DNA from: Thiogranum sp.
GTDB taxonomy: Bacteria > Pseudomonadota > Gammaproteobacteria > DSM-19610
Assembly: GCA_030148915.1 (NCBI GenBank)
Contig: JASBSN010000055.1
Span: forward strand, 1 to 57,808
Length of the DNA: 57,808 nt
Reading direction: 5' to 3'
In this document: positions 1 through 57,808 of the stretch, piece by piece
Layout of the letters: the number at the start of each line of letters is the position of its first letter
Numbering within the stretch: the stretch's first letter is position 1
Translations under genes and position numbers: made by a program
Notes under the pieces: model-generated
What the model saw: the letters and a program-made list of their open reading frames with translations, nothing else
Database searches by the model: none
Told to the model about the DNA's origin: nothing

Positions 1-127
1 CCCCCAGCCCCCCCCGCCCCCGCCATGGGTTTTTGGGGTCCGGGGCCGGCCGCCCACATCCCCCAAACCCCTGTGCCCGGCGCCGGGACGACAGGCACCG
101 TGGCATCAAGGGAAGAAGATTGGTGCC

Positions 128-208
128 GGGTTGCGGCGTGGTATTGCCTCGCTGGCTTAGGGTGCGCGAGCGCACATGCGCTTGCGAGGCAATACCACGC
201 CGCAACCC
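128..208 (-). repeat. Large palindromic element, copy A (25-bp perfect arms, CCTAAGCC core)
   Basis: The left arm 128-152 and right arm 184-208 are perfect reverse complements over 25 bp. The 31-nt centre (153-183) contains a 5-bp hairpin (162-166 with 171-175, loop CGAG). Read on the minus strand the hairpin is preceded by GCAT and followed by CCTAAGCCA, the same layout as the palindromes at 4449-4533 and 26705-26783. The arm sequence is unrelated to the arms of those copies, but is the same sequence as the local 38-bp tandem unit. Confidence 0.85.
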
Positions 209-335
209 TGGGGCGGGGGTCCTTGAAGCGATGCCGTCCGCAACCCGGGTGCTGGGGTAATGACGCAATGCCATCCGCACCCCTAGTGCGACGGTTATTA
301 AAGCAATACCACACCGCTGCCCGCGTGTAGTGGTC
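187..335. repeat. About four imperfect 38-bp tandem units
   Basis: A motif resembling GCAATACCACNCCGCAACCC recurs with its leading GC at 189, 228, 265 and 303, a period of 37-39 bp. The copies differ at many positions, so this is a degenerate tandem array rather than a recent expansion. The first unit is also the right arm of palindrome A. An inverted unit forms its left arm, and a further inverted partial match lies near 94-112. Not a CRISPR: repeats are imperfect and there are no distinct spacers. Confidence 0.7.
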
Positions 336-453
336 ACCGAATCAATGAAGTGTTTGTTAACGTTCTGATTTACCCATAGACGGACTTTTTATCACGGCGC
401 TGCAGCCGATTTGATGCATTTTTGTACACCAAAGAGGCGCGTAAATTGCGTCC

Positions 454-482
454 TTGAGCAAGGCGAGCGGGCGCTTTAGTAT
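454..482 (+). promoter_or_regulatory. Sigma70-type promoter for dnaB
   Basis: TTGAGC at 454-459 and TAGTAT at 477-482 are separated by 17 bp. This is the best -35/-10 pair upstream of dnaB, 52 bases before the start codon. A GGAGGA ribosome binding site follows at 525-530, just before the ATG at 534. Confidence 0.6.
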
Positions 483-533
483 GAGTTCCGCTAGTGTTGT
501 TTTAATCGTTCCCGACTACCCTATGGAGGATCA

Positions 534-1952
534 ATGCCGGAACCGGTGCCATCGGCCAATACCGTAGAATTTACTGGCGACCGGCAGAAGGTGCCACCGC
601 ATTCGGTGCAGGCCGAACAGTCTCTGTTGGGTGGTCTGTTGCTCGATAACCGCGCCTGGGATCAGGTCGCCGATCGGGTCACCGAGGGCGATTTCTACCG
701 CCGCGAACACCGCCTGATTTTCACCGCTGCGGGTAAGCTCATAGAGCACGGCGACCCCTGTGATGTCATCACTTTGTCGGAGCGCCTGGACAGTCAGGGC
801 GATCTGGAAGATATCGGTGGCCTGGCCTATCTGGGGCGTCTGGCCAAAGACACCCCCAGCGCGGCCAATATCCGCGCCTACGCCACCATTGTGCGCGAAA
901 ACTCGGTGTTGCGGCAGCTCGCCGAGGTCGGCACCGAAATTGCCAACAGCGCTTATTTCACCGAGGGCCGCGAGACTGCGGCGCTGCTCGACAATGCCGA
1001 ACAGTTAGTGTTCCGTATCGCCGATCAGGGCGAGAGCCGTGGCTCGGGGTTTGCCAGCATCAAGGATCTGCTGACCAAAGCGGTGGACCGCATCGATACG
1101 CTGTTTCACCTCGACAACCCTCTGACAGGCGTCTCCACCGGCTTTACCGACATTGACGAAATGACCGCCGGTCTGCAGGCCTCGGACCTGATTATCGTTG
1201 CCGGCCGGCCGTCGATGGGTAAAACCACTTTCGCCATGAATATCGCCGAACACGCAGCCATTAAAGATGGCCGTCCGGTGGCGGTGTTCAGTATGGAGAT
1301 GCCCGGCGAGCAGCTGGCCATGCGCCTGATGTCCTCGCTCGGGCGCATCAACCAGACCAAGGTGCGCACCGGCAAGCTCGACGACGATGACTGGCCGCGC
1401 CTGACCTCAGCGGTAAGCATCCTTTCCGAAGCGCCTTTGTTTATCGATGACACGCCGGCGTTAAGCCCGACGGAGCTGCGCGCCCGGGCCCGCCGTCTGA
1501 AACGCGAACACGACCTGGGGCTGATTGTCATCGACTATCTGCAGTTGATGCAGGTACCGGGGCACAAGGAAAACCGCACCGGCGAGATTTCCGAAATCTC
1601 GCGCTCGCTGAAAGCGCTGGCCAAGGAGCTGTCCGTGCCGGTGATCGCGCTCTCACAGCTCAACCGCAGCCTCGAGCAGCGCCCCAACAAGCGCCCGGTG
1701 ATGTCCGATCTGCGCGAGTCCGGCGCTATCGAGCAGGATGCCGATGTGATTATGTTCATCTATCGCGATGAGGTATACGACGAGGACAGCCCGGATAAGG
1801 GCACGGCGGAAATCATCATTGGCAAACAGCGCAACGGCCCAATCGGCGTACGCCGCCTGACCTTCCTCGGTAAGCACACGCGCTTCGAGAACTTCACCCC
1901 GATGGATAATTATGGTGATGCCGGTTTCAGTCCCGGCGGTCCGGATGCATGA
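534..1952 (+). CDS. dnaB: Replicative DNA helicase DnaB
   Basis: Hexameric ring helicase that unwinds DNA at the replication fork and contacts primase and the clamp loader. The 472-residue product has the usual family length. The N-terminal DnaB domain starts near residue 20 (PPHSVQAEQSLLG). The RecA-like ATPase domain carries Walker A GRPSMGKT at 224-231, a Walker B-type IVIDYLQLM and a late SQLNRSLE motif. The start is the ATG after a clear GGAGGA site. The stop overlaps the start of alr by four bases (ATGA), so the two are probably translationally coupled. Its upstream promoter lies next to the repeat region at the window start. No intein or insertion is seen. Confidence 0.97.
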   Translation: MPEPVPSANTVEFTGDRQKVPPHSVQAEQSLLGGLLLDNRAWDQVADRVTEGDFYRREHRLIFTAAGKLIEHGDPCDVITLSERLDSQGDLEDIGGLAYLGRLAKDTPSAANIRAYATIVRENSVLRQLAEVGTEIANSAYFTEGRETAALLDNAEQLVFRIADQGESRGSGFASIKDLLTKAVDRIDTLFHLDNPLTGVSTGFTDIDEMTAGLQASDLIIVAGRPSMGKTTFAMNIAEHAAIKDGRPVAVFSMEMPGEQLAMRLMSSLGRINQTKVRTGKLDDDDWPRLTSAVSILSEAPLFIDDTPALSPTELRARARRLKREHDLGLIVIDYLQLMQVPGHKENRTGEISEISRSLKALAKELSVPVIALSQLNRSLEQRPNKRPVMSDLRESGAIEQDADVIMFIYRDEVYDEDSPDKGTAEIIIGKQRNGPIGVRRLTFLGKHTRFENFTPMDNYGDAGFSPGGPDA

Positions 1953-3037
1953 CGCGACCGATCCGGGCGCGTATCGATCTGCAGGCCCTGCAACATAATT
2001 TCCGTCTGGTGCGCGAGGCCGCACCCGGTGCGCGGGTGCTGGCGGTGGTCAAGGCCAACGCCTATGGCCACGGCGCTGTAGCGGTAGCGCGTGCGCTGCG
2101 CGCGGCCGATGCCTTCGCGCTGGCCAGTGTCGAGGAGGCCGTACAGTTGCGCGAGGCCGGTATCACGGCCCCGCTGGTGCTGCTCGAAGGCGTGTTTGGC
2201 GTAGAAGAACTGCGAGCCGTAGCCGCCCATGACTTGCAAATGGTGGTCCATAGCCTCGAGCAGCTCGACTGGCTGGAACAGAGCGACCCCGCGACACCTC
2301 TGCACCTGTGGTTGAAAGTCGATACCGGCATGCACCGTCTGGGCGTGACCACACGCCAATACCACGAGGTACGACGCCGGCTGTCCAGGCTGATCGCCGC
2401 GCGCGGCGGTAGCCTGCGCTTAATGTCGCACCTGGCATGCGCGGATGCGCCCCGACATCCGGCCAATGACAGCCAACTGGCCGCGTTTTTGACCTTGGAC
2501 GCCGTTGGGCTCGAACGTTCCCTGGCTAATTCCGCGGCGTTACTCTCGCGCCCGGACATGTGCTTTGATTGGGTCCGACCGGGGATTATGCTGTACGGCG
2601 CCTCGCCCTTCGATCCCGCCGCCGAACGTCGGCCCGGTCTGCGGGCGGTGATGCGCCTGGAGAGCCGATTGATCGCCGTGCGGGCGTGTCGCAAGGGTGA
2701 GGGCGTCGGTTACGGTCACACTTGGACCTGTCCGAGCGACCTGCCGGTGGGCGTGGTTGCGGCCGGCTACGGCGACGGTTACCCGCGCCATGCCGCCCCC
2801 GGCACACCGGTGCTGGTCAACGGCACAGCGGTACCGCTGATCGGGCGCGTGTCCATGGATATGCTCTGTGTCGATCTGCGCGCCTTACCCGAGGCGCGCG
2901 CCGGCGATCCGGTGGAGTTATGGGGCGCCTGTCTGCCGGTGGAGGCATTGGCCGCGCGCGCCGCTACCCTGAGTTACGAGTTACTGTGCAACGTCAGTGC
3001 GCGAGTACCGCGGGAGTACCTCAATGGCGAAGGCTAA
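1949..3037 (+). CDS. alr: Alanine racemase (biosynthetic)
   Basis: PLP enzyme interconverting L- and D-alanine for peptidoglycan precursors in the cytoplasm. The 362-residue product begins with the typical barrel strand. The PLP lysine is K35 in VVKANAYGHG, and the opposing catalytic tyrosine lies in the GYGHTW motif about two thirds along. The C-terminal beta domain includes the conserved GRVSMDM. It overlaps the dnaB stop (ATGA) and its own end overlaps the start of radA by 14 bases, so the three genes look like one transcript. dnaB-alr pairing is common in gammaproteobacteria. dadX is the paralogue it could be confused with, but the dnaB context favours alr. Confidence 0.95.
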   Translation: MTRPIRARIDLQALQHNFRLVREAAPGARVLAVVKANAYGHGAVAVARALRAADAFALASVEEAVQLREAGITAPLVLLEGVFGVEELRAVAAHDLQMVVHSLEQLDWLEQSDPATPLHLWLKVDTGMHRLGVTTRQYHEVRRRLSRLIAARGGSLRLMSHLACADAPRHPANDSQLAAFLTLDAVGLERSLANSAALLSRPDMCFDWVRPGIMLYGASPFDPAAERRPGLRAVMRLESRLIAVRACRKGEGVGYGHTWTCPSDLPVGVVAAGYGDGYPRHAAPGTPVLVNGTAVPLIGRVSMDMLCVDLRALPEARAGDPVELWGACLPVEALAARAATLSYELLCNVSARVPREYLNGEG

Positions 3038-4421
3038 ATCCGTCTACCAATGCAGCGAATGCGGCGCGCAGGCGCCGAAGTGGGCCGGTCAGTGTGGCGA
3101 CTGCGGCGCCTGGAACAGCCTGAGCGAGGCGCTCGCAGTGCTGCCCGGTGCCGGGGGCAAGGCGGCGCGTTTTGCCGGCTATGCCGGCGAGAGCGCGCCA
3201 CGCGTGCAGATGCTCTCGGAGGTTCAGCCCGGCACCGAAGCGCGGCTGTCGATCGGGATCGGAGAACTGGATCGGGTGCTGGGCGGTGGCCTGGTAGCGG
3301 GCTCCGTGGTGTTGATCGGCGGCGACCCCGGCATCGGCAAATCGACCGTGCTGCTGCAGGCGCTGGCGTCATTCGACGCCGATCTGCCGGCGTTATATAT
3401 CACCGGCGAGGAATCGCCCGAGCAGGTGGCGATGCGGGCGCGGCGTCTGGGCCTGGCCGCCGAGAGCCTGCGCCTGCTGGCGGAAACCTCGGTGGAGCGC
3501 ATCGTCGCCCAGGCGCGCGCCGAACAACCGCAGGTAATGGTCATCGATTCGATACAGACGCTCTACACAGAACTGTTGCAGTCGGCGCCGGGCTCGGTGG
3601 CGCAGGTGCGCGAGAGCGCCGCGCAGCTGGTGCGGTTTGCCAAGCAGACGGGCACAGCGCTGTTTCTGGTCGGACACGTCACCAAGGAAGGTACGCTGGC
3701 AGGCCCGCGGGTGCTCGAACACATGGTCGACACGGTGCTGTATTTTGAAGGTGAGCCGGGCGAGCGCTACCGGGTTATTCGCGCCATTAAAAACCGTTTT
3801 GGCGCGGTCAACGAACTGGGCGTGTTCGCCATGACCGACCGCGGTCTTAAAGAAGTGCGCAACCCTTCGTCGATTTTTCTCTCCCGGCACGAACAGCCGG
3901 TGGCCGGTAGCGTCATTCTGGTGAGCATGGAAGGCACCCACCCGCTGCTGGTCGAGGTGCAGGCGCTGGTCGATGACAGCCAGCTGTCCAATCCGCGGCG
4001 CGTCACCGTCGGCCTGGAACACAACCGGCTGGCCATGTTGTTGGCCGTGCAGCACCGCCACGGCGGAGTCTTCATGAGCGATCAGGATGTATTTGTGAAC
4101 GTAGTGGGGGGGGTGCGCGTCAACGAAACGGCGGCCGATCTCGCCGTGCTGCTCGCGGTATTGTCGAGCTTCCGTGATCGGACCGTGCCAAATGATCTGA
4201 TCGTGTTCGGTGAAGTGGGGCTGGCCGGTGAAATCCGCCCGGTGCCCAACGGCCAGCAACGCCTGCGCGAAGCCGCCAAACTTGGCTTCAAGCGCGCCCT
4301 GATACCGGCCTCCAATGCGCCCCGGAGTGCGGTTGAGGGCCTGGAGATCACCGCGGTATCGCGTTACACCGAGGCACTGGAGTGGTTTTCAGCCGAACAG
4401 GCCCCGCAGAAAATACAGTAA
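3024..4421 (+). CDS. radA: DNA repair protein RadA (Sms)
   Basis: Branch-migration ATPase that helps RecA process recombination intermediates. The start is placed at the ATG at 3024 (MAKAKSVYQCSECG), because the zinc finger normally begins a few residues in; the frame is open for nine more codons upstream. Visible features, in order: the four-cysteine finger (CSECG...CGDCG), Walker A GGDPGIGKST, the RadA-specific KNRFG motif, and a C-terminal Lon-protease-like domain lacking protease function. Length is about 465 residues, as in the family. It overlaps alr by 14 bases. A large palindrome begins 27 bases past its stop and may act as the transcript end. Confidence 0.96.
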   Translation: MAKAKSVYQCSECGAQAPKWAGQCGDCGAWNSLSEALAVLPGAGGKAARFAGYAGESAPRVQMLSEVQPGTEARLSIGIGELDRVLGGGLVAGSVVLIGGDPGIGKSTVLLQALASFDADLPALYITGEESPEQVAMRARRLGLAAESLRLLAETSVERIVAQARAEQPQVMVIDSIQTLYTELLQSAPGSVAQVRESAAQLVRFAKQTGTALFLVGHVTKEGTLAGPRVLEHMVDTVLYFEGEPGERYRVIRAIKNRFGAVNELGVFAMTDRGLKEVRNPSSIFLSRHEQPVAGSVILVSMEGTHPLLVEVQALVDDSQLSNPRRVTVGLEHNRLAMLLAVQHRHGGVFMSDQDVFVNVVGGVRVNETAADLAVLLAVLSSFRDRTVPNDLIVFGEVGLAGEIRPVPNGQQRLREAAKLGFKRALIPASNAPRSAVEGLEITAVSRYTEALEWFSAEQAPQKIQ

Positions 4422-4448
4422 CCCCCAAGCTGCACCAACGCCCATAAA

Positions 4449-4533
4449 GCGTCTTTCGCGCGGTGCAAGGTTTTTGGTGCATGCGCCGCCCGCGGCGCCC
4501 TAAGCCAAAAACCTTGCACCGCGCGAAAGACGC
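4449..4533 (+). repeat. Large palindromic element, copy B (29-bp perfect arms)
   Basis: The arms 4449-4477 and 4505-4533 are perfect reverse complements over 29 bp. The 27-nt centre holds a 6-bp hairpin (4483-4488 with 4493-4498) flanked by TGCAT on the left and CCTAAG on the right. A 41-nt core (4471-4511) matches copy C at 37 positions, while the outer arms of B and C are unrelated in sequence. It lies between convergent genes, directly after radA, so a role in ending transcription is possible; there is no terminal U-run outside the stem. Confidence 0.9.
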
Positions 4534-4536
4534 CAG

Positions 4537-4586
4537 CACGGAGGCCACTTACTCATCACGGAGGCCACTTACGGCGCCCTAAGCCA
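4537..4586. repeat. 16-base direct repeat plus a half-copy of the palindrome core
   Basis: CACGGAGGCCACTTAC occurs at 4537-4552 and again at 4557-4572. The second copy runs straight into CGGCGCCCTAAGCCA (4572-4586), identical to 4493-4507 inside palindrome B. This looks like a duplicated or rearranged right half of the element, without a matching left half. Confidence 0.7.
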
Positions 4587-4766
4587 TCGAGGGACTACCC
4601 GACGGGACCTCTGGGTCTGGCGGAGACTCTATCCGATGTTCCCGCATTATGAGCATGAACCCTCAGCTCGATGCTCATCCGTTGAACCTTCTCGCAACGG
4701 ACTGAAAGGCGCTGGGCGGCCGCAGCGTAAAAGAAAAATGCAGACTTCGTCAGCGCGCCGGCAGCT

Positions 4767-5747
4767 TTAGCCGAGCGCTGACAGCTCGCGTTCCAATAAC
4801 GCCGGATCGCCGAGATTCAATTCCACCAATCGTCGCAGGTGGGTGATGCTGTCGACGTCGATATGCACACAGCGCAGCCCTACCTGACCGTCCTGGTGGT
4901 GGGCTGTTTCCACCTCCATACAGATGTCCGGTCCGCCGTCGAGGTGAACGGCGAGTTTATAGGGCTTGTCTTCATCGGGGGGAAAAGCCTGCGGGGCGTC
5001 GATCAATGCGCCGTGCAGGGAGACATCCCGCAGTCGGGTTTCCCAGCGCGTCTGTTCATCCTGCAAGGTTACGTTGACCTCAAAGGGGATGCGTACGAAT
5101 TGCCGTTGTTCGTGCGCCACGGGTAGCGCTGGCGTGTCGCGAGTGTCAGCGGCGTGCGCGGCGGAGAAAAACTGCAGCTGCAGCTCGCCGATGGTAATGC
5201 GATCGGCATCGCGCAGCTGCCGGCTTTGTTCGCCGATTGCCTGGTCGTTCAGTTGTGGCCCCTTTTCTCCGTGAAGGGCGGATAGATAATAGCCGTCGTC
5301 GCGGCGGGCGATCACCGCCAGTTCGCCTTGAGGTTTGCCGACGCGGGTCAGCGCCTTGTTGAGGCGTATACTACGGCCCAGATGGGCGCCATTTTGAATC
5401 TGCAGCGACGCGGCGGATAGTAGCTTAGCCGGTTGAGCATCGTCGAACGGTGCGGTCTCGCCGGCGGCAAAACGCAGAGCGTGTTTGCCGATCTGCAGCG
5501 TGTCACCCTCGCTCAGCGCGGTGGCCGCGACGACTGGCCGTCCGTCGATGCTCAGCGGGCAATCGCTTTGCACCGGTTCGACCAGATACTCCGCGTCTGA
5601 GAAATAAAAGCGCGCATGCCGGGGTTGTACCGCGAGGCTGTCGATGTGGATGTCGCAGTCGGGGTCGCGCCCGGCCAGACAGTCGCCCTGGGGCAGCGTG
5701 AACACCTTCATAATGCGGTCTTTGAAAGACAGCGTTAGCTTTGCCAC
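4767..5747 (-). CDS. FHA-FHA-PilZ domain protein (probable c-di-GMP-binding signalling protein)
   Basis: A 326-residue cytoplasmic protein without signal peptide or membrane segment. Residues about 20-95 look like a forkhead-associated domain (GRDPDCDIHI, then PRHARF), and 115-195 like a second, weaker one. Residues 212-310 form a PilZ domain with R215xxxR219 and DVSLHG at 241-246, the two motifs that bind cyclic di-GMP. FHA domains bind phosphothreonine peptides, so the protein could join kinase and c-di-GMP signals; that link is inference. The start is GTG at 5747 after a GGGGA site. It is transcribed convergently to radA. A GC-rich hairpin-forming spacer separates it from msrB. Confidence 0.8.
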   Translation of the reverse strand: MAKLTLSFKDRIMKVFTLPQGDCLAGRDPDCDIHIDSLAVQPRHARFYFSDAEYLVEPVQSDCPLSIDGRPVVAATALSEGDTLQIGKHALRFAAGETAPFDDAQPAKLLSAASLQIQNGAHLGRSIRLNKALTRVGKPQGELAVIARRDDGYYLSALHGEKGPQLNDQAIGEQSRQLRDADRITIGELQLQFFSAAHAADTRDTPALPVAHEQRQFVRIPFEVNVTLQDEQTRWETRLRDVSLHGALIDAPQAFPPDEDKPYKLAVHLDGGPDICMEVETAHHQDGQVGLRCVHIDVDSITHLRRLVELNLGDPALLERELSALG

Positions 5748-5864
5748 AAATGTCCCCTGGGGTTAGCCCCGGCTACGGGCCTCGAGCCGGGCGTCTGGCC
5801 GCGGTGCTCCGCCCGCGGGGCCCACTGTGTTCTCAGTGACGGCCTGCCTGAACTATCGTCACCC

Positions 5865-6263
5865 CTAAGCGCTTTCTTTAAGGTTCAGCGACAGGGAATT
5901 GATACAATAGCGCTGCCCGGTGGGCGGTGGCCCGTCATCGAAAACGTGGCCCAGGTGGGCCTCACAACGCCCGCACACCACTTCCACGCGGCGCATGCCG
6001 TGGCTGGTATCGGATACCGTGCGCACCGCCTCTGCGCTGATCGGCTGCCAGTAACTCGGCCAGCCACTGCCCGAGTCGAATTTTTCGCTGGAGCGGAACA
6101 GCGGCGCATCACAGCAGACGCAGTGATAAACGCCCGCTGTTTTGCAGTCGTTATAACGGCCGGAAAAGGCCGGTTCGGTGCCTTTCTCGCGGGTCACCCG
6201 GTAGACTTCCGGGCTGAGTTGCCGGCGCCATTGGGCGTCGCCTTTGTCGATTTTCTCGCTCAT
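5865..6263 (-). CDS. msrB: Peptide-methionine (R)-S-oxide reductase MsrB
   Basis: Repairs oxidised methionine by reducing the R-sulfoxide, with thioredoxin as electron source. The 132-residue length is normal for a stand-alone MsrB. The zinc-binding pairs CVCC and CGRC are both present, and the catalytic cysteine lies in RYCINSLSL near the C-terminus. The SGSGWPS motif is also visible. No signal peptide, so a cytoplasmic enzyme. It starts three bases after the stop of the CorC/HlyC-type gene, so the two are probably co-transcribed on the minus strand. Confidence 0.95.
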
Positions 6264-6266
6264 GGT

Positions 6267-7547
6267 TCAATCCTGCGCGGCGGATGGGCGGTGTGGGCGA
6301 GTGTACACCCGCAACGTTTTGACCAGATTATCTTTGGTCTGAATGATTTCCACCGGATACCCGGAGAGCAGCAAACTGGTGCCGGGCTCGGGAATAGCTT
6401 CCAGATATTCCAACACCATGCCGTTGAGTGTTTTCGGGCCGTCGGTGGGCAGATCCATTTGTAAGGCGCGATTGAGGTCGCGTACATTGACCATGCCGTT
6501 GACCAGATAGCTGCCGTCCGTTTCGGCGGTGAAATCGCTGATGCTGGTGGCCGGGTCGGTGGTGAACTCACCAACCACTTCCTCAAGAATATCTTCCAGA
6601 GTCGCCAGCCCCTGAATGTCGCCGTACTCGTCGACCACCAGACCTATGCGCCGTCGCTCGCGCTGGAACTGCAGTAATTGGCGGTTGAGCGGGGTGTTTT
6701 CCGGGATGAACAGAGGCTCGCGGATCAGTCCCTCGAGCGTCTCCCGGTCGAGCTCGCCGCGCATCAGCCGCGGCAGTACTTTACGTAAGTGGACGAAGCC
6801 CACCACATGGTCGATGTTGTCACGAAATACCGGCAGGCGGGTGTATTGGCTGTTGGTCATCTGGTCGAGAATGTCATCCCAGTCATCTTCCAGATCAATG
6901 CCGGAAATTTCCTGGCGCGGCACCATGATGTCTTCCACCGTGACCTTCTCCAGATCAATGATGTTGAGCAGCATGTCCTGGTGGCGCTTGGGGATCATGG
7001 CACCGGCTTCGAGTACTACGGTGCGTAACTCCTCCTGGCTGAGCGCATCCACGGAACCGTTTTCGGGGTGGATGTTGAGCAGCCGCAGCAGGCCGTTGGC
7101 GATACCGTTGACCACCCACACCAGCGGGTAGAGCAGCCACAGCAGTGGCCCGTAGATGAACGCCGCGGGGAAGGCCACCCGTTCCGGATGCAGGGCGGCC
7201 AGCGTTTTCGGTGTCACTTCGGCAAATACCAGAATCACCAGGGTAAGGATGCCGGCGCCGATGGCGATGCCCGGCTCGCCCCCCAGGCGCAGCGCAATCA
7301 CCGTGGTAATGGCCGAGGCCATTACGTTGACGAAGTTGTTGCCCAACAGAATCAGGCCGATCAGCCGGTCGGGGCGCTCGAGCAGTTTCTGCGCGCGCCT
7401 GGCCCCGGCGTGGTTGACTTGGGCGAGGTGGCGCAGACGATAGCGGTTCAGAGTCATGAGTCCGGTTTCTGAACTGGAAAAGAACGCCGAGAGCAGAATC
7501 AGAAAAACCAGGATGCCGAACAGAATACTAAGGGGAATATCTTCCAA
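6267..7547 (-). CDS. CorC/HlyC-family membrane protein (DUF21-CBS-CorC)
   Basis: A 426-residue inner-membrane protein of the CNNM/CorB family, linked to magnesium or cobalt transport or tolerance. The N-terminal DUF21 part has about four hydrophobic segments, with SSSETGLMTLNRYRLRHL after the first. A CBS pair follows at about 200-330, then the C-terminal CorC_HlyC domain (about 345-420). The neighbouring YpjD-like gene and ffh reproduce the corB-ypjD-ffh order known from enterobacteria and pseudomonads, where the homologue is called YfjD. The family's substrate is debated and cannot be decided from sequence. Confidence 0.9.
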   Translation of the reverse strand: MEDIPLSILFGILVFLILLSAFFSSSETGLMTLNRYRLRHLAQVNHAGARRAQKLLERPDRLIGLILLGNNFVNVMASAITTVIALRLGGEPGIAIGAGILTLVILVFAEVTPKTLAALHPERVAFPAAFIYGPLLWLLYPLVWVVNGIANGLLRLLNIHPENGSVDALSQEELRTVVLEAGAMIPKRHQDMLLNIIDLEKVTVEDIMVPRQEISGIDLEDDWDDILDQMTNSQYTRLPVFRDNIDHVVGFVHLRKVLPRLMRGELDRETLEGLIREPLFIPENTPLNRQLLQFQRERRRIGLVVDEYGDIQGLATLEDILEEVVGEFTTDPATSISDFTAETDGSYLVNGMVNVRDLNRALQMDLPTDGPKTLNGMVLEYLEAIPEPGTSLLLSGYPVEIIQTKDNLVKTLRVYTRPHRPSAAQD

Positions 7548-7608
7548 AACAGGTCAACCGGATTGCCGCTGATGATGAGAGAAATTGTAGGCGCATCGCC
7601 GGGGTTTG

Positions 7609-8424
7609 TCAGGCGTTACGGTGTAGGATCAGCTCCAGGACCAGTTTACTGCCGAAATAGGCAAGCACCAAAAAGGCAAATCCGCTCAGCGTCCAGCGGA
7701 TCGCGGTGCGCCCGCGCCAGCCGAATTTCCAGCGGCCCCAGAGCAGCGTACCGAAAATAAACCAGCTGACGATGGACAGTACGGTTTTGTGCACCAGATG
7801 CTGAGCAAAGATGTCTTCCAGGAACACCATACCGGTCAGCAGCGCCGCGCTCAGCAGGACAAAACCGGTGGCGATCATCTGGAACAGCAGGCCTTCCATT
7901 ATCTCCAGCGGTGGCAGGGCGCGGATAAAACCGCCGGGACGGCGAGTGCGCAGATGGCGGTCCTGGACGTGCAACAGCGCGGCTTGCACGGCGGCCAGCG
8001 CAAACAGACTGTAGGCCAGCACGGAAAACAGAATGTGTAAATCGAGCTGCCAACTGGTGTGGGTGATGTCGCGCGGGTCGCCGGGATTCCAGGCCGCTAA
8101 GGCCAGGGTGACCGCGGCCATCGGCAAAATCGGTATGCCGAGATTTTCCACCGGTTGGCGCAGGGCGGTCAGTAACAAGACCCCCACCATCAGCAGGGCG
8201 ACCAGTGAGGCGGCGTTAAAAAAGCCCATATCCAGGCCGTGCCCGGTCATCAGTTCGGGATAGAGCACGAGGGCGTGCAGCGCCACCGCAGCGAAGCCCA
8301 GCGCCAGCACCGCCCCGCGGCGGACCCGCAGGCTGGAAAGGGTCCCGGCCAAGCGCAGGGTCAGCGCCGCGCTGGTCAGCAAGTAAAGCACCACCGCGGC
8401 GGCGGCGAAAATAACCAGATTCAT
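7609..8424 (-). CDS. ypjD: YpjD-like cytochrome c assembly (CcsA-type) membrane protein
   Basis: A 271-residue polytopic inner-membrane protein with about eight hydrophobic segments. A central region matches the CcsA/CcmC haem-handling family (conserved HISWxLDLHI-like stretch seen here as HTSWQLDLHI, and a late histidine, FAQHLVHKT). In the family these histidines position haem, but the function of the YpjD branch is not established. It sits between the CorC/HlyC-type gene and, divergently, the phosphodiesterase-like gene and ffh; this position is conserved in gammaproteobacteria. Confidence 0.85.
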   Translation of the reverse strand: MNLVIFAAAAVVLYLLTSAALTLRLAGTLSSLRVRRGAVLALGFAAVALHALVLYPELMTGHGLDMGFFNAASLVALLMVGVLLLTALRQPVENLGIPILPMAAVTLALAAWNPGDPRDITHTSWQLDLHILFSVLAYSLFALAAVQAALLHVQDRHLRTRRPGGFIRALPPLEIMEGLLFQMIATGFVLLSAALLTGMVFLEDIFAQHLVHKTVLSIVSWFIFGTLLWGRWKFGWRGRTAIRWTLSGFAFLVLAYFGSKLVLELILHRNA

Positions 8425-8586
8425 GGCGGCGATAATGGCATAAGCCGCCGGCAGCGGAAAGTCTTGGCTGCCGGTCCCGGTCAGTCGGGCTGACGCGGTG
8501 TGTCAGCCGGGGCGCTAATGCCGCTCATCGGTGCCAAAACGGGGCTTTTTCTGTGACGCGGCCGACATTTTTTTTGTGACATGCCG

Positions 8587-8602
8587 TGGCACGATCCTCG
8601 CA
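8587..8602 (+). promoter_or_regulatory. Sigma54-type (-24/-12) promoter candidate
   Basis: TGGCACGATCCTCGCA matches the RpoN consensus TGGCACG-NNNN-TTGCA at every defined position except one (TCGC for TTGC), with correct GG-to-GC spacing. It lies 34 bases upstream of the ATG at 8636, giving a leader of about 20 bases. No enhancer-binding protein gene or obvious upstream activator site is seen nearby. Confidence 0.5.
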
Positions 8603-8635
8603 TCGTTAGGGGCAGGCTCTCACCGGATAAAACTG

Positions 8636-9400
8636 ATGAATCTGAGAATACTGGGTTGCAGTGGCGGTATCGGATCGCACCTCTGCACCACTTCGCTGTT
8701 GGTCGACGACGATCTGCTGATCGACGGCGGTACCGGGCTCTCAGAGCTGAGTCTGGAGGAGATGTCGCGTATCCGGCACATCTTTGTGACCCACTCGCAC
8801 CTCGACCATATCGCCGGAATACCAATGCTCCTGGATGCGATTTTCGAGTCCATAGAGCGACCCCTGGTGGTGCACGCCCGTGAGGAAACCATCCAGGTGC
8901 TGCGCCGGCATATTTTCAATTGGCAAGTCTGGCCGGATTTCTCCGTGTTGCCAAGCGAGCAACACCCGGTGTTGCGCTTCGAGGTTATGCACCCGGGTGA
9001 GAGCGTGAGTCTCGGTGCCCGCAGGGTGGAAATGATCGCCGTCAATCATTCGGTTCCCGCGGCCGGTTACCGGGTGCAGAACGGCGTTGGCAGCTTTGCC
9101 TTCAGTGGCGATACCACCAGTAATGACGGGTTTTGGCAGGCCCTGAACCAGCACGACGACCTCGATCTGCTGATTGTCGAAACCGCTTTTCCCGATCAGG
9201 AGTGCGAACTGAGTGTCAAGTCGCGCCACTATTGTCCGCGTCTGCTGGCCAGTGATCTGAAGAAACTGCAACACCGCCCGCAGTTGTTTCTGACCCACCT
9301 CAAGCCCGGCAGCGAAGAGCTGATTGTCAAGCAGTGCCGGGAGCGTATACAGACCCTGCAGGTGCAGCAGCTGTGCGGGGGCGACCGCTTCAAGTTATAA
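8636..9400 (+). CDS. Metallo-beta-lactamase-fold hydrolase, class II cyclic-nucleotide phosphodiesterase-like
   Basis: A 254-residue cytoplasmic metal-dependent hydrolase. The motif THSHLDHIAGIP resembles the class II cyclic nucleotide phosphodiesterase signature (HxHLDH), and downstream metal ligands are plausible at NHSVP, FSGDTTSND and the final FLTHLKPG. Substrate is inferred from family only; cAMP or another phosphodiester is likely. I start it at the ATG at 8636 (MNLRILGCSGG), because the fold begins there and the upstream extension has no domain. A sigma54-like promoter lies just before. ffh starts 30 bases after its stop. Confidence 0.8.
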   Translation: MNLRILGCSGGIGSHLCTTSLLVDDDLLIDGGTGLSELSLEEMSRIRHIFVTHSHLDHIAGIPMLLDAIFESIERPLVVHAREETIQVLRRHIFNWQVWPDFSVLPSEQHPVLRFEVMHPGESVSLGARRVEMIAVNHSVPAAGYRVQNGVGSFAFSGDTTSNDGFWQALNQHDDLDLLIVETAFPDQECELSVKSRHYCPRLLASDLKKLQHRPQLFLTHLKPGSEELIVKQCRERIQTLQVQQLCGGDRFKL

Positions 9401-9429
9401 TCGCGCCACTGCTGACCTGGATCCGCCGC

Positions 9430-10788
9430 ATGTTTCAGAACCTCACCGATCGCCTGACGAAAACCCTGAAGAACCTCCGAGGCCAGGGCCGCCTGTCGGA
9501 AGACAATATCAAGGACACCTTGCGCGAAGTGCGTATGGCGCTGCTGGAGGCCGACGTCGCGCTGCCGGTGGTCAAGACATTCACGGAAAAAATTCGTCAG
9601 CGGGCGGTCGGCCAGGAGGTCTTGCAGAGCCTGACCCCGGGGCAGGCGCTGGTGAAAATCGTCAACGAGGAGTTGGTCAGCCTCATGGGCGAGGCCTGCG
9701 ACGAGTTACAACTGAACGTGCAGCCGCCGGCTGTGGTGCTGATGGCCGGTCTGCAAGGCTCCGGCAAGACCACCTCGACGGCCAAGCTGGCGCGCTGGCT
9801 GAAAGAGCGTCGCCGTAAAAACGTGCTGGTCACCAGTTGCGACATCTACCGTCCCGCGGCCATAGAACAGCTGCAGACGCTGGCCACGGAGATCGACGTG
9901 GCATTCTTTCCCAGTAGCGCCGGCCAGCGTCCGGTGGAGATTGCCGCGGCCGCGCTCGACCACGCGCGTAACCACCATATCGATGTGCTGATTGTTGATA
10001 CCGCCGGTCGACTGCACATTGATGCTGATATGATGGACGAGATTCGGCAACTGCACGCCACGGTCAAACCGGTGGAAACGCTGTTTGTGGTCGACAGCAT
10101 GACCGGCCAGGATGCCGCCAACACAGCGCGCGCGTTTGACGAAGCCTTGCCGCTGACCGGTGTCATACTGACCAAAACCGATGGCGATGCACGGGGTGGC
10201 GCCGCACTGTCGATCCGCGCTATCACCAGCAAACCGATCAAATTCCTGGGCGTGGGTGAAAAGACCGCCGCCCTGGAGCCTTTTCATCCCGACCGGGTGG
10301 CCTCGCGCATTCTCGGTATGGGCGATGTTCTCAGTCTGGTGGAAGAAGCCGAGCATAAGGTCGACAAAGAAAAAGCGGCCAAGCTGGCGCGCAAACTGAA
10401 TAAGGGTAAGCGTTTCGACCTCGAGGACTTCGGCGATCAGTTGGAACAAATGATGGGTATGGGTGGACTCGGTGGTTTGATGGACAAGTTGCCGGGTGTC
10501 GGTCAGCTGCCACAAAACGTGCGCGATCAGGTCAACGACCGTGAGCTGCATCGCATGTTGGCCATTATCCGTTCCATGACGGCACAGGAAAGACGCTTTC
10601 CAGACATTATCAAAGGTTCCCGGCGGCGGCGGATCGCCGCCGGCTCGGGCAACCAGGTGCAGGACGTCAACCGCCTGCTCAAGCAGTTCATGCAAATGCA
10701 GAAAATGATGAAAAAAATGTCCAAGGGCGGGATGAAGAATATGATGCGCGGTCTGAAAGGGCGTATGCCTCAGGGGTTTCCCTTTTAA
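9430..10788 (+). CDS. ffh: Signal recognition particle protein Ffh
   Basis: GTPase that binds signal peptides of nascent chains together with 4.5S RNA and delivers ribosomes to FtsY. The 452-residue product starts at MFQNLTDRL (ATG at 9430); in-frame sequence upstream overlaps the previous gene and is not part of the family. It has the N domain, the G domain with GLQGSGKTT, DTAGR and TKTDG, and a methionine-rich M domain ending in a run of KMMKKM-type repeats that bind signal sequences and RNA. A stem-loop follows at 10818-10840. The ribosomal operon starts about 580 bases further. Confidence 0.97.
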   Translation: MFQNLTDRLTKTLKNLRGQGRLSEDNIKDTLREVRMALLEADVALPVVKTFTEKIRQRAVGQEVLQSLTPGQALVKIVNEELVSLMGEACDELQLNVQPPAVVLMAGLQGSGKTTSTAKLARWLKERRRKNVLVTSCDIYRPAAIEQLQTLATEIDVAFFPSSAGQRPVEIAAAALDHARNHHIDVLIVDTAGRLHIDADMMDEIRQLHATVKPVETLFVVDSMTGQDAANTARAFDEALPLTGVILTKTDGDARGGAALSIRAITSKPIKFLGVGEKTAALEPFHPDRVASRILGMGDVLSLVEEAEHKVDKEKAAKLARKLNKGKRFDLEDFGDQLEQMMGMGGLGGLMDKLPGVGQLPQNVRDQVNDRELHRMLAIIRSMTAQERRFPDIIKGSRRRRIAAGSGNQVQDVNRLLKQFMQMQKMMKKMSKGGMKNMMRGLKGRMPQGFPF

Positions 10789-10817
10789 CTGACCGGGGTC
10801 AGGCGTGGGAAAGAAAA

Positions 10818-10840
10818 CGGCGAACCTGAAGGGTTCGCCG
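10818..10840. terminator. Stem-loop after ffh
   Basis: CGGCGAACC (10818-10826) pairs with GGTTCGCCG (10832-10840), a 9-bp stem with a 5-base loop. On the plus strand no T-run follows, while on the minus strand the stem is followed by TTTTCTT. It is therefore a better intrinsic terminator for transcripts coming from the right than for ffh itself. Confidence 0.5.
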
Positions 10841-11127
10841 AGGATCAAGGGTCATTGCGGTTGGCCTTCGACCGGCGTTTATCATTATTATTACCGGTAA
10901 AAAGGGTACTCAGACAGCGCAGGCTACTTCTGGCGGCAACTGGCGGCTGTCCGTGACTAACTCCTGTTGTTACTTTCGGCGTTCCTCAAGTGCTTATAGA
11001 GCAACCTGCGTGCCAATTCGGAAAACCTGCAAAAAAACAAGAAGATACTTGCTGGCAAGGCGACGCCTCAGACGCTAGCGATGTTTAGTTGTAAATTATA
11101 TCGACAATTTGGCCTAATACCGGGATC

Positions 11128-11157
11128 TTGACTTAAGGTTTATATACTAAGTAATAC
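11128..11157 (+). promoter_or_regulatory. Promoter candidate for the rpsP operon
   Basis: TTGACT (11128-11133) and TAATAC (11152-11157) are separated by 18 bp in an AT-rich stretch. A competing TATACT lies at 11143-11148 but is too close to this -35. The promoter would drive rpsP-rimM-trmD-rplS. Confidence 0.45.
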
Positions 11158-11369
11158 AAAGCGTTGAGCAGTTTTTCGCGCTGACATCGCTGTTTGATTA
11201 ATTTGTAAATATTGTCGACATGACGGGCTGGGTTTGCAACGCCGCAGTGCTACTTGGAATTTTCGTTTCAGGCTTCACTTTTCAGCGATTTCGCGTAAAA
11301 TGCCCGCTTTTCCGCAGCGCCGGGTTGGCCGGTTCTGCCTGATTGAGAATTTGTAGAGGTTTAATCTCG

Positions 11370-11627
11370 ATGGTAACCATTCGATTAGCACGCGGTGGCG
11401 CGAAAAAACGGCCATTTTACCATGTGGTGGTCACGGATTCCCGCAATCGGCGCGATGGTCGTTACATCGAGCGCATCGGTTTTTTCAACCCCGTGGCCAA
11501 GGGTGAAGAAGTGCGTTTGAATATCGATGCTGAGCGCGCCGCGCACTGGGTCAGTAAAGGGGCCCAGACGTCCGAGCGCGTGGCCAAGTTATTAAAGGAA
11601 ACCGCGCCGAAGGAAGCCGCGCAGTAA
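11370..11627 (+). CDS. rpsP: 30S ribosomal protein S16
   Basis: Small-subunit protein needed for 30S assembly. The 85-residue product starts [10 protein letters not shown] at the ATG at 11370, with an AGAGG site about a dozen bases before; the nine in-frame codons upstream are not part of the family. Conserved [29 protein letters not shown] is present over its first half (residues 13-42 approximately). First gene of the canonical rpsP-rimM-trmD-rplS operon. Confidence 0.97.
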
Positions 11628-11659
11628 GCGAACACCGGACACCGCCGGCGATTATCGCG

Positions 11660-12142
11660 GTGGGGCGTATCTCCGGGGTGTACGGGGTGAAAGGGTGGGT
11701 GCGGGTGTTCTCCTGGACGCAGCCGCGCGAGAATATCATGGTGTATCAGCCCTGGTACCTGCGCCGTGACGGTGAATGGCAGCCGCGCCGGGTAGCCGAA
11801 GGGCAGCGCCACGGCAAGGGTATGATCGCCCGCCTGAGCGAGTGCCAGGATCGCGATCAGGCGCTGGCGCTGATGGATTATGATATCGGTGTGCGCCGCG
11901 ACCAGTTGGCCCCCACCGCGCCCGGTGAGTATTACTGGCACGAACTGATCGGCCTGGCGGTGGTGAACCTGCAAGACGAAGCGCTCGGTACGGTGGATCA
12001 TTTGCTCGAGACCGGTGCCCACGACGTGCTGGTGGTCCGCGGTGAGCGCGAACGCCTGATACCCTTTGCTCTGCGGCACATCGTCAAACGCGTCGATCTG
12101 CAGGCAGGGGTGATACAGGTCGACTGGGACAAGGATTACTAG
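11660..12142 (+). CDS. rimM: Ribosome maturation factor RimM (start uncertain)
   Basis: Assists late 30S assembly by binding S19 and the 16S rRNA head. The N-terminal barrel ([17 protein letters not shown]) and C-terminal PRC-barrel ([10 protein letters not shown], then VDWD at the end) are clear. The only conventional start in the open frame is GTG at 11660, with no ribosome binding site. That start would drop the first conserved strand (in-frame residues just before are AIIAV). No ATG, GTG or TTG occurs between the in-frame stop at 11555-11557 and 11660; ATT at 11651 and ATC at 11654 are the only near-cognate candidates close by. Translation may depend on coupling to rpsP. Confidence 0.9.
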
Positions 12143-12150
12143 GGATCGCC

Positions 12151-12906
12151 ATGCGTATTGACGTGGTGACACTGTTTCCGGAACTGATCCGGGACTGTTG
12201 CCGCTACGGGATTCCGCGCATTGCGGTGGAAAAGGGGCTGCTCGAACTGGGCACCTGGAATCCACGCGATTACAGCGGCAACCGCCAGCGCAGCGTCGAT
12301 GACCGGCCTTACGGCGGCGGTCCCGGCATGGTCATGCAGTTGCAGCCGGTGGCCGCGGCGATCACCGCCGCGCGCCAACGGGGCGACGGGCCGGTGATTT
12401 ATCTCAGTCCGCAGGGTCGGCGTCTGGACCAACGGGCGGTGCGACGGTTTGCGACGCTCGGGCACACGATCCTGCTCGCCGGGCGGTATGAGGGCATCGA
12501 CGAGCGGTTGGTCGAACGTGAAGTCGACGAGGAGTGGTCTATCGGCGACTATGTGCTGAGCGGCGGCGAACCGGCGGCGCTGGTGTGGATTGACAGCGTG
12601 GCGCGCCTGCTCCCCGGCGCACTGGGCGACGAGCGATCGGCGCAGTGCGATTCTTTTATGGACGGGTTGTTGGACTACCCGCATTATTCGCGGCCCGAAG
12701 TGATCGACGGGCTGAGGGTGCCGGCGGTGCTGACCGGCGGTAATCACGCCGAGATTGAACGCTGGCGGATGAAACAATCGTTGGGCCGGACCTGGCGGCG
12801 GCGACCGGATCTGCTGGCGCGGACCGAGCTTAACGACGAGCAACAGGCGCTGCTGGCGGAATTTATCGCCGAGCAGCAATCGACGGATTCAGATACAAAC
12901 CCGTAG
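12151..12906 (+). CDS. trmD: tRNA (guanine-N1)-methyltransferase TrmD
   Basis: Methylates G37 of tRNAs reading CNN codons, using S-adenosylmethionine, to prevent +1 frameshifting. The 251-residue product is of family length. The SPOUT trefoil-knot motifs are visible: [23 protein letters not shown] and [13 protein letters not shown]. It starts eight bases after rimM, and rplS begins 14 bases after its stop, so it is in one operon with both. Confidence 0.97.
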
Positions 12907-12920
12907 CAGGGGACAGAGTC

Positions 12921-13265
12921 ATGAGTAATATCATTCAAGAACTGGAAAAAGAACAGATGGGTCGCGACGTTCCCGACTTCGGCCCGGGGGACACCGTGGT
13001 GGTGCAAGTCAAGGTGAAAGAGGGCACTCGGGAGCGCTTGCAGGCTTTCGAAGGAGTGTGCATCGCACGGCGTAACCGCGGTCTGAATTCAGCCTTTACC
13101 GTGCGTAAGATTTCTCACGGCGAAGGTGTCGAGCGCGTCTTTCAGACATACAGCGCGAGTGTCGCCAGCATCGAGGTGAAACGCCGTGGTGCGGTGCGTC
13201 GCGCCAAGCTGTATTACCTGCGCGGTCTTTCCGGCAAAGCGGCGCGTATTAAAGAGAAGTTGTAA
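12921..13265 (+). CDS. rplS: 50S ribosomal protein L19
   Basis: Large-subunit protein at the 30S-50S interface. The 114-residue product has the conserved [16 protein letters not shown] and an [21 protein letters not shown]-terminus. It ends the rpsP operon: a strong intrinsic terminator follows at 13307-13338. A GGGGACAG site precedes the ATG. Confidence 0.97.
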
Positions 13266-13306
13266 TCCGGTGCGGCGGCCTCTGGCTACCGCAGGCGGAA
13301 AAGTTC

Positions 13307-13338
13307 ACGGGCAACCTGCGGCCAGGTTGCCCGTTTTT
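13307..13338 (+). terminator. Intrinsic terminator of the rpsP-rplS operon
   Basis: A perfect 12-bp stem (13307-13318 with 13323-13334) with a 4-base CGGC loop is followed by a run of Ts (13334-13338). It sits 41 bases after the rplS stop and just before the TPR gene. Confidence 0.9.
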
Positions 13339-13353
13339 GTTGGTCGGTGGGCG

Positions 13354-15159
13354 GTGCAGCGCTTGGCGGTCTGGCGTGGTGTCGGCATCTCGCTGGGTTC
13401 GCTGCTGGTGTTATCGGCAGGGCTGTGTTCCAACGCGCGGGCGCTCGATACCACTGAGCTCAAGGAACTCGCGCAATTGGCCCGCGCCGGTGCGCCGCAG
13501 CTGGCGCTGCGGCGTATGGATGCCGCGCAACCCTCTGCCGAAGAGCATCTGCCCGACTGGATCGCCTGGGAGCAGGAGCGGCTGCAGATTCTTTCCAGTC
13601 AGGGGCTCTACCCGGCGCTGATCGGGCGGGTGCAGGCGTTGCCCGAATCCGTCGATCCCGCTTTCAGGCGCTTCGCGCTGACGCTCCAGGCGGACGCCCA
13701 ATTGCAGCTCTCCCAAGCCGACGCAGCGCGCGCTACTTTGCGCCAGCTCATCTGGGGGGCGGGCGACAGTTCACGCGAACAGCAAGCGCGCTGGCGCCAG
13801 ATGGTGGTCCGCAGTTATGTTCTGCAGGATCGCGGCGACGACGCGCGTCAGGCGCTGCTGCGCTACCGGCAGGATTTCGGTGACCCGTCCGCGCAGATGC
13901 GCCGGCTCAACGCCCAGGTGCTGCTGCAAAGCGGCGACGCGCAGAGCGCCGCGCGGCTGCTCGCCGATGACGACAGCGTGCAGGGTCAGTTCCTGCGCAA
14001 CGCCGCCAGGTTGGCGACCTCGCCCGACCAGGCGCGCGAGGTGGAAACGGCCGTCCAAGCGCTGGTGGCAAAAACCGATTCGCCTTCCCTGCAAAGCGCC
14101 CTGTGGGCGCTGGCCAGCGCGGCGGCTGCACAGACGGGGCGGACCCTGGCGCGCATCGGTCACCTGGAACACGCGCTGTCGCTGCCTATCGACACGCAGC
14201 TCATTCACGGCGTGATCGATTATAACGCTGACCAGTTGTGGGACGCCTACCTGCAAGCCGGTAAGCGTATCGGCAATGACGAGCAGAAGCTGCTGGGCAA
14301 CGACGAGGACTGGTATTTTCCCGCCACGCAGGCCCTTGAAAGCGATCCGCTGCGCGCGCGCATCCTGTTCAGCGTGCTGGCCGTCTACGGCAGCAGTCCC
14401 GAGCGCCGTTCGCTGGCGCACGAATACCTGGTCGGCCTGCTCGACGACCTGCCCGCGGGCCGACAGCTGACACACCGTCTGTATCTCGAGTCGGCGCGTT
14501 ACCGCCAGGTCGATACGCTGCCCGCGGTAATCCGTTACCGCCTGATCGACGCGGCGCTGGAAAGCGGCGATCTCGATACCGCCTCGCGGCTGATGGCCGG
14601 CCTGGCGGAACCGCCGACCGGGGGTGATCGCTTTGAATGGGACCTGCGCCGTGCCCGTGTCGCTATCTACACCGGCGATCCCGACACCGGTGTCGCTCTA
14701 TTGCAGCGTCTGTTGCAGACGCACAAACCGGATTGGAGCGAGCGGCAGGTGGACCGCCTGCTGCAGGTGATTTTCGATCTGCAGACCGTCGCGCAGCACG
14801 ATCAGGCCCTGCAATTGTTCAGCGCCTTGCTGGATAAACCGCTGGCCATGCAGCGGCGCCGCGAACTGTTGTTCTGGATGGCGGATTCTCTGCAGGCGCT
14901 GGAGCGCTACGAGGACGCCGCTTATTTGTATCTGAAATCGGCGACCCTGGCCGCTGCCACGGCGATGGATCCCTGGTCGCAGACCGCCCGCTACCGGGCG
15001 GCCAAATCACTGGTCGAGGCCGGATTGGTGGACGATGCCAGGCAGATCTACCGCCAGTTGCTGGATGCTACCCGGGACGCGAGCCGCAAGACAGTGTTAC
15101 GCAACGAGTTGCAGCGTCTGCATCTGGTGAGCCGCAACCGGCAGCGGCATGCGCAGTGA
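13354..15159 (+). CDS. Exported TPR-type repeat protein of unknown function
   Basis: About 601 residues, if started at GTG 13354. I prefer this to the more upstream open frame, which would run through the rplS coding end and its terminator; TTG at 13363 is an alternative. The N-terminus is a signal peptide: basic residues, then a hydrophobic stretch (VGISLGSLLVLSAGL) and a likely cleavage after NARA. The rest is almost entirely helical, with repeated alanine/leucine-rich helix pairs like tetratricopeptide repeats, suggesting a periplasmic scaffold. I do not recognise a named family. The window gives no functional partner: it lies between the L19 terminator and the heat-shock promoter of htpG. 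Confidence 0.75.
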   Translation: MQRLAVWRGVGISLGSLLVLSAGLCSNARALDTTELKELAQLARAGAPQLALRRMDAAQPSAEEHLPDWIAWEQERLQILSSQGLYPALIGRVQALPESVDPAFRRFALTLQADAQLQLSQADAARATLRQLIWGAGDSSREQQARWRQMVVRSYVLQDRGDDARQALLRYRQDFGDPSAQMRRLNAQVLLQSGDAQSAARLLADDDSVQGQFLRNAARLATSPDQAREVETAVQALVAKTDSPSLQSALWALASAAAAQTGRTLARIGHLEHALSLPIDTQLIHGVIDYNADQLWDAYLQAGKRIGNDEQKLLGNDEDWYFPATQALESDPLRARILFSVLAVYGSSPERRSLAHEYLVGLLDDLPAGRQLTHRLYLESARYRQVDTLPAVIRYRLIDAALESGDLDTASRLMAGLAEPPTGGDRFEWDLRRARVAIYTGDPDTGVALLQRLLQTHKPDWSERQVDRLLQVIFDLQTVAQHDQALQLFSALLDKPLAMQRRRELLFWMADSLQALERYEDAAYLYLKSATLAAATAMDPWSQTARYRAAKSLVEAGLVDDARQIYRQLLDATRDASRKTVLRNELQRLHLVSRNRQRHAQ

Positions 15160-15220
15160 CGCGGCCGGAGCTGCCGCTCGCGCGGCCGGATCCTGGGGCG
15201 CCCTCGATCGTCGCGCGGCG

Positions 15221-15248
15221 TTGAAATCGCCTGGGGCTATCCCCACAT
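15221..15248 (+). promoter_or_regulatory. Sigma32 (heat-shock) promoter candidate for htpG
   Basis: TTGAAA (15221-15226), then 14 bases, then CCCCACAT (15241-15248), close to the RpoH consensus (TTGAAA, 13-17 bases, CCCCATNT). It lies 61 bases before the htpG ATG, in agreement with heat-shock control of this gene. Confidence 0.7.
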
Positions 15249-15308
15249 TGAAGGTTTAAACGGATTTTTCCGCATATCAGTCACGTTTTGAAAGGTGAGT
15301 AATCGGCT

Positions 15309-17201
15309 ATGACCACAGAAACCCGCAAAGAAACACTGGAATTTCAGACCGAGGTGAGCCAGCTGCTGCAGCTGATGATCCATTCTCTCTACTCCAACAA
15401 AGAGATCTTTCTGCGTGAACTGATCTCCAACGCTTCGGACGCCTGCGACAAATTGCGTTTCGAGGCGCTTTCGGATGAAGCACTGTATCAGGGCGACAGC
15501 GAGCTGAAAATCCGCGTCACTTTCGACAAAGACGCACGCACCGTGACGGTTAGCGACAACGGGATCGGCATGTCGCGCGAAGAGGTGATCGACAACATCG
15601 GCACCATCGCGAAATCTGGGACCCGCCAGTTTTTTGAATCGCTCACCGGCGACCAGAGCAGCGATCTGGAGCTGATCGGTCAGTTCGGTGTCGGCTTTTA
15701 CTCAAGCTTCATCGTCGCCGACAAAGTCACCCTGACCACCCGTCGCGCCGGGGCGGGGGCCGAGGCGGGGGTGCAGTGGACTTCTACCGGCGAGGGCAGT
15801 TACACGCTGGAAAATATCGACAAAGCGCATCGCGGTACGGAAGTGGTGTTGCATCTGCGCGAAGACGAGGACGAATTTCTCGACGCCTACCGGCTGCGTT
15901 CCGTGGTCACGCGCTATTCGGATCATATTTCCCTGCCGATCGAAATGGCCTCCGAGGAAGAGGGCAAGGAAAACACCTTTGAGGCGGTCAACAGCGCCTC
16001 GGCGCTGTGGAAGCGCCCGCGTAAGGAAATCAGCGAGGACGAGTACAAAGAGTTCTACAAACACGTCGCGCATGATTTCGGCGAGCCCATGGCCTGGAGC
16101 CACAACCAGGTGGAAGGTACCCAGTCCTATACCAGCCTCTTGTATATCCCGGAACACGCGCCGTTCGATCTTTGGGACCGCGAGCGTCGCCACGGCATCA
16201 AGCTGTATGTTCGCCGGGTGTTTATCATGGACGACGCCGAGAACCTGATGCCGCAATACCTGCGTTTCGTCCGTGGCCTGGTCGATTCCGACGATCTGCC
16301 GTTGAATGTCTCGCGTGAAATCCTGCAGAAAAATAAATTTATCGACAGTATTCGCGCCGCTTCGGTGAAGAAAGTGCTGGGCCTGCTGGAAAACATGGCT
16401 AAAAACGATGCGGAAAAATACCGTAGCTTCTGGGAACAATACGGTCGGGTGATGAAAGAGGGGCCGGCCGAGGACCACAGCAACCGCGAGCGCATCGCCA
16501 AACTGCTGCGTTTCGCCTCCACGCACAACGATAGTGCCGAACAGAACGTGACCCTCGAAGAATATGTGGGGCGCATGCAGGAAGGCCAGGAGAAAATCTA
16601 CTACATCACTGCCGACAGTTTTGCCGCGGCAAAGAACAGCCCGCACCTGGAAGTGTTCCGTAAAAAAGGCATCGAGGTGTTGTTGCTGCACGACCGCGTG
16701 GACGAGTGGATGGTGTCGCATTTCACCGAGTTTGACGGCAAATCGCTGGTCTCGGTCGCCAAGGGCGATCTGGATCTGGGCAAGTTGCAGGATCAGGAAG
16801 AAGAGGCGGCCGCGAAGCAGGCCGAAGATCAGCACAAGGACCTGGTGACCCGCATCAAAACGTTGCTGGGCGAGGAGGTCAGTGATGTGCGCGTCAGTCA
16901 CCGCCTGACCGATTCGCCCAGTTGCCTGGTGCTGGGGACCCATGAAATGCCGATTCACCTGCAGCAGGTGATGAAGCAGGCCGGTCACGAACTGCCGGAC
17001 AGCAAGCCGATTCTTGAAATCAACCCCGAGCACACGCTGGTGCAGCGTCTTGCCGGCCTCGAGGACGAAGCGCGTTTCGGCGAACTGGCGCGGCTATTGT
17101 TCGAGCAGGCCATGCTCAGCGAGGGCGCGCAACTGGAAAACCCTGCCGCGTTTGTCAAACGCATGAACAGCCTACTGGCCGAGGCGGGTGCGGCCGGTTA
17201 A
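15309..17201 (+). CDS. htpG: Chaperone HtpG (bacterial Hsp90)
   Basis: ATP-driven dimeric chaperone of the cytosol. The 630-residue length fits the bacterial family without the eukaryotic charged linker. The N-terminal GHKL ATPase has [19 protein letters not shown] and GQFGVGFYS. The middle domain contains the conserved [11 protein letters not shown] near residue 330. A sigma32-like promoter is found upstream, and an AAAGGTGA site just before the ATG. The Hsp15-type gene starts three bases after its stop, so heat shock probably induces both. Confidence 0.97.
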
Positions 17202-17204
17202 AAC

Positions 17205-17582
17205 ATGAGCGAGGGTCTGCGGATCGATAAGTGGCTGTGGGCGGCGCGGTTCTACAAGACGCGCAGCCTGGCGGCTCAGGCGGTCAGTGGCGGCAAGGTG
17301 CGGCTTAACGCAGGCCGCGTCAAGCCGGCGCGGCCGGTCAAAGAGGGCGACCAGCTACGGGTGCATAAAAGCGGGTATGAATACTGCGTTACCGTGCTGG
17401 CGCTGTCGGCGCGGCGCGGGTCGGCAAGTGTGGCGGCGGCACTCTACGAGGAGACCGGGGAGAGTATGGCCAAGCGCGAAACGCTGCGGGAGCAGCATCG
17501 GCTGGCCGCGGCCAGTGCGCCGCGCCCAGCCGCCCGACCGGATAAAAAAGCGCGCCGCCAGTTGCGCGATCTGAAGTGGTGA
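17205..17582 (+). CDS. hslR: Heat-shock ribosome-associated protein Hsp15 (S4 domain)
   Basis: RNA-binding protein that in E. coli binds 50S subunits carrying a stalled peptidyl-tRNA after heat shock. The 125-residue product begins with the S4 domain (RIDKWLWAARFYKTRSLA, then GGKVRLNAGRVKPARPV) and ends with a basic tail (RPDKKARRQLRDLKW). Three bases separate it from htpG, which supports heat-shock co-expression. Other short S4 proteins exist, but the WLWAARF signature is characteristic of this family. Confidence 0.9.
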   Translation: MSEGLRIDKWLWAARFYKTRSLAAQAVSGGKVRLNAGRVKPARPVKEGDQLRVHKSGYEYCVTVLALSARRGSASVAAALYEETGESMAKRETLREQHRLAAASAPRPAARPDKKARRQLRDLKW

Positions 17583-17621
17583 GAGTGTGAGCAGGGCGGC
17601 GGGATACCGCCGTGCGGCGGA

Positions 17622-18305
17622 TCAGCAATAAGCGGGTTCGTGCACGAAGGCATTGCGTCGCAGATTATTGAGAATGGTCAGAAACGGGTCGCTGGTGGTA
17701 TCGGCGCTGACACACAGCGCCTGTTGCCCGGCGCCCATATGCCCCTTCCACTGATCCGACAAGGCCGCCAGGTGGGTGCGTACCAGCGCCAGATCGTAGG
17801 TTCTCAGCGCCATGGCGATTTTCGCTTCCTGCGCGGAGCGGGCACGGAACAGATGGGTCTGCCGGCCGATGGTGTTCTGTACCAGTTCGGCGAGCTTATC
17901 GTCGTCCTCGATGTGGAGAATATTCGGCGCCCGTCCGGCGGAACGTTGGCCGGCCTGCTTAAGGGCGAAAATCAGCCGCGCGTAATCGGCCGAGCGGTTC
18001 AGCCAGGTCGGCCCCCTGTCCGCGGGTTGGCGCTGTTCGGTGGTGGAGACCACCATAATCGATACCCAGGGGTGCTCCTGGCGCAGTTCCATGGCAAAGG
18101 AAATTCCGTCGCGGTCGGCCAGCAGCAGGTCGACGACGACGCCGTCGTAGTGCTGCTGCCACAGCAGTTCGCGGACCTCCTCGGCGTGAATCGCGCAATC
18201 GACTTCGACACCGGCGGCGATCAGTCGCTGTTGCAGGGGGGCGAGTTTCCGCGCCTCGCTGGAGCACAATAACAGGCGTGAAATACTGATCTGAGTGGCT
18301 GACAT
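17622..18305 (-). CDS. Protein with two degenerate receiver-like domains
   Basis: A 227-residue protein that appears to be two response-regulator receiver folds in tandem with no output domain. The N-half keeps a phospho-acceptor-like aspartate (D59 in GVVVDLLLADRDG) but has CSSE where the acidic pair should be. The C-half keeps an acidic cluster (E133-D136 in LHIEDDDKL) but has R176 where the aspartate should be (LALVRTHL). Whether either is phosphorylated is unknown. It is divergent from the MoxR gene across a spacer of about 220 bases, and tail-to-tail with the Hsp15 gene. I do not recognise a named orthologue. Confidence 0.65.
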   Translation of the reverse strand: MSATQISISRLLLCSSEARKLAPLQQRLIAAGVEVDCAIHAEEVRELLWQQHYDGVVVDLLLADRDGISFAMELRQEHPWVSIMVVSTTEQRQPADRGPTWLNRSADYARLIFALKQAGQRSAGRAPNILHIEDDDKLAELVQNTIGRQTHLFRARSAQEAKIAMALRTYDLALVRTHLAALSDQWKGHMGAGQQALCVSADTTSDPFLTILNNLRRNAFVHEPAYC

Positions 18306-18525
18306 CTACGGGCATGATCGGCTGTGAGGATTGGTTTCAGGTAGCGGCGGCGGGTGAAATAAATTGAGCTTTCCTCCGGGCTTTTGGGGGCCGTCCGGCA
18401 AGGTGGTTTAACCCGTTGTGTTTTGGTGGTTTTCGCGCTCCGCCATGCATTTTTTCAGCGTATTGCGTACCATGAGCGGCGGTTACCGGGAGACGGCCGG
18501 ACCGCGGCGGGTTGAGGGAGAGAAG

Positions 18526-19572
18526 ATGCGTCCATCGCAGTTGTTGACAGTACTTGAAACCGAATTCCAAAGTGTTCAGCACGGCCAGCACACGCCGGTG
18601 ATGCTGTGGGGGCCGCCCGGTGTCGGTAAGTCCCAGATCGTCGCCCAGGTCGCCGAGCGGCATCAGGTGCCGGTGATTGACGTTCGCCTGTCGCAGATGG
18701 AGCCGACCGATCTGCGTGGGATTCCCTTCCGAGTTGGCGAACAGGTCGAATGGGCGGTGCCCTCGATGCTGCCCGACGCTACCCGGCACGGTCCTAACGG
18801 TGTTCTGTTTCTGGACGAAATTACCTCGGTGCCGCCCAGTGTTTCAGCGGCGGCCTACCAACTGATCCTGGATCGCCGTCTGGGTGCTTATGAAGTACCG
18901 CCCGGTTGGGCGATTTTCGCCGCCGGCAACCGTCAGGGCGATCGCGGCGTCACCTACAGCATGCCCGCGCCGCTGGCCAATCGCTTTTCACACTATGAGT
19001 TGGACGTGAATCTCGATGACTGGGTGGCCTGGGCCTATGCCCATGGCATCGATGAGCGCCTGATCGCCTTCCTGCGCTTTCGCCCGGAACTGCTGTTCGA
19101 ATTTGACCCGGCACACAATCCGGTGGCGTTCCCCTCGCCACGCTCCTGGGAGTTCGCCCACCGCGCCTTGCAGAAATTCGGTAATCGCTCCGAAGTGCTG
19201 GTGGAGGCCCTGCAGGCCTGCGTCGGACCGGCGGCCGGTATCGAGTTGCATGCGTTTGTCGACAATCTGGATAAACTGCCGGATATTGACGCCATCACCC
19301 GCGGTGAATCCGTGCCGGTGCCCAAAGAGACCGACCTGCAGTACGCCGTGGCTTCGGCGCTGGTGGGGCGCGCTATTCGCGCCCGGAGCAACGGCGATGC
19401 CAATACCGTCTATGGTCACATTATCGATTACGCCGGCGGTTTTCCGCAGCGGGAAATGGGCGTTATGCTGATCTCCGACATGCACCGTGCTATCGGTCAG
19501 GATCTGTTCCAAGTGCCGCAATTCTCCCGCTGGGCGAAAGCAGTGGCCGATGTCATGTTGTTTGATATGTAA
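18526..19572 (+). CDS. MoxR-family AAA+ ATPase
   Basis: A 348-residue chaperone-like ATPase. The start at 18526 (MRPSQLLTVLE) follows a strong GAGGGAG site; the open frame extends 36 codons further upstream without family similarity. Walker A is WGPPGVGKSQ, Walker B VLFLDEI, and sensor-type residues follow in FAAGNRQGDRGV. MoxR ATPases usually act with VWA-domain proteins on metal-containing or multisubunit targets. The next gene encodes exactly such a partner, 26 bases downstream. The target of this pair cannot be read from the window. Confidence 0.9.
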   Translation: MRPSQLLTVLETEFQSVQHGQHTPVMLWGPPGVGKSQIVAQVAERHQVPVIDVRLSQMEPTDLRGIPFRVGEQVEWAVPSMLPDATRHGPNGVLFLDEITSVPPSVSAAAYQLILDRRLGAYEVPPGWAIFAAGNRQGDRGVTYSMPAPLANRFSHYELDVNLDDWVAWAYAHGIDERLIAFLRFRPELLFEFDPAHNPVAFPSPRSWEFAHRALQKFGNRSEVLVEALQACVGPAAGIELHAFVDNLDKLPDIDAITRGESVPVPKETDLQYAVASALVGRAIRARSNGDANTVYGHIIDYAGGFPQREMGVMLISDMHRAIGQDLFQVPQFSRWAKAVADVMLFDM

Positions 19573-19598
19573 CTTGAAGCGGCGGCTCGAGCGGGCGC

Positions 19599-20804
19599 AT
19601 GACCGACGATATCGAAACCAAACTCAGTGCCGCCAAAACCCGGCTGATTCTCGATCGGCCGTTCCTGGGCGCGCTGGTGTTGCGACTGCCGATGAAAGCC
19701 AGCAAGCCGCAGCGCTGCAAGACCATCGGCACGGACGTGCGCGCGCTCTATTACAATCCGCAGTACATCGCCGGCCTGTCGCTGGACCAGACGCAGTTCG
19801 TGCTGGCGCACGAGGCGCTGCACTGCGCTTTGTCGCATTTTGCCCGGCGTCAGCACCGCGTCAAGCACCGCTGGGATATCGCCTGCGATCTGGCGATCAA
19901 TCCGCTGTTGATCAAAGACGGTCTCAAGCCGCCGCCCGGAGTGCTGTTGAAAAGCGGCTTCGAAGGCATGATGGCCGAGGAGATCTACCCCTATATCGAC
20001 GACGATATGGAGGAGGAGACGCACGACGAGCATTTCTATGACCAGGAAACCCCCTCCGGCGGTTCCGCGGGCGCTCAGCCACAAGAGGGTGAGCAACCCC
20101 CGTCTGGAGGCGGCGCTGGCAGCGACGAGGCGTCGAGCGACAGTGGTGACTCCCCGCAGCCGCTGAGCCAAATCGAACAGGAACAGCTGGCGGTGCAGTG
20201 GCGTCAGCGTCTGGCCGGCGCCGCTCAGCAGGCCATGCAGGCCGGCAAGCTCGGTGCGGCGATGGCGCGCCTGGTCGAGCACCTGCTGCAGCCGCAATTA
20301 CCCTGGCGTATGCTGCTGGCGCGCTATATGAGCGCGGTGGCGCGCGATGACTACAGCTACCAGCGGCCTTCGCGGCGCGAGGGCGAAGCCCTGTTACCGA
20401 CTCTGAAAAGTACCCAGATCGACGTGATCGTGCTGCTCGACACCAGCGGTTCCATCAACGACGCGGAGCTGCGGGAGTTCGTTTCTGAAATCGACGCTAT
20501 CAAAGGGCAGATGCGCGCCCGCCTGACCCTGCACGCCTGTGACGCGCGCTTGTGCGAGAACGGGCCCTGGGTGTTCGAGCCGTGGGAGGAATTCCGGCTG
20601 CCCGGCGACCTCTACGGGCGCGGCGGTACACGTTTTACGCCGGCCTTTGAGTGGTTGCAGGAGGAGGCGCGTAAACCCGATCTGCTGGTCTATTTCACCG
20701 ACGCACAGGGCGAGTTTCCCCCCGTCGAGCCGGATTTCCCGGTACTCTGGTTGGTGAAGGGACGCGGCCAAGTGCCCTGGGGACAACGCATACAGCTCAA
20801 CTGA
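19599..20804 (+). CDS. VWA-like protein with putative metallopeptidase domain (MoxR partner)
   Basis: A 401-residue cytoplasmic protein. The N-half resembles the DUF2201 putative metallopeptidase domain and carries HEALH (zincin-type HExxH), near residue 72. An acidic, low-complexity linker (about 140-190, rich in E, G, S and P) leads to a C-terminal VWA-like domain with the MIDAS-type DTSGS motif. It follows the MoxR ATPase by 26 bases and is almost certainly in the same operon. Known pairs of this type remodel or insert metals into partner complexes; the partner here is unknown. Peptidase activity is not shown by the motif alone. Confidence 0.88.
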   Translation: MTDDIETKLSAAKTRLILDRPFLGALVLRLPMKASKPQRCKTIGTDVRALYYNPQYIAGLSLDQTQFVLAHEALHCALSHFARRQHRVKHRWDIACDLAINPLLIKDGLKPPPGVLLKSGFEGMMAEEIYPYIDDDMEEETHDEHFYDQETPSGGSAGAQPQEGEQPPSGGGAGSDEASSDSGDSPQPLSQIEQEQLAVQWRQRLAGAAQQAMQAGKLGAAMARLVEHLLQPQLPWRMLLARYMSAVARDDYSYQRPSRREGEALLPTLKSTQIDVIVLLDTSGSINDAELREFVSEIDAIKGQMRARLTLHACDARLCENGPWVFEPWEEFRLPGDLYGRGGTRFTPAFEWLQEEARKPDLLVYFTDAQGEFPPVEPDFPVLWLVKGRGQVPWGQRIQLN

Positions 20805-21330
20805 AGCGCGGTCAGTTTTCCGGCTTTAGGAGGGGAAATTCCAATGGGATTTGAACCAACGTCAAAAATGTGTCGACTCCAGGCCGCTTTCAGCCTCGAT
20901 AAGCAGTAGATTTTGGCCTATTCCTTGTAAGCTATTTACCGATTCAATGTAAGAAATCAACCTGTACAAAAAAGCACCACTGCCGGTCAGAACGATTGTA
21001 CGCGCAGAGCAGCGGCTAGCCCCCTGAAAATACTGTCAAAAAAATGCCGGTTGGGCGCGTTCACTCACTCTGGCGACCGATTCGATTTGTTGAGTTTTAT
21101 CAACTGGTTTGTCCGCAATGTCGCGTTGTGAAATTCCTTTGGTTTGTCCTTTGCGAATAACGAGAGTAACGTTTCTCAAGGCGCGGATCTTTGCCGGACG
21201 TCGCAAAATCCTGATGTCGCCAAATGCAGACATCGATACTGGTTTCGGGTGCTGCGACTAGTCACATAATCAAAACAAGGCGGTAGTCAGCCACATGAAG
21301 TGTCAGTATTGCGGGAGTCTGTTCTAGACC
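20805..21330. other. Intergenic region before the diguanylate cyclase
   Basis: A 526-base AT-richer spacer. It contains a 21-codon open frame at 20844-20909 with an unusually good ribosome binding site, and otherwise no gene, RNA or terminator I can support. A minus-strand frame at 21036-21233 has no ribosome binding site or recognisable family. Confidence 0.55.
20844..20909 (+). CDS. Possible 21-residue small protein
   Basis: ATG at 20844 is preceded at the right distance by AGGAGGGG (20828-20835), one of the strongest Shine-Dalgarno sequences in the window. The frame stops at 20907-20909. The peptide (starting MGFEPTSKMCRLQ) resembles nothing I know. It could be a small protein, a leader peptide, or chance. 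Confidence 0.3.
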   Translation: MGFEPTSKMCRLQAAFSLDKQ

Positions 21331-22986
21331 ATGGGCACCGGTTTTCAGCGACTGGAATCAGCCGGCATGCGCAAAGTATTGTGCCTGCTCGAACCGTTGC
21401 GCCAGTCGCCCACGGGTGCTGTCATCTATCGTCAGGTGGAACGCATGCTGGAAGAGCTGACGGGCAACCACCAGAGTGCCGAACAGGCCTACCTGGTCCT
21501 GATCAATCAGCTGCTCGACGCCTACGCCGGTCATCTGCGCAAGGGCTCCCCGATGCAGACCCAGGTGCGGATACTGCAGGCGCGACTGCAACCGCCCCTG
21601 ACAACGATGGACATGAACGCGCTCAGCGATTACGTGGAGCGCTACGCCGGCCAGATCGCATCGTTCAAGGGCCTGGATGGCGATCTGTTCAAGCAGGCGA
21701 TTGAGCCGCTGCTCGAGCCCTTTGGTCTGGTCGAGGCCGAAGCGTTCAGTGGTGCGCCGGAGGCAACGCAGGCAGACGACGCTGAGCCGGCGGCTGAGGC
21801 CAATCCGACAGAGGTCGAGGCCCCTGCAGCGGCTGAAGCCTCGCCGCTGAGCGCAGTCTCTCCAGCCGTCGAGGCCCCCCCGGCATCGCCAGAGCAGCCG
21901 GCGGCGGCGCCCTCTCCGATACCCGCCGACGAGAGGTCGTCTGCCGTGTTTGCGCCAGGTAGCGCGGCGCCCGGCCCCGATCCTTCGGACGAGGGGCCGC
22001 TGGAGGCTTATTCGCGCATGGGCACCGGCACTCCCATAGCGGGCGACACCGGCGCGGAGGACGGCGAGAATCAGCAGTCCGAAACCCAGGTCGACACCGC
22101 CTATCGGAGTCACCTGGATTCCAAACGGCGGGATATTCTCAAGCTGCAGGAGACCCTGTCGGCGCAGGTTTCGGGTACCATCAGCCAGAATGAAGAGTTC
22201 GGAGTCCTGCTCGAAGTCGTGCTCGGTGAGTTGCGCCAGGCCGGTGATGCCCGCGAGCTCGAGGATTTGCGCTGGACGCTGATCCGCGAGATTGAGAAGC
22301 TCACCAAAGGCCATCACGACCTCGCCGAGCAACTGGACAGCACCCATCACTATCTGCAGTTGATAGAATCAGACAGCCGCCAACTGAGCGACGAGCTGAC
22401 CCGCGTGCGCCTGCTCAGTCTCACCGACGAGCTGACGAGCCTGCCCAACCGGCGCGCCTTCCTCAGACGCATAGAGGACGAAGTGGCGCGTGTACAGCGC
22501 TACGGGTTCCCGCTGTCGCTGTCGCTGATCGACCTCGATCACTTCAAACAGGTCAATGACAAGTACGGTCACGCCGGTGGCGACGAAGTGCTGCAGCTGT
22601 ATTCCAAAAACATCCTCTCGATCTTCCGTCATCACGACCTGGTGGCGCGTTACGGTGGCGAGGAGTTTGCGGTGCTGCTGCCTAACACTGATGCCGAAGG
22701 CGCCCTGCGCGCCTTGACCAAAGTGAAGAACCGTGCCGCCGAGACGCGTTGGCAGGCTAATGGTGAGATGATTCAGGTGCCGAGCTTCTCCTCCGGCGTG
22801 TCGTTATACAAACCCGGCGAAACCGCCAGCGCATTTATCGAACGTGCCGACAAGGCGCTCTATCGTGCCAAGCGCCTGGGCCGCAATCGTGTCGAAATAG
22901 ACGCCACCTACCAGAGCGAGAACGACGCTGCGGCGCCGACGCAAACCCAAACCGCGCCCGACGACGACGCGCGCAACCATAATTAA
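21331..22986 (+). CDS. Diguanylate cyclase (GGEEF) with long disordered linker
   Basis: Makes cyclic di-GMP from two GTP. The 551-residue product has no signal peptide or membrane segment. Residues 1-135 form a helical N-terminal region. Residues 139-220 are Ala/Pro/Glu-rich and probably disordered. A predicted coiled coil occupies about 260-355, followed by the GGEEF domain. The active site is GGEEF at 442-446, and the inhibitory I-site is RHHD at 433-436, so both catalysis and product inhibition should be intact. The upstream ATG at 21331 is used; 21367 is an alternative. Neighbours do not suggest an input signal. Confidence 0.88.
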   Translation: MGTGFQRLESAGMRKVLCLLEPLRQSPTGAVIYRQVERMLEELTGNHQSAEQAYLVLINQLLDAYAGHLRKGSPMQTQVRILQARLQPPLTTMDMNALSDYVERYAGQIASFKGLDGDLFKQAIEPLLEPFGLVEAEAFSGAPEATQADDAEPAAEANPTEVEAPAAAEASPLSAVSPAVEAPPASPEQPAAAPSPIPADERSSAVFAPGSAAPGPDPSDEGPLEAYSRMGTGTPIAGDTGAEDGENQQSETQVDTAYRSHLDSKRRDILKLQETLSAQVSGTISQNEEFGVLLEVVLGELRQAGDARELEDLRWTLIREIEKLTKGHHDLAEQLDSTHHYLQLIESDSRQLSDELTRVRLLSLTDELTSLPNRRAFLRRIEDEVARVQRYGFPLSLSLIDLDHFKQVNDKYGHAGGDEVLQLYSKNILSIFRHHDLVARYGGEEFAVLLPNTDAEGALRALTKVKNRAAETRWQANGEMIQVPSFSSGVSLYKPGETASAFIERADKALYRAKRLGRNRVEIDATYQSENDAAAPTQTQTAPDDDARNHN

Positions 22987-23106
22987 GCTGCTTCACCGGT
23001 CTCCCGCGCAGCCTGTCTTCAACACTGAGAACTCTGCCGTTTCCCTGTCCTCCTGCAGTTGCTACACTGTGCTCAGGTTGTACAACAGGTAAAACGGGCA
23101 GGATTT

Positions 23107-23505
23107 ATGGCGGCGATTGAACTCACCAAAGAAAATTTCCAGGGCACTATTAACGATAACGCGATTGTACTGATTGATTTCTGGGCAGCCTGGTGCGGGC
23201 CTTGTAAAAGTTTCGGGCCGATTTTCGAGGCGGCGGCAGAAGAGCATACCGACCTGGTGTTTAGCAAAGTCAATACGGAACAGGAGATGGAGCTTGCCGC
23301 GCAGTTTCAGGTGCGCTCCATTCCCATGCTGGCTATTTTCAAGGAACAGGTGCTGGTATATGCGCAACCGGGCGCCTTGCCCGCCTCAGCGCTGACTCAG
23401 TTGATCGAGCAGGTGCGCGCGCTGGACATGGATAAAGTGCGCGCTGATATTGCCGAACAGCAGAACAGCGGCGCTCAGGAAAACGGCCAGGAAGGCGGCG
23501 GTTGA
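23107..23505 (+). CDS. Thioredoxin-family protein
   Basis: Cytoplasmic disulfide reductase of 132 residues, started at the ATG at 23107 (MAAIELTKENF). The active site is WCGPCKSF and the cis-proline lies in RSIPMLAIF. A Gln/Gly-rich tail of about 25 residues extends beyond the usual thioredoxin end. It ends immediately before the moeA stop on the other strand (convergent, no spacer). It may be the main thioredoxin or a secondary one; a second thioredoxin-like protein is encoded at 28375-29220. Confidence 0.85.
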   Translation: MAAIELTKENFQGTINDNAIVLIDFWAAWCGPCKSFGPIFEAAAEEHTDLVFSKVNTEQEMELAAQFQVRSIPMLAIFKEQVLVYAQPGALPASALTQLIEQVRALDMDKVRADIAEQQNSGAQENGQEGGG

Positions 23506-24762
23506 TCAGGCGAAATCGCAAAACGGCTGGACGCTGACCAACTCCCCCCGCTCGGCCAGGGTCGTCTCGGCCGGTAGGAGAATAAAGCAATTGGCCCGGC
23601 TCATGGAGCTGAGCATGTGTGAATCCTGTTTGCCGGTACTGGTCACTGTCCATTCACCGTCTTCGGCACAGTGCAGAATGCCGCGCTGAAATTCCATCCG
23701 TCCGGCCGCTTTTTGCAGGCGTTCGCCACTGCGTACCTGCAGAATTAAGGGCGCGCGCGGTGTTTCGCCCTGCAACTTGCGTAACGCCGGCAGCACAAAC
23801 TGGTAAAACGTGGCCATGACCGACACCGGGTTGCCGGGCAAGCCGAAAAACCATGCGCGTTGCACACGACCGAACGCCAAGGGTTTGCCGGGCTTGACCG
23901 CCATGCGCCAGAAATCGACTTCACCGAGTTCTCTCAGGGTTTCGGTCACGTAGTCGGCTTCGCCGACGGAGACCCCGCCGGTGGTGAGAATAAGATCGGC
24001 GATCTCTGCGGCCCGCTGAAAGGCTGTGCGCACCGCGTCGCGGTCATCGGCGATCACCCCCAAATCGTGGCACTCCAGGCCGGTCTGTGAGAGCAGGGCG
24101 TGCAGGGTATGCCGGTTGCTGTCGTAGATCTGACCCGGGCCGGGCGTAGTGTCGACGTCCACCAGTTCGTCGCCGGTGGAGAAAAAAGCCACCCGCAGCC
24201 GGCGCCTGACCTGTACCTCGGCCACCCCCACCGAGGCCAGCAGGCCGAGTTCGGCGGCCTTTAATCGGGTACCGGGTGTCAACACTACGTCACCCCGCCG
24301 CGTGTCTTCGCCGGGGTAACGGATGTTGTCGCCGACGCAAGGGGTACGATCATGGATGACGATCATATCCGTTTCACGACTCACGTGTTCCTGCATAACG
24401 ACCGCATCGGCACCTTCCGGCAGCATCGCGCCGGTCATGATGCGTACACATTGTCCTGCCTGTAGCTGCGCCTCGAACGGTACCCCGGCGAAGCTGCTGC
24501 CGATGACCGTCAATCGCGGGGCGTTGGTCTCGCAGTCGGCGCAGCGTACGGCGTAGCCGTCCATGGCCGAATTGGCGAACGGTGGTACGTCGATCGCCGA
24601 GATCACGCGCTCGGCCAGTACCCGCCCCAGCGCATTGTGAAGCGCTACTGATTCCTTCTCCGGCAGCACCTCGACGGCATTGAGGATCCGTTGTCGGCCC
24701 AGCTCGACGCTCAGTAAGGGGTTGCCGGCAGTGAGGCAGTCGTCTGTGCTGGGGGGGTTCAT
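23506..24762 (-). CDS. moeA: Molybdopterin molybdenumtransferase MoeA
   Basis: Inserts molybdate into adenylated molybdopterin to give molybdenum cofactor. The 418-residue product is full length, with VPPFANSAMDGYAVR near the start, GDELVD and TTGGVSVGEADYV in the catalytic region and LPGNPVSVM before the C-terminal domain. No mog or moaB gene lies beside it, and no molybdoenzyme is found in the window. The stop codon directly abuts that of the thioredoxin gene on the other strand. Confidence 0.95.
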   Translation of the reverse strand: MNPPSTDDCLTAGNPLLSVELGRQRILNAVEVLPEKESVALHNALGRVLAERVISAIDVPPFANSAMDGYAVRCADCETNAPRLTVIGSSFAGVPFEAQLQAGQCVRIMTGAMLPEGADAVVMQEHVSRETDMIVIHDRTPCVGDNIRYPGEDTRRGDVVLTPGTRLKAAELGLLASVGVAEVQVRRRLRVAFFSTGDELVDVDTTPGPGQIYDSNRHTLHALLSQTGLECHDLGVIADDRDAVRTAFQRAAEIADLILTTGGVSVGEADYVTETLRELGEVDFWRMAVKPGKPLAFGRVQRAWFFGLPGNPVSVMATFYQFVLPALRKLQGETPRAPLILQVRSGERLQKAAGRMEFQRGILHCAEDGEWTVTSTGKQDSHMLSSMSRANCFILLPAETTLAERGELVSVQPFCDFA

Positions 24763-24918
24763 GCCGGAGCTCCAAGTTACGTGTCAGTCAAAGTGTCTGC
24801 GCTTCGCCCCCACCACAACACCGCGCGCAGCGGGACGGGTGAAAAGTGTAACACGGCTGAAATGCGGCGATGCTAGTATGATAAAGTGGACCAGGTGTGG
24901 CATTTAACGGACGGCAGT

Positions 24919-25854
24919 ATGCCCAAGGCCCGTTCAACCCCTGCGCTGGCAGAGCGCTGCGGCGCGGCTGACATGAAGCTCGTCGAACGTTTTGCGGACG
25001 CGGTCTGGATGGAAAACGGTCTCAGCGATAACACCCTGGCGGCCTACCGGCGCGATCTGTGCCGTTTGGCGCTGTGGCTCGAGGCGCGCGAGCTGACGCT
25101 GCTCAATGCGCAAGCGGCTGACTTGCTCGGTTTTCTTGCCGTGCAGTACGGCGAAGGCCGGGCGCTGCGCAGCAGCGTCCGTCTGCTCTCGAGTCTTCGG
25201 CGCTTCTACCGTTATCTGCTGCGCGAGGGGTGTCGCCATGACGATCCCTCGGTGCGCATAGCCTCGCCAAAGCTAGACCGACCGCTGCCCCATGGGCTCA
25301 GCGAGGCGGACGTGGAGACGCTCCTGGAGGCTCCCGATACCGGCCGGCCGGTGGGTTTGCGCGACCGGGCTATGCTTGAGCTGCTGTATGCCACCGGGTT
25401 GCGTGTCTCCGAATTGGTCGGTTTGCGGCCCGAACAGATCAGTTTCAATCAGGGCGTGGTACGGGTGCTGGGCAAAGGTGGCAAGGAGCGGCTCGTGCCG
25501 GTGGGGGAAGAGGCGCTCGACTGGTTGCAGCGCTATCTGCACGGAGCGCGCGCCAGTCTGGTAAAAGGGCGGCCCTGCCCACAGGTCTTTGTCTCGCGCA
25601 AGGCCTCCGGGATCACTCGTCAGGGTTTCTGGTACCGGCTGCGCCAGTATGCGCTGCGCGCGGGTATCCAGGGACCGTTGTCCCCGCATACCCTGCGCCA
25701 TGCTTTTGCCACCCATCTGGTCAACCACGGCGCCGATTTGCGCGTGGTACAAATGCTGCTCGGGCACAGCGATCTGTCCACCACACAGATCTATACCTAC
25801 GTGGCGCGCGAGCGACTCAAGCAGCTGCACCGGGTCCATCATCCTCGGGGTTGA
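24919..25854 (+). CDS. xerD: Site-specific tyrosine recombinase XerD
   Basis: Resolves chromosome dimers at dif with XerC and FtsK. About 311 residues if started at the ATG at 24919; ATG at 24886 (longer) or 24973 (MKLVERFADAVW) are alternatives. The SAM-like N-terminal domain includes NGLSDNTLAAYRRDL, and the catalytic domain carries TGLRVSEL, HTLRHAFATHL, LLGHSDLSTTQ and the nucleophile in IYTYVA. The following dsbC gene supports XerD rather than XerC, since xerD-dsbC order is common in gammaproteobacteria. Confidence 0.92.
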   Translation: MPKARSTPALAERCGAADMKLVERFADAVWMENGLSDNTLAAYRRDLCRLALWLEARELTLLNAQAADLLGFLAVQYGEGRALRSSVRLLSSLRRFYRYLLREGCRHDDPSVRIASPKLDRPLPHGLSEADVETLLEAPDTGRPVGLRDRAMLELLYATGLRVSELVGLRPEQISFNQGVVRVLGKGGKERLVPVGEEALDWLQRYLHGARASLVKGRPCPQVFVSRKASGITRQGFWYRLRQYALRAGIQGPLSPHTLRHAFATHLVNHGADLRVVQMLLGHSDLSTTQIYTYVARERLKQLHRVHHPRG

Positions 25855-25959
25855 ACATTCAGGTACACTAGAGAATACGAGTCCGCTGAACGATTGTCTG
25901 GCGACCGGCCAGCCTGGCCCGTGGATGCGGAATTTTTTTATCACTATTCAGGTGTTTTT

Positions 25960-26679
25960 GTGAAGACGAGCAAACTATTCTTTATCGCGACGCTGAGCGT
26001 ACTGGCGGGTGTTGCAAGCGGCGCCGACCCCGCGACTGACGCAGCCACCATTCGTAAAACCCTCGGCGGCGTGACGCCCGACAGCATCGAGCCCACGCCG
26101 GTCGATGGCATTTACGAGGTGAGCGTGGGATCGCATATCGTCTACCTCACGGCGGACGGGCGATACATGTTTCAGGGTGAACTGATCGATATGCTCAAGC
26201 GCGAGAGTCTGACCGAACCGCGCCGACGGCAGATGGTAAAAAAACGCCTGGCCGCAGTCAGCGAAAACGACATGATTATCTACGAGCCCGACAAGACCCG
26301 TCACACCATCACCGTATTTACCGACATCGATTGCGGCTACTGCCGTAAGTTGCACAACGAGATGCAGGCGTACATGGACGCCGGCATCCGGGTCCGCTAC
26401 ATGTTCTTTCCCCGCGCCGGCAAAAATTCCGTCTCCTGGAAGAAAGCCGAAGCGGTGTGGTGCGCCAAAGACCGCAAAGCGGCCATGACAGCGGCCAAGA
26501 ACAGCCAGACGCTGGAAATGAAAACCTGTCAGAATCCTCTCGACGAGCATATGCAACTGGTCAATGAGCTTGGGGCGCGCGGAACGCCGTTTATCGTCCT
26601 GGAGGACGGCGAAACGCAGCCCGGCTATCTGCCCGCCGCGCAGATGGCCCAGCTGTTAGACCGAATCGCCTCTCGCTAG
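25960..26679 (+). CDS. dsbC: Thiol:disulfide interchange protein DsbC
   Basis: Periplasmic disulfide isomerase kept reduced by DsbD. Started at GTG 25960, giving 239 residues with a signal peptide (KTSKLFFIATLSVLAGVASG) and a cleavage near GA-DP; a longer frame upstream would bury the signal. The N-terminal dimerisation domain is present, followed by the thioredoxin domain with CGYC and the cis-proline in RGTPFIVL. A second cysteine pair (AVWCAKD and MKTCQNP) matches the structural disulfide of DsbC. A large palindrome starts 25 bases past the stop. Confidence 0.92.
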   Translation: MKTSKLFFIATLSVLAGVASGADPATDAATIRKTLGGVTPDSIEPTPVDGIYEVSVGSHIVYLTADGRYMFQGELIDMLKRESLTEPRRRQMVKKRLAAVSENDMIIYEPDKTRHTITVFTDIDCGYCRKLHNEMQAYMDAGIRVRYMFFPRAGKNSVSWKKAEAVWCAKDRKAAMTAAKNSQTLEMKTCQNPLDEHMQLVNELGARGTPFIVLEDGETQPGYLPAAQMAQLLDRIASR

Positions 26680-26704
26680 CCGAAATAAGCGGGTACTCAA
26701 CGCG

Positions 26705-26783
26705 GCTTTTGAGCCGTCCAGGATTTTTGGTGCATGCGCCGCTTGCGGCGTCCTAAGCGAAAAATCCTGGGCGGCTCAAAAGC
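26705..26783 (+). repeat. Large palindromic element, copy C (24-bp arms)
   Basis: Arms 26705-26728 and 26760-26783 pair over 24 bp with a single G-U (T26717 with G26771). The centre holds the hairpin CGCCGC-TT-GCGGCG, flanked by GGTGCAT and TCCTAAGC. The 41-nt core 26724-26764 differs from copy B at four positions, but the outer arms (a GCTTTTGAGCCG sequence here) are unrelated to those of B or A. It lies between dsbC and the gene at 26970. Confidence 0.9.
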
Positions 26784-26969
26784 GGCCCGCAGCAAACCCG
26801 GATCAAAGCCGGCGAGGAGCGCTGAATCCGGCTGCCGCCGGGTAGCGGAAGCAAATGCCGGCGTTGGCGAATCCGTAGCCCGACTCATGGGTCGCAGGGG
26901 TGATCCCGCAGGCTTAGCTTTCCCGCCGGTCTGCCGATCTTATGGCTGAATCAGCAAGGGCGAACGTAA

Positions 26970-28370
26970 ATGGAACAGTGCACCATCGATACCCACCAGA
27001 AAGCCATCACCATCAATCTGGACGACAGCAAGTACGGCACCATCGCCGAAATCGGCGCCGGACAGGAAACCGCGCGCTGGTTTTTTAGAGTCGGCGGCGC
27101 CGCCGGCACCCTTGCCAAAGCGATGTCCGCCTACGATATGCAGTTCAGCGACTCGATTTACGGTAACTGCCGGCGATATGTCAGCCGCGAGCGTTTGCAG
27201 TCCATGCTGGAGCACGAATTCGGTTTGCTCAACGAACGGCTGCACCAAATACGCGGTGAGCGGTGTGCCTTTTTTGCCTTCGCCAATACCGTGGCGGCAC
27301 ACAGTTTCAGCCAGAAACAACCGGGTAACGGCTGGTTGGGCATCCGTTTCCAACGTTCTCCCGGCGAAGAGCCTTCGCAGATCGATTTGCATGTGCAATT
27401 AAACGGTAAGGAAAATATCCAGGATCAGGAAACTCTCGGGTTGCTCGGCGTCAACCTGATCTATGCCGCGCTGTATCTGCATAGCGAGCCCGATCGCTTG
27501 CTGCAATCGTTGCTCGACCAACTGAGCATCGAGCTGCTGTCCATCGATATGATCGATTTCTCCGGTCCGGCTTTCGAGGGCGTGGACAACCGGCTGATGG
27601 CGCTGCGCCTGGTGCAGAAGGGGCTGTCAAACGCCGCCATGTTCCGCGCCGACGGCAAGGTGGTGCAACCGGCCGACGCTCTCTACAAGAAAGCCGTGCT
27701 GGTGGAGCGCAGCCGTTTCCGTCCGCCGACCCGCCTGACCATGAGCCTGCTCGATCGTGCCTACGAGAATTTCTGCAGAGATTCCGATATCGACGCCGAC
27801 AACGTTATCGTGCTCAGCGAAATGACGCTTTTCAACCTCAGTGAAGGCGAGGAGATCGATGTACAGGATTTTCTTCACCGCGCCGAGATTCTCTGCGCGC
27901 TGGGCAAGCATGTGTTGATTTCCAACTACGGTGAGTTCTACCGGCTGGCGCAGTATCTGTGCCATCACACCAACCGGCCGATCGGTGTCGCCCTCGGTGT
28001 GCCGACGCTCGCCCAGGTGTTCAACGAAAAATATTACGATAATCTGGAAGGCGGCATTCTGGAAGCCTTCGGCAGGCTGTTCAAAAACGAACTGCGCCTG
28101 TACGTCTGCCCGATGCTGGATCCCGAAAGCGGCGAACTGGTGAGGGTTCAGGATCTGCGCGTGCGCAACAATCTGCGCTACCTCTATCAGCACCTGCTGG
28201 AAAACCGTTTTATCCGAGACCTGGAAGGGATAGAGCGGGACGACCTGGAGATCTACTCGCACGAAGTGCTGGAGAAAATCCGCCGCGGCGAATCCGGCTG
28301 GGAGAGCCTGGTGCCGGAAACGGTGGTGCGCCTCATTCGCGCCAAACGCTTGTTCGGCTGCCGTGGATAG
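26970..28370 (+). CDS. Conserved protein of unknown function
   Basis: A 466-residue protein, apparently cytoplasmic, with no signal peptide or transmembrane segment. It resembles a widespread proteobacterial family that has been given conflicting labels in databases (from memory), none of which I can support from its sequence. Distinctive stretches: LDDSKYGTIAEIGAGQETAR near the start, FFRVGGAAGTLAKAMSAYD, and LISNYGEFYRLAQYL in the second half. No nucleotide-binding or catalytic motif that I recognise. It follows palindrome C and is convergent with the CnoX-like gene, four bases from its stop. Its preservation as a long, intact frame suggests a housekeeping or metabolic function. Confidence 0.8.
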   Translation: MEQCTIDTHQKAITINLDDSKYGTIAEIGAGQETARWFFRVGGAAGTLAKAMSAYDMQFSDSIYGNCRRYVSRERLQSMLEHEFGLLNERLHQIRGERCAFFAFANTVAAHSFSQKQPGNGWLGIRFQRSPGEEPSQIDLHVQLNGKENIQDQETLGLLGVNLIYAALYLHSEPDRLLQSLLDQLSIELLSIDMIDFSGPAFEGVDNRLMALRLVQKGLSNAAMFRADGKVVQPADALYKKAVLVERSRFRPPTRLTMSLLDRAYENFCRDSDIDADNVIVLSEMTLFNLSEGEEIDVQDFLHRAEILCALGKHVLISNYGEFYRLAQYLCHHTNRPIGVALGVPTLAQVFNEKYYDNLEGGILEAFGRLFKNELRLYVCPMLDPESGELVRVQDLRVRNNLRYLYQHLLENRFIRDLEGIERDDLEIYSHEVLEKIRRGESGWESLVPETVVRLIRAKRLFGCRG

Positions 28371-28374
28371 CGGC

Positions 28375-29220
28375 TCAATGCAGCAGGTTGAACATCCTGC
28401 GGCGGAAAGTACTGACGCGCGGATCCTCCTCGCCCAGCAGTGAAAACAGCGCCAGCAAGCCACGCTGCGCCGCCCCGTCGGCATAATCGCGGTTACGTCG
28501 CAGCAGTTCCATGAAATTTTCCAGCGCGCTATCGTAATCTCCACCGGTCAACTGCCGCGACGCCAGCTGCAGACGCGCCTGCGCATCCGCCGGGTTTTCC
28601 TCCAACTGGCTGGCGAGACTTGCGCTGTCTTGCTCCCCACCCGAGGCGGCGGCAAACTCAAGCAACAAGTTCAGGCCTTTAGCCTGGTCGCTTTCGCGGA
28701 TTTCGCGCGGCTGCTTTTCGAGTAACTGCGCCGCTTTATCGGTCTGACCGTCTTCCACGTATAGACGCGCCAGCTCCAGCGGCAGGCGGGCATTCTGCGG
28801 GTCTTGTGCGTATGCCTGCTCAAGCCGCTGCACGGCCGTGCTGAGATCGCCCGCGGCGGCCAGGCTCAGGGCTTCCTGCAGGTCATTGTCAGAAGCGCGC
28901 GCCAGGTACTTTTCTATCACGGATCGCAAGGTGGCTTCGGGCTGGGCGCCGAGCATTTCCTCGACCCGCTGACCGCCACGATAGAGATGAAGTGTGGGCA
29001 GGCTGCGAATAGCGTGTTGCTGGGCGAGTTCGCGCTCCACATCGGTATTCACCTTGGCAATCTGCAGCTGATCGCCATAGTCGGTGGCGAGTTTTTCCAA
29101 TACCGGCAGCAGCATTTTGCAGGGTGCGCACCAATCCGCCCAAAAATCCACCAGCACCGGCATATGCTGGGATTTGTCGATGACTTCGCTAGCGAAGTTG
29201 CCAGTATTGAGTTCAATCAT
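28375..29220 (-). CDS. cnoX: CnoX/YbbN-like thioredoxin with TPR domain
   Basis: A 281-residue cytoplasmic protein. Residues 1-110 form a thioredoxin domain with WCAPCKML and a cis-proline (RSLPTLHLY). The remainder is helical TPR-like repeats (about 120-281). In E. coli CnoX (YbbN) is a chaperone-redox protein that hands substrates to GroEL and DnaK after bleach stress and has a non-canonical SXXC site. This copy retains a full CXXC, as in many other bacteria, so it may also reduce disulfides. Confidence 0.88.
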   Translation of the reverse strand: MIELNTGNFASEVIDKSQHMPVLVDFWADWCAPCKMLLPVLEKLATDYGDQLQIAKVNTDVERELAQQHAIRSLPTLHLYRGGQRVEEMLGAQPEATLRSVIEKYLARASDNDLQEALSLAAAGDLSTAVQRLEQAYAQDPQNARLPLELARLYVEDGQTDKAAQLLEKQPREIRESDQAKGLNLLLEFAAASGGEQDSASLASQLEENPADAQARLQLASRQLTGGDYDSALENFMELLRRNRDYADGAAQRGLLALFSLLGEEDPRVSTFRRRMFNLLH

Positions 29221-29294
29221 GGTAGTTCACGCAAACGGAAATGGCTGAACATGCCTGCATAGTACTGACTAAGGGCGGCGATTAAAACGCCGTT

Positions 29295-32200
29295 TTACTG
29301 GGGCAGTTGGATAAGGCGTCGATCGGCGGTCAGTAACAGATAGCAGGCGATTTCCCGGCGCGGCCAGAGCTTCTGGAGGCCGTCGCGGTAGAGCGCCATC
29401 TGCGGTTGGTAAAGTGCCAACAGCCGGGCCGTTTGCGCCTCGCTGGCCAGGCGGTGACTTTTATAGTCGATCACATGGATGCGCTGCTCGCTGACCAGCA
29501 GCCGGTCGAGCACCCCAAATACAGTGCTCCCGTGCAGACGATAGTGCACCGGCATTTCCTTATACACGCGCCAGCGCTTCCCGGGGCGCATCACCCAGGC
29601 CAGTTCGTTATCGCTTAACACCGCCAGCGCTTCGTCCCACCACGCCTCCAGGCGGGCGTCATGGATCGCCAGCCGGTACTCATTGGCCACTTGCCGGAGT
29701 AATGAGCCGCGCAGGGTGGCCGGTTGAAGTCGGTCGGAGGCCAGTTGCAACAGACGGTGAATCACTTGCCCGCGCAACGTTCCGTCCCTGTCTGCGCCGT
29801 GCTCGCCGCCGGCCTCCACACTGCGGCTCGGGGCGATTTCCTGCCAGGCGGCCGGGAGTTTCAGCGTTGCGCGCAGACGGGCGTCCACTGGCTCCTCGGT
29901 CCGTTGTGGGGGCCGGCTTGCGGGCTTGAGCGTCGGCTCCAGATGGGTGCTCACCCAGGGTTGCGCCAAGGGCGGGTCGGCATCTGTACACAACGCGCTG
30001 ACCAGCTGTTGATACCAGGGCGTCTCGCGCGGCAAGCGCGAAGCAGCGCAGCCGCTGATCACCAGCATGTGACGCGCGCGCGTCAGCGCCACATAGAGCA
30101 GGTTGGCTGATTCGCGCCGCTCTTCGTGCTGTTCCAGTTCATAACTGTGCTGAGTGACAGCGTCGCGCTGCTTGCGGTTTCCGAGTAAGACAAAATCAGT
30201 GGGCCGGTCGTGTTGCGCCGGCCAGCATACCAGCGCCTGCATGCCCGGGTCGGCGCTCGACTCGCGGGCGCTGTCGACGAGAAATACTACCGGCGCCTCC
30301 AGTCCCTTGGCGGCATGGATGGTCAGCAGCCGCACCCGGCGATTGTCGTCGCTGTGCGGGGTGGCCTGACTGGGGCCTTCCTTGTCGAGGCTGCGCAGCT
30401 GCCTGAGACGTTCGAGAAAACGTGACAGGGTCGGATAGCGCCCGGCGTCGACTTCCAGTGCCAGTTCGATAAAACGCGTCAGATTGGCTTGTACGCGGGC
30501 CTGTTCCGAGGCCGGAAACGCGGCGCAAAAGCGCGCCATCAGATTGGCCTGATGAAACATGCTTTGCAGCAGGTCATGAATCGGAATACGACCGGCCAAC
30601 GCGTGCCACTGGCCCAGCAGTCGCGCGGCGCGCGCCAGCGCGTGCTCTGCGTGCAGGCCCGGGGCCAGCGCCTGCAGGCGCTCGTACCAACTGCCGCTAT
30701 GCTCGGCGGCCAACCGCAGCAGGTCTTCGTCGCTGGCGGAAAATACCGGCGAGCGCAACGCCTGGGCCAGGGACAGATTGTCCTGGGGCGTGATCAATAC
30801 CATCAGCAGTGCTTCGAGATCGCGTATCTCGAGACTGTGTAACAGCGTGCCGCGGTCCAGGCTCAGGTAGGGGATCTGCTGGTCGCGCAGCGCCGCTTCG
30901 TAGTCGGCCAAATAGGTGCGCGAGCGCATCAGGATAAGCACGTCATCGTAATCGGCAAACCCTTCATCGACCAACCGGCGGATACGCTGAGCGATTGCCT
31001 CACCTTCCTGATAGTGGCGCCGATCGCGGTAATAGGGTCGCGGTTGCAGCAGCGGGTTGCGCAGCGCGCCGCTGTCGGGCTGGCTCGGGCCCGACTCGCC
31101 GGCTTCGATCAGCGGCCAGATCTCAATGCGTCCCCAGTAGTGCTCGCGCTGCGTGGCGTGTGCCTGGAAGTCCTCGAGCAACCCCTGCATCTGCGGATGC
31201 TGGAACAGGGTATTGACACAGTCCATGATCAGCGGGGAAGAGCGCCAGGACCGGTCGAGGTGAATGCGCGGTGCGTGCAGGTGTTGGTGCATCCAGTCGG
31301 CCGCGGCGTTCAGCAGGCGCGGATTGCCACGGCGGAAACGATAGATGGACTGCTTGGCGTCGCCGACAATAAAAAGGCTGCGCCGGCGCTCTCCGCCGGC
31401 GGCTATCTCCTCCAGCAGCGGCAGTATCAAACGCCACTGGGTGGGGTTGGTGTCCTGGAATTCGTCGATCAACAGGTGCTCGATGCGCTGATCCAGTTTG
31501 TATTGAATCCAGTGCGCGTGATCGGGATGATTGAGCAGGCGATAGGCGTGCCACTCCAGGTCGGCAAAGTCGAGCAGGCGGCGTTCGCGCTTGAGGCGTT
31601 GAAAATGTTCAAGCAATCGCGCGCCGGCCCGATACCAGGCGCTGTTGATCTCCAGGGTGCGCCGGCGCCGGTGTTGCTCGCGCAGCGCGGCGATACGTTC
31701 GCAGAACAGATCGTGCAGGTGCAAAAAGCGTCTTTCCCCGTCCTCTCCCATGGCTTTGCGCTGCGTTTTACCGGCCTTGCGTTTACGCGCTTGGTCGCCG
31801 GTTGTGAAAAAGACCGGGTAGAGGATAGACAGGTGGTCGGCGTCGGCCGATGGCGTTGCCTCCAGGGTTTGCAGCAGTTGCGCGTGGCGCCGGTTGGTGG
31901 CCGTGTCGTGTTTTTGCAGGAGCGCCTGAAACTCGCTCAGCTCGGCGCGCGCGGTGGGGCTGAACAAAGCGTCGCCGGCGGCGCTTTCGGCGCGGATATC
32001 CAGCTTGTCGGCAAGTCGGGCCACTGCCTCGCCCACCGGGTCGGCGCAGTCTTGGGTGTAGGCCCACCAGTCGCTGCGATGACCGACAAACGCAAACAGG
32101 GCCGCGCGGCTGTTGTGCAGACCGCCAAGCGAGGCGAACAGCTGGCTCAGGGCGAGCGCCAGAGGCTGTTGCGGGGTCGCCGTGACTTCGGCGAACAGCG

Positions 32201-32654
32201 CGTCCCAGGCTTCGTTGACCAGCAGTCCGGTCTCCTCGGCGAGTTCGAACCCCGGCGGTAGCCCTGCTTCCAGGGGAAAACGCTGCAGCAGGTCCTGACA
32301 AAAACTGTGGAAGGTGCTGGCGCGCAGACGCTGTTCGCTGCGCAATGTCGATTCGAACAATTCGCGTGCACGCGCGCGCAGTGGCGCGTCCGGGACTTCG
32401 CCGATCTCCTCCAGTAGCTGGTCGAGGCTGAGATCATCGGCCTCGAGTAGTTGGCGCAGTCGCTCGTTGAGCCGTTCCTGCATCTCTCCTGCGGCCTTGC
32501 GCGTGAAGGTGATGGCAAGCAGGCTGTCGAGGCGCGCGCCGCCGAGCAGGAGCCGGGTCAGGCGCGCTACCAACTGCCAGGTCTTACCGGTGCCCGCGGA
32601 GGCGAGGACACTGCAGCTGTGCGCCGGATCGGCGGCCGGGTTGCCGGTGCTCAT
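29295..32654 (-). CDS. AddA-type UvrD/RecB helicase-nuclease
   Basis: A 1119-residue SF1A helicase for double-strand-break end processing. Walker A ASAGTGKT is at residues 18-25, motif Ia is ITFTRKAAGEM, motif II LLIDEFQDTNPTQW and late motifs include LLTIHAAKGLE and NLLYVALTRA. The C-terminus has a PD-(D/E)XK nuclease (HVIDYKSHR). It overlaps the next gene upstream by four bases, so the two form an operon with the ferredoxin. The pair looks like an AddAB system rather than RecBCD; no recC or recD is present here. Chi recognition or exact nuclease polarity cannot be read. Confidence 0.9.
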   Translation of the reverse strand: MSTGNPAADPAHSCSVLASAGTGKTWQLVARLTRLLLGGARLDSLLAITFTRKAAGEMQERLNERLRQLLEADDLSLDQLLEEIGEVPDAPLRARARELFESTLRSEQRLRASTFHSFCQDLLQRFPLEAGLPPGFELAEETGLLVNEAWDALFAEVTATPQQPLALALSQLFASLGGLHNSRAALFAFVGHRSDWWAYTQDCADPVGEAVARLADKLDIRAESAAGDALFSPTARAELSEFQALLQKHDTATNRRHAQLLQTLEATPSADADHLSILYPVFFTTGDQARKRKAGKTQRKAMGEDGERRFLHLHDLFCERIAALREQHRRRRTLEINSAWYRAGARLLEHFQRLKRERRLLDFADLEWHAYRLLNHPDHAHWIQYKLDQRIEHLLIDEFQDTNPTQWRLILPLLEEIAAGGERRRSLFIVGDAKQSIYRFRRGNPRLLNAAADWMHQHLHAPRIHLDRSWRSSPLIMDCVNTLFQHPQMQGLLEDFQAHATQREHYWGRIEIWPLIEAGESGPSQPDSGALRNPLLQPRPYYRDRRHYQEGEAIAQRIRRLVDEGFADYDDVLILMRSRTYLADYEAALRDQQIPYLSLDRGTLLHSLEIRDLEALLMVLITPQDNLSLAQALRSPVFSASDEDLLRLAAEHSGSWYERLQALAPGLHAEHALARAARLLGQWHALAGRIPIHDLLQSMFHQANLMARFCAAFPASEQARVQANLTRFIELALEVDAGRYPTLSRFLERLRQLRSLDKEGPSQATPHSDDNRRVRLLTIHAAKGLEAPVVFLVDSARESSADPGMQALVCWPAQHDRPTDFVLLGNRKQRDAVTQHSYELEQHEERRESANLLYVALTRARHMLVISGCAASRLPRETPWYQQLVSALCTDADPPLAQPWVSTHLEPTLKPASRPPQRTEEPVDARLRATLKLPAAWQEIAPSRSVEAGGEHGADRDGTLRGQVIHRLLQLASDRLQPATLRGSLLRQVANEYRLAIHDARLEAWWDEALAVLSDNELAWVMRPGKRWRVYKEMPVHYRLHGSTVFGVLDRLLVSEQRIHVIDYKSHRLASEAQTARLLALYQPQMALYRDGLQKLWPRREIACYLLLTADRRLIQLPQ

Positions 32655-35542
32655 GCTTCGCGTCCGTCGGCGTACCAGTTATCGCGCCGGCACAGTCCAC
32701 TGAATTCGCAGTAGCCACACACTTTGGCGTCACCCCAGGCAGGCAGCGGCGCTTGCTCAACTAAGGCCCGGCCGAGCACGCTCAGGCGTTGCGACACCTG
32801 GCCCAGAAGCGCCTGCAAGTCCGTCCCTTCGGCACAGCGCACGGCCCTGACACCGGCATTCCCGATGTGCAGATATTCCAGCTGTTCAACGGGCAGGTCC
32901 AGCAGCAGCGCGTAACTGGGCAACTGCACCGCTTCGCCTTGCAGCACCTCGTCCGGGGTCGCTGGCGGGCCGGTTTTGTAGTCCACGATCGCCACCGCCC
33001 CGGCGTGCTGGTCGAGGCGATCGATGCGCCCTTTTAAGCGCAGCTGTGCGCTGATTTCGCGTTCGGCTTTAACTTCCACGGCCTGCAACTGCCAGTGCGC
33101 CTGGCGCTCGGCGAGCCAGTCCAGATAGCCGGGCAGGCAGTCCAGCCATTGCTGCAGCCAACTGCGCGCCTGAAAATTATCACGCAGCGCGTTGGCGAAT
33201 ACCGCCGCGCTGATGCGCTCCAGCAATGCCAGTGCCGCAGCGCGGTTATCGGCGCTGAGCGCCTCCGTCCAGGGGCCGGGCAGGTGGCTGATGTCGCTGT
33301 GGAAGGCTTGCAGGACGCGGTGTATCAAGGCCCCGTAATCGCTCTTGCTCAGCGCCTCGCGGATTTCCTCGCGGGGCTTCAGGCCGAGCGTGTCGGCGGC
33401 AAAAAAGCGGTAGGGACAGTCGATGATGCGCTGATGGGTGTAGGCCGACCAGCTGCGCGGCAGCAATGCCGTGGGCGAACGCGGGGCGGGCCGGCGCTGG
33501 GTGTCCGGCAGCGGCGCACGGTCGGGTGAGAGCGGTTGTGCCTGGGGGTGGTTGAGCAGGCGCTGCAGTTCGCTGTCGTGCAACGAGGTGGCGTAGGCAT
33601 TGGCATGAAAGGTTTCCAGCAGTTCCAGCCACGGGCTTGCCGCCACCGGTTCACCGTCGCTTTCGCGATGTCGGGTCAACAGCACGCGATCGCCGCTATG
33701 CAGTACGCGCACGAAGTGGTGCAGGGTGTGGTTGAGCGACTGCGGCCAGGTCGGCAGACCCAATTGGGCCCGCACTCGCTGGTTGAAAAAGGTCTGTCCG
33801 GGCGGTGCACCGGGCAGATGATCACGACTACAGCCGGCGATAATAACGCCGCCGAAGCGCTGCAGCCGGCTCTGTTCCAGCGTCAGCAGGCGCACCGGGC
33901 TGGCTGACAGCGCCAGGGTGTAAGTGGCCCGTTCCAGGTTTCCGCCGAGCCAGTTGCGGAACTCCTGCCAATCCAGGGTCGCCGCGATGCTGGTGGCGGC
34001 GAGGTGCAATTGTTGTAACAACTCCAGTACCTGCTGACCGGCGGCGTCGGCGGCCAGGGATTGCTCGATACCCAACTCGCCAAGGCTCTGCAGTAGTCCG
34101 TCCAGGTATAAGTGCACTTGGTGGCGGCCGGTCAGCAGCGCCACCAAGGGAGCGGCGGCGTGATCGAGTCCATTGAGCAGGGCGTGCAGTTCCCGTCGGG
34201 TACCCTCGGACCAGCCCGGCAGTCGCTCGCTGCGCAGGTCGAGGTGGCGGCGGTATCGCTGCAGGCCGCGGGCGATGTTTTCGTGCCGGATGATGTCCTG
34301 CTCCAGGCGTCTGACGCGGGCCAGGTGCGGCTCGCGCTCGCCGAAAGCCACGAACGGCGACTTGAGCACGTCCAGCAACGGCGCGCAGGCGAAATCCTCT
34401 TCCACACTCTCCAGCCAGCGCTCCAGAGTGGCCGCCGCGCTGGTGGTCGAGAGCGCCCAGCCACCGGGATCGTCGAGGATGATGCCGGAGTCCTCCAGCA
34501 GGGCGCGGACGCGGCGCGCGAGCCGTCGGTCGGCGGTGATCACCGCGACCGGCTGCACCTGGTCGATTAACCAGCGCTTGACCTGCAAGGCCACCGCCCG
34601 GGCTTCCTGTTCCGGATGCTGCGCGCCGAGAACCGACAGACGGCCACGCACGGGGTCGGCTGGGCAGTCAGCGGCAAAAGCGCGCGCGCGCGCAACCAGA
34701 TTCAGCTCCGAGGGGTTGAACAAGGCGCCCAGGAAGCGCTCGAAAGGGGTGGCAGCGGGCTGCGGCGGCACCAGGTCATGCAGCGACAGCTGTTCAATGA
34801 TACGTCGCAGCGGTGCGTCGGGGTGATGGTCGCCGTAGCGGGCGGCGCCGTGGAACAGTAGCCGTACCGGGCGCCGTTCGCGCAGTGCCTGCAGCCAGCG
34901 GACTTCGGCCGGGGTGAAACGGTCGAAACCGATAAGCCACAGATCCTCCTCGGCAGCCTGGTCGACACTGGCGGTCAATTGGGCCAGATAGGCGGCCGCC
35001 CCATCGACGCTCTGTTCTTGCTCCAGTTGACGATGCCAGGCGTTCCACAAGGTGTGCAAAATCCAGGCTTCCTGCTGCAGCGCAGCCGAGGGGGTATGGA
35101 TGCCGTAACCGTGTCGCAGGACGGCTTCGAATGCCTCCAGGCGCACTGGAATCTGCACCAGATGATGGGTCAGTTCGGCAAACAGCGACAACAGCTGGTC
35201 GGCCAGCAGCCAGGGGTCGGTGTCGGCGTAGACGGGGCGGGCGCCGCGTAACGCCTCGGCGAGTACCAGTTCCTGGGCAGGTCGGGAAAGAATGCGCGCA
35301 GTAGCGCAGGAAAACTGACCCAGCCAGGTAGCGAGAGGTTCGATGACCGGACCGAGCAACGCCTCATAGCCGCGCTGTTTCGCCTCGGCGAGCAACGCGG
35401 CGCGCAGTTGCGGTGCGCACTGGGTGTCGGGAAGCAGTACCCGGCAGCGACTGAGGTCGGGGAGCGCGCTTTGATGGTGATCGAGTATCTGCCGTGCAGC
35501 GACAGCCAGTGGGTCCTGGCTGAAGGGGAGCAGCAGATTCAA
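32651..35542 (-). CDS. AddB-type PD-(D/E)XK nuclease with Fe-S staple
   Basis: About 963 residues. The best start is TTG at 35542, which overlaps the ferredoxin stop as TTGA; GTG at 35581 would overlap the ferredoxin by 43 bases. The N-terminal region is an inactivated helicase-like fold without a clear Walker A. The C-terminal nuclease has VAIVDYKTG. Four cysteines fit the AddB iron-sulfur staple: one in [10 protein letters not shown] and three in [10 protein letters not shown]. Together with the AddA-type gene it should process DNA ends for RecA, which is also in this window. Confidence 0.85.
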
Positions 35543-35862
35543 CGTTCGAGCAGGTCCAGCTTGCCTTCCTTGCCGTTCCACTCATCTGCATCGGGGGGTG
35601 CGGCTTTCTGCTGGGTGAGCACCGGCCAGATTTGTGCCAGTTCTTCGTTGAGGGCGAGAAACGACTCCTGAGCGGCCGGCAGGTCGTCCTCCGGGAATAT
35701 GGCTTCCGCCGGACATTCGGGTTCGCAAAGGGTACAGTCGATACACTCTTCCGGATCAATGACGAGGAAATTCGGCCCCTCGTGGAAACAGTCCACCGGG
35801 CACACCTCGACGCAGTCGGTATATTTACACTTGATACAATTTTCACCTACGACAAAGGTCAT
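35539..35862 (-). CDS. fdxA: Seven-iron ferredoxin FdxA
   Basis: Small electron carrier of 107 residues with one 3Fe-4S and one 4Fe-4S cluster. The ligands are visible in [17 protein letters not shown] and [12 protein letters not shown], and a C-terminal extension typical of the Azotobacter-type ferredoxin follows. fdxA is often next to mutS and recA in gammaproteobacteria; here about 10 kb of signalling genes lies between them. It is upstream of the AddB-type gene in the same direction, overlapping it slightly. Confidence 0.95.
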
Positions 35863-35950
35863 AATACGCTCCTGCTTGGACCGGCGCTAATCATACACGC
35901 AATAGCGCTGACAGGGCAGGTGGTGGAGTCATCGGCCAACCACGGGAGAG

Positions 35951-35967
35951 ACCCGCTGGCGGGTTTT
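35951..35967 (+). terminator. Terminator-like hairpin facing right at the end of the Wsp operon
   Basis: ACCCGC (35951-35956) pairs with GCGGGT (35959-35964) across a 2-base gap and is followed by TTTT on the plus strand. No plus-strand gene precedes it. On the minus strand it is a simple hairpin at the end of the response regulator gene, overlapping its stop. Confidence 0.4.
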
Positions 35968-37033
35968 AATTACACACGCTCTTCAGCGTCGATGAGGGCT
36001 GGGCGACCTCAATACAATTGCGTCCGGACTCTTTGGCACGGTAGAGCATCTTGTCGGCGGTTTCGATAAGTTCTTGTGGCTGTGAGCCTTCTTTCGGACA
36101 CAGCGTAGCGACGCCGATGCTCAGCGTGACATGCTCGGCGGCCTCTGAGTTGGCGTGGGGGATATTGAGCGAGGCGACCGCGGCGAGCACTTTATCGGCC
36201 ACGGTTTTGGCGCCGTCCGCGGTGGTTTCCGGCAGAATCATGACAAATTCTTCACCGCCGTAGCGGCTGACCAGATCCGCCGGCCGGTGGATGCTGTGCT
36301 GCAGCGCGTTGGCAACCCGCTGCAAGCAGTCATCACCGCACTGGTGCCCGTAGTGGTCGTTGAAACGTTTGAAAAAATCGATATCGGCGAAGATCAGCGA
36401 CAGCGGCAGGCTACTGCGTGTGGCGCGTTGCCACTCCACCTCCAGGCTGGTGTCGAACTGGCGACGGTTGGCCAGACCGGTCAGCCCGTCCATGGCGGAG
36501 AGGCGTTGCAGTTCGCGGTTGCTACGCGACAGTTCGGTGTTCATTTTCTCCAACTGCTCTTGCATGCTGCGCAGATTGCTGAAGGCTTCGTCGCGTTCTT
36601 TCTGCGCAATGTAGCTTTTGGCGTGGGCGCGGATGCGCGCCAGCAGCTCGACTTTTTCCGGCAGTTTGACGAGGTAGTCGGTAGCGCCATGATCGAAGGC
36701 ATCGCTCTTGATATTGGGGTCGTCCTTGCTCGACAGTACAATCACCGGTACGTCGCGCGTGGAGGGGTTGTTGCGATAAAAGCGCACCAGCGTCATGCCA
36801 TCGACATCCGGCATCACCAGATCCTGGAGGATCACCGTGGCTTTGCAGGCGATGGCCTCGTGAACGGCTTTTTTGGGGTCGGCGCAATAATGAAAACGGA
36901 TATCCGGCTCGTCGGCGATCATGCGCCGGATGCCCTCGGCAATCATCGCCTGGTCGTCGACCAACAAAACCACCGCCCACTTGGCGTGGTCGGTTTCTGT
37001 GTCATCCGCGCTGCTGTTTTCTTCCCTGTTCAT
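35966..37033 (-). CDS. wspR: WspR-like response regulator diguanylate cyclase
   Basis: Output of the Wsp pathway: phosphorylation of the receiver activates cyclic di-GMP synthesis. The 355-residue protein has a receiver domain (D27/D28 acidic pair in VDDQ, phospho-acceptor D71 in QDLVMPDVDG, conserved lysine in LVKLPEK), a coiled-coil linker (about 140-180), and a GGEEF domain with GGEEF at 259-263 and I-site RPAD at 250-253. It closely resembles Pseudomonas WspR in layout and in the VILQDLVMP stretch. Its start overlaps the cheB stop (ATGA). Last gene of the operon. Confidence 0.93.
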   Translation of the reverse strand: MNREENSSADDTETDHAKWAVVLLVDDQAMIAEGIRRMIADEPDIRFHYCADPKKAVHEAIACKATVILQDLVMPDVDGMTLVRFYRNNPSTRDVPVIVLSSKDDPNIKSDAFDHGATDYLVKLPEKVELLARIRAHAKSYIAQKERDEAFSNLRSMQEQLEKMNTELSRSNRELQRLSAMDGLTGLANRRQFDTSLEVEWQRATRSSLPLSLIFADIDFFKRFNDHYGHQCGDDCLQRVANALQHSIHRPADLVSRYGGEEFVMILPETTADGAKTVADKVLAAVASLNIPHANSEAAEHVTLSIGVATLCPKEGSQPQELIETADKMLYRAKESGRNCIEVAQPSSTLKSVCN

Positions 37034-38088
37034 ACGCTGCTTCGTGGTTTGGCGTCAATCGACGCGGCCAGGACTGCCCATTCGGCCAGACGCGGCCCAA
37101 TGTTCACCAACGACAGAATTTCGCTCGCGGCCTGCAATTCCTTTGCGGCCTTCGGCATACCGTAAACGGCACAACTCTCCTGATCTTGAGCGATGGTTTC
37201 CCAGCGGTGATCCCGCAATGCCTTGAGGCCCGCCGCGCCGTCCTTGCCCATGCCGGTCAACAATACTCCAATCAATTGATTTTTATGATTTTCCGCCAGG
37301 CTGTGAAAAAAAACGTCGACCGAGGGCCGGTAGGCCAGGGAGCGCGGTTCAGGATGGTAATCAAGAAGGCCGTCCGCTCCGAGCACCAGATGGTCCTCGC
37401 GGCTACAGACCAGTGCGGTATTCACCACCAGGGGCTCGCCGGCTTGCGCACCGCGCACGTTCAGCGGGACCTGGTCATCGAGCCATTGCGTAAAGCTGGC
37501 GGCAAACTGTTCGTCCACGTGTTGCACAATGGCGATGGCGACGCCCGGTTCGGGCGGCAGCGCGCGCAACACTTCGCGCAGCGCCGAGGGACCGCCGGTG
37601 GAAGCGCCGATGGCGATCAGCGGCGGTCCCTCGCAGCGCGGGGGCGTTCGCATCGCCGGTCGGGTGACCGCGTGGCGCAGGGGCGTGCCTCTCAGCAGCG
37701 TAGCGATGGTATCGATTTTGGCGATCAGCAGATCTCCACCTTCGCCGTCGCCGCCGGCACCCAGTACCGGCGTGTTAACGGCATCGAGGGCACCGGCTCC
37801 CATCGCCTCAAAGACTTTCCCGGCATGCCCGCCGACACTGGCGGTCACCACCAGGATAGCGCATTGATGCTCCGCGCAGATGGCGCGCGTCGCCTCCACC
37901 CCATCCATGTGCGGCATAATCAGGTCCATCAGAATAATGTCCGGACATAAATCGGCGCATTTGGCGACCGCTTCCACCCCGTCGTAGGCCACCCACAGCA
38001 ATTGATAATCCGGAACGCTGTCGACCACACGGCGCAGGGCCTCTGCGGCCATAAGCGAATCGTTGACGATGGCTAGTTTCAGCATCAC
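37030..38088 (-). CDS. wspF: CheB/WspF-like protein-glutamate methylesterase
   Basis: Removes methyl groups from receptor glutamates, which resets sensitivity of the Wsp receptor. The 352-residue product has a receiver domain (D55 in ILMDLIMPHMDG) and a C-terminal esterase with IGASTGGPSALREVL (serine of the triad), VQHVDEQFAASF and LLTGMGKDGAAGL. Loss of WspF function is known from Pseudomonas to lock the pathway on; nothing here indicates damage. It lies between the kinase and wspR genes with overlaps of a few bases. Confidence 0.92.
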   Translation of the reverse strand: MMLKLAIVNDSLMAAEALRRVVDSVPDYQLLWVAYDGVEAVAKCADLCPDIILMDLIMPHMDGVEATRAICAEHQCAILVVTASVGGHAGKVFEAMGAGALDAVNTPVLGAGGDGEGGDLLIAKIDTIATLLRGTPLRHAVTRPAMRTPPRCEGPPLIAIGASTGGPSALREVLRALPPEPGVAIAIVQHVDEQFAASFTQWLDDQVPLNVRGAQAGEPLVVNTALVCSREDHLVLGADGLLDYHPEPRSLAYRPSVDVFFHSLAENHKNQLIGVLLTGMGKDGAAGLKALRDHRWETIAQDQESCAVYGMPKAAKELQAASEILSLVNIGPRLAEWAVLAASIDAKPRSSV

Positions 38089-38094
38089 CGGTTC

Positions 38095-40392
38095 CTATCG
38101 CGCGGTGCCGATCAGATCGATGACCGCGTCGATCAGCGTTTCGTCCTGAAAACTGCCTTTGGTGAGGTAGTAGTCGGCCCCCACGTCCAGGCCGCGCTGA
38201 CGGTCTTCCTCGCGATCTTTGTAGGAAACAATCATCACCGGCGTCTGCTTCAAACGCTGGTCCTGTTTGATCAGTTTGACGAACTCGAAGCCGTTCATGC
38301 GCGGCATGTCGATATCACTGATGACCAGATCGTAGGCTTGCGTGCGGATGGCATTCCAGCCGTCCATGCCGTCGACGGCGACATCGACCTTGTAGCCGCG
38401 TGTGGCAAGCATATTGCGTTCGACTTCGCGCACGGTGATGGAATCGTCAACGACCAGGATGCGCTTGCCGCGCGTATCCTGGTCCGCGGGTTTGTTTTCC
38501 ACGCGGTTAAGACGTCCACCGGCGATCAGGATATCGATGGAACGCAGCATGTCGTCGACGTCGATAATCAGGCAGGGGTCGCCGTTTTCCAGCACGCTGG
38601 CGGCGCTGATATCCTGGATTTTTCCCAGGCGGGCATCCAATGTATGCACCACCAGACTGCGCTCGCCGATAAGCCGATCCACCACCAGCCCCGAGCGCTG
38701 CAGGCGTTCGCCCAGCACCACCACCGGCAGCCTGTCGTGGTGTTCGCCCGAGCTCTCGCAGCCGAGTACCTGGTTAGCGAATACCAGACCGATGTGCTGA
38801 CTGCCGAGGGTGAAATACTGACGGCCCTCCAGAGAGTCCAGCCGGCTGGTATCCAGTTTCAGGGTGCGGTCGATACGCGCCAAGGGTATGGCATAGAGCT
38901 CGCCGCCGATATCCACCAGCAGCGCGCGAATAATAGAGAGGGTCAAGGGCAATTGCAGGAGGAAGCGGGTGCCTTCGTTGAGCATGCTCTCGGCGCGCAC
39001 CACGCCGCGCATTTCCTGGACGGTGCTGTGGACCACGTCCAGCCCTACGCCTCGTCCGGAGATCTCGGTGACCTCTTCGCGGGTGGAAAAACCGGGCAAA
39101 AACAGAAATTCGAGCAGTTCGCTGTCGCTCAGCTCTGCGGCCATCGTCTGGTTCACCAGACCTTTGCCGACGATGCGTTGGCGGAGGCGGTCCAGATCAA
39201 TGCCACGCCCGTCGTCTTCTACGTGCACCGATAGCATGCCGGAGTTGTGCAGCGCGGTGAGTGTCAGTACCGCGGTTTCGTTTTTTCCCGCCTGACGGCG
39301 TTGTGCGGGTGTTTCTACGCCGTGATCGAGCGCATTGCGCAACAGGTGATTGAGGGGCGCCTCGATGCGCTCGAGTATATCCCGGTCGACCTGGGTATTG
39401 AGTCCTTCTATCTTCAGTTCCACCTGCTTGCCGAGCTGGCGTGAAAGATCCCGTACCATGCGCGGGAAGCCACGCGTGACATCGGCGAAGGGGCGCATAC
39501 GGCTGGCGATCACTTCGCTGTGCAAGCGGTTGGAGAGGTTGTGCATGCGCCGGTCGAAGTCATCGAGTTCGATCATCCGGTCGCTCAGCAGGTGCCGGCA
39601 GCGATTGGCTTTGGTCTGTATTTCCGCGGTCAGCGTTTTGCTGTATTCATCGCCACCGCAGGCGTAGAGATTATCGTTTAAGCGGTCCAGCAGGCTGACC
39701 AGTTCCGCCTGCCGATGTTTGATCTGCACCAGCGCGTTGGAGTAGGGGCGCAGCCAGCGCGAACCGACCTGCACTTCGCCGGCCAGTCCCACCAGACGGT
39801 TCAGACTCTCCGAGGAGACCCGCACCGCGTCGTCGGCGCCACCCGGATTCGCCGTTGGCGGGCTGCCAGCGGTGGCATTTCCGCCCACGGCGCCGGCGGG
39901 CTGCGGTGTGTCCGCTTCGTTGGCCGCCTCGGGGCGCCCGAGCGCCTCCGCCTGGACGATTTCCTGCGCCGGGTTTTGCACACTCTCATCTATCGTCGCT
40001 TGCGCGTCGGGCGGATCCTGGCCGATGGCCAGGATCTGTTCGCATAACTGCTCCAGCAAGCGCTCGTCGCCGGACTGGCGCGAAATCGCCACCAGCTCAT
40101 CGACCCCCTTCAGCAGCATGTCGATATGCGCCGCCTGCAGAATAAGTTCGCCCTTTTGCGCCATGACGAAACAGTCTTCCAGGGTGTGCGCGAGTTTGAC
40201 GCCGGCTTCGACGTCGACCATCCGCGCCGCGCCTTTGATGGAATGCGCGGCGCGCATCAGCGCTTCCAGCTTACCTCCGTCCTGCGCGTTCTGCTCCAGC
40301 GCCAACAGGCTGTCGGTCATGATGCCGGTCTGGCTGTCCACCTCCAGGCGGAACAACTCCAGCATGGAAAAATCGCCGAGTTCCTCGCTCAT
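38095..40392 (-). CDS. wspE: WspE-like hybrid CheA histidine kinase
   Basis: Cytoplasmic kinase that phosphorylates WspR and WspF under receptor control. I start it at ATG 40392 (MSEELGDFSML), preceded by an AAAGGGA site and overlapping the previous stop as ATGA. About 765 residues: Hpt domain with H50 in HSIKGAAR, linker, dimerisation and HATPase region (NHLLRNALDHGVE, DDGRGID, GRGVGLDVV), CheW-like domain, and a C-terminal receiver (VVDDSITVRE, then VISDIDMPRMNG). The fused receiver is typical of WspE and distinguishes it from flagellar CheA. Confidence 0.93.
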   Translation of the reverse strand: MSEELGDFSMLELFRLEVDSQTGIMTDSLLALEQNAQDGGKLEALMRAAHSIKGAARMVDVEAGVKLAHTLEDCFVMAQKGELILQAAHIDMLLKGVDELVAISRQSGDERLLEQLCEQILAIGQDPPDAQATIDESVQNPAQEIVQAEALGRPEAANEADTPQPAGAVGGNATAGSPPTANPGGADDAVRVSSESLNRLVGLAGEVQVGSRWLRPYSNALVQIKHRQAELVSLLDRLNDNLYACGGDEYSKTLTAEIQTKANRCRHLLSDRMIELDDFDRRMHNLSNRLHSEVIASRMRPFADVTRGFPRMVRDLSRQLGKQVELKIEGLNTQVDRDILERIEAPLNHLLRNALDHGVETPAQRRQAGKNETAVLTLTALHNSGMLSVHVEDDGRGIDLDRLRQRIVGKGLVNQTMAAELSDSELLEFLFLPGFSTREEVTEISGRGVGLDVVHSTVQEMRGVVRAESMLNEGTRFLLQLPLTLSIIRALLVDIGGELYAIPLARIDRTLKLDTSRLDSLEGRQYFTLGSQHIGLVFANQVLGCESSGEHHDRLPVVVLGERLQRSGLVVDRLIGERSLVVHTLDARLGKIQDISAASVLENGDPCLIIDVDDMLRSIDILIAGGRLNRVENKPADQDTRGKRILVVDDSITVREVERNMLATRGYKVDVAVDGMDGWNAIRTQAYDLVISDIDMPRMNGFEFVKLIKQDQRLKQTPVMIVSYKDREEDRQRGLDVGADYYLTKGSFQDETLIDAVIDLIGTAR

Positions 40393-41078
40393 GTCAGTCC
40401 CTTTGCCAATGAATAGAACAGCAATTCGTGATCCAGTATGCCCACCTGATTGTCGCGCCATTTGACGACAGCGGTAGTGAGTTTGCTCCTGGCGTTGGCC
40501 AGGGTGGGCGGTAAGGCGAGGAGGTCGTGCTCGGGGTAGTGGATAATCCCCTCGACTTCGCTGACCGGAAAAACAAAGCTCTGATCGTCTTTCTCGATCA
40601 GCACCATGCGTTCCAGAATCTCGTGATCGGTGAAATGCGCGCTACTGGCCTTATCCAGTTGCAGAGCGCTGCCTATGGAGATACACAGCTTTAATTCGCC
40701 GCGTATGTTCACCAGACCCTTGACGAGATTCTCGCTGCAGTGGGGCAGGCTGTGAATGCTGAGCATCTTGGTGACTTCGCTGACATAGCGGCTGCTGAGC
40801 GCAAACCATTCGTCTCCCAGCCTGAACAGAAGCCCGGCGTCGGTCGCGGCTTCGGCCGCCTGTTTGGGGCGGGCGAAGCGATCGGTCCATTGGCGACGGT
40901 AATCATCGGGTGCCGGGCGTTCCAGCATCAAACGCCCGGCACTGGCATAGTGATCACAGTTGCGGCAGTGGACGCAGCTTTCCAGCTGTGGGCAGCTGGC
41001 ACCCGCCTTGCTCCAGACACCGATATGATTCCAGCAATCATCCAGTGATTGGACGGCGAGCCGGTTGTCTTGGGTCAT
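40389..41078 (-). CDS. wspD: WspD-like CheW adaptor with cysteine-rich N-terminus
   Basis: Coupling protein between receptor array and kinase. I start it at ATG 41078 (MTQDNRLAVQS), just after a GGAGACGG site; a longer frame upstream lies inside the cheR gene. The 229-residue protein has a CheW fold (about 75-220) preceded by a short cysteine cluster (CPQLESCVHCRNCDHY). That cluster is seen in other WspD-type CheW proteins as I recall them; whether it binds metal is unknown. Overlaps the cheR gene end and the kinase start by a few bases. Confidence 0.88.
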   Translation of the reverse strand: MTQDNRLAVQSLDDCWNHIGVWSKAGASCPQLESCVHCRNCDHYASAGRLMLERPAPDDYRRQWTDRFARPKQAAEAATDAGLLFRLGDEWFALSSRYVSEVTKMLSIHSLPHCSENLVKGLVNIRGELKLCISIGSALQLDKASSAHFTDHEILERMVLIEKDDQSFVFPVSEVEGIIHYPEHDLLALPPTLANARSKLTTAVVKWRDNQVGILDHELLFYSLAKGLT

Positions 41079-42346
41079 GTGTCCGTCTCCTCTGTATCGC
41101 GTCGCCTTCGTGCCCGGGCGGCGCGCTGTTCGAAGCGCTGTGCAGCGCTGGTGTCGCCCCGCTGCCGGCACATCATCCCAAGATGCGCCAGCGCCTCGTA
41201 GTGGTTCGGATCCAGGTACACCGCTTTGCGCAGATGCTGCTCGGCGTCACCGTGATTACCCGTCGATTCATTGATCAAGCCAAGCAGGTAGTGCACGGTG
41301 GCGGGTTTGAACCGGCGTTGCAGCAGCGTCTGGCACACTCGGGTGGCTTGCGCCGGATGTCCCCGGTCGGCGAGCAGAAAAGCTTCTGCCAGAAGCTGCG
41401 GGTTGTCCTTTGGCGGCGGCGCACTGTCTGTCACCGTGCCGGAGAAGGGCGTGGGCGTGCCGCTCGGCCGATGTGGTTGCCTGCGGACCGGGGCTCGGCG
41501 GCGCCCCGCGCGCGGTCCATGGGCCGACCCGGAGCTTTCGCCGGCCCGGCTGCTGGCGCGCCGGAAAGCGAAACAACGGGTGTAGCCGAGGGGTACGAAA
41601 CGCCGCTCCAGCAGCAGATTGGTTTCGGAGTGGCCGAGAAACAGCACACCCTCTTCGCTTAACAGCCGCTCCAGGCTGGAGATGGCGGTGTTTTGCGTCG
41701 GCCGATCGAAATAGATGAGCAAATTGCGGCAGAAGATGACGTGATAGGATTGTCGGTTCTGAACAAAGCCCTCGTCGAGAAAATTGGCGCGCTCCAGACT
41801 GACCCGGTGACGGATATCGTCGTTGAGCTGATAGCGCTGATTTTCCTCGGTGAAATAGCGTTCGCGAAACTCCAGCTGGTTACCGCGGAACGAATTGGCG
41901 CTGTAACTGGCGGCGCGGGCTTTTTCGATGCCGCGGTGGCTGATATCCGCGGCATCGATGTGCGCCACACCCGCCGGCAGACCGAGATCGGCCAAACACA
42001 TCGCCAGCGTATAGGGTTCCTCGCCGCTGGAGCACGGTACGCTGAGGATGCGCAGCTGCGAGTAGCCGTGGCGCGGCAGCCATTGGTCACTCACCCAGGC
42101 GCTGAACGCGGCAAAGGGGTAGCGGTCGCGGTAAAACCAGGTTTCCGGAATGACCACCGTGTCGATCAATGCGTCCAGCTCGGTTACGGAATGCTCCAGC
42201 ACCTTCAGGTAGGCCTGTGTATCGCTGATGTCGCAATCGCGCATGCGATGCTTCACGGCTTGGGCGACCGTGCCGGAACCGACCGTCGCGCTGTGTAATC
42301 CCATGCGCCGCTTGAGCAGATCCTCGATGACCGCAACCGATGACAT
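41075..42346 (-). CDS. wspC: CheR/WspC-like methyltransferase with TPR domain
   Basis: S-adenosylmethionine-dependent methylation of receptor glutamates. The 423-residue protein has a CheR N-terminal helical domain, the catalytic domain (PETWFYRD, VPCSSGEEPYTLAM, VIFCRNLLIYF), then a basic/proline-rich linker and a C-terminal TPR region (about 320-400), the arrangement of WspC. It overlaps the wspD gene by four bases and begins one base after the stop of the wspB gene. Confidence 0.92.
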   Translation of the reverse strand: MSSVAVIEDLLKRRMGLHSATVGSGTVAQAVKHRMRDCDISDTQAYLKVLEHSVTELDALIDTVVIPETWFYRDRYPFAAFSAWVSDQWLPRHGYSQLRILSVPCSSGEEPYTLAMCLADLGLPAGVAHIDAADISHRGIEKARAASYSANSFRGNQLEFRERYFTEENQRYQLNDDIRHRVSLERANFLDEGFVQNRQSYHVIFCRNLLIYFDRPTQNTAISSLERLLSEEGVLFLGHSETNLLLERRFVPLGYTRCFAFRRASSRAGESSGSAHGPRAGRRRAPVRRQPHRPSGTPTPFSGTVTDSAPPPKDNPQLLAEAFLLADRGHPAQATRVCQTLLQRRFKPATVHYLLGLINESTGNHGDAEQHLRKAVYLDPNHYEALAHLGMMCRQRGDTSAAQRFEQRAARARRRRDTEETDT

Positions 42347-42805
42347 TCACGTCTCTCCGAGACAGAACAGCTGCGACTGGAGTGCTTCGGGTAACAACTG
42401 AGCAAGGCGAATTTTCTGTACCACTCCGTTGGCGGTGGTGGCGGCATCATCCAGCCACGGGGTCTGCGCCAGGCACAAGCCGGTGGGAGAAAAATCACCG
42501 GACTCCAGTTCCACCGTTTCAGTGACGCGCTCTGCCAGCAGGCCGAGGGTGCGCGTGCCGCCAGCGGACAGGGGAAAGTTTACGATCACGATCCGGGTGG
42601 TGAAAAAGTGTGCGCAGTGGCGCTGCTGTGTCATCTGGCACAGATCAATCACCGGCGCGAGCAGTCCGCGGTAGTTGAATAAACCGGCAACATAATCCGG
42701 CGCGCGGGCGACCGGTTCGAGCTCCACCCACGGCGCCACTTCGACAACCTCGGCGACCGGAATCGCATACCGGCTGTTACCCAGGTGGAATAACAGCATT
42801 AACAC
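42347..42805 (-). CDS. wspB: WspB-like CheW adaptor
   Basis: A 152-residue single-domain CheW protein (MLMLLFHLGNSRYAIPVAEV, then FNYRGLLAPVIDL) that would couple the WspA-like receptor to the kinase. Immediately downstream of the receptor gene (11-base gap). Two different CheW-type adaptors in one operon is characteristic of the Wsp layout. Confidence 0.9.
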   Translation of the reverse strand: MLMLLFHLGNSRYAIPVAEVVEVAPWVELEPVARAPDYVAGLFNYRGLLAPVIDLCQMTQQRHCAHFFTTRIVIVNFPLSAGGTRTLGLLAERVTETVELESGDFSPTGLCLAQTPWLDDAATTANGVVQKIRLAQLLPEALQSQLFCLGET

Positions 42806-42816
42806 GGCGGCGGACC

Positions 42817-44844
42817 CTAAGTACTGACCCGGAAATTCGACGCGCCCTGCTGCAAGCGCCCGGCCGCTTCATTGAGCTGCATGATGGCGCCGTTGGACTG
42901 GCGCAGAGAGTCGGCGGTCTGTTGTGCCGACTCACTCAGTTGGACGATAGCGTCGCGGATCTGTTGGGCGCCTTGAGATTGCGAGGTCATACCCTGGTTG
43001 ACTTCGTCAAAACGGGGTATGAGGGTGTCGACCTGTTCGATGATGTGCGCCAACTGCGAGCCGACCTGGCGCACGTCGTCGACGCCGCGGCGTACTTCTT
43101 CGGAGAATTTCTCCATGCCCATGACCCCGGCCGACACCGCCGACTGCATTTCCTTGACCATCTGTTCGATATCCCAGGTGGCCACGGCGGTCTGATCGGC
43201 GAGACGCCGGATTTCGGTGGCCACCACGGCAAAGCCGACGCCGTATTCGCCGGCTTTCTCCGCCTCGATGGCGGCGTTCAATGAGAGCAAATTGGTCTGG
43301 TCCGCGACGCGGTTGATGGTCGTTACGACGGTATTGATGTTGCCGGCTTTCTCGCTCAGGACAGCCAGTTTGGAGCCGATGGATTCGGTGGCCTCCATCA
43401 TCTGGTGCATGGTGTTTTCCATGCTGCTGAGCGAAGCGCGCCCGGCGTTGGCGCTCTCGGAGGTCTTCCAGGCAACATCGGTGACATCGCTCATGGTGTT
43501 GACCAGTTCTTTGGCCGTCGAGGTGATTTCCGTGACCGTGGCTTTGATCTGGTTGGTGGTTGCGGCCTGTTCGGTGACTGTGGCCTCCTGCTCCTTGGCG
43601 GTGGCGGCGATTTCTGTGGCCGAGGAGGTGACCTGCACGCCCGACTGCTGGATACGTGCGACCAGCGAGTTCAGGCTGGCGAGCATTTGCTGGATACCGC
43701 CGGCCAATTCGGAAATGACGTCCTGCTCGCGGTAGACCATGATCTCGCCGGTCAGATCGCCCTCAGCGGCCATGCTGACCACATCCTGGATCAGTTCAAC
43801 CTTGCCCTTGATATCTTCGGCCGATTGGCGTTCGCGTTCGATGATTTCGCGCACCTGACCGGTCATGGTGTTGAAGGCATCGGCCAGCTTGTGGAACTCG
43901 GTCAGCGAGCGGGTGCTGAGCCGCGCGGTGATATCGCCGCGCGAGACGCGTTGCATGTCCTCGATCATAACGCTCAGCGGGTGGAACAGAAATTTATTCA
44001 GAATCAGGACGGCAATCAGCAACGCGGTACCGATCAAAGCCAGGAACACCAAGGTGATGGCGTTGCGCGTGTCGCGTGTGGCGCGGGACAGCGCGGAGTA
44101 ATCATCCAGCACCACCAGATCCAGAGCGGTGGAACCCTCGATGCCGATGAGCGGGTAGACAATCTCATGCGTGGTTTCGCGCGCCGACGCCTCGGGCCAG
44201 GCGCCAGTCTCATACAGCGGCTCGGTCGCCCCGGGCCTGTCGATGCGCAGCGGCAGATCGGTCAGCTTGGATACCGCTTGCATGGCATAGACCGGATCGA
44301 AGCAGATCGACAGGTAACCCTGCCCCGCGGCACCGCCAACCGGTTGTAAGACCGTAAAGCGTGCGCCGTTTTCCCCCGACCAGAAGCCGGACACGGCGTG
44401 CTCAGGATTGCGGGATTTGAGCAGCAGGGGGTTCACATTGCCCTTCTGCCCGGTGTCCATCAGGCGCTCACCGGCTTGGTTGTAGAGCCCCACCGAGAGC
44501 ACACGAAGACCGGGCCGCTCGGCGGCCATGGGGGCAGCGAGTAATTGTGCCAGCGTCGGGTTGACGCTACCGGCAGGCGCTTCGGCCAGATAACTCTCGA
44601 GCCCGGGATGACTGTCCAGCGCCTTGCCGGCGGCGGCGGTGAATTGCGTTCCGTTGGTCTCCAAGCGGTCGAAGACCGCCTCGGTCACAACTTTGAGTGT
44701 CTTTGTCACCGTGCGTGCCTGCGCCTCGACGGCTGCCTGTCGATATTTGCTCTCTGACACAAAACTGGTGGCCACAGCAACAATGCCGATAACCGACAAG
44801 GCCGTTACGACGAGCGCCTTCAGCGATAATTTTTCAATGTTCAT
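42817..44844 (-). CDS. wspA: WspA-like methyl-accepting receptor
   Basis: Inner-membrane receptor of 675 residues and first gene of the Wsp operon. TM1 is about residues 9-29 and TM2 about 263-283, enclosing a periplasmic domain of some 230 residues with cache-like character (weak). HAMP follows at about 285-340, then the cytoplasmic signalling domain with the conserved tip NLLSLNAAIEAEKAGEYGVG and two likely methylation helices. In Pseudomonas the Wsp receptor responds to surface contact; the stimulus here is inference from the operon. Confidence 0.92.
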   Translation of the reverse strand: MNIEKLSLKALVVTALSVIGIVAVATSFVSESKYRQAAVEAQARTVTKTLKVVTEAVFDRLETNGTQFTAAAGKALDSHPGLESYLAEAPAGSVNPTLAQLLAAPMAAERPGLRVLSVGLYNQAGERLMDTGQKGNVNPLLLKSRNPEHAVSGFWSGENGARFTVLQPVGGAAGQGYLSICFDPVYAMQAVSKLTDLPLRIDRPGATEPLYETGAWPEASARETTHEIVYPLIGIEGSTALDLVVLDDYSALSRATRDTRNAITLVFLALIGTALLIAVLILNKFLFHPLSVMIEDMQRVSRGDITARLSTRSLTEFHKLADAFNTMTGQVREIIERERQSAEDIKGKVELIQDVVSMAAEGDLTGEIMVYREQDVISELAGGIQQMLASLNSLVARIQQSGVQVTSSATEIAATAKEQEATVTEQAATTNQIKATVTEITSTAKELVNTMSDVTDVAWKTSESANAGRASLSSMENTMHQMMEATESIGSKLAVLSEKAGNINTVVTTINRVADQTNLLSLNAAIEAEKAGEYGVGFAVVATEIRRLADQTAVATWDIEQMVKEMQSAVSAGVMGMEKFSEEVRRGVDDVRQVGSQLAHIIEQVDTLIPRFDEVNQGMTSQSQGAQQIRDAIVQLSESAQQTADSLRQSNGAIMQLNEAAGRLQQGASNFRVST

Positions 44845-45123
44845 AACGGGTTCCCGTGGGTGCGTGTTCCGGAAGACTCACCGGCGAAATGCAATTTTCT
44901 TGCCTCATTACGGCCCCGCCGCCCTCCGGGCGCGCTTACGAGTGCGGGCTTTTCTCGCAAAAAACATGTATATTATTGAAAGTAATAAATAAAAAAACTT
45001 ACCTGGTTGCTTTAAAAGGCGACGGATTCGGCGCTGAAGGAGAAACCCTCGATCAGGTTCAGTTTGCGCAGAAGCCGGCCGTTAAGAGTAGTAACGACGG
45101 TTTTTTGTCACTTAGGACAGGTT
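44845..45123. other. Divergent spacer between wspA-like and retropepsin genes
   Basis: A 279-base spacer with an AT-rich block around 44961-45000, which probably holds the promoter for the Wsp operon on the minus strand (no clean -35/-10 pair that I would defend). No gene or RNA is supported. Confidence 0.5.
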
Positions 45124-45600
45124 ATGTATTGCGCACCGCTACGCTGGCTCTTCACCCTGACGGCCTGTGCTCTTGTGAGCGCCGCCGCCGCCGAATCCCA
45201 GTTGACCATTCCCATGAATCAGAAACAGCTTGCGACTTACTACATAGAGGCCAATATGCACGGCAGCGGCCGGGTGGAGTTCATGGTGGATACCGGCGCG
45301 GGCTATACGACAATCAATGAAAACACGCTGTTATTGCTTCAGCAGGCCAACAACGCCGATTATGTCGGCGAACTGACCGGTGTCATGGCCGATGGCAGCG
45401 AGCACCGCTTGCCGGTCTACCGGATTAAACACCTGGTGTTAGGCAAGAACTGTGTATTGAGTAACGTGGAGGCGGCCGTTTTCCCGACCAATACCCGCAT
45501 GCTGCTGGGTTTGAGCGCGTTGCGCAAAGCCTCGCCGTTCGTCTTTTCCACCAACCCGCCCAGCCTCAGTCTGAGCAATTGCGGTGCCGCCACCAGTTAG
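45124..45600 (+). CDS. Exported retropepsin-like aspartic protease
   Basis: A 158-residue protein with a signal peptide (basic start, hydrophobic WLFTLTACALVSAAAA, cleavage near AAA-ES); ATG at 45124 chosen because the signal begins there. The single-domain retropepsin fold has the catalytic motif VDTGAGYT and a second conserved glycine-hydrophobic stretch (MLLGLSALRK), typical of clan AA bacterial proteases that work as homodimers. Substrate unknown. Upstream lies a long AT-rich spacer; downstream 194 bases away is an OmpA-family gene with which it may or may not be linked. Confidence 0.8.
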   Translation: MYCAPLRWLFTLTACALVSAAAAESQLTIPMNQKQLATYYIEANMHGSGRVEFMVDTGAGYTTINENTLLLLQQANNADYVGELTGVMADGSEHRLPVYRIKHLVLGKNCVLSNVEAAVFPTNTRMLLGLSALRKASPFVFSTNPPSLSLSNCGAATS

Positions 45601-45613
45601 CCTTCCCCCCGCC

Positions 45614-45639
45614 GCGCATATAACAAATGTTATTTGCGC
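45614..45639. repeat. Inverted repeat downstream of the retropepsin gene
   Basis: GCGCATATAAC (45614-45624) and GTTATTTGCGC (45629-45639) form an 11-bp inverted repeat with one mismatch and an AAAT centre. It could be an operator for the OmpA-family gene or a poor terminator; there is no T-run. Confidence 0.5.
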
Positions 45640-45794
45640 GTTACGCCGTTGTGCACGACAATAGCTTCCGTAGTAACGCTTTTCCGGTGTTGATCCGCTC
45701 TCCCGACAGGGACAGCCGTTTTCCACCGGTCGAGAGCCGGCCGATCAATGTGGTCGTCAACGGTCTCTCAATATAATTTTGGCGGAGGTAAAAA

Positions 45795-46448
45795 ATGAAC
45801 AAACTTACCCTGGCATTGCTGTTTGCCGGCCTGGGAACGGTCAGTCTTCAGAGCCATGCGGAGCCTGGCTATGTCGATGACAATACCGGCAGCGTTGTGC
45901 GCACCGGTTATGGCGACTGTGTGCACACTCAGCGCTGGTCGATCTCCAACGCGGTGGTCGAATGCGATCCGGAAATCGTTGCCAAGCGCGATGGCTCCGA
46001 GGTTGCCGCTGTAGAAGTGGTAATGGTCACCAAGGAAAACCCGGTACGTCTGCAAGCCGACACACTGTTTGGCTTCGACAGCGATCAGCTCAAAGACAGC
46101 GGCAAGGCGGCGCTCGACGATCTGCTGAGCACCTTGACGGCGCAAACCCTGCAACAGCAGAAATTGCAGATTCGCGGTTACACCGATGAAATCGGGGACG
46201 ACGCCTATAACCAGGCGCTGTCGCAGCGGCGTGCCGCCGCGGTGCGTGACTACTTGGTTGAAAAAGGCATGGCGCCGTCCTATATCAGCATGCAGGGTCT
46301 CGGTGAAGCCGACCCGGTGGTCAACTGCCCCGATAAGCACGGTGCCGCGCTGATCGACTGTCTGGCGCCCAACCGGCGTACGGAAATCGAGTTCTCGGCG
46401 ATGGAAGTCAAACAGGTCGAAGAGACGGTGCCGGTACAGAAACACTAA
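45795..46448 (+). CDS. OmpA-family envelope protein
   Basis: A 217-residue exported protein. The signal peptide (MNKLTLALLFAGLGTVSLQSHA) is followed by a short unique region with two cysteines (residues about 39 and 56) and a C-terminal OmpA-like domain (about 90-210) with LFGFDSDQLKDSGKAALDDL and the peptidoglycan-binding type stretch LSQRRAAAVRDYLVEKG, then NRRTEIEF. No lipobox and no beta-barrel, so it is soluble periplasmic or wall-associated rather than a porin. A GGAGG site is visible and a strong terminator follows. Confidence 0.88.
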   Translation: MNKLTLALLFAGLGTVSLQSHAEPGYVDDNTGSVVRTGYGDCVHTQRWSISNAVVECDPEIVAKRDGSEVAAVEVVMVTKENPVRLQADTLFGFDSDQLKDSGKAALDDLLSTLTAQTLQQQKLQIRGYTDEIGDDAYNQALSQRRAAAVRDYLVEKGMAPSYISMQGLGEADPVVNCPDKHGAALIDCLAPNRRTEIEFSAMEVKQVEETVPVQKH

Positions 46449-46473
46449 CCGACGCTGCTCAGTGTTGAGAAAA

Positions 46474-46499
46474 ACGGGCCGGTAACGGCCCGTTTTTTT
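46474..46499 (+). terminator. Intrinsic terminator after the OmpA-family gene
   Basis: An 8-bp GC-rich stem (46474-46481 with 46486-46493), GTAA loop and seven Ts (46493-46499). It lies between this gene and the convergent mutS gene. Confidence 0.92.
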
Positions 46500-46512
46500 A
46501 TGCTTTGCTTTT

Positions 46513-49092
46513 TTATACCTTGGCGTCGCTGATCAGCGTTTTCAGCGTATAGAGAAGTTCCAGCGCCTGACGCGGTGTGAGACTGTCCGGGTCGATGCCC
46601 TGCAAAGCGTCGGCCAGCGGATGGTCTTCGCGGGCGGCAAACAGATCGATCTGGCGCCGCGGCGGCGACTCCTGCAGGTGTTGTGACGGGGCGCTTTCGA
46701 GCTCCTGCAACAGGCGCCGCGCTTCGCCGAGCACCGCTTCGGGCACTCCGGCCAGCGCCGCCACCTGGATGCCATAACTACGGCTTGCCGGGCCTTCCTT
46801 GACGGCGTGCAGAAAGACGATTTTGTCGCCGTGCTCGACAGCATCCAAATGGATGTTGGCGGCGGTGGCGATTTCTTCCGGCAGCCGGGTCAGCTCAAAG
46901 TAGTGCGTGGCGAACAGCGTGAAAGCACCGACGCGACCGAGTTCGCGCGCCACCGCCCAGGCCAGCGCCAGCCCATCGTAGGTGCTGGTGCCGCGGCCGA
47001 TTTCATCCATCAACACCAGGCTGCCCGGGGTGGCGTTATGGAGGATGTTGGCGGTTTCGGTCATTTCCACCATAAAAGTAGACCGTCCCGAGGCGAGATC
47101 GTCGGAAGCGCCGATACGGGTGAAAATCCGGTCCAGCGGACCGATGCGGGCCTCATCGGCGGGCACGAAACTGCCGATCGAGGCGAGCAGCGCGATGAGG
47201 GCGGTCTGGCGCATATAGGTCGACTTGCCGCCCATATTAGGGCCGGTAATGACCAGCAGCCGGCGCTCATGGTTCAGCTGCACGTCATTGGGCACGAAGG
47301 GCGCGTCATTGACCTGTTCGACCACCGGGTGGCGAGCGCAGGCGATGCTCAGGCCGGGCTCATCGCTGAGCATCGGGCGCGACCAGCCGAGGTTTTCGGC
47401 GCGTTCGGCCAGGGCGCACAGTACGTCCACCTCGGCCAATGCCTGCGCGCAGGTGGACAGCGGCTGCAATTGCTCCAGGAGTCGCTCCAGCAACTCGCCG
47501 TACAGCACTTTTTCCCGTTCCAGCGCTTTGCTGCGTGCGCCGAGCACTTTGTCCTCGTGCTGTTTTAGGGCCGGCGTGATGTAACGCTCAACGCCTTTGA
47601 GGGTCTGACGGCGCTGGTAGTCCTGCGGAACCTGGGCGGCCTGGGCGCGGCTGACCTCGAGGTAATAGCCGTGTACGCGGTTGTAGCGGATTTTCAGATT
47701 GCCGATGCCGCTGCGTTCGCGTTCCTGTTTTTCCATCTCGACGAGGAGATTGTCGCTGTGTTCACTGAGGCTGCGCAGCTCATCCAGTTCAGCGTCGTAG
47801 CCGCTGGCGATAACCCCGCCATCGCGGATGATGGCCGCCGGGATGTCGGGCAGGGCGCGGCGCAGCAGCTTGACCACCCGCGGATGTTCCTGAATGCGTG
47901 CGGACAACTCGCCGAGCAGCGGGTCGTGGCCGCCGCGCAGTAAGGCCTGAAGGTCGGGCAGTCGCGCCAGCGTTTCGCGCAGCGCGGTCAGATCGCGCGG
48001 ACGGGCCGATTGCAGGGCCACGCGCGCCAGAATGCGCTCCAGATCGCAGCCGCCGCGCAGCAGTTCGCGCAGCGCCTCGAACAGGCGCGCCTGCAACAGC
48101 GATTCCAGGCACTGGTGGCGCCGGCTCAGCAGATCACGGGTGCGCAGCGGACGGTGCAGCCAGCGGCGCAGCATGCGGCTGCCCATGGCGGTGACGCATG
48201 TATCCAGCACCGCGACCAGGCTGTGCTGTTTATGGCCTGACTGCGACTGGTCGATTTCCAGATTGCGGCGCGTGGCGGCGTCCAGAATCACGCCGTCTTG
48301 CGGTTGTTCAGTACGCAGGCCGTGCAGGTGGGGCAGCGCGGCGCGCTGGGTGTCTTTGACGTACTGCAGCAGGGCGCCCGCCGCGCCCACCGCCACCGGC
48401 AGGTCCTGGCAACCAAAACCGCTCAGGTCGCGGGTGCCGAACTGTTCGTTGAGCAGGCGCGCGGCGCTGGCGGTATCGAAATGCCAGGGCGCCAGGCGGC
48501 GTACCGCGCCCGGCGCACGGGCGCCCCCGGGCAGGGTCCACCCTTCCTCAATCAGCAGTTCCGCCGGCTGCAGGCGTTCGAGTTCGCCGAGCAGGTTTTC
48601 ATCGCCGCTGAATTCCTGCACCACGAAGCGCCCGGCCGACAGATCGAGCGAGGCGATACCGTAAAAGCCCTCGGCATCGCGATGGAGGCTCACCAACAGA
48701 TGATCGCGGCGTTCGTCCAGCAGCGACTCGTCGGTCAGGGTGCCCGGGGTCAGAATGCGTACCACCTGACGTTCCACCGGCCCCTTGCTGGCGGCCGGAT
48801 CGCCGATCTGCTCGCAGATGGCCACCGATTCCCCGAGGCGCACCAGGCGCGCCAGGTACTGGTCCACGGCATGCACCGGCACGCCGGCCATGGCGACCGG
48901 CTCGCCGGCGGACTGGCCGCGGCTGGTGAGGGTGATATCCAGCAAGCCGGCGGCCTTGCGGGCGTCATCGTAAAACAGCTCGTAAAAATCGCCCATGCGG
49001 TAGAACACCAGAATGTCGGGGTGCTCGGCCTTGATGCGCAGATACTGCTGCATCATGGGTGTGTGTTTGCTGGAGCTGGCCGCCGCGGTCAT
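46513..49092 (-). CDS. mutS: DNA mismatch repair protein MutS
   Basis: Recognises mismatches and starts MutL-dependent repair. The 859-residue product is of normal MutS I length. The mismatch-binding domain has the Phe-x-Glu type DFYELF near residue 37-40, and the ATPase domain has Walker [26 protein letters not shown] and FATHYFELT. Transcribed away from cinA; mutS-cinA-recA order is usual in gammaproteobacteria. The C-terminal helix-turn-helix is retained. Confidence 0.97.
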
Positions 49093-49192
49093 GGCCGGCA
49101 GTCTACTGGAATTGCCCGAGCGGCTACAGCTTGCGTTAGCCGTTGTGCTTTGCTAATGATGATCCCACCATTATTCAATCCGTGCCCAGCCC

Positions 49193-49687
49193 GTGCCTCT
49201 AACCGTGGAACAACTGGTGGTAGAACTCGCCGAGTGCCTGAGCGCGCGCGGCGAGCGGCTGGCCACCGCCGAATCCTGCACCGGTGGCTGGGCGGCCAAG
49301 CTGTGCACCGATCTGGCCGGCAGCTCGGCCTGGTTCGAGTGCGGTTTTGTTACTTACAGCAATCAGGCCAAACAGCGCATGCTGAACGTACCGGCTGCGA
49401 CCCTGGAGGACTTCGGCGCGGTCAGCGAGCAGACAGTTCAGGCCATGGCGGCCGGCGCGCTGGCCAACAGCCGCGCCCACCGGGTAGTGGCTATCAGCGG
49501 CATCGCCGGGCCCGCCGGCGGTAGCCTCGACAAGCCGGTGGGTACGGTGTGGTTTGCCTGGGCCGGCGCGGACGGCTGGCGCGCCAGCAGGCACCGGCGC
49601 TTTGACGGCGGACGCGAGGCGGTGCGCCGCCAGGCAGTGTATCTGGCGCTGCAGGTGTTGCTGGCGCACTGCCGGAGCGGCGAGTGA
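49193..49687 (+). CDS. pncC: Nicotinamide-nucleotide amidohydrolase (CinA C-terminal type)
   Basis: Deamidates nicotinamide mononucleotide in NAD recycling. The 164-residue protein is the stand-alone CinA C-terminal domain: TAESCTGGWAAKL at the catalytic serine, YSNQAKQRMLNV and ISGIAGPAGGS. GTG start at 49193. Upstream of recA as in many relatives. It overlaps the next gene by four bases (GTGA), suggesting coupling. Confidence 0.93.
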   Translation: MPLTVEQLVVELAECLSARGERLATAESCTGGWAAKLCTDLAGSSAWFECGFVTYSNQAKQRMLNVPAATLEDFGAVSEQTVQAMAAGALANSRAHRVVAISGIAGPAGGSLDKPVGTVWFAWAGADGWRASRHRRFDGGREAVRRQAVYLALQVLLAHCRSGE

Positions 49688-50211
49688 ACGAGAGTGCCGC
49701 GCCCGCGCGCCGCCTGTTCTTTGCCCTGTGGCCCGACGCGCCGACGCGCGCCCGTCTGGCCGCCGTGGCCCGGCGCTGCTCGCAACACCCGGTGGCCGCA
49801 GAAAACCTGCACATGACGCTGTATTTTCTCGGCGCCTGTGGGGCTGCGCAAGAGCGCTGCTATTCTAATGTAGTTTCTAGAATAAAATTTGAACCATTTG
49901 AAATTAATCTTAATTATATCGATTTTTGGGCGCGGCCACAAGTCCGGTGGCTGGGTGCCCGCGTGGTCCCACCCGGATTGACCGCCCTTATGGAGGCACT
50001 GGGCGCCGCGTTGGCAACCTGTGGCTATCAGCCTGACAAACGGGATTGGGTTCCTCACGTAACCCTTTCCAGGAAAGATAAAAATCCGCACTGTGAGACC
50101 GATCTGCCGAAACTGGAATGGGATGTCCGTGAATTTGTCCTCGCCGAATCCGTGAGGCTCGACGGAGATCTGCGCTACCGGCTCCGCGGGCGCTGGCCGG
50201 CCGGCGTCTAA
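49684..50211 (+). CDS. thpR: RNA 2',3'-cyclic phosphodiesterase (ThpR/LigT)
   Basis: A 175-residue 2H phosphodiesterase that opens 2',3'-cyclic phosphates on RNA ends. Both catalytic HxT motifs are present (HMTLYFLG and HVTLSRK). The start is GTG at 49684 overlapping the previous stop. A stretch of about 70 bases (49858-49927) is strongly AT-rich and uses AT-ending codons unlike the rest of this gene and all neighbours; the protein stays in frame and family-like across it. Confidence 0.9.
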   Translation: MNESAAPARRLFFALWPDAPTRARLAAVARRCSQHPVAAENLHMTLYFLGACGAAQERCYSNVVSRIKFEPFEINLNYIDFWARPQVRWLGARVVPPGLTALMEALGAALATCGYQPDKRDWVPHVTLSRKDKNPHCETDLPKLEWDVREFVLAESVRLDGDLRYRLRGRWPAGV

Positions 50212-50245
50212 GGGAGATGCCGGCGCCGGGCGGGAAAAGTTTGCA

Positions 50246-50265
50246 TACTGTTTATTTTTACAGTA
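50246..50265 (+). promoter_or_regulatory. LexA (SOS) box upstream of recA
   Basis: TACTG-10 bases-CAGTA, with the CTG-N10-CAG palindrome intact and an AT-rich centre, the gammaproteobacterial SOS box. It lies 132 bases before the recA ATG. GATAAT at 50270-50275, preceded by TG, could serve as an extended -10, so bound LexA would block it. Confidence 0.85.
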
Positions 50266-50377
50266 GTGTGATAATCAGTCTGTTGCAGACGGCAGGGAAG
50301 CCTGCCAGGCGGTGAAGCCGGCCGCCGACCCTGGGGCAGGGACGCCCTGAACCTGTATCTCAAGCGGAGGAATATCT

Positions 50378-51430
50378 ATGGATGACAACAAACGCAAGGC
50401 GTTGAGCGCGGCGCTGGGCCAGATTGAAAAGCAGTTCGGCAAGGGGTCGGTCATGCGCATGGGCGACGTCAACGCTGCCCGTGATATTGACGTGGTGTCC
50501 ACCGGTTCGCTGGCGCTGGATGTGGCGCTGGGTATCGGCGGCCTGCCGCGCGGACGCGTGGTCGAGATCTACGGCCCGGAATCCTCCGGCAAAACCACTC
50601 TGACCCTGCAGGCCATCGCCGAGGCGCAGAAAGCCGGCGGCACCGCGGCCTTTGTCGACGCCGAACACGCCCTCGACCCGGCTTACGCCGAAAAGCTCGG
50701 CGTGCAGATCGACGACCTGCTGGTATCGCAGCCGGATACCGGCGAACAGGCGCTGGAAATCGCCGACATGCTGGTGCGTTCCGGGGCGGTGGATATTGTC
50801 GTTGTCGATTCGGTCGCCGCCCTGACCCCCAAGGCTGAAATCGAAGGCGAAATGGGCGATTCGCACATGGGCCTGCACGCCCGCCTGATGTCACAGGCGC
50901 TGCGTAAGCTTACCGCCAACATCAAGCGCTCCAACACGCTGGTGATCTTCATCAACCAGATCCGCATGAAAATCGGCGTCATGTTCGGTAACCCGGAAAC
51001 CACCACCGGCGGCAACGCGCTCAAATTTTACGCTTCGGTGAGGTTGGATATCCGCCGTACCGGCGCCATCAAAAAGGGCGATGAAATCGTCGGCAACGAA
51101 ACCCGCGTCAAGGTGGTGAAGAACAAAATGGCGCCGCCGTTCAGGCAGGCCGAATTCGAGATTCTCTACGGCGAAGGCATTTCCCGCCATGGCGAGCTGA
51201 TCGACCTTGGTGTCAAGCACGACATCGTCGACAAGGCCGGTGCCTGGTACAGCTATAACGGCGAGCGCATCGGCCAGGGCAAGGACAATGTGCGCAACTT
51301 TTTGAAGGACAATCCGGATATCGCTGATCACATCGATCAGCAACTGCGGGCCAAGCTACTGGACAAGGCGCCCGCCGGCGAACAAGCGTTGCCGGACAAT
51401 GTTGAACAGCTCGGCTCCTCAGCAGGCTGA
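50378..51430 (+). CDS. recA: Recombinase RecA
   Basis: Forms filaments on single-stranded DNA for strand exchange and for LexA self-cleavage. The 350-residue product is standard: Walker [21 protein letters not shown], the L1/L2 loop regions including [17 protein letters not shown], and an acidic C-terminal region. A GGAGGA site precedes the ATG and a LexA box lies upstream. recX begins inside its last codons (32-base overlap). Confidence 0.98.
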
Positions 51431-51899
51431 AAATGCCGTCGCCCAGGCCTTCGAACAGGCCCGGGCGACGGCGCTGCGCCTGCTGGCGCGGCGTGAACAC
51501 AGCACCCAGGAACTGCGCTATAAGCTGACCGGACGGGGATACCCCGCGGCACTGGCCGAGCAGGTGGTCGCCGCGCTGCGCGACGAGGGCTTACTCAGCG
51601 AAGAGCGCTTCGCCGAGGCCTATGTAAGAACGCGCTTTGAGCGTGGGTTCGGCCCTCTGCGAATCGAGGCCGAATTGCGTGAACGCGGCCTGCCCCCGGG
51701 GCTGATTGACAGCGCACTGGCGGGTGCCGAGTTCGACTGGAGCGGCTCGGCGCGCCGCCAGCGGCACAAGCGCTTCGGCAGGCTGCCGGTCGGGAATTTC
51801 GCCGAGCGCGCCCGGCAGATGCGCTTTTTGCAGCAGCGCGGTTTCAGCGGCGAGCAGTTGCGCGCCGCGCTGGCGCACGAGGCACAAAGCGAGGCCTAA
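51399..51899 (+). CDS. recX: Recombination regulator RecX
   Basis: Caps and destabilises RecA filaments. The 166-residue product has three-helix RecX repeats, with [19 protein letters not shown] near the start and [14 protein letters not shown] in the middle. The ATG at 51399 overlaps recA by 32 bases, so the gene should be SOS-controlled together with recA. Confidence 0.92.
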
Positions 51900-51963
51900 T
51901 TTCCCTAACTAACATCAGGAAGCGCTTGTACTTTTTGCCATTTATCCTGTACCTTTTCGCGCC

Positions 51964-54591
51964 ATGAACCGCTCTCACAGCACCACTGCCATTCGCCAGT
52001 CATTCCTGGACTTTTTCCGCGACAAGGGTCACGTGGTGGTGCCCTCCAGTCCGCTGGTCCCGGCCAATGATCCCACCCTGTTGTTCACCAACGCCGGCAT
52101 GGTGCAGTTTAAGGAAGTATTTCTCGGCAAGGAGCAGCGCGACTACACCCGCGCCACCAGTTCGCAGCGCTGCGTGCGCGCCGGCGGCAAGCACAATGAT
52201 CTGGAGAATGTCGGCTACACCGCCCGGCATCACACCTTTTTCGAAATGCTCGGCAACTTCAGTTTCGGCGACTATTTCAAGAAAGATGCGATTGGGTACG
52301 CCTGGGAATTCCTCACCGATGTTATCGGACTGGCGCCCGAGCGCCTGTGGGTAACGGTATACACCGAAGACGAGGAAGCCGCCGCCATCTGGCTGAATGA
52401 GATCGGTGTCGATCCGTCGCGCTTCTCGCGCATTGGCGCCAAGGATAATTTCTGGTCGATGGGCGACACCGGCCCCTGTGGTCCGTGCACGGAAATCTTT
52501 TACGATCACGGTGCCGACGTGCCCGGTGGGCCGCCGGGCACGGCCGAGGAAGACGGTGACCGCTATATCGAAATCTGGAACCTGGTCTTCATGCAGTATG
52601 ACCGCGACGCCGGCGGCGCGTTAGCACCCCTGCCCAAGCCCTCGGTGGACACCGGCATGGGGCTGGAGCGCCTGGCGGCGATTTTGCAGGGCGTGCATAG
52701 TAACTATGAAATAGACCTGTTCCAAAACCTGATCAAAGCCGCCGCCAGGGTGACCCGCTGCCAGGACCTGGCGCACACATCGCTGCGCGTGATTGCCGAC
52801 CATATCCGCGCCTGCGCTTTTCTGATAGTCGACGGCGTGTTTCCGGCCAACGAAGGGCGTGGCTATGTGTTGCGGCGGATCATCCGCCGCGCCATTCGTC
52901 ATGGTCATAAGCTGGGCATGCGCGAGAGTTTTTTTTATCGGCTGGTTGAGCCGCTGGCCAAAGAGATGGGCGACGCCTACCCGGAACTGGTGAATCAGCG
53001 CGCTCAGGTCGAGCAAATGCTGGCGCAGGAGGAAACGCGCTTTGCCGAAACGCTCGACAACGGTATGAAGATACTCGAAGAGGCCATCGCCGGGCTGCAG
53101 GGCGATCAGCTTGCCGGCGAAACAGTATTCAAGCTCTACGACACCTATGGCTTTCCCGTCGATCTGACTGCCGACATTGCCCGCGAGCGCAACCTGAGCC
53201 TGGACATGCCGGGTTTCGAGCGTGAAATGAACGCCCAGCGTGAGCGCGCGCGGGCCGCCAGCCAGTTTTCGGCCAACGATACCGGCGGCCTGGAGCTCAG
53301 CGGTAGCAGCGAGTTTACCGGCTACGAACGCGAGGCCGATCAGGCGACGGTCAGCGCGTTGTTCGTCAACGGACAGCCGGTGGAGCGGCTGCAAGTCGGC
53401 GACCAGGGTATGGTGGTGCTGGACCGCACACCCTTTTATGCCGAATCCGGCGGCCAGGTGGGTGACCGTGGTGTGCTGCGCAAGCAAGGCGGCGTATTCC
53501 GGGTGCTGGATACGCGCAAGCAGGGCGCGGGTGCCATTGTTCATATCGGTGAGCTCACCCAGGGCGCGATCGCCGTTGGCGACAATCTGGAAGCGCTGGT
53601 CGACACCGAGCGCCGCAACGCCACGCGCCGCAATCATACCGCCACCCACCTGCTGCATGCTGCGCTGCGCAGCGTGCTCGGCGAGCATGTGCAGCAGAAA
53701 GGCTCGCTGGTCGACCCCGAACGGCTGCGTTTCGACTTTGCACACTTTCAGCCGCTGACGGACGAAGAGCTGCGGCGCATTGAAAAGCTGGTCAACGAAC
53801 AGATTCGCGCCAACGCGGCGGCGCAAACGCGTGTCATGCCCGTAGACCAGGCGATAGCGGCCGGTGCCATGGCGCTGTTCGGCGAGAAATACGGCGAGGA
53901 AGTACGGGTGCTCTCCGTAGGCGATTTTTCGGTCGAACTGTGCGGGGGCACCCATGTCAGCCGCGCCGGTGATATCGGCCTGTTTAAGATTGTTTCACAA
54001 GGCGGTATTGCCTCCGGCGTGCGCCGTATCGAGGCGGTGACCGGTGCCGGCGCGCTGGAGTATATCGGCGAAACGGAGCAGCAGCTCGGCGCGGTGGCAG
54101 CGCTGGTCAAAGGCAGCCGCGACGAGGTGACCGCCCGCGTCTCCCAGCTGCTGGAGCGCAACCGCAACCTGGAAAAAGAACTGGAAGCCCTGAAAGCCAA
54201 GCAGGCTACTTCCCAGGGCAGCGATCTCGCCGCCCAGGCGCAGGAGATCGACGGTATCAAAGTGCTGGCCGTCGCACTGGAGGGCGCCGATGCGCGGCTG
54301 TTGCGTGATACGGTCGATCAGTTAAAAGACAAACTGGGCGCCGCTGCGGTGATACTGGCCGCGGTCAACGGCGACAAGGTGGCGCTGGTAGCCGGTGTCA
54401 CCAAGGCGGAAACCTCCCGTCTCAAAGCCGGTGAACTGGTCAACCACGTCGCCACCCAGATCGGTGGGCGCGGCGGCGGGCGGCCGGACATGGCGCAAGC
54501 CGGCGGTAACCAGCCGCAAAACCTCGCCGCCGCCCTGGCCTCCGTCGCGGACTGGGTAAGGCAGCAACTGGGCGCTGCCGCTACCGCCTGA
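51964..54591 (+). CDS. alaS: Alanine--tRNA ligase
   Basis: Class II aminoacyl-tRNA synthetase of 875 residues. Class II motif regions are near the N-terminus ([29 protein letters not shown]), the editing domain carries HTATHLL and CGGTHV as zinc ligands, and a C-Ala domain with [12 protein letters not shown]-like [15 protein letters not shown] ends the protein. A promoter candidate lies upstream (TTGTAC at 51926 and TGTACC at 51948, 16-bp spacing), weak. Confidence 0.97.
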
Positions 54592-54662
54592 TTTCCCCTA
54601 ACGGTTCCCAGTCGCGCTGATTTGTAGTTTAATTCCCGCTTTTCGCGCGCACGTCAGGACAT

Positions 54663-55892
54663 ATGGCTCTTTTCGTACAGAAATTCGGCGGCACCTCGGT
54701 GGGCAGCCCCGAGCGCATTCAGGCCGTGGCCGACCAGATCATCCGCTACCGGGCTCAGGGCCATCAACTGGTGGTAGTGGTTTCGGCCATGAGCGGGGAG
54801 ACCGACCGCCTGTTGGGTCTGGCGGCCAGCGTCGCCGAGCGGCCCGCCCCGCGCGAGCTGGACGTGTTGCTGGCCACCGGCGAGCAGGCCACCATCGCCC
54901 TGCTGTCGATGGCGCTACAGGCGCGCGGTTGCCAGGCGCGTTCCTACACCGGCCCGCAGGTGCAGATCCTTACCGATAACGCCCATAACAAGGCGCGAAT
55001 CAAGGCCATAGACGGCCAGCGGGTAATGGCGGATCTGGCCGCCGAGCGGGTGGTGGTGGTGGCCGGTTTCCAGGGGGTCGACGAAAGCGGCAATATCACC
55101 ACCCTCGGTCGCGGTGGCTCGGATACCACCGCGGTGGCGCTGGCGGCCGCGCTGAAAGCCGATGAATGTCAGATTTTTACTGATGTGGATGGGGTTTACA
55201 CCACCGATCCGCGGGTGGTGCCGCAGGCACGCCGGCTGGCGCGGGTGACGTTTGAGGAAATGCTGGAAATGGCCAGCCTTGGCTCGAAAGTGCTGCAAAT
55301 CCGTGCCGTGGAGTTCGCAGGCAAGTACAATGTGCCATTACGCGTTCTGTCGAGCTTCGCCGAAGGCGACGGTACGCTGATTACTTACGAGGATGAAGGC
55401 ATGGAACAGGCCCTGATTTCCGGCATTGCGTTCAATCGCGATGAAGCCAAGCTGACGGCCCTGGGTGTGCCCGACCAGCCGGGCGTCGCCCACCTGCTGC
55501 TGGGGCCGGTCGCCGAGGCGAATATCGAAGTCGATATGATTGTGCAGAACGTCGCACCGGGCGGGGATACCACGGATTTTACCTTTACCGTGCACCGCAA
55601 CGACTACCAGCGCGCACTGGAAATACTGCAGACGGTGGCCGGTGACATGGGCGCCCGCGAAGTGGTCGGTGATCCGAAAATTGTTAAGATCTCGCTGGTG
55701 GGGGTGGGCATGCGCTCCCACGCGGGTATCGCCTCGACCATGTTCCAAACCCTGGCCGCCGAGGGTATCAACATCAGAATGATCTCCACATCGGAAATCA
55801 AGGTCTCGGTGGTGGTCGATGAAAAATACCTCGAACTCGGCGTGCGCGCCCTGCACGACGCTTTTCACCTCGAGCAGCCAATGACAGCCTGA
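54663..55892 (+). CDS. lysC: Aspartate kinase
   Basis: First step of the aspartate family pathway (lysine, threonine, methionine, diaminopimelate). The 409-residue monofunctional product has KFGGTSVG at the start, GRGGSDTTAVALAAAL and VDGVYTTDPR in the kinase domain, and two ACT domains at the C-terminus (about 265-405) for feedback control. No homoserine dehydrogenase fusion. No lysine riboswitch fits in the 71-base upstream spacer. An internal start for the ACT-only beta subunit is possible, not shown. Confidence 0.95.
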   Translation: MALFVQKFGGTSVGSPERIQAVADQIIRYRAQGHQLVVVVSAMSGETDRLLGLAASVAERPAPRELDVLLATGEQATIALLSMALQARGCQARSYTGPQVQILTDNAHNKARIKAIDGQRVMADLAAERVVVVAGFQGVDESGNITTLGRGGSDTTAVALAAALKADECQIFTDVDGVYTTDPRVVPQARRLARVTFEEMLEMASLGSKVLQIRAVEFAGKYNVPLRVLSSFAEGDGTLITYEDEGMEQALISGIAFNRDEAKLTALGVPDQPGVAHLLLGPVAEANIEVDMIVQNVAPGGDTTDFTFTVHRNDYQRALEILQTVAGDMGAREVVGDPKIVKISLVGVGMRSHAGIASTMFQTLAAEGINIRMISTSEIKVSVVVDEKYLELGVRALHDAFHLEQPMTA

Positions 55893-56067
55893 GCGCCCCG
55901 GGGCGAACAGTGCGGCCCAAATTACCAACAAAAACAAAAAACTTAGCTGGAGGGTATAGTTTTACAGGCGCTGGCCGACAATTACCATGTTGGCTGTGCG
56001 CCGCAGACGTGCCGACCGCGATAACCGTGAGAGTTGGTTGTAACAGCAGGTCAAGGAGACGAAAGGA

Positions 56068-56271
56068 ATGTTGATACTTACACGCAGGGTTGGCGAAACC
56101 CTGATGATCGGTGACGAAGTCACGGTTACTGTATTGGGCGTCAAGGGTAACCAGGTTCGCATCGGCGTCAACGCCCCCAAGGATGTGGCGGTCCATCGCG
56201 AAGAAATTTACGAGCGTATCAAGCGGGAGCAGGATGCCGAATCGCCCACGGAAACTGTCGATTCCGACTAA
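56068..56271 (+). CDS. csrA: Carbon storage regulator CsrA
   Basis: Dimeric RNA-binding regulator that blocks or stabilises mRNAs at GGA motifs. The 67-residue product begins [16 protein letters not shown] and contains [19 protein letters not shown]. The leader has two GGA triplets (AAGGAGA and AAAGGAATG), so self-regulation is plausible. Located between lysC and the tRNAs as in many gammaproteobacteria. Confidence 0.97.
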
Positions 56272-56277
56272 TTGAAC

Positions 56278-56306
56278 TTTACCTCATGCCCACGCGCCGG
56301 TATCCT
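56278..56306 (+). promoter_or_regulatory. Promoter candidate for tRNA-Ser
   Basis: TTTACC (56278-56283), 17 bases, TATCCT (56301-56306). The spacing is ideal but the -35 is weak. It lies about 45 bases upstream of the mature tRNA 5' end. Confidence 0.4.
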
Positions 56307-56352
56307 ACCCGACTGCTGCAAGCAGGCTTCATCCAAGCCGTTTGAGCAGATC

Positions 56353-56442
56353 GGAGAGCTGGCCGAGCGGCTGAAGGCGCACCCCTGCTAAGGGTGTATG
56401 GGTTAACGCCCATCGAGGGTTCGAATCCCTCGCTCTCCGCCA
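56353..56442 (+). tRNA. tRNA-Ser(GCU)
   Basis: The acceptor stem GGAGAGC (56353-56359) pairs with GCTCTCC (56432-56438), followed by discriminator G and encoded CCA. The anticodon loop CTGCTAA carries GCT. A long variable arm is present, as expected for tRNA-Ser, making 90 bases. T-loop GGTTCGAATCC is intact. Confidence 0.96.
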
Positions 56443-56451
56443 CATGTAAAC

Positions 56452-56473
56452 AGCCCCTAAACGGGGCTTTTTT
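56452..56473 (+). terminator. Intrinsic terminator after tRNA-Ser
   Basis: AGCCCC (56452-56457) pairs with GGGGCT (56463-56468) across a TAAAC loop, followed by a T-run (56468-56473). It separates the two tRNA transcripts. Confidence 0.9.
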
Positions 56474-56508
56474 ATTTGCGGCGGTATACACAAAGCGCCA
56501 AGAGATCC

Positions 56509-56537
56509 TTGAGTTTTACGGCCCTCTCATGGATAAT
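56509..56537 (+). promoter_or_regulatory. Promoter of tRNA-Arg
   Basis: TTGAGT (56509-56514), 17 bases, GATAAT (56532-56537), followed by a GC-rich discriminator (CGCGCGC), the type expected for stringently controlled stable-RNA promoters. Confidence 0.7.
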
Positions 56538-56553
56538 CGCGCGCTTCCACTTC

Positions 56554-56630
56554 GCGCCCGTAGCTCAGCTGGATAGAGTACCTGGCTACGAACCAGGCGG
56601 TCGGAGGTTCGAATCCTTCCGGGCGCGCCA
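56554..56630 (+). tRNA. tRNA-Arg(ACG)
   Basis: The acceptor stem GCGCCCG (56554-56560) pairs with CGGGCGC (56620-56626), then G and encoded CCA, 77 bases in all. The anticodon arm CCTGG-CTACGAA-CCAGG carries ACG, normally edited to ICG. The 3' half is the likely attachment site used by the neighbouring integrase. Confidence 0.96.
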
Positions 56631-56645
56631 TTTTTCAAATAACGA

Positions 56646-57749
56646 TTAAGCAGTTACAACCTCTTCCGCAACCGCCTTTTGCTTCAACAACACCAGTGCG
56701 GGACTTTTGCGGGAGTTTTCCCCGCACACCTTGTTTGCAGCCTCAATCAGGTTCTCCAGTTCGGCCGCCGAGTAGTGCGTGGTGATCCTGCCCGACTTGT
56801 GTCCCAGCAGATCCTGCCGGTCCTCGTAGCTCACGCCGGCTGCACGTAAGCGACGGCCGAAGGTGTGCTTGAGGTCGTGCACCCGCACCTGCGAAAGTCC
56901 CACGCGCTTGCGCGCCCGTTGCCAGGCCGAGTTGTTCATCACCGTCACTGGATGGCCGCGGTAGGTGAACACGTATTCCGGGTGTTCACCACGCACGTCC
57001 TCGATGACGGATTTCGCAACCCGGTTCAGTACCAGCAACCGTTCTTCACCATTTTTTACCCGGTCTTCCGGGATGATGAACACACTGGTTCCCAGCTCAG
57101 GCACCGGGACTTCCCATTCCCAGCGCAGGCCGCACACTTCCTTTTCCCGCGTACCCGTATTGACTTTGAACAATGCCATCCTGGCCAGATGCGGAGCCAG
57201 TTCGCTGAACAGCCGCGTTTGCTCTTCCCAGGACAACGGGTAGGGCTTGCGCGCGTCGGTCACCGGCAGCAATTTGATCTTGGGCGGCGTGTGCAGCCAG
57301 GTCAGGTTGTTCCCGTCCAGCCATTCCGAGGCCGCCAGATTCAGGATATGCCGTACCACGCCCAGGGCCAGGTTGATGCTCTTGGTCTTGATTCCCTGCT
57401 TGCGCCGTGCCTCGATAAACGGTTGCAGCGTTCCCATGTGAACCGATTCGATCGGCAGGTGGCCGATGTAGGGGTCCAGCTGTTTCAGGTGCAACGCGGT
57501 ATCGGCGATACGGCGCTTGTGCGGGTTCTCATTCAGGTATCGGGTTGCGGCGCGCCGAAACGCGCGTTTCGGCCTTACTCCGTAGACGACCGCTTGCCGG
57601 ACTTCCTCCGTCTTTTTGGCGAGGTATTCTTCCGCCTTTGCAAGGCTGCGTTCTCCAGTGCTTTCGCAAATGCGGACACCTCGGATCTGTTTGTCGATGT
57701 GCCAGACGCCATTGCGCTCATAGAGTCCGGCCGTTCGTTTGCGTCCCAT
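56646..57749 (-). CDS. Phage/island-type tyrosine integrase
   Basis: A 367-residue integrase reading toward tRNA-Arg, ending 16 bases from it, which marks the edge of an element integrated in that tRNA. The Arm/core-binding N-terminal part is followed by the catalytic domain: arginine I in TGTREKEVCGLRW, the HxxR position as HDLKHTF (lysine instead of arginine), LLGHKSGRIT and the nucleophile in THYSA. A GGAGA site precedes the ATG. The rest of the element would lie to the right, outside the window. Confidence 0.92.
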   Translation of the reverse strand: MGRKRTAGLYERNGVWHIDKQIRGVRICESTGERSLAKAEEYLAKKTEEVRQAVVYGVRPKRAFRRAATRYLNENPHKRRIADTALHLKQLDPYIGHLPIESVHMGTLQPFIEARRKQGIKTKSINLALGVVRHILNLAASEWLDGNNLTWLHTPPKIKLLPVTDARKPYPLSWEEQTRLFSELAPHLARMALFKVNTGTREKEVCGLRWEWEVPVPELGTSVFIIPEDRVKNGEERLLVLNRVAKSVIEDVRGEHPEYVFTYRGHPVTVMNNSAWQRARKRVGLSQVRVHDLKHTFGRRLRAAGVSYEDRQDLLGHKSGRITTHYSAAELENLIEAANKVCGENSRKSPALVLLKQKAVAEEVVTA

Positions 57750-57808
57750 GTCAAATCTCCTCTGAGTTGACCGGAACGCCCGTTGCGGGACTTATAGTGG
57801 TCTACCCA
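57750..57808. other. Window end, upstream of the integrase
   Basis: Only 59 bases remain and hold the integrase ribosome binding site and presumably its promoter. No other feature is visible. Confidence 0.5.

What the first reader, a model, noticed from the sequence alone, without database searches (positions are those of the whole stretch)
4449..4533. A family of three palindromes with a conserved core and freely varying but self-complementary arms
Seen directly: elements at 128-208, 4449-4533 and 26705-26783 each fold into a long stem (25, 29 and 24 bp) with an asymmetric internal loop (GCAT on one side, CCTAAG on the other) and a short GC cap hairpin. B and C share a 41-nt core at 37 positions. 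Outer arms share no sequence between copies yet remain complementary within each. This is structural conservation with independent sequence, unlike ordinary REP or IS-derived repeats, whose stems keep their sequence. Inference: a folded single-stranded DNA or RNA recognised by shape plus the bulge bases (as integron attC sites are), or a core that converts flanking DNA into an inverted duplication on insertion.
Basis: partly seen in the sequence, partly recalled or inferred. Interest (0 to 1): 0.88.

Follow-up and report, generated by a model that had tools for sequence, protein, structure and literature searches.

The report
Giant-stem intergenic DNA palindromes in Thiogranum
About 60 copies of a roughly 85-base DNA hairpin lie between the genes of this sulfur bacterium; the loop keeps its sequence while the 30-base-pair stem keeps changing in matched pairs, which makes the family a natural test of how DNA palindromes stay perfect.

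Summary
The three window elements belong to a family of at least 62 catalogued copies in this ~3.2 Mb Thiogranum draft genome. Each has a near-perfect ~30-bp stem, an asymmetric internal loop (GCAT / CCTAA) and a GC cap hairpin. All copies are intergenic, mostly between convergent genes. The arms are not unrelated: they fall into two subtypes (T1, T2), normally present as inverted T1/T2 pairs. Arm positions change in matched pairs, almost without wobble or one-sided intermediates (97.8% of cells paired; 278 two-sided changes). Orthologous elements in sister species show the same paired changes in place. Core-versus-flank inversions in 4 of 51 callable copies, and clustering of paired changes, point to replication template switching between the arms. 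Other Thiogranum species carry relatives, one with its own ~25-copy family and a different loop; no other genus sampled does. No transposase was found linked to the elements. attC membership fails. GTAG/CGTC REP membership also fails on stem length and tag, although anatomy and genomic habits are REP/BIME-like. Verdict: a new, genus-restricted, giant-stem variant of REP/BIME-like extragenic palindromes, with arms kept complementary at the DNA level.

The parts
127..209 (-). Element A, subtype T2: 25-bp perfect outer stem, imperfect inner pairs (AAGC/GCCA), loop GCAT/CCTAA, 5-bp cap hairpin; between rplI (on another contig) and dnaB
   Evidence: orthologous element in G001
4449..4533 (+). Element B, subtype T1: 30-bp stem, loop GCAT (4479-4482) / CCTAA (4499-4503), 6-bp cap hairpin; 27 nt after radA, convergent with the FHA/PilZ-like gene
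4444..4448 (+). Left foot flank ATAAA, conserved in T1 copies
4534..4546 (+). Right foot flank CAGCACGGAGGCC, equivalent of the T1 consensus CTGCACCGA.GCC
4573..4623 (+). Remnant of a T2 partner: right half of the core plus right arm (4583-4612) and the reverse complement of the T2 left flank (GGGTCTGGCGG); left arm lost
   Evidence: read against the T2 consensus (manual)
26702..26786 (+). Element C, subtype T1: 28 of 30 stem positions paired (G-T counted as a pair), same loop, 6-bp cap; 22 nt after dsbC

Best explanation
These are REP/BIME-like extragenic DNA palindromes with an unusually long stem, descended from small non-autonomous mobile repeats. The conserved part (GCAT / CCTAA loop with GC cap, plus a few fixed stem positions) is most likely the strand-specific recognition site of a protein that acts on folded single-stranded DNA; this step is inferred, and the protein was not found. 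The T1-spacer-inverted-T2 pair is the ancestral unit that spread between genes, mostly convergent ones (shown as anatomy; the spreading is inferred). After insertion, the arms stay complementary mainly through template switching between arms during replication. That copies a change from one arm to the other and now and then turns the core over. It explains paired changes without intermediates, adjacent paired changes and inverted cores (patterns shown; the mechanism is inferred). Selection to keep the fold may add to this.
For: Family of 62 catalogued copies, 35 complete T1 and 22 complete T2. Covariation 0.678 against 0.184 in shuffles and at most 0.138 in slid controls; 278 two-sided cells. 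Broader set with relatives: 0.835, one-sided changes almost absent. All intergenic: 30 convergent, 13 tandem, 4 divergent of 47. All 16 close pairs are T1+T2. Orthologous sites: gltD-hemE G004/G014, 4 paired changes and 1 single; rplI-dnaB G000/G001, 8 paired and 4 single, all four at the outermost or innermost positions; gmk-yicC G000/G004, 7 paired, 6 single mostly in an already imperfect inner stem. Core inverted relative to flanks in 4 against 47 normal; three of the direct-orientation pairs (C14, C51, C58) contain exactly one such core. Adjacent paired changes in excess: T1 682 against 603 (sd 17), T2 187 against 148 (sd 10). Arm homogenisation plus spacer inversion is the published signature of template switching (PMC8604942; PMC8794818, which calls paired change plus loop inversion the strongest support). 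A stem bulge needed for recognition by a REP-processing enzyme is known in E. coli (PMC8266576).
Against: No transposase is linked: Y1-type genes are absent from G011, G004 and G014 (incomplete genomes), and the one in G000 has no flanking palindrome. G-T mismatches exceed A-C mismatches 21 to 9, which hints at some RNA tolerance or mutation bias. Stem length stays at 29-32 bp in 45 of 57 copies, which suggests constraint beyond template switching. Pairwise counts among paralogues are not independent, and the adjacency excess is modest (13-27%). Orthologous comparisons are few.
Confidence: 0.6

Rival explanations
1. Ordinary selection keeps the stem: the element works as a folded DNA or RNA (3'-end stabiliser, RNase III site, gyrase or IHF site), mismatches are harmful, and second mutations compensate.
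For: Fixed stem length; invariant positions inside the arms, e.g. T23-A; 3'-end and convergent location; G-T above A-C; arms change less (4-5 of 30) than the flanking intergenic DNA (about 27-38%) in G004/G014.
Against: G-T pairs are only about 1-2% of stem cells, where transcribed RNA stems use G-U freely (general knowledge); the close-pair bins are not dominated by one-sided changes; selection does not predict inverted cores; chimeras without a stem persist at L029 and L074.
Confidence: 0.25
2. RNA elements or bidirectional terminators specific to the 3' ends of genes such as radA and dsbC.
For: Location after stop codons.
Against: T-runs lie in the 5' arm and A-runs in the 3' arm, opposite to a terminator; the close relative G004 and others with readable radA 3' ends have no element there; no Rfam family at threshold.
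Confidence: 0.05
3. Integron attC-like recombination sites used by the IntI found in this genome.
For: A strong IntI hit on C77 (447 bits); folded strand with unpaired bases.
Against: 0 of 62 have RYYYAAC...GTTRRRY; dispersed and often inverted pairs rather than cassette arrays; the only element in the stretch of the IntI contig read is the gmk-yicC copy, about 6 kb away.
Confidence: 0.03
4. Each insertion converts flanking DNA into an inverted duplication.
For: Stem of 40 bp at C51:93651.
Against: Arms are homologous between loci and feet have conserved flanks. The 110-bp stems at C26 and C37 lie at contig ends and look like assembly fold-backs.
Confidence: 0.04

Closest known systems
REP / BIME (palindromic units) of E. 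coli and the GTAG-tagged REP superfamily, processed by TnpA-REP (RAYT)
   Same: Extragenic, dispersed, enriched at 3' ends of genes, imperfect palindrome with a strand-specific bulge and cap hairpin, paired as inverted heterodimers. T1 copies mostly have CTGC (GCAG on the other strand) at the foot, within the GYAG degeneracy reported in PMC3733652.
   Different: Stem about 30 bp against the published 5-13 bp; no GTAG; T2 copies and the G011 family lack the T1 tag; no linked RAYT; almost no G-T pairs, whereas PMC3733652 notes that GT pairing is often seen in GTAG repeats.
CGTC-tagged REPs (PMC3733652)
   Same: Extragenic inverted dimers. Repeats starting CGTCATTGCGAGC and CGTCATTCCGG occur in sister Thiogranum genomes, one of them in the same rplI-dnaB gap.
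   Different: Different tag, 8-9 bp stems, 4-5 nt loops; no sequence relation to the elements here was seen.
ERIC/IRU, YPAL/RU-2, CIR (reviewed in PMC2229807)
   Same: About 100-200 bp intergenic non-coding repeats with long stem loops; CIRs have two arms like the T1-T2 unit.
   Different: Similarity is of form only; those families are described by a shared sequence, not by freely covarying arms (not tested by alignment here).
Integron attC sites
   Same: Recognised as a folded strand with unpaired bases and low sequence conservation.
   Different: No attC boxes, no cassette array, conserved part at the tip rather than at the base.

Membership tests
REP (GTAG/CGTC superfamilies) | Short palindrome with 5-13 bp (GTAG) or 8-9 bp (CGTC) stem | tested here: not met
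   Stem 29-32 bp in 45 of 57; published limits in PMC3733652
REP (GTAG/CGTC superfamilies) | Terminal unpaired GTAG or CGTC tag | tested here: not met
   T1 foot CTGC in 20 copies and shifted CCTG in 3, i.e. GCAG not GTAG; T2 mixed; G011 family without it
REP (GTAG/CGTC superfamilies) | High-copy, extragenic, often inverted dimers | tested here: met
REP with RAYT (REPtron) | Linked Y1 HUH (RAYT) gene flanked by the repeat | tested here: not met
Integron attC | RYYYAAC and GTTRRRY boxes at the ends | tested here: not met
   0 of 62
Integron attC | IntI gene in the genome | tested here: met
   C77:563-1504, 447 bits, but no attC array seen in 12 kb
MITE with terminal inverted repeats and target duplication | Target-site duplication at empty or filled sites | not tested
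   Sister species are too diverged between genes to place the ends
Intrinsic terminator | GC stem followed by a T-run on the coding strand | tested here: not met
   T-run is in the 5' arm, A-run in the 3' arm

The most novel reading that the evidence does not exclude
A living record of replication template switching: a family of dispersed palindromes whose arms evolve almost only by one-step coupled changes and core flips, so the stem is kept perfect by a mutational process rather than by selection, while the core co-changes genome-wide with an unknown single-strand DNA-binding partner (GCAT/CCTAA in G000, GCCTT/CCTGAA in G011).
Probability: 0.35. Interest if true: 0.78.

Novelty: new variant of a known kind. 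Interest (0 to 1): 0.6.

Why it matters
Paired changes in a stem are usually taken as proof of selection on structure. Here about 60 unlinked stems in one genome, plus orthologues in sister species, show paired changes with hardly any intermediates, together with core inversions. That makes it directly testable whether palindromes and hairpins are maintained by template switching or by selection. It also adds a REP-like family with a stem more than twice the published length and no known transposase.

Tried and rejected
RAYT link: Y1_Tnp genes found but not linked, and absent in the copy-rich G011. Rfam: only a chance mir-638 hit at E 0.092, far under threshold. Plasmid search: no match to the T1-T2 unit. 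Viral contigs: one core match (L215) that folds into no such stem. Named genome scan: one Nitrosomonadales core match (L076) without stem arms. G011-type core in 369 class genomes: only Thiogranum. The first genome contigs pattern was too strict and found nothing. Target-site duplications were not pursued because sister species are too diverged between genes. G010 model hits are the unrelated GTCATTGCGAGC repeat or chance.

Full report
1. The observation. The three inverted repeats are exact and head the list for the window. Single-strand DNA folding gives -48 kcal/mol for B, with z-scores of about -12, -10 and -8 for B, A and C. A strict core pattern matches 32 times in the 3.22 Mb draft genome and never in the reversed control. 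The window is contig C130 of 135.

2. Anatomy. Thirty-one copies align without a gap over 85 columns: 30-bp stem, GCAT on one side and CCTAA on the other, a 6-bp GC hairpin with a 4-nt loop. A covariance model from them finds about 67 places genome-wide, several cut by contig ends. I catalogued 62 with sequence in hand: 54 with a 16-nt cap, the rest with 10-15 nt. Stems are 29-32 bp in 45 of 57 complete copies.

3. Two arm families. Contrary to the finding, arms share sequence: T1 has consensus GCGGgTTtc..CCGGT.c.gGGTTTTTGGT and T2 has aGAGgT.C.GcCGGGtAg.CCcTCGATGGT. Mean left-arm identity is 70% within T1 and 61% within T2. T1 carries flanks TAAA| and |CTGCACCGA.GCC; T2 carries CCAGACCC| and |GGACC. 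All 16 close pairs are one T1 and one T2, normally in opposite orientation about 140 bp apart. In the window, B is followed by the right half of a T2 (4573-4623), so B was such a pair.

4. Covariation. In A1, 97.8% of stem cells are standard pairs. There are 278 two-sided changes and a covariation score of 0.678, against 0.184 in shuffles and at most 0.138 when partners are slid. Adding relatives with other caps raises the score to 0.835. One-sided changes are nearly absent. Over 57 complete copies there are 1572 Watson-Crick cells, 23 G-T and 58 other mismatches; 17 of the 58 are at the outermost position. Transcribed RNA stems normally use G-U much more (general knowledge), so the constraint or process acts on DNA.

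5. Relatives and orthologues. Elements occur only in sister species of the genus among 76 relatives and 369 class genomes. G011 has its own family of about 25 copies with loop GCCTT/CCTGAA and one subset GCATT/CTTAA. At the same gene gaps in different species the stem changed in pairs: gltD-hemE in G004/G014, 4 paired and 1 single; rplI-dnaB in G000/G001, 8 paired and 4 single, the singles at the two ends of the stem; gmk-yicC in G000/G004, 7 paired and 6 single, most singles in an already imperfect inner stem. Blast of flanks shows that four of the G001 sites are also occupied or have remnants in G000. The radA 3' ends that could be read in sister species have no element, including close relative G004.

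6. How the arms stay matched. Two further patterns favour template switching over selection alone. First, the core is inverted relative to its conserved flanks in 4 copies against 47 normal (6 unclear), and the direct-orientation pairs at C14, C51 and C58 each contain one such core. Second, paired changes sit next to each other more than site variability predicts (T1 682 against 603, sd 17; T2 187 against 148, sd 10). Arm homogenisation and spacer inversion are the stated products of template switching between inverted repeats (PMC8604942). PMC8794818 calls compensatory change plus loop inversion the strongest support for the model and found it very rare in rRNA. Chimeras with one T1 and one T2 arm (L029, L074 at 5707) show that a stem is not rebuilt once the arms are unrelated. 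In G000 the gltD-hemE site holds only the outer 14 bp of a stem (L107 2586-2616), a typical palindrome deletion unless it is an assembly error.

7. Spread and partner. All 62 are between genes: 30 convergent, 13 tandem, 4 divergent, the rest at contig ends (simple ORF calling). The invariant asymmetric loop gives the folded strand a polarity, as the bulge in E. coli REPs does for TnpA-REP (PMC8266576). But no Y1 gene is linked and none was found in G011, so the dispersal enzyme is unknown and the partner is inferred. An integron integrase exists on C77, with no attC array seen and no attC boxes in the elements.

8. Limits. Drafts and MAGs; some contig ends (C26, C37) are fold-back palindromes and should be ignored. 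Collection searches may leave out near records. E-values are rough. Paralogue comparisons are not independent. No strain-level data were available, so the mutational mechanism is inferred, not shown.

Noticed in passing
L206 / L216 (G000 C77:545-1516): A strong integron integrase (TIGR02249, 447 bits) with no recognisable attC array in the 12 kb read.
   Followed up: partly
L138 (C26:1-260) and L128 (C37:1-280): Contig ends that are palindromic for about 100 bp on each side of an element, probably assembly fold-back; C26 should join the window's contig start by rplI-dnaB synteny.
   Followed up: partly
L086 1217-1297, L087 329-410, L114 328-407, L118 224-292: Other long inverted repeats in sister species (GTCATTGCGAGCG..., GTCATTCCGGCGC...) resembling CGTC-tagged REPs, one of them in the same rplI-dnaB gap that holds element A here.
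   Followed up: no
window 298-322: A degenerate copy (18 of 25) of the arm of element A lies downstream, with weaker arm-like stretches near 226 and 263.
   Followed up: partly
L029 around 1500; L074 5680-5760: Chimeric elements with a T1 arm on one side and a T2 arm on the other, no stem: probable recombination through the shared core.
   Followed up: partly
G011 loci L151, L153, L156, L158, L162-L181: A separate amplified family with loop GCCTT/CCTGAA and no Y1 transposase found in that genome.
   Followed up: partly
L107 2586-2616: Collapsed element (14-bp arms, 3-nt loop) at gltD-hemE in this genome, where G004 and G014 have full elements.
   Followed up: partly

Follow-up and report, generated by a model that had tools for sequence, protein, structure and literature searches.

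The window analysed here, the whole stretch of 57,808 nucleotides from Thiogranum sp., contains the radA gene, which is separated from the next gene by 345 bp (4422–4766). This spacer holds an intact palindromic hairpin, copy B, followed at 4534–4623 by a shortened linker, a half-element, and its outer flank. Covariance model R1 matched copy B at 4447–4537 with 102.6 bits, and the DNA fold of 4441–4640 gave a z-score of -8.1. Two other hairpins of the same family, copies A and C, lie elsewhere in the window (Table 1). Beyond copy A, at 209–330 on the minus strand, there are more arm-like repeats, degenerate and set tens of bases apart, that resemble GGGTTGCGG..GGCATYGC.

Analysis of the sequence following copy B revealed a direct repeat of 19 nt (4534–4552 and 4554–4572, 18/19 or 95% identical) with a period of 20 bp, in which the identical stretch is the 16-mer CACGGAGGCCACTTAC. 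This is a linker block, CAGCACGGAGGCCACTTAC, that is doubled, with the second instance beginning CATCAC, and 3' of it stand half a core, a class II arm, and then TGGGTCTGGCGG. The 15-mer CGGCGCCCTAAGCCA occurs exactly in the core of copy B (4493–4507) and again at the half core; this match to the right side of the copy B core and the 20-bp period had both been described in a first-pass annotation, and both were confirmed. With up to two mismatches, the 15-mer has three matches in the window compared with 0.27 expected from shuffled sequences, ruling out a chance match. Past 4586, the class II arm is followed by a class II outer flank recognizable to approximately 4623, which scored +14.2 as an outer and -2.2 as an inner flank with profiles trained on undisputed pairs. 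The partner hairpin after copy B is missing its inner arm and the adjacent core half, and the remaining half core is orientated wrongly for its flank, like the flipped copies described below. Confusion between identical arms during assembly is less likely at this position, because one arm is gone.

Table 1. Coordinates of the hairpins, the parts of the half-element, and the chimeric cores
Feature	Position	Strand	Remarks
Copy A, class III hairpin	128–208	-	25-nt arms 100% complementary; R1 match 123–211 minus, 68.6 bits
Copy B, intact class I hairpin	4449–4533	+	arms 4449–4477 and 4505–4533, core between; 29-nt arms 100% complementary
Shortened linker with the inner flank block of class I in tandem duplicate (20-bp period)	4534–4572	+	matches class I inner flank consensus CTGCACCGAAGCC
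Half core CGGCGCCCTAAG of partner hairpin, in reverse orientation to its flank	4572–4583	+	exact 15-mer match 4572–4586; flank scoring
Surviving outer arm of class II partner hairpin, inner arm absent	4584–4611	+	matches class II arms
Outer flank of class II (CCAGACCCAGAG type, reverse-complemented)	4612–4623	+	flank profile score
Copy C, class I hairpin	26702–26786	+	arms 93% complementary; R1 match 26700–26790, 77.5 bits
Chimeric cores, one class I and one class II arm	G000:C7:3519 (L106), G000:C118:10399 (L208)		own genome
Chimeric cores, one class I and one class II arm	G001:C101:40084 (L209), C106:236 (L210), C190:150 (L211), C46:13707 (L168)		

Full-length radA was found in 12 same-genus relatives besides the genome itself. 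The first-pass annotation had proposed comparing the radA spacer among strains, taking an invariant spacer as an argument against a scar; the site proved to be empty in 12 of 12 relatives, none of which has the family core within 500 nt of radA, and no invariant spacer was seen. One of these spacers, that of G009, was read directly and is empty, its frame having been miscalled in the 500-nt count. The distance from radA to the next gene is approximately 15–110 bp in the readable relatives, compared with the 345 bp observed here, and in G001 the spacer is empty while the family is present elsewhere in the genome. The C-terminus of RadA (4380–4421, ..EWFSAEQAPQKIQ) is several residues longer than that of most relatives (..DWFA or similar), and the insertion may have changed the end of the gene.

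A family of long hairpins in Thiogranum

The genome (G000) contains approximately 65 long hairpins scattered over many contigs; the catalogue has 68 entries, of which three are contig-end repeats of another entry, and some copies that are weak, cut, or chimeric are not in it. The 14-mer core CGGCGCCCTAAGCC occurs exactly 36 times, and with at most one mismatch it gives 62 genome matches compared with 4 for a reversed control pattern, while model R1 gives 128 matches, with most palindromes counted on both strands. Each hairpin consists of a conserved core, GGTGCAT..stem..CCTAAGCC, between arms of 28–30 bp whose sequence varies from copy to copy with complementarity retained. Automatic labelling of the 68 entries assigned 39 to class I, 27 to class II, and 2 to class III, the arm ending before the core in GGTTTTTGG in class I and mostly in TCGATGG in class II.

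Structural analysis of 29 aligned elements (alignment A1, which took 29 of 47 clean sequences) indicated 29 outer pairs, an internal loop TGCAT/CCTAAG, and 6 inner pairs. In this alignment, 97.9% of 1,015 cells are paired, 273 cells are changed on both sides (shuffles give 84, slid controls no more than 66), 28 of the 35 pairs are changed on both sides somewhere, and the covariation score is 0.726 compared with 0.189 in shuffles. The internal loop separates the long arms from the apical stem, and CCTAAG is its 3' side in all 29 elements; the right side of the core, CCTAAGCC, is therefore not an end, contrary to the earlier hint of an end or processing point. Mean pairwise identity in classes I and II is 0.994 and 0.959 for the internal loop and 0.713 and 0.685 for the arms, so that the arms of separate copies are only about 70% identical. 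Within the 59 copies counted, Watson-Crick pairing holds for 1,524 of 1,593 arm pairs, and 24 copies are free of mismatches over 27 arm pairs; G-T mismatches outnumber A-C mismatches by 25 to 9 overall and by 18 to 8 when clean copies alone are taken (p = 0.076). These mismatch counts leave out contig-end, indel, or fold-back copies (9 of the 68 entries).

Comparison of neighbouring hairpins revealed 21 pairs, comprising 13 convergent pairs of class I with class II or III, 2 divergent pairs, 5 same-direction pairs, and 1 I–I pair, with a linker of 52–65 bp in 11 of the 13 convergent ones. Among the five same-direction pairs, three hold a core scored as reversed, one is undecided, and one is unscored. 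The linker ends are conserved, with CTGCACCGAAGCC beside class I and the mirrored CTCGGACCGAAGCCACCGGAAGT beside class II, and the outer flanks carry CATAAAGC in class I and CCAGACCCAGAG in class II. Outer flank conservation is weak past approximately 25 nt, and the search of the flank alignment for precise element ends and target duplications fixed no boundary (this alignment omits the class III rows and five of the outer flanks). Six chimeric I/II cores, two in the genome itself and four in G001, keep the conserved core between unpaired arms, and a short core, GGTGCATGCGCTCGCGCCCTAAGCC, is common to both species in some of them; such cores may have arisen by deletion or may represent an earlier state of the element. 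No mobile gene was recognized on reading two of the G001 contigs with chimeric cores. One further core (G000:C51:87710, L207) has an unrelated ATTCCGGCCTGCGCCGGAATGACGG-type repeat as its left side.

Core orientation was scored against leave-one-out flank profiles, which replaced an initial score with short consensus strings that left 27 of 66 copies ambiguous. Among 58 scored copies, 50 are standard, 6 reversed, and 2 undecided; one training copy came out undecided. This count omits contig-end, indel, or fold-back copies (8 of the 68 entries) and two class III copies. Five of the six reversals exceed 20 bits, and the sixth (C51:93651) is marginal. Some flipped orientations could be assembly errors, as the contigs are of short-read style and several end in these palindromes. 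Contigs C2, C25, C31, C37, C53, C55, C56, and C87 end inside hairpins, and extended arms resembling fold-back assembly were seen at C37 and C26, from which we conclude that the palindromes break the assembly.

The 26 clusters with resolved gene context comprise 16 tandem, 9 convergent, and 1 divergent location, a divergent share of 1/26 compared with 7/27 for window gaps of at least 30 bp (p = 0.050); outside this set, a simple gene caller placed an ORF across 9 clusters, and another 12 are at contig ends. At tandem loci, assigned by hand, hairpin orientation is unbiased with respect to transcription, 9 to 8, a count that leaves out L111 (which would give 10 to 8) and one divergent pair and includes L124 and L133, where the caller also gave an overlapping ORF.

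In relatives, R1 matched 6 of 17 genus genomes, own included, and a looser core pattern matched 5 of 20 family genomes (reversed-pattern control, 3 hits in all); the two genome lists differ, G005 being matched by the model only. The loop motif is common to relatives whose arms differ. A scan of species genomes returned six stretches, five titled Thiogranum and one Nitrosomonadales; the latter (L083), without complementary arms, was taken as a chance match. No family match was found among viral contigs, phages, and plasmids, and spread by these routes was rejected.

Origin of the half-element and upkeep of the arms

Probably, a REP-like composite entered the spacer downstream of radA in this lineage, and a deletion damaged its second hairpin, of which the half-element is the remnant. 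In such a composite, a class I hairpin would be followed, after approximately 55 bp of linker, by a class II hairpin in convergent orientation. A small deletion would have joined the linker, ..ACTTACGG, to the core, ..CGGCGCC, at a 3-bp CGG match, and local slippage would have produced the 20-bp duplication. At the join, CGG is common to ..ACTTCCGG of the linker consensus and ..GCGG|CGCC of the core, a probable micro-homology. The deletion after radA is deduced from other copies, since no sister strain shows an intact composite there. At C106:32211, a class I hairpin and a half core are similarly arranged, 74 bp apart and more degraded. At C7:3519, a class I arm and core are fused directly to a class II outer arm, with a flank scoring low as outer (+4.2) and -5.4 as inner. 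Linker duplications comparable to the 20-bp repeat are present in other family copies.

The 15-nt identity with the right side of the copy B core had led the first-pass annotation to propose a partial duplication, aborted copy, or scar of that element. A partial copy and a scar are indeed present, but the half is not that of copy B: a duplicate of copy B should run on into the class I arm CCAAAAACC.., whereas the actual sequence is CCATCGAGGG.. and a class II outer flank, and the 15-mer sits in a core common to the whole family. Derivation from copy B itself is therefore extremely unlikely, and because the attached arm belongs to the other class, we regard the half-element as what is left of copy B's partner.

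According to PMC8604942, template switching between inverted repeats leads to arm homogenization and spacer inversion, and PMC8794818 also describes loop inversions from template switching. Near-perfect arms and reversed cores are what our comparison found in this family, and they fit template switching during replication; since arm equalizing and loop inversion are its stated outcomes, replication probably keeps remaking the arms. Replication would switch template between the arms, so that one arm is copied onto the other and the loop is turned round. The yeast cases in these sources involve spacer changes of 2–5 bp, whereas the spacer here is 27 nt and the process is deduced from about 60 copies of one bacterial family. 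Template switching does not account for the core, which is far more constant than the arms; because of this conservation, a protein or process probably depends on or recognizes the core.

Arm pairing might instead be kept by a host protein that binds the folded DNA hairpin, a reading that accommodates the internal loop and core being conserved well above the arms and the loop motif being shared by relatives with different arms. By itself it does not predict the reversed cores, and conservation is also seen in several chimeric cores whose arms do not pair, which leaves selection by such a protein, in place of template switching, a somewhat doubtful explanation. That the hairpins are 3'-UTR RNA elements (stabilizers, processing sites, or protein-binding sites) whose pairing is kept by RNA selection is less likely still. 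Their location 3' of genes agrees with such a role, and the mild G-T excess over A-C mismatches would allow for some selection on RNA or single strands, but orientation to transcription shows no preference, G-T pairs make up just 25 of 1,593, and, apart from tRNAs, no Rfam family matched at the gathering threshold. This Rfam 15 search covered the window and 14 loci and returned two tRNAs only; miRNA-model matches in L015 were weak and under gathering scores. A Rho-independent terminator was also rejected, as no T run directly follows the hairpin; the TTTTT of class I is part of the arm itself, next to the core, and class II has none.

A further idea, which we consider a long shot, is that a putative strand-transferring enzyme acts on folded single strands at the core GGTGCAT..CCTAAGCC. 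The I/I and II/II palindromes and the I/II chimeras would then be interconverting strand-exchange products, and the half-element at 4572 an abortive one. The telLL, telRR, and telRL sites of hairpin-ended replicons are a formal parallel to such I/I, II/II, and I/II products. On our main reading, the half-element itself is an ordinary deletion scar; the wider value lies in some 65 palindromes of one genome that, with paired arm substitutions and flipping loops, form a readable natural experiment, and the family would make the contribution of template switching to long bacterial hairpins directly testable.

Relation to REP and REPIN repeats

In PMC3733652, REPs are palindromes of 20–40 bp, mostly with stems of 6–9 bp and an end tag, GTAG or CGTC. 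The GTAG/CGTC REP/BIME repeats described there share with our family the dispersed location mostly 3' of genes and the paired stem changes between copies, and they too often form opposed heterodimers, 20–100 bp apart; in our family, 13 of 21 pairs are convergent and 1 of 26 clusters is divergent. Unlike the REPs of that description, the present hairpins are approximately 85 bp long with arms of 28–30 bp and an internal loop, and have no conserved tag and no linked RAYT gene. Copy B, with 29-nt arms and a 27-nt core, and the 29 aligned elements, with 29 outer pairs each, lie beyond the REP size and stem length. The foot consensus, CATAAAGC/CTGCACCGA in class I and CCAGRCCCAGAG/CTCGGACC in class II, contains no column for an unpaired GTAG/CGTC tag. 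A literature search found no published description of the family and nothing on palindromic repeats in Thiogranum. We call the hairpins a new, unusually large REP-like family.

REPINs mobilized by RAYT transposases (PMC3116915, PMC8266576) likewise have two opposed palindromic units and many copies per genome. The family core differs in lying near none of the 19 RAYT-type loci examined in the genus (of 26 matches), on which ground RAYT mobilization was rejected; no mobilizing enzyme was found. One RAYT-like tyrosine transposase gene of the genome (L049, 1126–1866, on G000:C100) scored 67 bits, below the NCBIfam cut-off of 80, and sits between 15-bp inverted repeats, GGGTCAGAGTAAAAA, that are unrelated to the hairpin family.
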